Of a DNA stretch of 37,179 nucleotides, positions 1 through 37,179 are shown piece after piece (position 1 is the stretch's first letter; each line of letters opens with the position of its first letter). The notes below the pieces were generated by a model, which was not told the origin of the DNA, did no database searches, and saw only the letters and a list, made by a program, of their open reading frames with translations. The position numbers were made by a program, and so were the translations under genes. This DNA is from Alicyclobacillus sacchari (GTDB lineage Bacteria; Bacillota; Bacilli; Alicyclobacillales; Alicyclobacillaceae), in contig NZ_SORF01000017.1 in NCBI RefSeq assembly GCF_004366795.1, positions 1 to 37,179 on the forward strand, given 5' to 3'.

Positions 1-28
1 CCTGCGTCAACAAATCTTGTACGCTCAT
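1..28 (-). CDS. Start of a transposase-like ORF running off the left edge
   Basis: The minus-strand ATG at 28 follows an AAAGGTGG Shine-Dalgarno at good spacing and reads MSVQDLLTQ before the window ends. Its position just inside the IS21-like terminal repeats suggests it is the first gene (istA) of the element. Only nine residues are visible, so the product cannot be confirmed from sequence. Confidence 0.3.
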
Positions 29-104
29 TAGTGATCCACCTTTCAGCATGGATACTCTCCCTTCTGAACCCGGCTAGGTCTGAAGAGAGATATTCAACTG
101 AGGT

Positions 105-149
105 GGGTCATTTTCATTCCGGCGAACCTGGGTCAATTATAGTCCGGCG
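105..149. repeat. Two terminal direct repeats of the IS end
   Basis: GGGTCATTTTCATTCCGGCG at 105-124 and GGGTCAATTATAGTCCGGCG at 130-149 share the first six bases and the final TCCGGCG, and start 25 bp apart. Repeats of this form are presumed transposase-binding sites in IS21-like ends. Confidence 0.65.
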
Positions 150-155
150 TTAACA

Positions 156-1159
156 ACCGCGGCTATTTCGCAGGAGAATTAGCAGAATCACAAACGTTTG
201 AGGAGGTAGCCTATCTGCTCTGGCACGGCGCTCTTCCATCACACCAGCAACTCGAGAAGACCAGATTGCATTTGATTTCGTGCCGTGTTCTGCCAGAATC
301 CGTGCGACGTGTCCTCGAGAAGCTCGATCCCGACCAGGATATGATGAGCGTGCTCCGGACCGCCGTCTCAGCCTGCAGGCCGAGTCAGGAATGGCCGCCG
401 ACGGTGGAAGATGCCATGATGTTCACTGCAATGTTGCCCACTGTTATCGCATACCGATGGGCACTACAGTCTGGGCGTGCGCCCATCGAACCGGATCCCG
501 AGTTGTCGCATGTGGCCAACTATCTCTACATGCTAACCGGGAAGCGGCCTGATCCAGCGATTGCCCGTGCTCTCGAAGCGTACATGGTGATCACCATGGA
601 GCACGGTTTAAATGCTTCAACCTTTGCAGCGCGCGTCGTTACCTCTACTCGATCTGACATGGCGTCGGCATTGTGCGCTGCACTAGGTGCAATGAAGGGT
701 CCCCTGCACGGCGGGGCGCCTTTGGAAGTCAGGGTTATGTTGGAGCAGATCGGGGCCACCGAGCATGCAGAACCGTGGCTTCGGCGGGAGCTTGAGGCGG
801 GTCGGAGATTGATGGGATTCGGGCATCGTGTCTACAAGACACGAGATCCGCGTGCGGTCGCCTTGCGATCGGTGGTGGAGTCTCTTCAATTCGGAGATCC
901 CTCGTTTGACCTCGCCGTCCAAGTAGAGGACCTAGCGATCCGTCTACTCGAAGAATATAAGCCAGGCCGCCACCTCTACACGAACGTGGAGTACTGGGCC
1001 GCCGCGATCCTAGGGGCGGTAGGCATACCTAATACATTGTTCACCGCATCGTTTTCGGCGAGCCGGTGCGTAGGGTGGACGGCGCACATCCTGGAACAGG
1101 CGGAGAACAATCGCTTGATCCGACCTCAATCTGAGTATATCGGCCCGATGCCCTGCTAA
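156..1159 (+). pseudogene. citA: CitA-like citrate synthase, 5' end removed by an IS
   Basis: Citrate synthase condenses acetyl-CoA with oxaloacetate. The open frame runs from 143 without a proper start. Recognisable protein begins at R-G-Y-F-A-G-E (158 onward), which aligns to about residue 30 of a roughly 370-residue family member, so the N-terminal start and first strands are gone. Retained motifs are GPLHGGAP, MGFGHRVYKTRDPRA with the catalytic His, NVEYWAAAIL, and FSASRCVGWTAHILEQAENN near the C-terminus. The catalytic acid usually read as Asp in NVDF is Glu here (NVEY). B. subtilis CitA also has NVEF by recollection, so this supports a CitA-type enzyme. A TTG at 266 could start a 297-residue remnant, but that would lack still more of the fold. 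The body shows no internal stop, so the insertion looks recent. Confidence 0.85.
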
Positions 1160-1228
1160 CCCTTTCACTGCGGAACTAGTGCGCGCTTTCTCACCTTCTA
1201 TCACAAACGGCAAAGGCGCTACATGAAA

Positions 1229-1255
1229 AGCGCCGCGGGTCACACCCGCGGCGCT
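1229..1255 (-). terminator. Strong rho-independent terminator
   Basis: A 12-bp perfect stem (AGCGCCGCGGGT / ACCCGCGGCGCT) with a 3-nt loop is followed on the minus strand by TTTTC. It begins 14 nt after the stop codon of the 44-codon ORF at 1270-1404. It has no U-tract on the plus strand, so it best fits termination of the riboswitch-controlled minus-strand transcript. It may also slow transcription coming from the citrate synthase remnant. Confidence 0.8.
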
Positions 1256-1269
1256 ATGCGTATCACACG

Positions 1270-1404
1270 TCAACGTAGGGTTTGCTTTTCAGCTTGCCCA
1301 GTCCGGCCGATACGGACTCTATCCTCCTTGCGTCCCAAATGTTTCAACGCAAGCTGAATCTCCATATCCCGGACATACTGTGGCAATTCTGGCTTCACGA
1401 CCAT
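1270..1404 (-). CDS. 44-residue ORF downstream of a c-di-AMP riboswitch
   Basis: The ATG at 1404 has an AAGGAG Shine-Dalgarno (minus strand of 1414-1419) nine nucleotides upstream. The product is highly charged, starts MVVKPELPQYV and contains the amphipathic stretch DMEIQLALKHLGRKED. No signal peptide or membrane segment is seen, and no family is recognised. It lies 64 nt beyond the riboswitch aptamer and 14 nt before a strong terminator, so it is the only coding content of that transcript. Upstream, the same frame continues as S-V-K-E-L-V-E to a TGA at about 1436. A one-base shift there would add a short leader (L-A-E-D-Q-I), so this could instead be the intact tail of a frameshifted or deleted gene. 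That it is coding is inferred from the Shine-Dalgarno and its placement. Confidence 0.45.
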   Translation of the reverse strand: MVVKPELPQYVRDMEIQLALKHLGRKEDRVRIGRTGQAEKQTLR

Positions 1405-1468
1405 CTCGACCAGCTCCTTGACTGAATTTGATCCTCAGCCAAGTTCCTTTTGGATCACGCTTGATCTT

Positions 1469-1590
1469 CCTACAACGCTTACGGAGTTAGCTGACGGGTT
1501 CGGGTGTAGGAAACCCTACGAGGCCTTCGGCCCCGATTCACCCCACATACATGGGTCCTCCGCTTCCCAAAAACGGAACTCAGCGATAGG
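1469..1590 (-). promoter_or_regulatory. c-di-AMP riboswitch (ydaO/yuaA leader)
   Basis: Read on the minus strand, the conserved blocks of the ydaO motif appear in order: GGAAGCGGAGGACCCA, then TGGGGTGAATC, then CGTAGGG, then CCCGAACCCGTCAGCTAAC followed by TCCGTAAGCG. The ends pair as P1: CCTA and CGCT at the 5' side (near 1590) with AGCG and TAGG at the 3' side (near 1470). The class binds cyclic di-AMP and usually turns off genes for cell-wall hydrolases or for potassium and osmolyte transport. Here the downstream content is only the 44-codon ORF. Possible expression-platform pairings after the aptamer are GATCA/TGATC and GATCC/GGATC, but I could not decide between termination and translational control. 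Confidence 0.93.
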
Positions 1591-1600
1591 TCATGAAACT

Positions 1601-1629
1601 ATTGTACGCCACATCACCGAATTTGGCAA
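1601..1629 (-). promoter_or_regulatory. Sigma-A-like promoter of the riboswitch transcript
   Basis: On the minus strand, TTGCCA (plus positions 1624-1629) and TACAAT (1601-1606) are separated by exactly 17 bp. Each hexamer matches the consensus at five of six positions. Transcription would start near 1594, just outside the riboswitch P1 stem. The -35 box directly follows the stop codon of the lipoprotein gene (1630-1632), so the riboswitch has its own promoter. Confidence 0.7.
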
Positions 1630-2415
1630 CTATTCAACCCCATGTTCCAATTGACCAACCAGTGAAGAAGGAATTTGGACCTGCGCCAATTGCGGGTTGT
1701 CGATATCCGAAAATATAGTGGACGTCTGGATCGACAAGGAACCAACAGCATCGACAACATTCACCGACTGTGTTTGAATCTGCCGAATGTACCCGCTCGA
1801 TTCACCCACATAGAAGATATACTCAACTGGGCTGCTATGACTAGCGATGGAGGTGATCGACGATCCTGGCGCTTGCTGGAGAAATCCTGGCAAACCAGCA
1901 ATGCCGTTGGGAACGATCACGCGGTAGACATCACAATACTCATCCACCACATAGGTTCTGTCCATTTGCGCCAGTTGAAGGCGATCCCGGATTGCCGTAC
2001 GGATAATGTCACCATAACCTTGGTAAGCATCTAGATTCGCGACAGGTTCCGTTTTCGACCACACAGTCCCGTCCTGTTGATATGCAACCTGCCCTTGTTG
2101 ATATAGCCCGATATTGAAGTTGTTTTCATGCACCTGAATATTAGCCATGTTGGGCATTTGAAGGGTTCCATACTCCGTGAAACTGGTCTTCAAGTTCGCG
2201 TTCTGTATGGTTACTGTCGTAAGCAGTTTATACTCCTGCGCTTGTTCACTCTTCTGCAGCGCTGCTACAAGCGGTGTCCAAGAGACCGAAGGTTTCACGA
2301 TGGTTGTCGCCGTTCCGGAAGCAATTGACGCCTTTTGAACGCCGGGTGCACAACCGGCCAGAAGGGAGGCACAAAAAACAACAGTACCAGCGAGCGTTGC
2401 CAACCTGCCTTTCAT
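1630..2415 (-). CDS. Secreted lipoprotein of unknown function
   Basis: This 261-residue protein has a classical lipoprotein signal: a positive start MKGR, a hydrophobic stretch, and a lipobox L-L-A-G-C ending at about residue 22. It should be anchored on the outer face of the membrane. The mature part (E-Y-K-L-L-T-T-V-T-I, then G-T-L-Q-M-P, N-F-N-I-G-L-Y and Y-Q-Q-D-G-T-V-W) looks like repeated beta strands, similar in style to LolA/LppX-type or sporulation lipoproteins, but no named family is certain. The start overlaps the stop of the upstream gene by four bases (ATGA), so the two are translationally coupled. It is the last gene of the three-gene envelope operon that starts at 5337. Confidence 0.8.
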   Translation of the reverse strand: MKGRLATLAGTVVFCASLLAGCAPGVQKASIASGTATTIVKPSVSWTPLVAALQKSEQAQEYKLLTTVTIQNANLKTSFTEYGTLQMPNMANIQVHENNFNIGLYQQGQVAYQQDGTVWSKTEPVANLDAYQGYGDIIRTAIRDRLQLAQMDRTYVVDEYCDVYRVIVPNGIAGLPGFLQQAPGSSITSIASHSSPVEYIFYVGESSGYIRQIQTQSVNVVDAVGSLSIQTSTIFSDIDNPQLAQVQIPSSLVGQLEHGVE

Positions 2416-4079
2416 CGGCGTTCCCCCTCTTTACGACGCGAAGGTCTGTACAACCATCCGCCTATAAATATCAGCGCCAAGGCGACACACGACAACTGTA
2501 AAAGAGGCCAGTGTGAGCGGGCGATAACCAAGTAGTCACCCGTTCCGTAAATATCAAGCGCAAGCGCATTGGGAGCTGATGCCGACAAGCGAAGCGGCGT
2601 CACATTGACGACGTTCGTGCGGAACACACGCCAGTCGCGAACAAGCTGCCCGTGCCCATTCGCTCCCGGAATGAAACGGTACGCTGAAAAGTAACGAATT
2701 GGCGAGTTGCGTATCATCGACGGGTCGTTTGTGACAATCTCCGGAGCTCCTTGTCCATCTGACAACACCGTTTCAAATCGGAATGTCGGGCTGGTCGCGG
2801 TGTATACGCGTTGCCACTGTCCATTTGCTCCCACCGTTAAGATGTACGCCGGGGAGGCGTTCACAAAAACCGCATCCCGACCGCCCTTGGTAATCGGACC
2901 AATTTCAATGTCGTTCGGCACGGGACTGTCTACGGTGCCTCGATACGTCGCAACAACGCTCCCCGTTTGCAAGTCGACGATATGCAGAGCGTTGTTGCCA
3001 ACCAGCAAGACTTGATCGGAGCGACTGCTGGTAAAATGACCAATCCCCACGACACTACTAGCCTTGACTGGGATTGAAATGGCATGTCCAGCATCGGTGC
3101 CTAACAATTGATCATTCTGCACATACACACCCGAGCGATGCGGCGCAACGCCCAATTGAGCGAGGCAGTCGTCCCAATTTGTCGTTTCCGCGGCAGCCGC
3201 TTGATTCGCAATGGCCTGGAATGAAGCGGGATAAGCCGCCGGGTCAAGCGCTGCCTGCACGGCTTCGGAATCCGTCAAATATGGGGTCAAATACTCGTAA
3301 ATGCGTCCATTACTGACATACCAGTTCGCCTTTTCGTATGGAAAGAAGGCGCGAACAAGATCCATCGGATTGACCTCCGCCAATTCGGCAGGCGTCGGAT
3401 TGACCTTTTTAAGCTTTCCGTTTACGTCCTTAAGCTCGATGATTTGATACTCACCGTCCGCCGTCTGCAAAACGTTGAAGAGAGCATCGGGTGAATCGGT
3501 CGCCGACAGAGCCATCTGCTCGAGTTCGGTCGACGATGGCACGTAGCCATCGATGGTGATGATTGCATCACTCCCATTTGTCGGAACGATAGCCATGGGA
3601 GCTTCCGGCGAATTTTGAGCCTGCAAATTGACGTGCGAATCATCGAGCACCCGGAAATGCGGTAAAAACGCCCAGTCGTTGAGCGGCAACCACAATTGAG
3701 ACAGAATCACCGCGATCCCGCCCAGCAACGACGCCCAAGGTCGTGTTCGACCGAACCAAATGGCCATGATCCACAAGCCAAGGACCATGACAACGGTGAC
3801 TGCGATCAACTTTGCTGTACTGCCAAATGAAAGTGTTGCAAACCCCTGTGCCAGCATTAGGACAAAGAGCGTGTACGATACCCACGACCGACGTAACGTC
3901 CTATCAATGGTTGTGAGCCACACGACACCGATGGCGGCGACCAGAAGTACACCGTACAGGGCAAGGTCATCCACTAACGGCCGTAACACCCATACATAGA
4001 TAGCATTCACAAACAGTGCCCAGAAGACAAACCAAATCCAACGGACGATAATCCCAGGAAGCGACTTCGATTTATTCAT
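2412..4079 (-). CDS. Membrane protein with a large extracytoplasmic propeller-like domain
   Basis: This 555-residue protein starts with about five hydrophobic helices (residues 10-130), such as I-V-R-W-I-W-F-V-F-W-A-L-F and L-L-V-A-A-I-G-V-V-W-L. A long soluble region (about 140-510) follows, then one C-terminal helix near 520-540 (L-L-Q-L-S-C-V-A-L-A-L-I-F-I-G-G-W) and a basic tail. The soluble part has repeated units such as D-Q-V-L-L-V-G-N-N-A-L-H-I-V-D-L and R-D-A-V-F-V-N-A-S, resembling FG-GAP/VCBS-like beta-propeller blades. The start has a strong AGGAGGAG Shine-Dalgarno. It overlaps the end of the O-antigen-ligase-like gene by eight bases and the lipoprotein start by four. A role in making or exporting a surface polymer is inferred only from these neighbours. 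Confidence 0.75.
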   Translation of the reverse strand: MNKSKSLPGIIVRWIWFVFWALFVNAIYVWVLRPLVDDLALYGVLLVAAIGVVWLTTIDRTLRRSWVSYTLFVLMLAQGFATLSFGSTAKLIAVTVVMVLGLWIMAIWFGRTRPWASLLGGIAVILSQLWLPLNDWAFLPHFRVLDDSHVNLQAQNSPEAPMAIVPTNGSDAIITIDGYVPSSTELEQMALSATDSPDALFNVLQTADGEYQIIELKDVNGKLKKVNPTPAELAEVNPMDLVRAFFPYEKANWYVSNGRIYEYLTPYLTDSEAVQAALDPAAYPASFQAIANQAAAAETTNWDDCLAQLGVAPHRSGVYVQNDQLLGTDAGHAISIPVKASSVVGIGHFTSSRSDQVLLVGNNALHIVDLQTGSVVATYRGTVDSPVPNDIEIGPITKGGRDAVFVNASPAYILTVGANGQWQRVYTATSPTFRFETVLSDGQGAPEIVTNDPSMIRNSPIRYFSAYRFIPGANGHGQLVRDWRVFRTNVVNVTPLRLSASAPNALALDIYGTGDYLVIARSHWPLLQLSCVALALIFIGGWLYRPSRRKEGERR

Positions 4080-5337
4080 GCTTCTCCTCCTGTCGTTCTA
4101 GGGTGCGGCCCCATAAGAGGAGCAAACTCAGCATGAGGAAGTAATTCAAGAAATTCGGGGCATACTCAAACACGTTTTCCACTACATCATGAACCAACAA
4201 GGCCGTTACGCCGATAAGTCCGCCAAGTGCAAGATAGCGGTCCCGCGCAGTGGCCTTGCGTACTGTTTGATTGATGATCTCGACAACAATGCGAACATGC
4301 ATCGCCAAGAACAACACCAATCCTACCAGCCCTGATTCACCGAGAATCTTCGCATAGTAATTATCGGAGTAAATCGAAAAGCCGTGATCGGAGGCGACAG
4401 CGCCGCCGTAGCGACCGAGACCCACACCAAACAAAGGATTTCCTGCCATTTGATCAAACGCCGTTTGCCAGCGAATCAAGCGGCCACCTTGCGAAGACTT
4501 AATGTAGTACACAGGCGAAAACAAATCCATGATGCGATGATGAATCGGCGGTAGAAAGAATCCGATGACACCCAGTACGACGATCACGATGAGCAGCCGG
4601 CGTTCGTACGCAATCGCCACCAAGACCAGCGCGATGCCAAGTCCCATCCAGGCGCCACGCGTGTACGTCAACAACAGCGTGAGCAGGCAGCAGATGCCAC
4701 CCAGGGCATACACAATCCGCCGCGCCCGATTTCGCTCACCAAGACAAAGTCCGAATACAATTGGAGTCATCATCTCCATATACGCACCGAGTTCGTTGGG
4801 AGATTTGAGAACCGAAAACACACGCGTGCGAACATGTTCGCCAACATCGACCCAACCTGGAGGAATCGGTGGAGCAAGCAGATACTGAACCACACCATGG
4901 ACGCCAATCAATATTGCCACGGTTGCGGCGGCGTATAGATATTTCTTCGCATCCCGCGGCTCGATCACAAAGGGCATGAGTAATCCAAACAACATATAGT
5001 AAATATCAGCTCGAAAGCCGTCAAAAGCGACACCAGGACTCCCAAGCCCTGCAAAAAACAAGGCGACCAGGTACAGAATGTACCACCCTGCATATTTGGA
5101 CCACCCGAATGCCGGTGGGCGGTGTCCGCGCAATACTCGGTTGAACGCCACGACGGCCAGCAGCAAAAGCACCACTTTGTCCCAAATTGATCCAATTGGA
5201 TGAATAAAAGAGAGCCGCAAAGTGTAATCGACAATTGGAAACGCGACGAGCAAGTATGTACACCATTTGGCAATCCGCGCACCAAACGGTTGGGAAGACG
5301 GTCCATCTTCCGATGCCAGGTAGACCTGGTCTAACAT
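4072..5337 (-). CDS. O-antigen ligase/polymerase family membrane protein (Wzy_C-like)
   Basis: This polytopic protein of about 421 residues has some ten hydrophobic segments. The signature of the WaaL/Wzy family lies in the C-terminal half: W-Q-T-A-F-D-Q-M-A-G-N-P-L-F-G-V-G-L-G-R-Y, then Y-Y-A-K-I-L-G-E-S-G-L-V-G-L. Such enzymes join or polymerise lipid-linked glycans on the outer face of the membrane. In a Gram-positive this suggests an exopolysaccharide or glycoprotein-glycan step. I chose the ATG at 5337 because GAGGTGGGAG lies just upstream. An ATG at 5361 is possible, and the open frame back to 5535 looks like non-coding extension. It is the first gene of the overlapping three-gene operon. 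Confidence 0.85.
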   Translation of the reverse strand: MLDQVYLASEDGPSSQPFGARIAKWCTYLLVAFPIVDYTLRLSFIHPIGSIWDKVVLLLLAVVAFNRVLRGHRPPAFGWSKYAGWYILYLVALFFAGLGSPGVAFDGFRADIYYMLFGLLMPFVIEPRDAKKYLYAAATVAILIGVHGVVQYLLAPPIPPGWVDVGEHVRTRVFSVLKSPNELGAYMEMMTPIVFGLCLGERNRARRIVYALGGICCLLTLLLTYTRGAWMGLGIALVLVAIAYERRLLIVIVVLGVIGFFLPPIHHRIMDLFSPVYYIKSSQGGRLIRWQTAFDQMAGNPLFGVGLGRYGGAVASDHGFSIYSDNYYAKILGESGLVGLVLFLAMHVRIVVEIINQTVRKATARDRYLALGGLIGVTALLVHDVVENVFEYAPNFLNYFLMLSLLLLWGRTLERQEEKHE

Positions 5338-5709
5338 GAACTTCAACTCCCACCTCAACATAGGTTGTCCACTGTCGTCCAGCACCCGCTGGAACCGGAG
5401 CCTACTTCGCCCATTCTGTCTCGTTCGACATCTAACCCCCAGGTGCGACGAACCATAGAGAATCTCACGATCTCCCACAGAAACTTCTGCGCAGTACAGG
5501 CACATTTTCACGCAGGCGCTCCCAGACACGTTCAAATAGACGGCCCTGTACGCTCAAAAGTTCTGCTTCCATGTATGGAAAGATACCACGCACCGATGGG
5601 TACACCTTTGACCGCCAGACGTAGGGCGAGATCGGCTATTACGGCTTTCGACAATCGTGCAGTCTTGGGTTCTTTCCTCTGTCACCCCAAGGTAGGAGCT
5701 TATCGACGT
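5338..5709. other. Intergenic region upstream of the envelope operon
   Basis: No convincing gene was found between the terminator of the peptidase gene and the start at 5337. Open frames on both strands here lack a Shine-Dalgarno and any family resemblance. The region must hold the promoter of the minus-strand operon, but no hexamer pair stood out clearly. Confidence 0.5.
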
Positions 5710-5764
5710 AAAGAAAACGGGTACAGGGGCGACTCGATCTGGCGCGAGCTCACGCTGTACCCGT
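5710..5764 (-). terminator. Terminator downstream of the M23 peptidase gene
   Basis: On the minus strand, ACGGGTACAG (5764-5755) pairs with CTGTACCCGT (5726-5717) across a 28-nt loop that can itself fold. TTTTCTTT follows. It lies about 100 nt after the peptidase stop codon. The long loop makes it less canonical than the terminator at 1229. Confidence 0.6.
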
Positions 5765-5865
5765 TCCATCTGTCAAGTCGTGCTCTCCATTCGACTGTCC
5801 ATCGAATACAATACCACATTCAGCGAAAATTCGGGACTGCTGTCGAACGGAAACGACATCATGGT

Positions 5866-6882
5866 TCAACTTTTGCGTTCTAAGACTGTTTCGCGGACTG
5901 TTTCGCGCGTCACGCGCTGCTTTTGCCGCTCCCACTGACTCAAATATCCCGACGGACTGAACGCCCATTCGTGCTGACCGGTGTCCTTATATATGCCAAA
6001 ATGCAGATGAGGTGGGAACTTCCCTGACGTCCCAGGCGGGCCATAACCGCTGCTTCCGACATAGCCAATTACTTGGCCTGGGCGCACGAGGTCGCCTTGA
6101 TGCAGCCCTTTCTGGAACGAAGAGAGATGCGCATAGTAGTAGTACATGTTATTGGCGTCGCGAATTCCGATCCGCCAGCCTCCAAAACGATTCCAACCCA
6201 TGAGTTCGACATAGCCGTAACTGCAAGCCAGCACAGGTGTTCCATAGCTGGCAAAGATGTCAACGCCCTCGTGCATGCGGCGGCCGCCATAGCTTCGCCC
6301 TGCTCCAAACGTATGCTTAACGGTATAATTATACCGTTTGTCAATGGGAAAGCAGGATCCAGAAGGGCTCAACCCGAAGGCGCGAAACAGTCGCGCAAAA
6401 CCGTCGATCCGGTCCATGGCAACAGGATCCTGAAATAAGTTCCAGATGGCGATCTCTTCGTCCTCACCCGACTCCATATCCAGCCAGTGAGCCAAGGATT
6501 TAATTCGATCCGCCGGATCGAATGGCAGAGCCAGCATGTCTCCATTTGCGTCTTGCCCCAAACCACCGAACAATTGAATTTCTGGCGCGAATATATCATC
6601 CGCATTAGGATTCGCAATGCCAGCCCAAGCCGCGGGATAAAATGAAAAACCGTAGTATGGCGCGTCCTGTTTAGAAGCCTTTGTCTTGGTCAACTCGGCA
6701 TACCGATCAATGGCCGCGAGTACGGCCCAATCGACATCGTATTGGGCACCGTACAACTTGTACAAGGGATACAACGATGACTGTGGGTGGCTAGGCTCAG
6801 CCGCCGATGCCGTAGCCGGCCAACTGCTTGCCAGCGCCACGCCCATCAACAGCGATCGCCATATTCCTGTGTGGGCACGCAT
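5866..6882 (-). CDS. Secreted M23-family (LytM/lysostaphin-type) peptidase
   Basis: This enzyme of about 338 residues should cut peptidoglycan cross-bridges outside the cell. It has a signal peptide (MRAHTGIWRSLLMGVALASS, then an A-T-A-S-A cleavage region). An N-terminal domain around Y-D-V-D-W-A-V-L-A-A-I-D-R-Y resembles a lytic-transglycosylase-like helical domain. The C-terminal M23 domain has the zinc ligands: H-E-G-V-D-I (HxxxD) and H-L-H-F-G (HxH), with Y-Y-Y-Y-A-H-L between. The ATG at 6882 is used here. A TTG at 6903 with AAGGAG eight bases upstream is an attractive alternative that adds seven residues. Longer upstream frames run antisense to the thioesterase gene and are rejected. 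Confidence 0.88.
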   Translation of the reverse strand: MRAHTGIWRSLLMGVALASSWPATASAAEPSHPQSSLYPLYKLYGAQYDVDWAVLAAIDRYAELTKTKASKQDAPYYGFSFYPAAWAGIANPNADDIFAPEIQLFGGLGQDANGDMLALPFDPADRIKSLAHWLDMESGEDEEIAIWNLFQDPVAMDRIDGFARLFRAFGLSPSGSCFPIDKRYNYTVKHTFGAGRSYGGRRMHEGVDIFASYGTPVLACSYGYVELMGWNRFGGWRIGIRDANNMYYYYAHLSSFQKGLHQGDLVRPGQVIGYVGSSGYGPPGTSGKFPPHLHFGIYKDTGQHEWAFSPSGYLSQWERQKQRVTRETVRETVLERKS

Positions 6883-6996
6883 GATAGAATGGAGGTGAAG
6901 CAATCTGACCACTCCTTGTCGGCGTCTGATATGCTTACACTCTCCCAGCCCGTTGCAATGTATGCTGACGATCTGGTTGAATGGGGTTCGTTGCAC

Positions 6997-7392
6997 ATGG
7001 GTATTACACAAATCACCACCACAGTTCGATGCACTGAAATCGATGTCAATGGTCATGTCAATAACGCGAAGTATGTAGAGTACTACGAGTGGGGACGAGA
7101 AGACTGGTACGAGCAGCATCAGCTGCCGTATGAAACGCTTTACCATATGGGCGTCATCACCGTGGTGGCGCGAGCCGAGATCGATTATCGACAACCCGCG
7201 CACCAGAATGAGCAGCTCTTGATCACCACGTGGTTGAGCGAAGTGGGACGAACCAGCTTCCGCATGCGGCAGCGCATCACAGGTACAAACGGCTATCTCG
7301 TAAGTGAAGCCCAATTTGTCATCGTGACCGTGGATCCACAAACCCGCCGTCCTGTCCCGGTGCCGGAGGCCATCTCCAAACACCGCAGTTGA
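6997..7392 (+). CDS. Acyl-CoA thioesterase (4HBT/YbgC-FadM type)
   Basis: This protein of about 131 residues has the hotdog-fold signature C-T-E-I-D-V-N-G-H-V-N-N-A-K-Y-V-E-Y-Y-E. The Asp and the H-V-N-N segment belong to the active site of YbgC/FadM-type thioesterases, which hydrolyse acyl-CoA in the cytoplasm. Q-N-E-Q-L-L-I-T-T-W and S-E-A-Q-F-V-I-V follow as expected. The ATG at 6997 gives the usual family length. In-frame ATGs at 6889, 6931 and 6958 would add 13-36 residues. A GGAGGTGA at 6891-6898 is not well placed for any of them, so the start is uncertain. The gene is divergent from the peptidase gene and their 5' regions nearly touch. Confidence 0.82.
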   Translation: MGITQITTTVRCTEIDVNGHVNNAKYVEYYEWGREDWYEQHQLPYETLYHMGVITVVARAEIDYRQPAHQNEQLLITTWLSEVGRTSFRMRQRITGTNGYLVSEAQFVIVTVDPQTRRPVPVPEAISKHRS

Positions 7393-7399
7393 TGATGCG

Positions 7400-8326
7400 T
7401 TAATGTGTCCGCAAACGCGTCACGTCGTACCCCAAACCCTCCAGCTTGCGCTCGAAACGAGGCGGGATGGGCGCAAATAGGTCAAGTTGGTTGGGCAACT
7501 GCAAATGTGCGGCATGTAAGAAGAATGACTCACCACGCATCGGGCGTGCACCGTACTTGATGTCTCCAACAAGCGGATGACCAATATGCGCCAGGTGCGC
7601 TCGAATTTGGTGGGTACGCCCGGTTTCGAGTCGCACTCGCAACAATGTTGTGCCACTGCTCTGTGCAAGTGGCTCGTAATGGGTCGCACTGCGTTTCCCA
7701 CCGTCGTCATCGACACGGGTGACCGCGCCTTCGCGCGTCAAGGCGGCTGCGACTGATCCCGGTCGCCGCACCGCGCCTTCGACAAGGGCCCAATACTCCT
7801 TGATGACATCCCCACTTTGGAATGCTTGTGACCACCGCCTGGCGGCACGCGACGTCTTGGCAAAGACGATGAGACCGCTCGTATTGCGGTCGAGCCGGTG
7901 CACTGGCGCGGGGTGAAATGCCTCTCCTGCACGGGAAGGTCTCTTGGCATATACATAGGCCTCGACGCGGGCCTGCAGTGTCGAGGCATATTCCCCTTCC
8001 GCAGCATGGACGAGGACACCCACAGGTTTATTCACGACAAGAATTTCGGCATCCTCATACAAAACCTCGATATCCTTGCTGATCCCGGCATATTTTGGCC
8101 TCTTTGGTCTGCTTAGGTTCGCAAAGTCGCCCTCGGCCATGTACAAATGGACCACATCACCCTCGGCGAGAACGGTCTCCTGTTTTGCACGCTTACCATT
8201 GACCTTAACGCGGCCTGTGCGAATACATTTATAAATTCCCGAAAGCGGCATACCCGGCAGGAGCAAGCGCAACCACTTATGTACCGGTTTGCCATCATCC
8301 ACGTTTCCAATTTGAATTTCGACCAA
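7400..8326 (-). CDS. RluA/RluD-family RNA pseudouridine synthase with S4 domain
   Basis: This protein of about 308 residues converts uridine to pseudouridine in rRNA or tRNA. An N-terminal S4-like RNA-binding part (G-K-P-V-H-K-W-L-R-L-L-L-P-G to V-K-V-N-G-K-R-A) precedes the catalytic domain. That domain carries V-H-R-L-D-R-N-T-S-G-L-I-V-F-A-K-T (catalytic Asp) and R-L-E-T-G-R-T-H-Q-I-R-A-H-L. I chose the TTG at 8326 because GGGGTGAT lies four bases upstream and the protein then starts where the S4 domain starts. The longer frame to 8377 has no ribosome-binding site. It ends eight bases from the convergent thioesterase stop. The target uridine cannot be told from the sequence. Confidence 0.9.
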   Translation of the reverse strand: MVEIQIGNVDDGKPVHKWLRLLLPGMPLSGIYKCIRTGRVKVNGKRAKQETVLAEGDVVHLYMAEGDFANLSRPKRPKYAGISKDIEVLYEDAEILVVNKPVGVLVHAAEGEYASTLQARVEAYVYAKRPSRAGEAFHPAPVHRLDRNTSGLIVFAKTSRAARRWSQAFQSGDVIKEYWALVEGAVRRPGSVAAALTREGAVTRVDDDGGKRSATHYEPLAQSSGTTLLRVRLETGRTHQIRAHLAHIGHPLVGDIKYGARPMRGESFFLHAAHLQLPNQLDLFAPIPPRFERKLEGLGYDVTRLRTH

Positions 8327-8419
8327 CGCTATCACCCCAATGATGGACGTCTCCAATGAACAAGTATGGTAGCACACAGTGGTCGAATAGGCGAATCCGG
8401 GATGATGACGCCCCTCCTT

Positions 8420-9127
8420 TTACCAATTTCCCCCACGGGCCAGGCGTTGTGTCGTCTGTCCGTCATGTAAGCGGTAGTAATAGAGAATCTCTGGGATGTT
8501 TTCGACGATCGCGCCGCGCGTGACATACCTTGCGATGAATTCAAAATCCGACGCGGCTCCGAACGCCCTCGTCCACCCGCCGATGGCATCAAAGGCCGTT
8601 CCTCGCATTAAAACCGTTCCATCACAAACACAATGCATACCGCACGCATAGGCTTCACGAATTTCCTCGCGGCCAAAACGCAACCATCCGGAAAACACAG
8701 GCGTTGACATTGCTGGATCCCCTACAAATGTCGCGTAGTTGGTTCCTACCAGGTCGACGTCTGGATTTGCTCGCATATAAGCGACCTGTTGTTCGATCCG
8801 GTTGGGCGATGAAATGTCATCTGCAGCCTGACACGCGATAAACTCGCCCTGTGCCAAAAACATGCCACACGTTGCACTTCCAGGTTGCTTGACGTTGCGC
8901 GGCAAACGCAGGTACACGAATGCTTTGGCGGATAATTGCTTTCCGTGCCTTGCTTGCCACGTTGCCACCCACCCCGGGCAATCGTCCGTGGAGCAGTCAT
9001 CGACGACAATAATCTCCAGCGAACGGTAGGTTTGCGCAAGCAGACTGTCCAGACAATCCTCGAGATAAGGCAAAGCATTATACACCGGAATGACCACGCT
9101 CACCAAACCTGGTATCCGTTGATACAT
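8420..9127 (-). CDS. Family 2 glycosyltransferase
   Basis: A short (about 235 residues) cytoplasmic GT-A enzyme. Near the N-terminus it has V-S-V-V-I-P-V-Y-N and L-E-I-I-V-V-D-D-C-S-T-D-D. The acidic pair for nucleotide-sugar/metal binding is in C-Q-A-A-D-D-I-S, where many GT2 enzymes have L-D-A-D-D. Later, F-G-A-A-S-D-F-E-F-I-A-R-Y supplies the usual E/D catalytic region. The ATG at 9127 follows GGGGGGTGA, whereas the ATG at 9154 has no such site. It is divergent from the nucleotide-sugar operon at 9310 and probably adds a sugar to the same glycan (inference). No membrane helix is present. Confidence 0.85.
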   Translation of the reverse strand: MYQRIPGLVSVVIPVYNALPYLEDCLDSLLAQTYRSLEIIVVDDCSTDDCPGWVATWQARHGKQLSAKAFVYLRLPRNVKQPGSATCGMFLAQGEFIACQAADDISSPNRIEQQVAYMRANPDVDLVGTNYATFVGDPAMSTPVFSGWLRFGREEIREAYACGMHCVCDGTVLMRGTAFDAIGGWTRAFGAASDFEFIARYVTRGAIVENIPEILYYYRLHDGQTTQRLARGGNW

Positions 9128-9227
9128 AGGTTCACCCCCCTTGTCTCCTTCCAACGTACGCCAATTGGCAAGATACCGAAAAGGCGGTTGTCCTCATGTA
9201 GCGTAGACCATTGTTCCAATACCAGTT

Positions 9228-9257
9228 GAAGGGTATGGAAATCCATGTCATACCTTC
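9228..9257. promoter_or_regulatory. Inverted repeat between divergent glycan genes
   Basis: GAAGGGTATG at 9228 and CATACCTTC ending at 9257 form a near-perfect inverted repeat (one unpaired G) about 50 bp upstream of the epimerase start and 100 bp from the GT2 start. It could be an operator or a leader hairpin. No hexamer pair was clear enough to choose. Confidence 0.3.
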
Positions 9258-9309
9258 CAAACCAGCATAACTCTAAAGGAGATACATTTCTTTCCGAAGG
9301 GGGAAGCTC

Positions 9310-10401
9310 ATGAAAATTCTCACCTTATGCGGCACGAGACCCGAGATCATCCGACTTAGCCTGATCGTGCGAAGGCTTGATGAGGCCACGCATGACCATG
9401 TGCTCGTGTTTAGCGGTCAAAATCATCAGCGTTTCCTGTCTGATATTTTCTTTGAGCAACTTGATCTGCGGCGACCCGACATCTGTCTCGGTGCGGACAA
9501 AGGGACGGTTGGCAATCAACTGGGGCACATGTTCCGTGCGTTTGAAACGGTCCTCCTGACCCACCGACCAGACGCTGTGCTCGTCCTGGGAGATACGAAT
9601 ACCGCATTGTGCGCCATCATCGCTGAGCGTTTTGGCATTCCGGTTTACCACATGGAAGCCGGAAACCGCTGCTACGACCGCACGGTTCCAGAGGAAATCA
9701 ATCGGCGTGTGATCGACGCGATCGCGTCATTCAACCTGCCATACACCGCCATGAGCCGTGACACTCTGCTGCGCGAAGGCATCGCCCCACAGCGGATCTG
9801 GATTTCCGGTAACCCGATTTATGAAGTGTTGCAAACATATGGCCCACAGATCGATGCCAGTGACATCGTGGATCGGCTAGGACTAGAGCCACACCGCTAC
9901 TGCGTTGTCACCGTGCATAGAGCGGAAAATGTCGATCGCGCTGACCGCTTGCAGGCCATCGTCGATGCGCTCCAACGTGTGGCCAATCGCTTCGACGTGC
10001 CGATCGTAATCAGCCTGCATCCGCATACGCGCGACCGCCTGCAGTACTTTCACATACCACTCGCCGATCCGCGTTTCATCGTGCTGGACCCACTTGGACT
10101 CTTCGACTTTGTGCAACTGCAGAAACAAGCTTGGTGTGTACTGACCGACAGCGGAACAGTCCAGGAGGAATGTTGCATCCTGCATGTGCCGGCGGTAACC
10201 ATTCGGCGCAGTACCGAACGCCCGGAAACCGTTCTCTGCGGAAGCAATGTCGTCGCCGGCCACGACCCAAATCACATCACTGCGTGTGTCGAACACATGA
10301 CAAGGTCGTCCCGCGACTGGGTTTGTCCCGAAGGATATTGCGACCCCAATGTATCAAGAAAAGTGGTTCAGTGGTTGACAGGGGGGCTTAGTTATGTTTG
10401 A
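9310..10401 (+). CDS. wecB: UDP-sugar 2-epimerase (FnlC/QnlC/CapG subtype)
   Basis: This 363-residue enzyme belongs to the non-hydrolysing UDP-GlcNAc 2-epimerase family (family-level symbol wecB). It begins L-T-L-C-G-T-R-P-E-I-I-R and has V-L-V-L-G-D-T-N-T-A-L and V-T-V-H-R-A-E-N-V-D. The segment H-M-E-A-G-N-R-C-Y-D-R-T-V-P-E-E-I-N-R-R differs from the H-V-E-A-G-L-R-T form of true WecB. By recollection it matches FnlC/CapG/WbjD enzymes, which act on a 6-deoxy-talosamine nucleotide as the last step to L-fucosamine or L-quinovosamine. A GAAGGGGGAAG Shine-Dalgarno precedes the ATG. The stop overlaps the next start by eight bases, showing translational coupling. Confidence 0.9.
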   Translation: MKILTLCGTRPEIIRLSLIVRRLDEATHDHVLVFSGQNHQRFLSDIFFEQLDLRRPDICLGADKGTVGNQLGHMFRAFETVLLTHRPDAVLVLGDTNTALCAIIAERFGIPVYHMEAGNRCYDRTVPEEINRRVIDAIASFNLPYTAMSRDTLLREGIAPQRIWISGNPIYEVLQTYGPQIDASDIVDRLGLEPHRYCVVTVHRAENVDRADRLQAIVDALQRVANRFDVPIVISLHPHTRDRLQYFHIPLADPRFIVLDPLGLFDFVQLQKQAWCVLTDSGTVQEECCILHVPAVTIRRSTERPETVLCGSNVVAGHDPNHITACVEHMTRSSRDWVCPEGYCDPNVSRKVVQWLTGGLSYV

Positions 10402-11383
10402 AGGTCAAACCGTGGTCATCACCGGAGGTACCGGTTCGTGGGGAAAGCAACTGACACGCACCCTGTTGACCTATCGCCCACAAGCGATTCGCATTCTCTC
10501 GCGCAATGAGTTTTCCCAGGTCGAAATGGAACGTGCATTTGCCGACACGGACCACCTTCAATTTTTCATCGGCGATGTTCGCGATCCCGATGCGGTACGC
10601 AAAGTTTGTGCGGGTGCGGATTACGTGTTCCACCTCGCAGCGCTCAAGCACGTCCCTGTCTGCGAACGTCACCCGCGCGAGGCGATGAAGACAAACATTC
10701 TCGGCACGCAAAACGTCATCCAAGCCAGTATCGAATGCGGTGTGAAAAAGGTGATCGACGTTTCGACGGACAAGGCTGTCGAGCCTATCAACCTGTATGG
10801 CATGACCAAAGCGCTTGGCGAGAAACTCATGCTGCAAGCCAACGCGGCAAACCACCACACGCGTTTTGTCTGCATTCGGGGCGGCAACGTTTTGGGCAGC
10901 AACGGCAGTGTTGTACCACTGTTCGTCCGTCAGATCCAAACTGGCCGTCCCATCACGTTAACGTCACGCGATATGACACGTTTCTTTCTCACCATCGAAG
11001 ACGCCATCGATCTCCTCATCCACGCCACGGCGCTGTCAGTGGGAGGGGAAACGTTTGTGATGCGCATGAAATCTTGCCGGATGATCGATCTGGCATGCGT
11101 GATCGCAGAGTATTACGGTCAACAGACCCCTGTCATTGAGGAAATCGGGATTCGGCCCGGGGAGAAATTACACGAGGTACTCGTCTCACGACAGGAAGCT
11201 CCGCGCACGCAGAGACTGGACGACCGCTACTTCGTCGTGCTGCCAATGGAACCAAGTACCGCTCTCCTCGACAAGTATGGACACCTCGATCCGCTCGCGA
11301 TGCCAAGCTATGAATCCAATATGCAATTGTTGTCTCGAGAGGGTATTCGTGCACTGTTGCAACGAGGAGGTTTCTTGCCGTGA
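10394..11383 (+). CDS. UDP-GlcNAc 4,6-dehydratase/5-epimerase (FnlA/CapE-like SDR)
   Basis: This 329-residue extended short-chain dehydrogenase binds NAD through T-G-G-T-G-S-W-G-K-Q-L near its start. The catalytic residues typical of the inverting dehydratases are visible: D-V-S-T-D-K-A-V-E-P-I-N-L-Y-G-M-T-K gives Thr-Asp-Lys and the Tyr. R-G-G-N-V-L-G-S-N-G-S-V-V-P-L-F and I-G-I-R-P-G-E-K-L-H-E-V-L are family hallmarks. It should convert UDP-GlcNAc to a 4-keto-6-deoxy-L sugar. It starts inside the upstream epimerase gene and its stop overlaps the GTG start of the reductase gene, so the three proteins are made from one message. Confidence 0.9.
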   Translation: MFEGQTVVITGGTGSWGKQLTRTLLTYRPQAIRILSRNEFSQVEMERAFADTDHLQFFIGDVRDPDAVRKVCAGADYVFHLAALKHVPVCERHPREAMKTNILGTQNVIQASIECGVKKVIDVSTDKAVEPINLYGMTKALGEKLMLQANAANHHTRFVCIRGGNVLGSNGSVVPLFVRQIQTGRPITLTSRDMTRFFLTIEDAIDLLIHATALSVGGETFVMRMKSCRMIDLACVIAEYYGQQTPVIEEIGIRPGEKLHEVLVSRQEAPRTQRLDDRYFVVLPMEPSTALLDKYGHLDPLAMPSYESNMQLLSREGIRALLQRGGFLP

Positions 11384-12225
11384 AGATTCTCATCCTAGGA
11401 GCGGGTGGGATGGCTGGGCATGTGATGTATGAATACTTCTACAGATGCGGTATTCATGAGACCGTTGGGACTGTCTGGCACACCCGCCCGCAGTGGGCGG
11501 ATCTTTCCAACAACCCCATGATACGTCTGGATGTGCGCGACACCCCGCGCGTACATGCGCTTTTTGAAGCGGTTCGCCCAGACGTCGTCGTGAATGCGAT
11601 AGGAATACTGCCGGCTGTCGCGAATCGGGACAGTGCGACAGCGATTCATATCAATTCACTGTTTCCGCATGAATTAGTAACAATCTGTAACACCTACAAC
11701 TGTCGCCTTATTCACATTAGCACAGACTGCGTGTTTGACGGTTCAAAAGGCATGTACACGGAACGCGATGTGCCAGACGGATACACGATGTATGGAAGGA
11801 CCAAAGCACTAGGGGAGATTATCGACGACCGTCATCTCACGATCCGTACCTCCATCGTCGGGCCCGAGCAGAAAAGAGACGGAACAGGGTTGCTCGCGTG
11901 GTTCTTGCGACAACATGGGGCGGTTCCTGGCTATCGAAACGCAATTTGGAACGGTGTGACCACACTGCAACTCGCCAAAGCCGTCGACTGGGCGCTGACG
12001 CGCCCAGTTGCAGGGCTCGTCCATTTGACAGGGCCACACCCCATCTCCAAATACGAACTGCTGCGCTTGTTTCAGCAGACTTGGCACCAATCCGACCGCG
12101 AGATCATCCCTGTTGCGGAACCCAGGGTCGATCGAACGCTACAAAATACGCGCTCGGATTTTCGCCCGAACGTCCCCTCCTACCACGAGATGATTTCCGA
12201 TCTCGCTCATTGGTACAAGTATTAG
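11380..12225 (+). CDS. RmlD-like nucleotide-sugar 4-reductase
   Basis: This 281-residue SDR enzyme resembles dTDP-4-dehydrorhamnose reductase. It has I-L-I-L-G-A-G-G-M-A-G-H-V-M at the cofactor site, V-V-N-A-I-G-I-L-P-A-V-A, and H-I-S-T-D-C-V-F-D-G-S-K-G-M-Y-T-E followed by M-Y-G-R-T-K-A-L-G-E with the Tyr and Lys. It has no C-terminal cupin domain, unlike CapF/FnlB of the L-fucosamine pathway. A single-domain RmlD-like partner is typical of the UDP-L-quinovosamine route (QnlB/WbvR), so the operon more probably makes that sugar (inference). The GTG start is preceded by GAGGAGG and overlaps the previous stop. The stop overlaps the convergent GT4 gene by four bases. Confidence 0.85.
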   Translation: MKILILGAGGMAGHVMYEYFYRCGIHETVGTVWHTRPQWADLSNNPMIRLDVRDTPRVHALFEAVRPDVVVNAIGILPAVANRDSATAIHINSLFPHELVTICNTYNCRLIHISTDCVFDGSKGMYTERDVPDGYTMYGRTKALGEIIDDRHLTIRTSIVGPEQKRDGTGLLAWFLRQHGAVPGYRNAIWNGVTTLQLAKAVDWALTRPVAGLVHLTGPHPISKYELLRLFQQTWHQSDREIIPVAEPRVDRTLQNTRSDFRPNVPSYHEMISDLAHWYKY

Positions 12226-13358
12226 CTGCGGGTGGCGTTTCCCCCCACCCGCTCATACAACGCAATCAGCGGCTCACACGTCTTCTCAAGCGCGAAACGC
12301 TCGGCAACCCACTCTCGACCCGAGTTTCCAACTACAGGAAGAGCACCCCGCATGGCTGTCACTTGCTTCATGGCCCGGGTTAGGGCGGATCGCGTAGCCG
12401 GTTCAACGGCTTCGTGATCGCCAAAATACATGTTCCAGGCAAGTTCAAAACGCGCGGGCTCGATGAGGCCGACAAAACCGTGCGATCCCGCTGCAATCAC
12501 CGGCTTGCCTGCAGCCATAGCTTCAAGCGCGACCCGACCTGTCCCCACCACGGCATCCGCCAAACAGTACAATTTATTCATTTCATCATATCCACCCAGC
12601 ACATGAATCCAAGGCTGGTGCTTCCTTGCGTTAAACTTGGCCGCAAAACGCTCCAATTCAACTTGGCGAGCACCGCTGCCGACCACCAACGCGTGAACGT
12701 TCCGAAATATCTTGCGCACACCGACAGCGGCAAGAAGGAAAGTCTTGGCGATTTGCGCTTTCTCCCAAGCGATTCTCCCAGTATATAACCAGATAAACGC
12801 GTCGTCAGGCAGGCCAAATGTGCTCCGCAGACCACTTGCATCGAGCGGGTGAAATTCATCCAGATCGACTCCGTTGGGGATGATGATGGGTTCATACCCC
12901 CAACTGCGAAGTAAGGCTTCAAGCGGTGGACTGACCACGACGATGCCAGCAGCGCCTGAAAGGATGGGTGCAAGCTGCTCTGGATCCTCATACGTGCCAT
13001 GCACGGTATACACAAACGGAATTCCTCGTTCCTGTGCAACGGCCAAGGCCGCCAAACCGGACGGCAGTTGGTGAGCATGAACGAGATCGACATGTTCCTG
13101 AGTCATCACACCGCGCAAAATGGACATGGTCTCTTGCCGATAGCTGTCCGCAGGCACCGTCAACGTCGACCAAGCGGGCTTAGGCAAACGCACGTTCGGG
13201 ATATGAAGATCTCGGACTCGCGCCAGCAACGGACCATCCGAAGCTGCCACCACAACGTTCACATGCAGGCGCAGAAGCATCTTTGCAATCGATAAGACGT
13301 GTGTTTCCGTGCCACCAAGGTTCCATTCATCCAAAACCATGAGGACGCGCATACGCAT
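12222..13358 (-). CDS. Family 4 glycosyltransferase
   Basis: This GT-B enzyme of about 378 residues has an N-terminal acceptor domain (M-V-L-D-E-W-N-L-G-G-T-E-T-H-V-L-S-I-A) and a C-terminal donor domain. F-I-W-L-Y-T-G-R-I-A-W-E-K-A, I-I-P-N-G-V-D-L-D-E-F-H and A-L-E-A-M-A-A-G-K-P-V-I-A-A-G-S are the usual GT4 landmarks. The acidic residue of the EX7E motif is kept only in part around G-T-G-R-V-A-L-E-A-M. The ATG at 13358 follows GGGAGGTGG, so longer frames to 13397 are not used. It faces the nucleotide-sugar operon, with a four-base tail-to-tail overlap. Confidence 0.88.
   Translation of the reverse strand: MRMRVLMVLDEWNLGGTETHVLSIAKMLLRLHVNVVVAASDGPLLARVRDLHIPNVRLPKPAWSTLTVPADSYRQETMSILRGVMTQEHVDLVHAHQLPSGLAALAVAQERGIPFVYTVHGTYEDPEQLAPILSGAAGIVVVSPPLEALLRSWGYEPIIIPNGVDLDEFHPLDASGLRSTFGLPDDAFIWLYTGRIAWEKAQIAKTFLLAAVGVRKIFRNVHALVVGSGARQVELERFAAKFNARKHQPWIHVLGGYDEMNKLYCLADAVVGTGRVALEAMAAGKPVIAAGSHGFVGLIEPARFELAWNMYFGDHEAVEPATRSALTRAMKQVTAMRGALPVVGNSGREWVAERFALEKTCEPLIALYERVGGNATRS
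12228..12252. terminator. GC-rich hairpin at the convergent gene ends
   Basis: GCGGGTGG and CCACCCGC form an 8-bp stem with a 9-nt loop, immediately after the reductase stop and inside the 3' end of the GT4 gene. No U-tract follows on either strand, so termination there would be weak or factor-assisted. Confidence 0.3.
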
Positions 13359-13539
13359 GGTCCACCTCCCGTAAAGAGAACTCATGTCAAACAGCATGTA
13401 TTTTGCTTACCATTCCTTGTATGATGTTACATCCTATTTTGCCTCAGACGTACATCTGGTAAGTCAGGAGCGTCTCCCCAATGGGGATGTCTCCACGCAC
13501 TGGTTATCCAATTTTTATCTCTATAGTTACTTATACGTG

Positions 13540-13566
13540 GAATATGAATGGACACACCCATACAAC
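13540..13566 (+). promoter_or_regulatory. Possible sporulation (sigma-E-like) promoter
   Basis: GAATATG at 13540-13546 and CATACAAC at 13559-13566 resemble the sigma-E boxes KMATATT and CATACAMT at six of seven and seven of eight positions. They precede the ATG at 13597. The 12-bp spacer is about two bases short of the usual length, so this is tentative. The rest of 13359-13596 holds no gene that I can support. Confidence 0.3.
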
Positions 13567-13596
13567 TGGTACAAACTCGAAGAAAGGATGATGGGC

Positions 13597-13998
13597 ATGG
13601 CACAACTTCGTTTGCCTGGCCAAACTGCCGCTGAGCGTGCGCAGGTTCTGATTCAGGCGGTCGAGGAAGCATTGACCAACGTGACACAAACGTTGAATCA
13701 AAACGGTTTAACAACCGCCACCTCGACCTTGACCAACACGCTCAACAGCATACTGACCTCTCTTGAAAACCTGCTTGCAAGTCTGACAAGCACGTTGTCA
13801 AACACGACGTCGCGGCCGACGACTGTGATCGGCGTCCTGCAAAAGTTCCTTGACCAGCCAGTCACGATCACGACACCGTTTGACACCCTGACTGGCACAC
13901 TGACCTCGCTGCAATCGGACTTTGCTTCGTTAGTCGAACCGTCCGGCAGTATGGTGCTGATTCCGCTTAGCCGGATCCAATCTATCCAGCAGGCTTAA
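13597..13998 (+). CDS. Small DUF2642-like protein with a Thr/Leu/Asn-rich coiled region
   Basis: This 133-residue protein has an N-terminal helix (T-A-A-E-R-A-Q-V-L-I-Q-A-V-E-E-A-L), then a region with repeated T-L-T-N-T-L-N and S-L-T-S-T-L-S patterns. Its C-terminal strands, V-T-I-T-T-P-F-D-T-L-T-G-T-L-T-S-L and M-V-L-I-P-L-S-R-I-Q-S-I, fit the small Sm-like barrel of DUF2642/YuzF-type spore-coat-associated proteins. That assignment is by pattern, not by search. The ATG at 13597 has GAAAGGA eight bases upstream. The frame extends to 13384, but the extension is low-complexity intergenic sequence. The next gene has the same C-terminal pattern. A spore-surface role is inferred. Confidence 0.65.
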   Translation: MAQLRLPGQTAAERAQVLIQAVEEALTNVTQTLNQNGLTTATSTLTNTLNSILTSLENLLASLTSTLSNTTSRPTTVIGVLQKFLDQPVTITTPFDTLTGTLTSLQSDFASLVEPSGSMVLIPLSRIQSIQQA

Positions 13999-14026
13999 GC
14001 TGAGCTTTGGATGAGGAGGGGATTGT

Positions 14027-14245
14027 ATGAACTTGCAGTCTACATTTGTGAATACGCTGAATCAACTGCTTGGACAAACGGTGGAAATTGCTCTGGGCAA
14101 TAACTTGATGGAAGCCGTTATCAGCTTCGCTGGAAACGAAATTCTCGCCGTCGTCGAGCTTGGAACTGGTGGGTACGGATACGGCTCCAATCTTTTGACC
14201 ACTTACATTGCCCTGTCCGCTGTCGACTTCATCCGCATTCTGTAA
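14027..14245 (+). CDS. 72-residue DUF2642-like protein, paralogue of its neighbour
   Basis: It starts 28 bases after the previous stop, behind a strong GAGGAGGGG site. Strands V-E-I-A-L-G-N-N-L-M-E-A-V-I-S-F-A-G-N-E-I-L-A-V-V-E-L and the ending Y-I-A-L-S-A-V-D-F-I-R-I-L parallel the C-terminal barrel of the 13597 gene (I-P-L-S-R-I-Q-S-I). It therefore looks like the barrel alone, without the coiled front part. The G-G-Y-G-Y-G-S-N insert is glycine/tyrosine-rich as in coat proteins. No enzyme motif is present. Confidence 0.65.
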   Translation: MNLQSTFVNTLNQLLGQTVEIALGNNLMEAVISFAGNEILAVVELGTGGYGYGSNLLTTYIALSAVDFIRIL

Positions 14246-14250
14246 ACCGC

Positions 14251-14281
14251 AGTCGCCGGGTGGCCCTTGCCCCCGGCGACT
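14251..14281 (+). terminator. Perfect 10-bp hairpin after the small protein genes
   Basis: AGTCGCCGGG and CCCGGCGACT form a perfect stem with an 11-nt loop, five bases after the 14245 stop. Only TTA follows, so it may trim or stabilise the upstream mRNA or partly terminate, lowering expression of the glycosyltransferase at 14302. Confidence 0.45.
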
Positions 14282-14301
14282 TATACAGTAGGAGTGAGCG
14301 T

Positions 14302-15546
14302 ATGTATCGTGCAATCGTATTCACGTCGGCATCTATCCCAATTTGGCAACCTACAGTGCATTCCATGTTGCGTCATGGCTGGCGGGGCGAAGACATATCG
14401 CTCGTCATGTTGGACAACACGGCAAAATTGCCACAGGTGACTGGCAGACTCGGCACGGCTGCCTGGTCGCTGGAAGAGTTCGCGCGCACCATTGATCACA
14501 ATACGATGTATGTGTTGTTATGCGCTGGTGAGCGGCTCGCAGAAGGAGCAACATTTGAATGGTTTGCGGCGCAAGCGCATCGAGTCGTGACGATTCGTCA
14601 CGACGATGGCATGGGCAGCCGCGTGCTGGCAATTCGGGGAGACGCGCTTTTGGCGTGCTGGAAACGAGCAGCTTATCTACTTCGGGTCGATCCGGTATCT
14701 GCGCTTTGCGCCTGGGCCGAATCGGTGCTAAACAACGAAACGTGTATACTTGCGAGCCGATCCCTTAGCTCTGCTCGCTGCGACCGACTCCTGCAGGACT
14801 ATCGTTTCCAATTGGCGCAGGCTCCCCGCTCACGGAACTCCGTTTGGCCAACCGTCGCGATCGCGCTTGTCAACCACAACATGCGGCCGCACGTGTCCAT
14901 GGCTCTAGCTTCCATCGAAGCGCAAATTGATGATCTCGCCGAAGTTTGGCTGGTTGACGATGGATCGTCGGACGGTTCACAAACCCTTCTTCAGGCTTTT
15001 TCGGAGCGAGTGTGTTGCGCATCGCTCGTCAGCCTGCCACAGAACGTGGGCAAGGCTCGTGCTGCGAACGTCGCACTTCAACAGATACAAACGGATTTCA
15101 TTCTCGAACTCGACGCAGATGACTGGTTAGATCCGGGCGCCGTGCGCACCATTCGCAGCCACCTATCGAACCTGGACGGCGAGATCGACATGTTGTACGG
15201 AAACATGCGCAACTGGCGAATCGATTCCCGCGGTGCTTATCGGGTGACAGGCCTACAGAAAGGTGGGCCATTACAAACGACCAAGCAACTCGCTCTATGC
15301 CGGTTCCCGCTTGGACCGCGCGTATATCGGACATCGACGTTAAAAACGGTGGGTGGTTTTCCCATCCTTTCGTTTGCCAACGGACGCCTTTATGAAGATG
15401 TCGCTTTGATACGCGAACTGTTAGAAGTCGGGCGGATCGAATACCGGGACTTCACTGTGTACAACCGCTTGCTGCATCGACACAGCATTACCCACCAACA
15501 CGTGAACCTGTGGCCCGCGTTTGTTGATATGTACTTAACCCGGTGA
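14302..15546 (+). CDS. Two-domain protein with a C-terminal GT2 glycosyltransferase
   Basis: This protein has about 414 residues. Residues 1-180 form an unrecognised domain (Y-R-A-I-V-F-T-S-A-S-I-P, then W-S-L-E-E-F-A-R-T-I-D). From about residue 185 a GT-A fold begins: V-A-I-A-L-V-N-H-N-M-R-P, A-E-V-W-L-V-D-D-G-S-S-D-G-S, N-V-G-K-A-R-A-A-N and F-I-L-E-L-D-A-D-D-W-L, with the D-A-D acidic motif. The later G-R-L-Y-E-D-V-A-L-I fits the catalytic E-D. The ATG at 14302 follows TAGGAGTGAG. It lies 57 bases after the small spore-coat-like gene, which suggests a linked surface glycan role. Its last 59 bases are antisense to the pabBC 3' end. Confidence 0.82.
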   Translation: MYRAIVFTSASIPIWQPTVHSMLRHGWRGEDISLVMLDNTAKLPQVTGRLGTAAWSLEEFARTIDHNTMYVLLCAGERLAEGATFEWFAAQAHRVVTIRHDDGMGSRVLAIRGDALLACWKRAAYLLRVDPVSALCAWAESVLNNETCILASRSLSSARCDRLLQDYRFQLAQAPRSRNSVWPTVAIALVNHNMRPHVSMALASIEAQIDDLAEVWLVDDGSSDGSQTLLQAFSERVCCASLVSLPQNVGKARAANVALQQIQTDFILELDADDWLDPGAVRTIRSHLSNLDGEIDMLYGNMRNWRIDSRGAYRVTGLQKGGPLQTTKQLALCRFPLGPRVYRTSTLKTVGGFPILSFANGRLYEDVALIRELLEVGRIEYRDFTVYNRLLHRHSITHQHVNLWPAFVDMYLTR

Positions 15547-17314
15547 GTTGAACCGGAACCCATCCACGCACACTGTTGATCCACCACAGTCGATCTACGG
15601 TTTTCATCTCGGACATGTGCAAACTGCGTTCCACAACACGTCCCTCCTGCAGCAAGCATGCGCGCAAAGTGCCTGGCAATAACCCACAGGAAACCGGAGG
15701 TGTATACAGACGTCCTCGCAACTCATAGACAAGGTTGGCGAAAGTAAACTCTGTCACCTCATGCGCCTCGTTGTACAGTAAAGCATCGAAGGCGTTGCCT
15801 AATTGTGAACGAATGGCATCGTAAAACTCGCGGCGCGTCGTCTTGTGATATAACCAGCGTTCCTCTGAGGACACTGGCATCGGTGCGAGCGCTATCGGCA
15901 TCACCGTTTTGGCCGCTGCATCGGACGGACTCCAGGCACATGGCGGCAGCGGCTCAGTGCCTATCTCAGCATCGACCTTTCCCGATCTGTCCACAAGCAG
16001 CCGAACACGCCATGCACCAGTTGGCCGCTGCCGAACGCAATTCGACAATACGGACGCAACCTCGGCGTGATCGACGGGAATCTGAAAATACCGAGCGGAG
16101 TCCGACAAGCGCTGAAGATGGTAACTATAGAGTGCGTATTCCCCGGAGTCTAGTCGCAAGGTCTCAAGCAGAGCAAAATCCCGCTCAGCATCCTCTAATA
16201 TTTGAGCCTTGGCATGTAGTTCCTCGTATTCGTCCACTGCTTGTGAATCCCATGTGATGCCACCGCCTGCCCCGTAGATGGCTGCACCGCTTGTGCGATC
16301 CATTTCAATCGTCCGAATCGCGACGTTAAATATGGCACGATCACGCGGCAGCAAAAGTCCAACACTCCCACAGTACACGCCGCGAGGGTCCGTTTCTAAC
16401 TGCGCGATCCGCGACATGGTGCTGATTTTGGGAGCGCCAGTGATGGACCCGCAAGGAAAGAGAGCCGCAAAGATGGCAGCGAGATCGACATCATCTCGCA
16501 ACTGGGCCACGATAGTCGAGGTCATTTGTAGCACGGTTGGATATGTTTCAACGTCGAACAGCGAAGGTACCTGCACCGTACCAGGTACAGCAACGCGCCC
16601 GAGGTCATTGCGAAGCAGATCGACAATCATGACATTCTCGGCGCGATTTTTCTCCGAATTCTGCAACCAGCGAGCCAGCTCGGCGTCCTCGGTCAACGTA
16701 CGCCCGCGTTTTACGGTTCCTTTCATGGGGCGCGTCATGATACCGGAACCGTTCCGCTCAAAAAACAATTCGGGCGATATGGACAAGATTGACCAATCAT
16801 CACTTCGTATGTACGCTGTGTATGGCGCCCGCTGGGACCATCTCAACTTTTCGTAGAATGCGAAGTCATCACCCGCGAACGAAGCCTGTAGGCGAACGCT
16901 ATAATTCACCTGGTACGTGTTACCGGATGCAATGGCTTCATGAATCTCTCGCACAGCAGCTTCATACTGCTCGCGAGGCGTTCGTACGTGCCATTGTCCC
17001 ACCTGAAACTCACCGCTTCGATGATGCTGCAGTATCGCGGGGTCAACGGCGCGATCGAAAACCGCGAACCACGCAAGTGGCAGTCCCCCTTTGGCAGGTG
17101 CGTGCACCTGGTAGGCCGGATCGAACGCTGGCGCGGCTTCATAGGTCACAAAGCCAGCTGCGTACAAGCCATCACGTGTCGCCGCCTCCACTTCGCGCAA
17201 TATCTTGGGGACGTCTCGCTGCTCGACCGCGACATGGATCGCCACTGGATCTGTAAACACATAACGCGGTGCTGGTTGGCCATCAATGTGAAAATCGAAA
17301 ACCAAAATATACAC
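15488..17314 (-). CDS. pabB: PabB-PabC fusion: aminodeoxychorismate synthase component I / ADC lyase
   Basis: This 608-residue bifunctional protein serves p-aminobenzoate and folate synthesis. Residues 1-400 are the chorismate-binding PabB part: S-G-N-T-Y-Q-V-N-Y-S, I-S-P-E-L-F-F-E-R, M-K-G-T-V-K-R-G, L-L-R-N-D-L-G-R-V, G-S-I-T-G-A-P-K and Y-G-A-G-G-G-I-T-W-D-S are all present. Residues from about 405 are a class IV aminotransferase-like PabC: F-A-L-L-E-T-L-R-L, L-Y-H-K-T-T-R-R with the likely PLP lysine, N-E-A-H-E-V-T-E-F-T-F-A-N, and G-L-L-P-G-T-L-R. A TGAGGAGA site precedes the ATG. Only about 50 bp separates this start from the IS1595 remnant, so its promoter may be supplied or altered by the IS. 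A glutaminase (PabA) is not in the window. Confidence 0.92.
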   Translation of the reverse strand: MYILVFDFHIDGQPAPRYVFTDPVAIHVAVEQRDVPKILREVEAATRDGLYAAGFVTYEAAPAFDPAYQVHAPAKGGLPLAWFAVFDRAVDPAILQHHRSGEFQVGQWHVRTPREQYEAAVREIHEAIASGNTYQVNYSVRLQASFAGDDFAFYEKLRWSQRAPYTAYIRSDDWSILSISPELFFERNGSGIMTRPMKGTVKRGRTLTEDAELARWLQNSEKNRAENVMIVDLLRNDLGRVAVPGTVQVPSLFDVETYPTVLQMTSTIVAQLRDDVDLAAIFAALFPCGSITGAPKISTMSRIAQLETDPRGVYCGSVGLLLPRDRAIFNVAIRTIEMDRTSGAAIYGAGGGITWDSQAVDEYEELHAKAQILEDAERDFALLETLRLDSGEYALYSYHLQRLSDSARYFQIPVDHAEVASVLSNCVRQRPTGAWRVRLLVDRSGKVDAEIGTEPLPPCAWSPSDAAAKTVMPIALAPMPVSSEERWLYHKTTRREFYDAIRSQLGNAFDALLYNEAHEVTEFTFANLVYELRGRLYTPPVSCGLLPGTLRACLLQEGRVVERSLHMSEMKTVDRLWWINSVRGWVPVQLTGLSTYQQTRATGSRVGG

Positions 17315-17365
17315 ATCAAGTCTCCTCAGTGAACTGGGTTGGAGCCCTACTTTCGAGGCAACTTC

Positions 17366-17630
17366 CTAAACATTGGGTGGTGGTTCTGCCTGTACACAGG
17401 CAAGCAACAGTCTGTCTAGCAGACGATTTCCGAATATCGTGCGGTTGAACCGATACACGAACTCCTCAAGATACCATTGCTTATACACGATCCGTTCGTG
17501 GTAGGTACCGTCTATGAAGCGCTTCGCTAGGCTAATAACCTTGTTTATCCATTCGAATGTCTCATGTGCTTCAGGTGCGTCCGACTTGGTGACTATATGG
17601 GACATCGGCGTAGTGAACCCGACTTTGTCA
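17366..17630 (-). pseudogene. C-terminal part of the split IS1595 transposase
   Basis: Reading L-D-K-V-G-F-T-T-P-M-S-H-I-V, then E-T-F-E-W-I-N-K-V-I-S-L-A-K-R-F-I-D-G-T-Y-H and Y-L-E-E-F-V-Y-R-F-N-R, this matches the C-terminal DDE region of ISXO2-like transposases (W-x-x-x-x-I-S-x-x-K...G-T-Y-H...Y-L-x-E-F-x-Y-R-F-N-R). The open frame extends to 17683, but its first residues come from IS3 end sequence. There is no start codon of its own. Confidence 0.8.
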
Positions 17631-17690
17631 AGACAGATGGGATGGCTTTTAAGAGAGCAATGGGAAACTTGCAATTCAGACAAAACCGTC

Positions 17691-18572
17691 TCACGCCGCG
17701 TTCCGTTTCATTTTCCAATTTCTGAATTCCAACGGCGAGCGATAACCCAGTGCGGAGTGTGGTCGGTCCGTGTTGTAAAAGTGAATGTACGACTCAATCG
17801 CCGCTTTCGCCTCGGCAAAGCTGCTGTATTCCTGCAGCCAGACTTCCTCCTCCTTCAACGACCGGAAGAATCGCTCGATGTATCCGTCATCATCAGGGTT
17901 GTTGTACCCCGTCCGCTCGTGGTTGATTTGGCAGGCCCTCATCGCTTGGATGAACCGTCGACTCGTCATCTGGCAGCCATTGTCCGTTCGAAGCGTCAAA
18001 CCGGCACCTTGAACGCCGCTTGGGAAACGATAATTCAGCGCCATATCTACAGCATTCAGCAAGTCCTCCGTACGGCAGAACCGGGAAAACGAGTACCCCA
18101 CAATCTCCCGGTCATAAGCGTCAATCACGGCAAACAGATATCCCCATCCGTCTTTCCCACACCACACCTTCGTCATGTCGCACTGGAAATGCTCGTTGGA
18201 CCGGGTGACCGGTATCTTCCCTCGCCGTTTCGCTCGTGAAGCGCCCCGTTTCGAGGTTTTCACCAGAAACCCCATTTCCTTCATCAGTCGATACACCCGT
18301 TTATGGTTCACCCGCAAGTTGCATCGGCGACGCAGCATGACTTGGATTCGCCGGTATCCGTACGTGGGGAATTCTTCACACAGTTTCCGAATCCACTGTT
18401 TGACCACAGCGTTCTTATCCACAGGAGGCCGCTTCGGCTTTGGCACAGGCGGCTTCAATAGGCTGTAACAGTACGTCCGATTCAGCCCTAACGCTTTTCC
18501 AATCACAGGGACCGGAAACCCTCCTTTGGCGAGCCGACAGACCAAAGAACGGCTATTTACTTCCGGCCCCAA
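17691..18572 (-). CDS. IS3-family transposase OrfB (DDE integrase domain)
   Basis: This region of about 293 residues cuts and joins DNA ends during transposition. An HTH_21-like region (W-I-R-K-L-C-E-E-F-P-T-Y-G-Y-R-R-I) precedes the rve core. Acidic residues are all present: F-Q-C-D-M-T-K-V-W, L-R-T-D-N-G-C-Q-M-T-S, and G-Y-I-E-R-F-F-R-S-L-K-E-E-E. The end H-F-Y-N-T-D-R-P-H-S-A-L-G-Y-R-S-P is the family signature. It is expected to be made only as an OrfAB fusion through a -1 frameshift at 18578-18584, because the frame continues upstream as I-E-L-G-P-E-V. The gene appears intact, so the element could be active. Confidence 0.9.
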   Translation of the reverse strand: MGPEVNSRSLVCRLAKGGFPVPVIGKALGLNRTYCYSLLKPPVPKPKRPPVDKNAVVKQWIRKLCEEFPTYGYRRIQVMLRRRCNLRVNHKRVYRLMKEMGFLVKTSKRGASRAKRRGKIPVTRSNEHFQCDMTKVWCGKDGWGYLFAVIDAYDREIVGYSFSRFCRTEDLLNAVDMALNYRFPSGVQGAGLTLRTDNGCQMTSRRFIQAMRACQINHERTGYNNPDDDGYIERFFRSLKEEEVWLQEYSSFAEAKAAIESYIHFYNTDRPHSALGYRSPLEFRNWKMKRNAA

Positions 18573-18844
18573 TTCGATTTTTTTCGCAACACATCCACCT
18601 GCATCGTAAGTTCACCGATCTTAGCCCGACCCTCCTGCAACTCTTTCTCCAGCTCCTGCTCCCTCGTAGAGGGTCCGGACTGAAGTCCAGCCCGCCCACC
18701 AGCCAGGAACGCTTCACGCCACCTGTAATACAGACTCTGGGCCACGCCATGCCGCCGACATACTTCGCTAATGTTCGCACCGGGCATCATGCCCTCGAGC
18801 ACAATGTTCGTCTTTTCGTCCACTGTCCACTTACGTCCCGGCAT
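18557..18844 (-). CDS. IS3-family transposase OrfA (helix-turn-helix)
   Basis: This DNA-binding protein of about 95 residues starts M-P-G-R-K-W-T at 18844 behind a GAGGTG site. The helix-turn-helix is in N-I-S-E-V-C-R-R-H-G-V-A-Q-S-L-Y-Y-R-W-R-E. A leucine-zipper-like helix (L-E-K-E-L-Q-E-G-R-A-K-I-G-E-L-T-M-Q-V-D) follows. It ends a few codons after the A7 slippery run where orfB takes over. Alone it usually binds the ends and regulates transposition. Confidence 0.88.
   Translation of the reverse strand: MPGRKWTVDEKTNIVLEGMMPGANISEVCRRHGVAQSLYYRWREAFLAGGRAGLQSGPSTREQELEKELQEGRAKIGELTMQVDVLRKKSNWGRK
18578..18584 (-). other. -1 ribosomal frameshift site (A7) between orfA and orfB
   Basis: On the minus strand the orfA codons are CGA AAA AAA TCG. 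The A-AAA-AAA heptamer allows a -1 slip into the orfB frame, which then reads I-E-L-G-P-E-V. This is the standard way IS3 elements make OrfAB transposase. Confidence 0.75.
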
Positions 18845-18885
18845 CACAAACACCTCTACTTCATCTTAACCCATCCCTTCTGTCT

Positions 18886-19575
18886 GGGATGACTTTGGGG
18901 CAAGTATATCGGCTCCAACTCCTTAGCACAGGCTACAAGCGTCATACTTCCATCAGTGTCCCAGACACAATTGGGCTTCAGCCGTTCGGATAGAACAGGA
19001 GCCACCGTTTCCTTCGTGAGATTCGGCATCAGCGCCATTGTGATGTACTTCGGTTTCCCACGCTCCATCTGTACCGCAACAATCACCGGGTCTTGATCCG
19101 AGCCCCTCCCACGCTTTCCGTCCCCGTGACTTTCTCCACCGACATACGCATCGTCAATTTGTACGAGACCTTCCAATTGGTACCACCCATTACGATTTAC
19201 CATCGCCTTACGCATTTTACGCAACATGCCCCATGCGGTGGGGTACGACACCCCTATGTTTCGAGCAATCGTCGTGGCAGCAACGCCTCGCTTGTCATTC
19301 GCCACCAGGTACACTTTCAGAAACCGCTTGCGCAAGTCGGTCTTCGTCTTATGAAAGAGATCTCCCACTGTGATGGAAGTTTGCTTCGAGCAGTTCTTGC
19401 ACTGGAATAAGGGTAGACGATCCTCCGCATCTTTCCTTGATGAGCAGGCGACTTCGCAATATTCCGTGCTACCGCACTTCGGGCAAACGAAGCCATCTGG
19501 CCAACGCAGCACAAACACACGTTCCTCACACGCACGTACCGTAGAGAATTGTTCTTGAAACTCAAGCAGATTCAT
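18886..19575 (-). pseudogene. N-terminal part of the split IS1595 transposase
   Basis: The first 230 residues or so include a zinc-ribbon (F-V-C-P-K-C-G-S-T-E-Y, then F-Q-C-K-N-C-S-K-Q-T-S-I-T-V-G), a helix-turn-helix (A-T-T-I-A-R-N-I-G-V-S-Y-P-T-A-W-G-M-L-R-K-M) and the first catalytic acids of the ISXO2-like domain (L-V-Q-I-D-D-A-Y-V-G-G, and V-W-D-T-D-G-S). The frame then enters IS3 end sequence at 18885. The ATG at 19575 starts at the usual position (M-N-L-L-E-F-Q-E-Q-F); an ATG at 19584 is also possible. Confidence 0.85.
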
Positions 19576-19585
19576 GACATCCATA

Positions 19586-19964
19586 CCCGAACACTTGTTC
19601 TATGCCACCATTCTACCACCTACTCTCCACTTTTCAATAGAAACTTTAGAAGAATTGAGATGTATGTTAAGACGCATGAACGCATCCCCAAGTACCTTCA
19701 GATGAACGCCAACAGATTTGCTCAAAAGTGACACGAGAATGCTGGCACATACGGCAACCATCACTTGTACAAAGAGTGGGATTCTTCTGGTCAACAGACA
19801 GCCCTTTCACGGTGATTTCAGGCGTTGTATCTTTATCTTGAGAGCGTCTTGTAAACCTTCGGCTGTCCGCTCGGCGGTTTGAAATTATCTTGAGGTTAAT
19901 ACCCACTATTCGAATTCGTAAAGTCTATTTAGTGCCGGATATTTTGTGGTTTCGAGGAGGGTCT
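19586..19964. other. Gap between IS1595 and the sugar island; no assignable gene
   Basis: A minus-strand frame at 19667-19906 (GTG start, about 79 residues, with the cysteine cluster C-T-S-D-G-C-R-M-C) has no ribosome-binding site or recognised family. It may be debris of an older element. Nothing else convincing was found. Confidence 0.4.
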
Positions 19965-19990
19965 CTGGCAGGGAATACCGTCCCTGCCAG
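19965..19990 (-). terminator. Hairpin after the ABC/oxidoreductase operon
   Basis: CTGGCAGGGA and TCCCTGCCAG form a perfect 10-bp stem with a 6-nt loop, 30 bases beyond the stop at 20020. No clear U-tract follows on the minus strand, so it may be an mRNA 3'-end stabiliser or an imperfect terminator. Confidence 0.5.
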
Positions 19991-20019
19991 AATGGATCCA
20001 TACGAGGAAGATAAGGCTG

Positions 20020-21096
20020 TTATGATTCGACGACCGTGGCGTTCATCTGCGCCAGCACGCTCAGCTCCGCAGCTTTCAGCGCGTGCTCCTGAGTCATCGC
20101 GTGTTCAGTCCGATTGAGGCAATCGAGAATGAGTTGCCCGAAGAAGGGATAGCCGACTTTGCCTTCGACTGGAATATGGAATTCGCCTTCGTCGTTGACG
20201 AGATAGAGATGGCTTCCGGAGGGATCGCGGCCAACATCGATATACTTCCTCAGCTCGATGTACCCTTTGGTGCCGAGCAGGAATGTTCGCCCATCACCCC
20301 ATGTGCCCAAGCCGTCCGGAGTAAACCAATCCACTCTGAAATAGTTCGTGGCACCGTTGTCCGCGATGAAAGTGGCATCACCAAAGTCTTCAAATTCGGG
20401 GTACTGCTTGTGGTTATAGTTCGCGATCTTGCTCGAGATCAGCGTCGCGTCCCGTGCGCCTGTGAAAAAGAGAAACTGCTCAATTTGGTGACTGCCGATG
20501 TCACATAAAATCCCGCCGTAGCGGCTGCGTCGAAAGAACCAGTCCGGGCGGCTCGACAGGTTCATTCGGTGAGGTCCCATGCCAATCACTTGCACAACCC
20601 GCCCAATGGCGCCGTCTTGAACCAATTGGCCGGCAAACACCGCGCATTCGACGTGCAACCTTTCACTGTAGTACACGTTGTATCGTCGCCCCGTCTGTGC
20701 AACCGTTTCGCGCACCTGTTGCAACTGTTCCAGTGTCGTCAGCGGGGCTTTGTCCGTGAAGTAGTCCTTCCCATGTTTCATCACGCGAATGCCCAAATCG
20801 GCCCGAGCGGAGGGGATTTTTGCCCCAGCGATCGTATGGATCGACGAGTCGTCAAGAACCTGGTCTTCCGAGCGAGCGACTTTGACGTCAGGATACTTTG
20901 TACGAAAGGCGTTCACTTTTGCTTCGTCGGGATCGTAGACCCAAACCAACTCCCCGCCGGCTTCGATGAGGCCGTTACACATGCCGTAAATATGGCCGTG
21001 GTCCAACCCAATCGCCGCGAAGCGAAACTCACCCTTCTCACAAACCGGATTGGGTTTACCTTGTGGAGCATAGTTCATACCATCCCGAGTAGACAC
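20020..21096 (-). CDS. Gfo/Idh/MocA-family oxidoreductase
   Basis: This predicted NAD(P)-dependent sugar dehydrogenase has about 358 residues. The Rossmann part begins F-R-F-A-A-I-G-L-D-H-G-H-I-Y-G, an unusual cofactor loop with His instead of the G-x-G pattern. K-D-Y-F-T-D-K-A-P-L holds the conserved Lys in place of the usual E-K-P. The C-terminal sheet domain includes G-G-I-L-C-D-I-G-S-H-Q-I-E-Q-F-L, with the acid/His pair of the family. The GTG at 21096 follows AAGGGAGGAAA; the longer frame to 21129 is less likely. It is the last gene downstream of the ABC importer and probably oxidises or isomerises the imported sugar (inference). Confidence 0.85.
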   Translation of the reverse strand: MSTRDGMNYAPQGKPNPVCEKGEFRFAAIGLDHGHIYGMCNGLIEAGGELVWVYDPDEAKVNAFRTKYPDVKVARSEDQVLDDSSIHTIAGAKIPSARADLGIRVMKHGKDYFTDKAPLTTLEQLQQVRETVAQTGRRYNVYYSERLHVECAVFAGQLVQDGAIGRVVQVIGMGPHRMNLSSRPDWFFRRSRYGGILCDIGSHQIEQFLFFTGARDATLISSKIANYNHKQYPEFEDFGDATFIADNGATNYFRVDWFTPDGLGTWGDGRTFLLGTKGYIELRKYIDVGRDPSGSHLYLVNDEGEFHIPVEGKVGYPFFGQLILDCLNRTEHAMTQEHALKAAELSVLAQMNATVVES

Positions 21097-21125
21097 GCGG
21101 TTTCCTCCCTTATGTGCAAGGCGGT

Positions 21126-22280
21126 TCATTCATGCCCTGTCGTGGTAATGACGTTCTTCTCAAATCTCTCCACAGACGCGGTCTTTTCATAGAAGTGAGG
21201 GACCGAGGCCATCAGTCCGGCCTTTGTGTAGAACGGATCCGTCTCGCTGAGTGGCAATGTCACTCGTTGACCTGTCACTGCGGATTTATAGATCGCCACG
21301 ATGAGTTCCAACGTCTTTCGGCCTTCATGGCCGTCGATGAACACTTTGCGCCCGTGTTCAAGCGCCGTCAGTACATCGTCGATTTGACCGACATGGTGTT
21401 CGTACTGGCTGTCCGGCAAACTGTCGTAAAATGACTGAATCTCCGCTTCCAGTTTTTCGTTGCGTTCAGGAAATCCATTTTCCTGCGAAATCGAGGCATA
21501 AAGATCCCAAGGCGCCGATACTTTGGCGTGTTCACACTGAAATACCAACTGCTGTTGTTGACCGTGATGGACGACAGAACTGGTGATTTGCCCGACGCTT
21601 CCTCCAGGAAAGCGCAACAGAGCAATCGAAATGTCTTCCACTTCCGCATTGTCGTGGGCCACATTGCTCATGACCGCCTGAACTTCCGAAGGCATACCCA
21701 TCATCCACTGCAACGCGTCGATGTGGTGTACAGCGTGGTTCAATGTGCAGCCGCCGCCTTCGCTCTCCCACGTTCCTCTCCACCACAGATCGTAGTAGCT
21801 GTGACCGCGCCACCAAAACGAATCCACCTGTGCGTGGAGAATCTTCCCCGCCACGTTCTCATCGAGTACCTGCTTCAACTTCATCCAGGGGGTGCGGAAC
21901 CGATTCTGGGCGATAACCGATAAGATGCGCCCGCTTTCGTTCGCTGCCGCAATCATGGCGTCGCATTCCGCGAGTGACGCGGCCATAGGCTTTTCAACGA
22001 GAACGTGTTTACCCGCTTTTAAGAAGTCGATCGCGATTTCAGCATGCGTCGAAGGCGGCGTACAAATGGAGACCAAATCGATATCTGGGTTGTTCAACAA
22101 CTGTTTGTAGTCTGCAACCGCGGAAGCATTCACATGGTAGTCTTCAATCGACTTTTCCGCTTTGTCCACATAAATATCGCAGACCGCTACAATCTGGCAC
22201 CGATTCGGAAAACTCATGTATCCTTCGATATGTTTACTGGAAATTGATCCAGTTCCTATAACAGCGACGTTCATCATCAT
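21126..22280 (-). CDS. Gfo/Idh/MocA-family oxidoreductase
   Basis: This 384-residue protein is a canonical member. V-A-V-I-G-T-G-S-I-S-S-K-H-I is the NAD(P)-binding start, H-V-L-V-E-K-P-M-A-A-S-L carries the EKP lysine, and G-G-G-C-T-L-N-H-A-V-H-H-I-D-A-L gives the catalytic-pocket His residues. An AAGGAGACGAG site precedes the ATG. It follows the inner permease gene after 42 bases and precedes the next oxidoreductase by 29. The substrate cannot be inferred beyond a sugar or polyol brought in by the transporter. Confidence 0.88.
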   Translation of the reverse strand: MMMNVAVIGTGSISSKHIEGYMSFPNRCQIVAVCDIYVDKAEKSIEDYHVNASAVADYKQLLNNPDIDLVSICTPPSTHAEIAIDFLKAGKHVLVEKPMAASLAECDAMIAAANESGRILSVIAQNRFRTPWMKLKQVLDENVAGKILHAQVDSFWWRGHSYYDLWWRGTWESEGGGCTLNHAVHHIDALQWMMGMPSEVQAVMSNVAHDNAEVEDISIALLRFPGGSVGQITSSVVHHGQQQQLVFQCEHAKVSAPWDLYASISQENGFPERNEKLEAEIQSFYDSLPDSQYEHHVGQIDDVLTALEHGRKVFIDGHEGRKTLELIVAIYKSAVTGQRVTLPLSETDPFYTKAGLMASVPHFYEKTASVERFEKNVITTTGHE

Positions 22281-22322
22281 TCTCGTCTCCTTCCAAATAT
22301 CATCCGTTGTACGAATGACTGA

Positions 22323-23174
22323 TCAACTCTTCACGGCGCCGCTTGTCAGTCCGCCAAGGATGTAGCGTTGAAGCAGTAAAAAGATTACGACAATGGGAAT
22401 GCCGCTTGTCAGGCTCGCAGCCATCAGTTGGCCCCAATACACGCCGCCGCCAGCGTCTCCCGCCGACAAGAATGCCTGTAAACCAACGCCAATAGTTCTC
22501 GTCGTATTCGATGTCAATACGCTCGCAAACAGCACATCTCCCCAAGACAGCAAGAACGAAAAGACAAAGGCAACCACCATGCCTGGCAGCATCAACGGCA
22601 GCACTACGCGAAACAGCAATTGCAGCCTGGTGGCTCCATCAACCTGGGCCGCCTCTTCCAAATCGATGGGAATGTTCTCGAAATAGGAGATGAGCAGCCA
22701 ACAGGCAAATGGCAGGGCAAATGTGAGATAGGTGGTGACGATGGTGTAATATTGGCCGACCAGCCGGATGCCAAACGCTTGTTGGATGAAGACGATCACG
22801 ATGAACAGCGGCAGAAGCATCATGACTTGCGGCACGGTTTGCATGGTGATGAGGGAATAGAGAAGTACCTTTCTTCCTCGAAATTTAAAACGCGAGATCA
22901 CATAAGCCGCACCAAATGCGATGACGGTGGCCAAAAATCCAGTTGCGGCCGAAATGATCACACTGTTCATCAGATACTGGCCGAGGCCGATATTGGACCA
23001 CATCGTCACATAGTTGCCCCATGCCCAGTGTGACGGAAAGAGCGTTCCGTCCCCCACCTCGCTGTCAGGCGTAAGCGACATGATGACCATGTAGAGAAAT
23101 GGGATGATGATGATTAATCCCAAAATCACGATACCGGCAAAGCGAATCCGCACCCAGGTTTTGCTTTGTGTCAT
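22323..23174 (-). CDS. ABC sugar transporter permease (MalG-like)
   Basis: A 283-residue inner-membrane permease with six hydrophobic helices, starting G-I-V-I-L-G-L-I-I-I-I-P-F-L-Y. The EAA loop that contacts the ATPase reads L-E-E-A-A-Q-V-D-G-A-T-R-L-Q-L-L-F-R-V-V-L-P-L, a classic CUT1-type sequence. The start overlaps the other permease stop by four bases. No ATP-binding subunit is encoded in the window, so a shared MsmX-type ATPase elsewhere is probably used (inference). Confidence 0.92.
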   Translation of the reverse strand: MTQSKTWVRIRFAGIVILGLIIIIPFLYMVIMSLTPDSEVGDGTLFPSHWAWGNYVTMWSNIGLGQYLMNSVIISAATGFLATVIAFGAAYVISRFKFRGRKVLLYSLITMQTVPQVMMLLPLFIVIVFIQQAFGIRLVGQYYTIVTTYLTFALPFACWLLISYFENIPIDLEEAAQVDGATRLQLLFRVVLPLMLPGMVVAFVFSFLLSWGDVLFASVLTSNTTRTIGVGLQAFLSAGDAGGGVYWGQLMAASLTSGIPIVVIFLLLQRYILGGLTSGAVKS

Positions 23175-24148
23175 CGTGTCGCCCCCTCCCCTATTTTCAG
23201 CATTCGGATGTAAAAGATGGCTGGAATCATCATGATGATCAGCGTGATGATGGACATAGCCGCACCCAGGCCAAAATTAAAGGTTTGGAACGACGTGATG
23301 TACACGTTTAACGGCAGTACGTCCGCCTGGGGTGACGGAGGCGTGCCAAACATGATGAACGGCAAGGTGAAATTGTTGAAGTGGTTGAGCGTCGAGAGCA
23401 AGACGGCCAAACCAAGGATGGAGCGAATATTGGGCACCGTAATCGAAAAGAAGCTTCTGACGGGGCCGGCGCCGTCCATATACGCGGATTCATACTGATC
23501 TGTCGAAATGCTTTGAAGCGCTGCCAGCACCATCAGGTAGATAAATGGCCACGACCCCCACGCGTCGGCGATGACCATGGCCCAAAACGTGTGAGGGCCA
23601 ATCAGCCAGTACGTACTCTTGTTGGCGATGTGGAGCCAGGACAGGACTTGATCGATGAGCCCTGTGCCGTTGAGAAACAGGAGTCTCCAGACGAGCGCGA
23701 TGACAAACACAGGCAGTACGTACGGCAACAGAAACAGCGCTCGAATCCACTTTCGACCTCGAAATGGTTTATTGACCATGAGTGCCGCCATGACGCCAAC
23801 CGGCGTAATGATCGCGGTCGTCACGAGAGAAAACGAGACACTGACCCACACGCTTCGCAGCGCGGACGCGCCGAGTGCACTGCCCTGCTTGAGCGCGTCG
23901 ATAAAGTTTCCCAGTCCGACGAACGGAGCACGGACCCAGTGAATCAACGTGTACTGGTTCAGGTCAATCAGACTTGTGTAAACCGCGATCAAGAACGGAA
24001 CGACGATAATGAGCAACAGCAAAAACAGAGTGGGAAAGAGCATCCACATCGGCATTCGATTTGCGGATCTTCGCTTGCGGGATGCCTTGGCGCCTGTGGA
24101 CGTGGCTGTCGTTTCCGCGAAGTCTACCTGGACACCCTCTCCACGCAT
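23171..24148 (-). CDS. ABC sugar transporter permease (MalF-like)
   Basis: This protein of about 325 residues has a charged cytoplasmic N-terminus, then W-M-L-F-P-T-L-F-L-L-L-L-I-I-V-V-P-F and further helices. The EAA-like loop is Y-E-S-A-Y-M-D-G-A-G-P-V-R-S-F-F-S-I-T-V-P. I chose the ATG at 24148 since GAGGAGGG lies eight bases upstream; the frame reaches 24220. It is paired with the MalG-like permease and the binding protein upstream. Confidence 0.9.
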   Translation of the reverse strand: MRGEGVQVDFAETTATSTGAKASRKRRSANRMPMWMLFPTLFLLLLIIVVPFLIAVYTSLIDLNQYTLIHWVRAPFVGLGNFIDALKQGSALGASALRSVWVSVSFSLVTTAIITPVGVMAALMVNKPFRGRKWIRALFLLPYVLPVFVIALVWRLLFLNGTGLIDQVLSWLHIANKSTYWLIGPHTFWAMVIADAWGSWPFIYLMVLAALQSISTDQYESAYMDGAGPVRSFFSITVPNIRSILGLAVLLSTLNHFNNFTLPFIMFGTPPSPQADVLPLNVYITSFQTFNFGLGAAMSIITLIIMMIPAIFYIRMLKIGEGATR

Positions 24149-24182
24149 AGAATCGACCCTCCTCATGAAATTTGCGCTCTGA

Positions 24183-25616
24183 TTATTGGAGCGTATTTTG
24201 AATTTGCTCGTTCGCCGCATTCAGCGCCGAAGCGATGTCTCCGTTCTTGTAGGTCTTCGTCGCAATCTCATCCGCAATCTGGTTGGCTGCCCCGCCGAAC
24301 GCCACCTCCACATTGCCCCAGTTGCCACTAAACGGGTAGGGATACGCGTGATTTTCCGCTTGTTCCAACATGCTGATGGTCGGTGTTTCAAGCGGCTTAT
24401 AGTTCTTATATGCGTCGACGTTCACCGGAAGGTAGCCGATGGAATTGAAGATTTCCCGTTGTTGTGGAACGCTTGTGAAGAAGTTGATCCACTTCAACGC
24501 CGCTTGATACTGAGCCCCTTGAACGTAGGTCGGGATCACCAGAAAATCGCCAGATGTAAACGTTTGCACAGGCGTTCCGCCTTTTGGGAGTTTTGACATT
24601 CCGTAAGGAATCGTCGGCATCGGCGCATACGCCCAATCGTTCTTCACGGCCGACGCGTTCAACGAAGGCACGAACGCATAGCTTTGCATGGGCAGCATCG
24701 CAATCTTTTGATTCTGGAACGCGCTCACGAGGTCTGTCGACTTGTAATCCAAGTCATTCGGAGACGCAATCTTGAATTTGTTCACCCAGTCAAACCAGAA
24801 ACTAAGCGCTGTCTGTACGGGTTTTGAATTGAGGGTGGCTTTGGTGTAGTTGGAATTCAGGAAGTCGCCGCCGAGTTGCTTCGCCATGACCCAGTTGATG
24901 TGCCACGGGTCGATCGAATCCGCAGGATCGATGCCAGTGCCCCATTGGTCTTTGGACGGTTTCGTGAGCTTTTGAGCATCCTTGACGAACTGTGTCCAGG
25001 TCGTCGGTGGAGACTTGATTCCAGCTTCTTGAAACATCTTCTTGTTGTAAACGAGCGCAAACGGATTGATCTCCCATGGGATTCCGATCTCCTGGCTTGC
25101 GGACGGGCCTGACATGGTCAACTGTTTTGCGAAATATCGAGATTTGCCGCCAATCGCCTTCCAGTCCGCTGCCGACAGTACATGAAAGCCGTGCGTGGCA
25201 TAGGCCGTAGGAATGGGCCCGACGTCCATGATCGTAGGTCCTTGCCCAGTCGCGGTCATGGTCTCAATGTCGGTATCTTCCTGAGACGCGGAGTCCCATG
25301 TGGACCAAGTCACTTTGATACCGGGATTTTGCTTTTCAAATTTCGCAATCATGTCGTTGACCATCTTCTTTTGACCTTGCGGATTGCTGGTGATGAGGCC
25401 CAACGAGAGGCTGATGGTAACGGGGCTGATGCTCGCGTTTTCGTGTGCAGTGTTTGCGTGTGTTGCACTTGCTGTCGATGTACCGCCGGGCTTGACTTCT
25501 GCACTGCCGTTGGACGTATTAACACCTTGCGGCATCGTCGTACAAGCGACTAGAGCAAACGAAGAACCTAATCCCATCGCCGCGCCCAGAAGTGCGCGCT
25601 TGGCATGTTTCCGCAT
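24183..25616 (-). CDS. Extracellular sugar-binding lipoprotein of the ABC importer
   Basis: This 477-residue protein has a lipobox (F-A-L-V-A-C at about residues 20-25) and a Ser/Thr/Ala linker, then a family 1 solute-binding domain. I-A-K-F-E-K-Q-N-P-G-I-K-V-T-W is the typical opening strand. W-D-S-A-S-Q-E-D-T, I-P-W-E-I-N-P-F-A-L-V-Y-N-K-K-M-F and G-D-F-L-V-I-P-T-Y fit CUT1 binding proteins. It is the first gene of the transporter operon, about 70 nt downstream of a promoter with a GntR-type operator. The sugar is not deducible. Confidence 0.92.
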   Translation of the reverse strand: MRKHAKRALLGAAMGLGSSFALVACTTMPQGVNTSNGSAEVKPGGTSTASATHANTAHENASISPVTISLSLGLITSNPQGQKKMVNDMIAKFEKQNPGIKVTWSTWDSASQEDTDIETMTATGQGPTIMDVGPIPTAYATHGFHVLSAADWKAIGGKSRYFAKQLTMSGPSASQEIGIPWEINPFALVYNKKMFQEAGIKSPPTTWTQFVKDAQKLTKPSKDQWGTGIDPADSIDPWHINWVMAKQLGGDFLNSNYTKATLNSKPVQTALSFWFDWVNKFKIASPNDLDYKSTDLVSAFQNQKIAMLPMQSYAFVPSLNASAVKNDWAYAPMPTIPYGMSKLPKGGTPVQTFTSGDFLVIPTYVQGAQYQAALKWINFFTSVPQQREIFNSIGYLPVNVDAYKNYKPLETPTISMLEQAENHAYPYPFSGNWGNVEVAFGGAANQIADEIATKTYKNGDIASALNAANEQIQNTLQ

Positions 25617-25686
25617 AGGAAATCCCCCTTGAATACCTAATAGAACAAGCAGATTACGAATACGCTTTCATGGATGCGTGTCTCGT

Positions 25687-25712
25687 TTGTATACTTATAT
25701 ACTTGTATACAA
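25687..25712 (-). promoter_or_regulatory. GntR-type operator at the ABC operon promoter
   Basis: Three 8-bp phased units (TTGTATAC, TTATATAC, TTGTATAC, then AA) give overlapping direct and inverted repeats. The last ten bases are the palindrome TTGTATACAA. The same TTGTATAC core is found at 34249-34266 in the gntR promoter. The site lies just downstream of the -10 box, where a bound repressor would block initiation or elongation. Confidence 0.75.
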
Positions 25713-25714
25713 CG

Positions 25715-25744
25715 ATTATAGATGAACGCAGAGACATAAATCAA
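25715..25744 (-). promoter_or_regulatory. Sigma-A-like promoter of the ABC operon
   Basis: On the minus strand, TTGATT (25744-25739) and a perfect TATAAT (25720-25715) are 18 bp apart. The start site would fall at about 25708, inside the operator, leaving a leader of about 90 nt before the binding-protein gene. Confidence 0.65.
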
Positions 25745-25851
25745 GACGCGTCTTCAAGAAGAATTTCGATAAATTCACCAGTACGGGTATGCCGAGCGAG
25801 TCGGATGGTACGATCCAGCGCGTCGTTTCCCGCTCATCCCTCGACCGGGTT

Positions 25852-26717
25852 TCACAGCACTCCGATATCGCCAATCGCGATTTCAATCACGTTCCCCTGC
25901 CGTCAGCGAAAATTCGTCTGGCGGGACGGTCCCTGTGCCGGTCATCAACGCTGTGCCGTCCTGAATGACGTTGTCCCGCAACAGGTAGGAGATCAGTTCG
26001 GTGAAGCTCCGACGAAATTGCGACAGCGACACAATTCCGTTGTACGCGATCTCGCCGTCCCGCCGAATGGATCAATTGAATGTCCCAATTTTCCGGATGC
26101 TCTTCCCTTTCGTTCCACAGCAGCGCCGGACCTAGTGAACAGCTTTGTGCAAACAGCTTCGCCTGCGGCAGATACAGTGGATTCTCACCTTCGATGTCGC
26201 GCGAACTGAAAACGTCGCCGATGGTCCAACCGATGATCGAGCCGTCCGCAGCGATAACAAGCGTCAATTCAGGCTCAGGCACCATCCACTAGGAATCGGA
26301 TCGCAGTCGCAACGGTTTTCCTGGTGCGACCAATCGGTCGCGGGTCGCTTTGAAGAACAATTCCGGCCGCTCCGCGGTGTATACCCTGTCGTAGACGCTG
26401 TCCTTCACCTGTGTCTCCGCGTTGCGCGCGTCGAGGCTGCGCTCGTACGTCACCCCTGACGCCCACACCTCCGGCGCGGCGACGGGAGGCAACAGGCGAC
26501 CTTGTCGCTCGAGATCGGCAAACGACAGGCAAGCTCCGGTCGCCAGTCTCTTCCCGGCTTCCGCCGGTGACAGGTCGAGCGCGCGAAGCGCATGCCACAT
26601 CGCAATCGGCTCGGTCCACGCTGGGACGCGCTTGGTCACGCTGTACACGGCGTCTCCCTCGAGTATGCCTAGGTGGACGCGATCATCGTCTGGGTGCAGA
26701 AATCGGATGGTTTTCAT
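25852..26717 (-). pseudogene. Broken FAH-family 2-keto-3-deoxy-acid dehydratase/hydrolase
   Basis: The first 143 residues are intact (M-K-T-I-R-F-L to L-R-L-R-S-D-S). An in-frame TAG follows at 26289-26287, after which the same frame resumes W-M-V-P-E-P-E-L-T-L-V with the metal-binding Glu residues, and E-N-P-L-Y-L-P-Q-A-K. Extra A residues near 26070 and 25897 (minus strand) shift the frame; corrected, it reads S-I-R-R-D-G-E-I-A-Y, then M-T-G-T-G-T-V-P-P-D-E-F, and ends I-A-I-G-D-I-G-V-L. FAH proteins next to pentonate dehydratase and semialdehyde dehydrogenase genes are usually 2-keto-3-deoxy-pentonate dehydratases. The product is unlikely to be active unless the lesions are sequence errors. 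Confidence 0.88.
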
Positions 26718-26729
26718 CTGTGGCCCTCA

Positions 26730-28163
26730 TCATCCGTAATAGATTGCGCAGGTCTTCGTCTGCGTGTAGAAATCCAGCGCGGCTTGTCCCTGCTCGCGGG
26801 AATGGGAACTGGAAGCTTTCATGCCGCCGAATGGCGCTTGATACTCGACGCCTGCGAACTCCAGATTCACGCGGACCATGCCTGCCTCTGACTCATTCAG
26901 AAAGCGCAAGGCGTGATGGATGTTCTGCGTGAATACGGATGCGCTCAGACCATAGACGGTCTGATTGCTCAACTGGACCGCTTCATCGAAGCCGCTCGCG
27001 GGAAGCAGCGCCATGACGGGGCCAAAGATCTCGTCCGTCACCAATGGGCTGTCTCTGTCAACGCCTTCGATCACGAGCGGCTGGACGTAATAGCCTTCCG
27101 CTTCGGCGTTGAGATGATCTCTGTGCACGCGTTTGGCGTTGGTCTCCGCCAGTTTCACGTAGGACTGCACTTTTTCGAACTGTTGCCTGGATGCCACCGG
27201 GCCCAGGTACGAGCGTGGATCGAGCGCGAAGCCGGTGTAGACGTCTTTCAATTGGTCCGTCAAAGCGGTCAGAAACGCGTCGTATATCGTCGCTTCGACG
27301 ATCACGCGGCTGGTCGCTGTGCATTTCTGCCCGGCGGATCGGAATGCGCCGCTCAAGATGGCGGGTACCGCCACGGACAGATCCGCATCCGCCAGAACCA
27401 CTGCGGCGTTCTTCCCGCCCATTTCCGTCTGGTATTTGATGTTGCGCGCCGCAGCCATGGCGGCGACGTGCATGCCTGTATTCGTCGAACCCGTAAAGCC
27501 CACACCGTCAAGGGTTGTCTTCTCAAACAGCGCGCCGCCGAGCTCTGGCCCCCTGCCGATCACGACATTCAGCACACCGGCCGGCACGCCAGCGTCAGCG
27601 AACACCTGCGCGATTCGCGTCGCCGACAGCGACGCATTCTCCGCGGGTTTCCAAATGACCGTGTTGCCGCAGATGAGGGCGGGCGCGATTTTCCAAATCG
27701 GGATGGCGACCGGAAAATTCCACGGTGTGATGATGGCGACCACGCCGAGTGGAACACGGCTCGTGTATTGGAGGACCTGTGATTGGCTGGCCGGAATGAC
27801 TTGGCCGACCGCTCGCGCGCCTTCGGCTGCGTAATACTTCAGCAGATTGACGCCGCGCATCACCTCCCCTTTCATTTCGGTGATGGGTTTTCCCATTTCA
27901 GAACTTGCAAGCACGGCGATTTCTTCGAGTTGTTGCTCCAACAGCGCGGCAGCCCGGTAAAGGATGTCGCCCCGCGCCATGGGTGATTGATCGGCCCAGC
28001 TTGGCAGGGCCTTGCGTGCGGCGTCGCCTGCGGCAATCACGTCGGACTCGTCCGAAAAGTGGAGCACACCGACGTCGACTGAGATATCCGAGGGTGAACT
28101 GATCACCATCGTTTCGGATGTCGGCGCATACCACTCGCCGCCTATCCAATTCTTTGATTCCAC
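26730..28163 (-). CDS. Aldehyde dehydrogenase, probably 2-oxoglutarate-semialdehyde dehydrogenase
   Basis: This intact 477-residue enzyme oxidises an aldehyde with NAD(P). Landmarks are I-T-P-W-N-F-P-V-A-I-P-I-W-K-I-A-P-A-L, G-F-T-G-S-T-N-T-G, E-M-G-G-K-N-A-A-V-V (general-base Glu), G-Q-K-C-T-A-T-S-R (nucleophile Cys) and E-I-F-G-P-V-M-A-L. The GTG at 28163 follows AAGGGGG; the frame runs to 28229. It lies between the dehydratase and FAH genes of a Weimberg-like set, and the semialdehyde substrate is inferred from that. It is the only one of those three genes that remains open. Confidence 0.9.
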   Translation of the reverse strand: MESKNWIGGEWYAPTSETMVISSPSDISVDVGVLHFSDESDVIAAGDAARKALPSWADQSPMARGDILYRAAALLEQQLEEIAVLASSEMGKPITEMKGEVMRGVNLLKYYAAEGARAVGQVIPASQSQVLQYTSRVPLGVVAIITPWNFPVAIPIWKIAPALICGNTVIWKPAENASLSATRIAQVFADAGVPAGVLNVVIGRGPELGGALFEKTTLDGVGFTGSTNTGMHVAAMAAARNIKYQTEMGGKNAAVVLADADLSVAVPAILSGAFRSAGQKCTATSRVIVEATIYDAFLTALTDQLKDVYTGFALDPRSYLGPVASRQQFEKVQSYVKLAETNAKRVHRDHLNAEAEGYYVQPLVIEGVDRDSPLVTDEIFGPVMALLPASGFDEAVQLSNQTVYGLSASVFTQNIHHALRFLNESEAGMVRVNLEFAGVEYQAPFGGMKASSSHSREQGQAALDFYTQTKTCAIYYG

Positions 28164-28179
28164 GTTGAGACCCCCTTCG

Positions 28180-30173
28180 TCATGCGTCAACCTGCGGTGA
28201 AAGCGCCAAGGCTTTCTTCCCCGCTTCAATCACTTCGATGATCTTATCCACGTCGTATACGACCCCTTTCCACGCCCCGCCGCTGACGGATTGGAGAGCC
28301 GCCCAGAGCCGGGTGTCGTCGGGAAGGTCGGGATCGGGCGCCAAATCGGCCAACGGTGTGCGTTTTGCGAGGACGGCCGCGCCCTCCTCCGGCGTGACAG
28401 GCGCGCCTAGGCGGCCCACGAAATCGACAGTTCCTTCGAGTCGCACGCGATCGATCTCGATTTGAATCAGATCTCCGTCCCGCAGGCGCCCAATCGGTCC
28501 GCCCGCAAGGGCTTCCGGTCCAACGTGGCCGATACACGCCCCGGCGGACACGCCCGAAAATCTGGCGTCTGTGACCAGTGCGACACGCTTGCCAAAAGGC
28601 AGGTACTTGAGGGCCGAAGTCAGTTGGTACGTTTCCTCCATCCCAGTGCCGGACGGCCCGCACCCCGTCAGTACCAACACGTCCCCTGCCTCAATCGATC
28701 CGTTTTTGATAGCTTCGATAGCCGACCGCTCGGTCGTAAACACCTTGGCTGGCCCGATGTGGCGGTACACGCCGTCCGCGTCCACAACGCTCGGATCGAT
28801 CGCGGTCGACTTGATTACCGCTCCCTTCGGCGCCAGATTGCCCGTCGGAAACACCAAAGTGGACGTCAGCCCGCGAGATCGCGCGATATCCGGTGCCACA
28901 ATGACGTCGTCAGGGTCGCTCCCGTCCATCTCACGCAGCCGTCTTCTCACGTTGTACCTGCGTTCAGAATCCTGCCACCAGTCCAACACGTCGGCGAGCG
29001 TCTACCCCGCGATGGTTTTGACGGAGAGATCGAGCAGCCCCGCCTTTCGCAAATGCAGCATCACTTCGGGCACGCCGCCGGCCAGGAAGACCCGAATCGT
29101 CGGGTGATCGACAGGGCCGTTCGGCAATACGCTCACCAACCGAGGCACCTGCTGGTTGATCTCCTTCCAGTCGCCGACCGTCGGGATCGACAACCCTGCA
29201 GCGTGCGCGACGGCGGGAATGGGCAGCAACAGGTTGGTCGATCCGCCGAATGCCACGTGCAAAGCCATCGCGTTGCGCAGACTGGCGTCCGTCAAGAGGT
29301 CCTGCATGCCCCAGCCAAGCCGCATGGCCTGCATGAGGGCCCTTGCCGAATGACGGGCCATTTCCAGCCAGATGGGCTGCCCTGATGGGATGAGCGCGGA
29401 ATGCGGCAAAGCGATTCCCAGCCCTTCAGCGATCACTTGCGCAGTCGCCGCCGTGCCAAGAAACTGACAACCTCCTCCGGGCGACGCGCAGGCCTTGCAG
29501 GCGGCCTCGGAGGCGTATTCAAGATCGATCTCGCCATGGGCGTAACGGGCGCCAATCGTTTGAATCTTCCCTGCGTCTTCGCCGTCTTCCAGGGCAAGGT
29601 CACACCCCCTGGTACAATGATTCCTGGCAATTCACGCAGCGAAGCGAGCGCAATCATGGTGGCGGGCAAGCCTTTGTCGCAGGTGGCGACGCCCATCACG
29701 GCCCTGCGTGTCGGCAGTGATCGAATCAAGCGCCGCATCAATAACGCCGCATCGTTTCGATATGGCAGAGAATCAAACATGGCGGTTGTTCCCTGTGATC
29801 GGCCATCGCAAGGGTCGCTGACGTAGGCGGCGTACGGAATGGCCCCTAGTTGGCGAAACGCTTCTGCCGCCGCCTTGACCTACAGGCCAATTTCCCAGTG
29901 GCCCGTATGGTATCCGAGGGCGACTGGTGTCCCGTCTTCCTCGCGCAGGCCTCCCTGCGTGCTCAATATCAGCACGGACTTGCCGAGCACCTCGGCCGGA
30001 CTCCATCCCATTCCGACGTTTTGGGTTAATCCAAACAGGTCTCCGCTCGGCCAATTGCGCAGCATGTCCGCAGTGAGCGGCAATTTTCCGGCAGGCCCTT
30101 TGGCCTTGGTCGGAATGTCGTAGATATCGTCAGACTGCGATTGAAGCATTCGGGACAAATCCTCGGTGTCCAT
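28180..30173 (-). pseudogene. yjhG: Broken D-xylonate dehydratase (YjhG/YagF type, IlvD/Edd family)
   Basis: The reconstructed protein has about 660 residues, the length of E. coli YjhG/YagF (655 by recollection). Starting M-D-T-E-D-L-S-R, it contains [48 protein letters not shown] and [13 protein letters not shown]. These are the iron-sulfur and substrate motifs of the subfamily. Three lesions are visible: TAG at 29882-29880 after E-I-G-L, a one-base loss near 29600 after T-L-P-W, and TAG at 29003-29001 after K-T-I-A-G. All other parts align closely. The ATG follows GGGGGGTTAAG. Confidence 0.9.
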
Positions 30174-30184
30174 CTTAACCCCCC

Positions 30185-31261
30185 CTAATCCTCTGCCCAT
30201 GGTTGGACCGTCGAGGTGATTTCGTCACCGCTTTGGATGGACTGCTCGATGAGCATCGCCAAGTAGTGATCTTGAGCGCCTTCTGCCAGGCTGTAAAAAT
30301 CGGGACCTCCTCGCGCGTAGTCCGCCATCTTCCGCATACAGGCGGCGACCGCGATTTCATCGTCGTAGAGGCGCGCGCCGGCGAACGGATTGCGGTACAC
30401 CCACTGGTCCCCGCAGATGATCCCGCTTAAAAAGTAGCCCTCGACATTCTCCTCCTCGCCCCGATTGACGCGTTCCAAATCGAGATGGAGCGGTGTGCGG
30501 TGGTCCAGCAGCAAATTCACGCGGTGATCGTCAATTTCACCGCGCACCCCACGGACGGACAAGTGGGTTGACCGAATCCAGGAGCGGTGCTGACCGGCGG
30601 TGAAATCGTAAATGCCCAATTTGTCGCCAAACCGAATCCAGGCGATGTCCCGTTTGGACATCACGATGGATTCCTCAATCGGCGGACCGGCCCGCGTCGG
30701 ACCGGCCACCATGGGGGATTCAAATCGCATGCCCCGGATGTCCGCGGGTTCGAAGCGTACGCCAAGCAACTTGCGGAGCAAGCTGATTCCGTGATAGCCG
30801 TGAGAAATCGAAACGGTGGCTTGGGTGATATCGCCCAACCTTCCCGACTGGACAATCTGTAACCTCGCGGCGTGCATCGGGCGGAACGCGTACTGCTCTG
30901 CGACCTGAATTCGTGCGCCAAGCCGGGTGAGCCGGTGCAATTCCAACAATCCCTCAAGATCCGCGGCCGGAGGTGTCTCCACCAGGGCCGGTATGCCCGC
31001 TCGCCGCAAATCGTCGACATACTCCACGTTTGCGGCCGGATGAATGGAGAGAACGACGAAATCGGGCGTGTGAACCGCGAGCAGTTCACCGAGGGTCCGG
31101 AAAGTCAAAACGGACCAATCTCGTTCAATCACTTGTCCCTTTTCGCGATCCCGGACCACCATGCCGCATACGTCGAACAATTCCGGCAACGCTCTCGCGA
31201 CGTTCAGAAAATATTTGGTCCGAAAGCCTCCCCCAACGATGGCGAAGGATACGGCGGTCAT
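30185..31261 (-). CDS. Gfo/Idh/MocA-family oxidoreductase with altered EKP motif
   Basis: This 358-residue protein starts V-S-F-A-I-V-G-G-G-F-R-T-K-Y-F, a Rossmann motif. Where the family normally has E-K-P it reads L-V-E-T-P-P-A-A-D, so the conserved Lys is missing. S-H-G-Y-H-G-I-S-L-L-R-K-L-L keeps the His region. It may be a non-catalytic or reaction-changed member, or may use another residue. The start overlaps the stop of the TIM-barrel gene by four bases and the stop lies 12 bases from the dehydratase start, so it belongs to the same operon. A role as sugar dehydrogenase feeding the pathway is possible but unproven. Confidence 0.82.
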   Translation of the reverse strand: MTAVSFAIVGGGFRTKYFLNVARALPELFDVCGMVVRDREKGQVIERDWSVLTFRTLGELLAVHTPDFVVLSIHPAANVEYVDDLRRAGIPALVETPPAADLEGLLELHRLTRLGARIQVAEQYAFRPMHAARLQIVQSGRLGDITQATVSISHGYHGISLLRKLLGVRFEPADIRGMRFESPMVAGPTRAGPPIEESIVMSKRDIAWIRFGDKLGIYDFTAGQHRSWIRSTHLSVRGVRGEIDDHRVNLLLDHRTPLHLDLERVNRGEEENVEGYFLSGIICGDQWVYRNPFAGARLYDDEIAVAACMRKMADYARGGPDFYSLAEGAQDHYLAMLIEQSIQSGDEITSTVQPWAED

Positions 31262-32067
31262 AGGTCGATACCCAGTTCGCCGGCCAAGTTGCGAATGTAT
31301 TCAACCTTTGGCCCATAGTCGTCGGGGTTGGACATGTGCTCCAACAGAACGGGAACGGGCAACGGGTCGATTGCCCGAAGCAGCGCTGGGTAATCCAGGT
31401 TGCCCTCGCCAATCGGCACTTCCGACATATGATACGTAATCGGCCGCGCACGTAGAAACGTATCTTTCAGATGAACGAGAAAAATCTTGTCGCCGACGGT
31501 TTCCACAAAGCGGCGCATGAAATCGCCGTTTTGAAAATACCGTTCGATATTCATGCAATTGACGGGATCGAACAGGATGCCCATCTTTGGATGGTTCACT
31601 TTGTTGGCCAATTGCAGGGCCCGCTGCTCAGAACTGACCGGTGTCATCACCCAGGTTTCAATCACGAGATGGACATCGAAGTCGAGGCCATCCAATACTT
31701 GCAGGCAACTGTCGGCCAACACGTCCAACGCGTGATCGGTCCAATTGTCGATGTGCGCCGACGCCGTCTCGCGGGGGCGACTGGGATCGCGATGCCCGCC
31801 TCCGACGACGACGTTCTTGCAGCCTGCCAGATGCGCCACGCGCATGGCCTGCCTGACGTGCTGAATGTTCTCCTGGCGAATGGCTTCATCCGTACTCGAT
31901 AGATTGCAGTACGCGCCGATCTGCGCGTTCATGATCCCGAGTTCCTCAAACCGGCCCCGCAGAGCCAGCAGATCTTCGTCCGTCGCGTGCTCCGACAGTC
32001 TCATTTCGGCCGCTTTGACGGACAGCGTCTTGGCGTGATCGGGCGGTACAGCCGCGCCTAGAATCAT
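31258..32067 (-). CDS. Sugar-phosphate isomerase/epimerase-like TIM-barrel protein
   Basis: This 269-residue member of the xylose-isomerase-like (AP endonuclease 2) superfamily has strand-end metal-ligand regions V-V-V-G-G-G-H-R-D-P, V-H-L-V-I-E-T-W-V-M-T, G-I-L-F-D-P-V-N-C-M-N and F-L-V-H-L-K-D-T-F-L. The ending V-P-V-L-L-E-H-M-S-N-P-D-D-Y gives another acid. Members isomerise or dehydrate sugars and inositols with a divalent metal. A GGGGGAC site precedes the ATG. The gene sits between the enolase-superfamily dehydratase and the Gfo/Idh oxidoreductase. Confidence 0.85.
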   Translation of the reverse strand: MILGAAVPPDHAKTLSVKAAEMRLSEHATDEDLLALRGRFEELGIMNAQIGAYCNLSSTDEAIRQENIQHVRQAMRVAHLAGCKNVVVGGGHRDPSRPRETASAHIDNWTDHALDVLADSCLQVLDGLDFDVHLVIETWVMTPVSSEQRALQLANKVNHPKMGILFDPVNCMNIERYFQNGDFMRRFVETVGDKIFLVHLKDTFLRARPITYHMSEVPIGEGNLDYPALLRAIDPLPVPVLLEHMSNPDDYGPKVEYIRNLAGELGIDL

Positions 32068-32116
32068 ATGGAGTCCCCCTGTCTTGGTCCAAGGTTGGGA
32101 TTTACTTGTGGTCTGC

Positions 32117-33286
32117 TCAGCGATCGTTTGGAATCAATGGAAACCAGTCGATTCTGGACGGATCTCTGTCATACGGATAGCCGCCGAATTTTTGATATAG
32201 CTCCGAGTATTCGGCGAGTTTATCGGGATCGAGCGCAACGCCCAGTCCAGGACCGGTCGGTACGTCGATGCACCCATCGCGATATGTCAACTTGCCGCCG
32301 ACGATGATGTCGTCGCTCAGGTGGTGGTAGTGCGAGTCTGCAGCGAATGTGAAGTTGGGGAGCACGGCACCGAGGTGCAGCATGGTGGCGAGTTGGATGC
32401 CAAGTTCTCCTGAAGAGTGCACGCCAATCGACGACTGGAAGGTCTCACACACGCTCGCCGCTTTGACACAGGCGCGAATGCCGCCCCAAAACGTCGTGTC
32501 CAGAAGGATCACATCGAAGGCTGGCGTCAGCGTGTTCGTCGCCAGCTGTTCAAAGTTGACGACGAAGGTGTTTGTCGCGATGGGAATGCGAACGTTTTGG
32601 CGCACTCGACGATTACCGTTCAAGCCGTAGGTTGGGTCTTCGAAGTAGTCGTTGTTCAGTCTCTCGATGCTCCTGCCAAAGCGAATCGCCTCTTCGACGC
32701 TGAGGGCGGCATTGGGGTCGTAGCGAAGCCGATCCTCGGGGAAAGTGCTTGCAAGCGCGTGATAACATTCCAATTCATAATCTGGATGAAATACGCCGCC
32801 TTTCAATTTGTGGACGCGAAAGCCGTGTTCGTTTCGCAACGCTGTGGCGTGCTGCACGAGTTGATCGATTGTCCGAACTTCGCCGAGGCAGGACTCGGAG
32901 TTAGGGATCCGATCCCGCAATCGTCCGCCAAGAATCTGGGAAATGGACACATTCAAGTATTTGCCCATCAGGTCCAGACAGGCGAATTCGACACCTGCCA
33001 GCATCTGCGTGCGATTGTTGTAGAGGCTCGCTGTCGGATTGGCGATTTTAAACCGAAGTTCTTCGAGCTTGAACGGATCGTGACCGACTAAGTACTGTTT
33101 TAGACCACGAATCGCGGCTTCGGCGCTTTCTCCTCCGCCCATTTCACCGAGGCCGACGAGACCTTCATCCGTAAACACTTGTACGATGGTCCGTACAAAT
33201 CTGCCCCAATGCACGCCGTTGCTGTGGCGCAACGGGGCTTCGAGCGGCAAGGTCACTGTGGTTGCGGTCACGTCTGAGATTCGCAC
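32117..33286 (-). CDS. Enolase-superfamily sugar-acid dehydratase (glucarate dehydratase-like)
   Basis: This 389-residue protein abstracts an alpha-proton from an aldonate or aldarate and eliminates water. H-K-L-K-G-G-V-F holds the KxK bases. Metal ligands are in L-R-Y-D-P-N-A-A-L and D-Y-F-E-D-P-T-Y-G, with I-A-T-N-T-F next. [12 protein letters not shown] and [11 protein letters not shown] provide the Asp-His dyad. This layout follows the glucarate dehydratase branch. The GTG start at 33286 follows AAGGGAAAG. It could supply an alternative dehydration step now that the YjhG-type gene is broken; that is inference. Confidence 0.88.
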
Positions 33287-33341
33287 GATTCATCTTTCCC
33301 TTACACGGAAGTGATTGCTCCAAACGTGGTATGTCACTGGC

Positions 33342-34046
33342 TCAATCCGTGAAATAGTCTGGATATTTGTCCTTGACGACTTGAATGTCCTCACTCACTC
33401 TCGACAAGTGAGCACTCAGGATGGAGGTGGCTCGATCTCGATCCTTCGACTGCAACGCCTCCAACAGTTGTTCGTGCTCCCGAACAAGTCCTTCCGTGTA
33501 CGGGATTTCCTGCAACGACAGGAGGCGAACGCGATTGAGGTGACCCCTCATCTGGGACACGACCGAAACGAGTGTCGCATTGCCAATGGCGGATAGGAGA
33601 AGTCTGTGAAACGCTTCATCGGCTTGCAAGAACTGTACGGCATCGCCATTTTGGATGACTTCCTTCTGAGATTGAAGATTACTGGTCAATGCTCTGTATA
33701 GGTCTTGGTATTTTCTCTGTACGGGTTCCCATTGGTCGACGATCTTGCAAATGGCGCTGACTTCAAGGCTCTCCCTGACGAATCTTGTCTCTTCTACTTT
33801 GCGTTCCGAAATCAGCGCAATTTTCATACCGCGTTGCGGCAGCACGTCGATCAACTGTTCAATATGCAACGCGCGAACGGCTTCGCGAACCGGCGTCCGA
33901 CTGGTGTTCAACATCGTGGAAAATTCCGATTCGTAGACTGTCTGTCCGGGTTTCAGGCGCAACGCGAGGATATTTTCCCGAATAATTTCGTACGCTTGTT
34001 CCCCAAGCGTCTTCTTCCCTTCTCCAAATAGCATACCGATGACCAT
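33342..34046 (-). CDS. GntR-family regulator with FCD domain (FadR subfamily)
   Basis: This transcription factor of about 234 residues has an N-terminal winged helix: Y-E-I-I-R-E-N-I-L-A-L-R-L-K-P-G, Y-E-S-E-F-S-T-M-L-N-T-S-R-T-P-V-R-E-A-V-R-A-L, and L-P-Q-R-G-M-K-I. The C-terminal FCD helical domain has the metal/ligand pattern D-E-A-F-H-R-L-L, R-G-H-L-N-R-V-R, V-R-E-H-E-Q-L-L and L-S-A-H-L-S-R-V. The ATG at 34046 has GGAGGG six bases upstream. Its own promoter carries a TTGTATAC operator, and the same core lies at the ABC promoter. It probably represses both operons until a sugar acid binds. Confidence 0.92.
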   Translation of the reverse strand: MVIGMLFGEGKKTLGEQAYEIIRENILALRLKPGQTVYESEFSTMLNTSRTPVREAVRALHIEQLIDVLPQRGMKIALISERKVEETRFVRESLEVSAICKIVDQWEPVQRKYQDLYRALTSNLQSQKEVIQNGDAVQFLQADEAFHRLLLSAIGNATLVSVVSQMRGHLNRVRLLSLQEIPYTEGLVREHEQLLEALQSKDRDRATSILSAHLSRVSEDIQVVKDKYPDYFTD

Positions 34047-34242
34047 TTTCAACCCTCCGAGTCACAACGTCACGATGCTGGTGTGTCCGGTCCGGTTCGG
34101 TTTATTGTCGAGAATCGAGCCCGTTGACAGCGTCTCCCGCGCTGTGAGGTTCCTGACACAAATCACCTCTTTTATCCATGGAATGAGGTCACTTGAGCAA
34201 AGTTTCCGTAGACATCCTAGAGCGAGGTGCAGTTATAGAGGC

Positions 34243-34271
34243 AGTATATTGTATACTTGTATTCAAGTAAA
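34243..34271 (-). promoter_or_regulatory. gntR operon promoter with embedded operator
   Basis: On the minus strand, TTTACT (34271-34266) and TATACT (34248-34243) are exactly 17 bp apart. The plus-strand sequence TTGTATACTTGTATTCAA at 34249-34266 fills this spacer. It shares its core with the operator at 25687-25712 and ends in an imperfect palindrome. A repressor bound there would cover the promoter, suggesting autoregulation. The leader to the ATG is about 190 nt, with no gene. Confidence 0.7.
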
Positions 34272-34340
34272 TGTACCCAATCGTCTTCAAGTAGCCACTT
34301 TCGGCTGTCATGCCTCGGAGAACCGCTATGCCGGCACATC

Positions 34341-35090
34341 TCACGAGGCGATATGCGGCTCGGCGGCCGTTTCCGATACTGTGCCGGGATTCACGAGCCC
34401 CAACGCGAAGAGGGGTGAGAACACCATGGAACAGACGTGCTGATAACCCGTCGCGGTAAGGTGAATACCATTGTCGCTGGGCATGAATCGCCACAATTGA
34501 ACTTGTCCATCGCGGGCGCGCACATCGATATGGCCAGCCCCGAGCCTTCCCACACCTTAGCGCAGCGCTTCGTCGTATCGGTTATGCCAGCATTCGATTC
34601 CAACGCAGCAGGCAATCCAATGCGCGATGCTCGTGCCAAACCGCATGGACAGATGCCGATAGTAGCGAACTGGATCTAAAGGCAAGAGCGTCAACGGGAG
34701 CAGTTTCGCACCTGCCTCTTGAATCTGTTCCACCATGGGTTCAATGTTGCTCACAAAACTTTAGGGGAACATAAGGTGTGTGCTCGAGATCAGGGGCTTC
34801 AGCGACCTCGTTCCACCGAAAATCGCAGTCGTTGGCTCCAATTTCGATCACGACGATGTCTGGTTTCTCGGACAAGACGTCCTTCGCAAGCCGCTTCAGG
34901 AGCGAACTTGAATTATTCGTTAAACGCGCCGCGATTCGTCACGCTGATCTCACCGAGTGCTGTTGCGGCGCCAAAAGCTGACCGCGGCGACTGTTCGAGA
35001 AGTTTTGGATATGGGTTCTCGACAATGCGCAATCGGCCGCGAATCAAGGATACTCCTGGCGAGACTATCGCCGACGCAAGCAATCCTCAT
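34341..35090 (-). pseudogene. Frameshifted SGNH/GDSL-type hydrolase
   Basis: Read across minus-strand frames, the blocks of an SGNH hydrolase occur in order. M-R-I-A-C-V-G-D-S-L at the start holds the nucleophile Ser. V-V-I-E-I-G-A-N-D-C-D-F-R-W has the block III Asn. I-E-P-M-V-E-Q-I-Q-E-A-G-A-K-L-L-P-L-T follows, and S-D-N-G-I-H-L-T-A-T-G-Y-Q-H-V has the catalytic Asp/His. These blocks fall in different frames, with a stop or shift near 34940, 34760 and 34600, so no full protein can be made. Intact relatives are secreted or cytoplasmic esterases that deacylate sugars. It lies upstream of gntR and may have belonged to the sugar island. Confidence 0.75.
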
Positions 35091-35159
35091 AGGTTGTCGA
35101 ATCTTCTTTCTTTTTGACTCACCCTTACATTTCATAACCCAATTCTAAATGATAACCTA

Positions 35160-35351
35160 GTCTTGATCCGAGCCCCTCCCACGCTTTCCGTCCCCGTGAC
35201 TTTCTCCACCGAAATACGCATCGTCACTTTGTACAAGGCCCTCCAATTGGTACCTTCCATTACGATCTACCATCGCCTTACGCACTTTACGCAACATGCC
35301 CCATGCGGTGAGGTACGACACCCCTATGTTTCGAGCAACCGTCGTGGTAGC
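35160..35351 (-). pseudogene. Internal fragment of an IS1595 transposase (second copy)
   Basis: The bases match 19090-19281 closely, with only scattered substitutions, and encode A-R-N-I-G-V-S-Y-L-T-A-W-G-M-L-R-K-V and L-V-Q-S-D-D-A-Y-F-G-G-E-S-H-G-D-G. Both ends are abrupt. The first catalytic segment reads Q-S-D-D instead of Q-I-D-D. It has the same orientation as the copy at 17366-19584, some 15.6 kb away. Confidence 0.85.
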
Positions 35352-35640
35352 TGTCAACATCGGATGTAAAATGGTTCTTTCGCGTTTTTGGTGATGGATT
35401 CAAAATCCCCTTTAATTCGACAGCATTTTCAGATCTAACACGCTACGATTTGCGTAGAGGTGATAGATATGGACAAGCTTCTCTCCAGCGACTTTCCTGA
35501 GCTCACCGTATCGCATGGATATTTCACTTCATCTCTCGTTGTTTTGCACCTTTCATCGACCTCCTCTGGTTGGTGTTAGGATGAAATAGTGGACACAACG
35601 AATCGAGAATGTAAGAATAAGGCGATTCGAGGTGAGCCAC

Positions 35641-35928
35641 ATGACACAGAAGTACGACAAGGAATTCAAACTTCACGCAGTTCAATTGGCTTTGGAGAGT
35701 GGGAAACCAGCGAGCCAGGTGGCTCGGGAGCTCGGTATTTCGCAAAAGACGTTGTATGGCTGGGTGGCAAAATACAAGGAGGATCCTTCCACCCCGTTCG
35801 TCGGAAGCGGGAACCTCAAGCCGGAAGCGAAGCCCCTACGGGATCTTGAGCGGGAAATCCGTGAACTGCGAGAGGAGAATGCGATCTTAAAAAAAGTTGT
35901 GCGCATCTTCACAAACGACCGGAAATAA
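35641..35928 (+). CDS. IS3-family transposase OrfA
   Basis: A 95-residue HTH_Tnp_1 protein. F-K-L-H-A-V-Q-L-A-L-E-S-G-K-P-A-S-Q-V-A-R-E-L-G is the helix-turn-helix, and L-E-R-E-I-R-E-L-R-E-E-N-A-I-L-K-K the coiled-coil tail. The ATG at 35641 sits behind GAGGTGAG; a GTG at 35632 could add three residues. A slippery A7 near its end leads into orfB. Confidence 0.88.
   Translation: MTQKYDKEFKLHAVQLALESGKPASQVARELGISQKTLYGWVAKYKEDPSTPFVGSGNLKPEAKPLRDLEREIRELREENAILKKVVRIFTNDRK
35889..35895 (+). other. -1 ribosomal frameshift site (A7)
   Basis: The orfA codons TTA AAA AAA GTT contain A-AAA-AAA. A -1 slip gives S-C-A-H-L-H-K-R-P-E-I-K-Y-Q-F-I-H-R, continuing in the orfB frame through the orfA stop at 35928. 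Confidence 0.75.
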
Positions 35929-35975
35929 AGTACCAATTCATCCACAGACACCGCTCCAAATTTTCGGTTGAGAAG

Positions 35976-36807
35976 ATGTGCAAAATATTGGGGGTATCTC
36001 GGAGCGGGTATTATGTGTGGCGTCGGCGCCCTGAGAGCGAGCGTTCCAAGCGTCGCAATCGAATCACGAAGCGGATTCATCAGATATTCGTGAAATCCTG
36101 TCGACTCTACGGCAGTCCTAAAATCACGCAGATCCTGCGGCAAGAGGGCGAACGTGTGGCGCAGAAGACCGTGGCCAAAATCATGCGAGAAAACGGACTT
36201 CGGAGCCGTACAGTTCGCAAGTACAAGGCGACCACGTATTCGAACCATAATTACCCGGTGCAGGAGAATGTGCTAAACCAAACGTTCGTAGCAGAGCGTC
36301 CTAACCAAGTGTACATGGCAGACATCACATACATCCCAACGGATGAGGGATGGCTCTACCTGGCCAGCTTGGAGGATTTATATAGCCGCAAGATTGTGGG
36401 CTGGTGTGCGGACGCACGGATGACAAAAGAGCTGTGCATCAGAGCGCTGGAGCAGGCCTACAAACGCCAGAGACCAACAGAACCAGTGCTGCATCATTCG
36501 GACCGTGGGAAGCCAATATGCCTCTCGTGACTACCAGGAAAAGCTGCGAGAATACAAGATGATTGGTAGCATGAGTCGCAAAGGCAACTGCTTTGATCAT
36601 GCGTGCATCGAATCGTTTCACAGCATTATTAAACGAGAGCTCGTCTATCTGGAAAAGTTCAAAACAAGGGAACAGGCGCTGCGGCGGATCTTCGAATACA
36701 TCGAGATCTGGTACAACCGGGAGCGAGTTCACTCATCCATCGGTTATCGAACACCGATTGAATGCGAAAGAAGATATTTCCAAACATTGATGACCAAGGC
36801 AAGCTGA
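35976..36807 (+). pseudogene. IS3-family OrfB with one-base frameshift
   Basis: The first part reads M-C-K-I-L-G-V-S-R-S-G-Y-Y-V-W and continues into the catalytic core, Y-M-A-D-I-T-Y-I-P-T and V-L-H-H-S-D-R-G. At about 36511 an extra A (GGGAAGCC where GGGAGCC is expected) sends the frame to a stop at 36530. The other frame goes on S-Q-Y-A-S-R-D-Y-Q-E-K-L, S-R-K-G-N-C-F-D-H-A-C-I-E-S-F-H with the last catalytic Glu, and Y-N-R-E-R-V-H-S-S-I-G-Y-R-T-P. All three catalytic acids are encoded, but not in one frame, so the element is probably inactive unless the base is a sequencing error. Confidence 0.85.
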
Positions 36808-37130
36808 GTGGGAACAGAAACTATATCAAAATATTAAAACTTACAATTTCTCTGTTTTGGGGTGTCTATTCTATTGACTTAATACCAGGTAATCACTGTC
36901 CCGACTGCGGACACTGGACCAGTCGTGTCCACAGTCACTACCATCGAACAGTCGAAGATATCCCCATGTGTGACATACAAAGTTGTGTTACGTGTAAGGG
37001 CACGAAAATTCTTCTGTACAAACCCGCACTGTCATCGAAGAATATTCTCCGAACGCTTCCCTGGCTTTCTAGAACTCGACTTCCGTGAGCGTCAAATAGT
37101 GCACACCTAGCGCCAGCGTGCCTGGTGCGA

Positions 37131-37167
37131 GATGATCCCCCCAGAATCCGACCATGGAGGGATCATC
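37131..37167 (+). promoter_or_regulatory. 9-bp hairpin covering a ribosome-binding site
   Basis: GATGATCCC (37131-37139) and GGGATCATC (37159-37167) pair perfectly. The right arm overlaps the GGAGGGA Shine-Dalgarno of the GTG-start ORF at 37168, so translation from read-through transcripts could be blocked. Confidence 0.4.
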
Positions 37168-37179
37168 GTGACGAAGGCG
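37168..37179 (+). CDS. Start of an ORF running off the right edge
   Basis: GTG ACG AAG GCG follows GGAGGGA at good spacing. Only four codons are visible. An SD-sequestering hairpin and the loss of ISL3 sequence near 37090 suggest that another mobile element starts here (inference). Confidence 0.25.

Follow-up and report, generated by a model that had tools for sequence, protein, structure and literature searches.

A c-di-AMP riboswitch and its 44-residue protein as a likely self-contained regulatory gene in Alicyclobacillus sacchari and its family

In Alicyclobacillus sacchari, a complete c-di-AMP riboswitch precedes a gene for a protein of only 44 amino acids, and most relatives in the family carry the same small gene. 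The stretch of DNA analysed here (contig NZ_SORF01000017.1, 37,179 nucleotides, hereafter the window) holds on its minus strand, at positions 1229–1629, a single compact unit made up of promoter, aptamer, ORF and terminator. This is quite likely a self-contained regulatory gene, in which promoter, c-di-AMP aptamer, translational switch, 44-aa product and terminator belong together and whose product would be a docking regulator of the low-c-di-AMP state. The response to the ligand, the direction of switching, the existence and kind of a partner and the physiological role are the parts of this proposal that we infer.

Architecture of the unit

The aptamer occupies positions 1461–1595 of the minus strand, and the window contains no further Rfam match. 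A covariance search aligned it with the c-di-AMP (ydaO/yuaA) family RF00379 over the complete model (positions 1–134) at 97.6 bits (E 4e-22), against a gathering score of 38, with no non-standard pair marked. The genome as a whole (2.95 Mb, 66 contigs) contains five RF00379 matches. A linker of 56 bases leads from the aptamer to the ORF (1270–1404, minus), whose ATG at 1404 is separated by nine bases from the Shine-Dalgarno sequence AAGGAG (1419–1414). Upstream of the aptamer lies a sigma-A-type promoter, TTGCCA-17-TACAAT (1601–1629, minus; 10/12 matches), and the unit is closed by an intrinsic terminator (1229–1255, minus) with a stem of 12 pairs, ten of them G-C, followed by TTTCATGTAG. A sequence-only reading of the same DNA had proposed these four elements, including the 17-bp promoter spacer, the complete ydaO-type aptamer, the Shine-Dalgarno sequence of the 44-codon ORF and the 12-bp terminator stem, and all of them stand.

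Within the window, the counts of promoters and terminators do not exceed chance: the promoter scan of 1100–2500 found one such site against a shuffle mean of 1.5, and the terminator scan two terminator-like sites against 1.3 expected from shuffles, so that it is the relatives that carry the case. Upstream of the aptamer, a promoter-like site matching at 8 or more of the 12 positions is present in all 34 homologous leaders, compared with 22 % of shuffled stretches; at least 10/12 matches are reached in 15 leaders, compared with 0.8 %. Four of the six bases of the -10 box are invariant in an alignment of 32 leaders (alignment A3). Likewise, a terminator-like hairpin follows 25/34 of the homologous ORFs but only 7 % of shuffled stretches. 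Controlled by shuffling in this way, the riboswitch has the position of a 5' leader behind a predicted promoter. Many of the 32 aligned leaders also carry a palindrome, TTACGTAA, immediately downstream of the -10 box, close to where transcription probably begins, which could serve as an operator or as an element of the mRNA 5' end.

The sequence-only reading had also considered the peptide with a frame-corrected leader. A frame reading VKELV or VKELI is common to 13 of the 15 members of the genus, where it overlaps the Shine-Dalgarno hairpin described below. It is not kept in G001, G005 or other genera, and a coding upstream extension was rejected.

The association between ORF and riboswitch is tight. 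An RF00379 match is found directly upstream in 32 of the 34 homologues, and the two exceptions, G023 and G034, both belong to genus g10 and have no RF00379 match within 12 kb around the ORF. Their leaders still carry the TATAAT box, the start of the aptamer 5' strand, the linker core and the hairpin, and because of these remnants we read them, from their sequences, as cases of aptamer loss. The third genome of the genus, G063, yields no protein of this type in profile searches, so that two of three g10 genomes have the ORF with promoter and hairpin but without aptamer. With the aptamer gone and hairpin and ORF kept, they offer a natural control for the switch.

Expression platform and direction of switching

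A scan of the window found no terminator-like site between aptamer and ORF on the minus strand, hence no platform of the terminator type. The linker contains instead a hairpin of 10 bp with a 7-nt loop (1417–1443, minus; z -1.84) that covers the first three bases of AAGGAG. When the segment from GGAAC to the start codon is folded, the minimum-energy structure has a hairpin right after GGAA, over the Shine-Dalgarno region, in 33/34 leaders (not in G029). Its stem is formed by CUUGGCUGA with UCAGUCAAG in Alicyclobacillus, and in other genera by CCCGCGAUU with AAUCGAGGG or by CCCGGCG with CGUCGGG. The z-score of the hairpin is at or below -2 in 25 leaders, including that of G029, and above -2 in nine, including that of the window.

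The 5' strand of the aptamer is able to pair with the linker. In the window, a strand at 1567–1584 (minus) can form a duplex of -21.0 kcal/mol with 1438–1453 (minus), which overlaps the 5' arm of the hairpin, so that the two would act as anti-sequestor strands; the pairing involves GCUGAGUUCC with GGAACUUGGC, plus UUUUGG with CCAAAA. Across the 34 leaders the energy of this alternative helix ranges from -18.2 to -30.7 kcal/mol (mean -24.6). In 29/34 leaders the native energy is attained by no more than three of 200 dinucleotide shuffles, the exceptions being the window's own leader (G000; 8 of 200), G006 (6), G017 (14), G023 (47) and G029 (10). Permuting the linkers over 17 lineages, which were grouped by leader sequence (g1 split into six, g12 into two) and not corrected for relatedness, gave no case in 5000 that attained the native mean energy, in each of ten draws; with genus g12 left out, 0–6 of 5000 did. 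This genus contains a compensatory change, with GAAUUCC in the aptamer and GGAAU in the linker. It is chiefly the loop side of the helix that contributes the covariation signal. For the arm side, where there is overlap with the hairpin, 7–16 of 5000 permutations reach the native value with all lineages and 372–746 without g12, and permutation inside Alicyclobacillus gave no covariation signal.

Hairpin and alternative helix share bases in 33/34 leaders and are thus mutually exclusive. The leaders therefore combine the two features of a translational platform, a hairpin over the Shine-Dalgarno sequence and an exclusive pairing with the aptamer, with covariation that is weak on the arm side. Since the window lacks a terminator-like site before the ORF but has the Shine-Dalgarno hairpin, control is probably exerted by translational repression, and on the modelled structures c-di-AMP would be the repressing signal, with the protein made when c-di-AMP is low. 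At low c-di-AMP, the aptamer 5' strand (GCUGAGUUCC) would pair with the linker (GGAACUUGGC); the linker segment held in this way includes the 5' arm of the hairpin, which would leave the ribosome site free and allow synthesis of the protein. With c-di-AMP bound, the aptamer would retain its 5' strand, and the linker arm would fold onto the Shine-Dalgarno sequence and stop translation. The kdp riboswitch of B. thuringiensis differs in that it works through an intrinsic terminator, according to an excerpt of PMC6488665. According to an excerpt of a review (PMC10907184), ydaO is one of the classes in which the aptamer, once its ligand is bound, can mask the ribosome site, so that translational control is in itself no novelty.

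Modelled at equilibrium, folding is not decisive on the direction of switching. The predicted accessibility of the Shine-Dalgarno sequence is higher in the unbound state in 24/34 leaders, by more than 0.2 in only 12 of them; in the leader of the window it rises from 0.42 to 0.67. When whole leaders are folded without constraint, the alternative helix exceeds a probability of 0.5 in 15/34 and the hairpin in 24/34, and in the ligand-free leader of the window the hairpin (0.96) beats the alternative helix (0.07). This preference for the hairpin without ligand is what a riboswitch of the opposite sense would show, in which binding of c-di-AMP frees the Shine-Dalgarno sequence. Such an ON switch is unlikely: in 33/34 leaders the stretch that the aptamer 5' strand can capture overlaps the sequestering arm of the Shine-Dalgarno hairpin, and this capture consumes bases of the aptamer itself. 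Moreover, c-di-AMP riboswitches as described in excerpts of two reports shut expression upon ligand binding (rpfA, PMC10117811; tandem Na+/c-di-AMP systems, PMC9481103).

The small protein and its chromosomal neighbourhood

Homologues of the 44-aa protein, hereafter type A, were sought in the family to which A. sacchari belongs (f1, 41 genomes; its named relatives are placed in the NCBI family Alicyclobacillaceae). Used as a query against 61 genomes, the protein matched in 15/15 genomes of the genus (E 2e-24 to 0.003), and the relatives with the ORF include Alicyclobacillus hesperidum, A. tengchongensis, A. fastidiosus and A. suci. A profile of 22 members (A1), searched in 59 genomes of the order, matched at E<=2e-5 in 33/41 genomes of the family and in 0/18 of the other family of the order. 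G021, a weak match (E 0.28), was also counted as it has the aptamer upstream and the same leader and motif, bringing the homologues to 34 (33 by profile, one by motif and position). All are 43–54 aa long, none is the start of a longer gene, and all possess a Shine-Dalgarno sequence and begin five codons before the E of ELP or one codon later. The shared motif, PELPxxxRD(L/M)EIxx(S/A)LxR, in the window PELPxxxRDMEIxxALK, lies near the N terminus; M1, E6, L7, D13, E15, I16 and L20 are invariant in the 22 aligned members, and P5 and R12 almost invariant. At the C terminus the proteins end in variable, charged tails.

The pattern of nucleotide changes agrees with this conservation. In the first 25 codons, the genomes of the window and of A. 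hesperidum (G000/G003) differ by eight synonymous and no non-synonymous changes, and G011/G013 by nine and none. Among ten close pairs, pN is lower than pS in nine, and five lack any non-synonymous change; the tails diverge more. Counter-cases, given as synonymous/non-synonymous changes, are G033/G064 (0/1), G032/G062 (3/3) and G023/G034 (6/4). For the core of 20 codons, pooled pN/pS amounts to 0.19 within the genus and to 0.37 in the remaining members, values that are rough because synonymous sites are saturated. On these comparisons, the N-terminal half of the ORF (the first 25 codons) is under purifying selection.

Database searches assign the protein to no known family. Five type A members gave no family in Pfam and NCBIfam; all 22 gave one Pfam match, in a single member and not significant (E 0.17), and seven PHROGs families with one member each (best E 0.035), none above the cut-off. 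The best match among PDB sequences (E 0.21) was not significant either. Outside the family, the type A profile produced three matches only in 398 genomes of the class (E 0.057–0.090), and a combined profile of type A and the type B proteins discussed below five matches in 398 genomes of the phylum (E 0.004–0.02; loci L168–L172). These five were treated as chance. L168, L170, L171 and L172 have no RF00379 match in their flanks; L168 lacks the motif, L170 and L171 bear a faint resemblance in the final part of longer frames, the match of L169 sits in a 620-aa frame, and L172 has a stretch that is rather type B-like (PEMPALLRDCIIRKAINRL) at the end of a frame, in a matched region that contains a stop. 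By the profile searches made here, the type A family is found only in the family of Alicyclobacillus. The suggestion of an undescribed c-di-AMP-controlled small protein in the sequence-only reading gains support from these comparisons, as the relatives showed no fusion to a larger gene (0/34) and the ORF is conserved in 34/41 genomes at 43–54 aa under purifying selection.

AlphaFold, run on five sequences, predicts a single helix over residues 9–42, in a model that is of low confidence overall (mean pLDDT 67, pTM 0.32) and fair only around residues 11–20 (mean pLDDT 87). Because an invariant short helix is followed by a variable tail, we favour, on this model, a short helical docking regulator: the conserved N-terminal helix of about 22 residues would bind one partner, with the variable tail behind it. 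Alicyclobacillus is a spore former, and charged, variable C-terminal tails would suit a spore or structural peptide. This we hold to be improbable, for the promoter is sigma-A-like in 34 leaders, and what is conserved, a short helix that includes invariant charged residues, is more like a docking motif.

The surroundings of the unit were compared in 35 places, the 34 homologues plus a locus of G026, with a crude ORF caller; rplS, rbgA and rnhB were named from their sequences, Wzy_C and M23 by Pfam. A 555-aa or lipoprotein-like protein (one cluster) is present in 32 places, a Wzy_C protein in 30, an M23 peptidase in 26, and genes of the rplS, rbgA and rnhB types in 25, 26 and 26, respectively. 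In the window, the upstream neighbour kept in the family is a 261-aa protein (1630–2415, minus), lipoprotein-like by eye and without Pfam match. Together with a 555-aa membrane-like protein, also without Pfam match, it makes up the stretch 1630–4079 (minus), and in most relatives these two adjoin the unit. Where relatives have rplS-rbgA-rnhB, the window has a convergent citrate synthase gene (266–1159, plus; PF00285, E 1.1e-92), and rplS of this genome lies on contig C2 behind a LysR-type gene (LysR by eye), which means that the unit stands without rplS. The citrate synthase beside the unit and the LysR-type gene upstream of rplS suggest that in this genome a citA/citR-like pair separates the small gene from rplS, at a junction that falls beyond the ends of both contigs (window 1–1159 and G000:C2:1–4000).

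An rplS- or rbgA-type gene within about 1.6 kb downstream, as found in 29/34 cases, might indicate a cis-acting leader peptide or attenuator of the rplS-rbgA-rnhB operon that has no protein function of its own. Terminators, synteny and selection led us to reject this very improbable reading: most of the ORFs end in the terminator-like hairpin described above, the genome of the window has citrate synthase in place of rplS, an HlyD-like gene (by eye) intervenes in genera g3 and g7, and it is the amino-acid sequence that is under selection. The scar of a deleted larger gene with surviving control region, which the sequence-only reading had considered for so tiny an ORF standing alone, can practically be dismissed, since all 34 homologues keep length, Shine-Dalgarno sequence and start position under purifying selection and no longer ORF with the same N terminus was found among them.

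The small protein in c-di-AMP signalling

The known regulon of c-di-AMP riboswitches comprises K+ and amino-acid transporters and cell-wall enzymes (PMC10117811, in excerpt), and the other four riboswitches of the genome fit this description. The genes downstream of them encode an MFS transporter (Sugar_tr), an ABC ATPase with CBS domains, which we name as of the osmoprotectant type, an NlpC/P60 hydrolase and a LysM/Hydrolase_2 hydrolase. The fifth has a complete RF00379 aptamer, but its output is one tiny protein, without enzyme or transporter domain. Given that the other four targets are the usual company of c-di-AMP, the small protein is by analogy most likely part of the low-c-di-AMP programme, to which those four would belong as well. 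MntS is a small regulator protein of ion homeostasis, and the protein described here is alike in being a small protein in such a setting. The same holds for KhtS/CpeC, named among small regulators of ion homeostasis in an excerpt of PMC10117811; no sequence relation to any of these is claimed. Among the matches listed from the literature on c-di-AMP/ydaO riboswitches, on small proteins and on Alicyclobacillus, a scope that leaves aside the published lists of ydaO targets, no report of this tiny orphan protein as the output of a c-di-AMP riboswitch was found.

Five genomes encode a second kind of small protein, type B (PELxxLLRDxxIxxRLxxL), downstream of other c-di-AMP riboswitches. In G023, G034 and G030 its gene comes after a gene for a 165–200-aa protein that follows the riboswitch, in G063 it lies at a similar distance behind the riboswitch, and in G026 directly after the aptamer. 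A profile of four B proteins matched at E<=4e-19 in 5/59 genomes, G063 being the one outside the profile. The next matches are type A proteins (G023 at 0.003, G003 at 0.02, G006 at 0.03); from E 0.05 chance matches mix in, and the protein of the window stands at 0.07. Comparison of the A and B profiles gave a probability of 92.5 % (E 4.8e-7) over 25 columns, by which type B is homologous to type A. A match of the type B protein of G030 to GerD (PF17898; E 0.014, 15.8 bits against a cut-off of 29.5) was treated as chance. Profile searches found neither A nor B in four of the 41 family genomes (G015, G019, G022, which is 85 % complete, and G024).

Other small or unassigned ORFs are also found behind these riboswitches. 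In G008 (L173, 1505–2670), a 62-aa ORF (1644–1832) begins right behind an aptamer (1505–1636), and a 35-aa hydrophobic ORF, a second aptamer (2005–2134) and a 149-aa universal-stress-like gene come next; the 62-aa protein has no Pfam match. G007 (L044) has the same small ORF with two aptamers, and G001 (L062) a related ORF. The protein of about 165–200 aa, with EF.LA.VVQ[DN]SL by eye, occurs behind strong c-di-AMP riboswitches in six genomes (L049, L040, L039, L036, L038 and L055), and the two members scanned have no Pfam match above the cut-off.

We regard as evenly balanced the wider proposal that A and B together (PEL...RD.EI...L) represent a dedicated protein output of c-di-AMP riboswitches, which would relay the signal through a 22-residue helix to a conserved partner and not via transporters or wall enzymes. 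The link would have arisen, or been kept, at two loci, and g10 would have lost the aptamer of the first and kept that of the second.

According to an excerpt of PMC7266159, the targets of c-di-AMP riboswitches have offered hints as to which functions c-di-AMP controls. Here the target kept in 34/41 genomes of the family is an orphan protein small enough to be synthesised, which makes deletion, pull-down and reporter tests direct. As far as sequence comparison goes, a conserved tiny protein behind a c-di-AMP switch points to an undescribed branch of c-di-AMP signalling.
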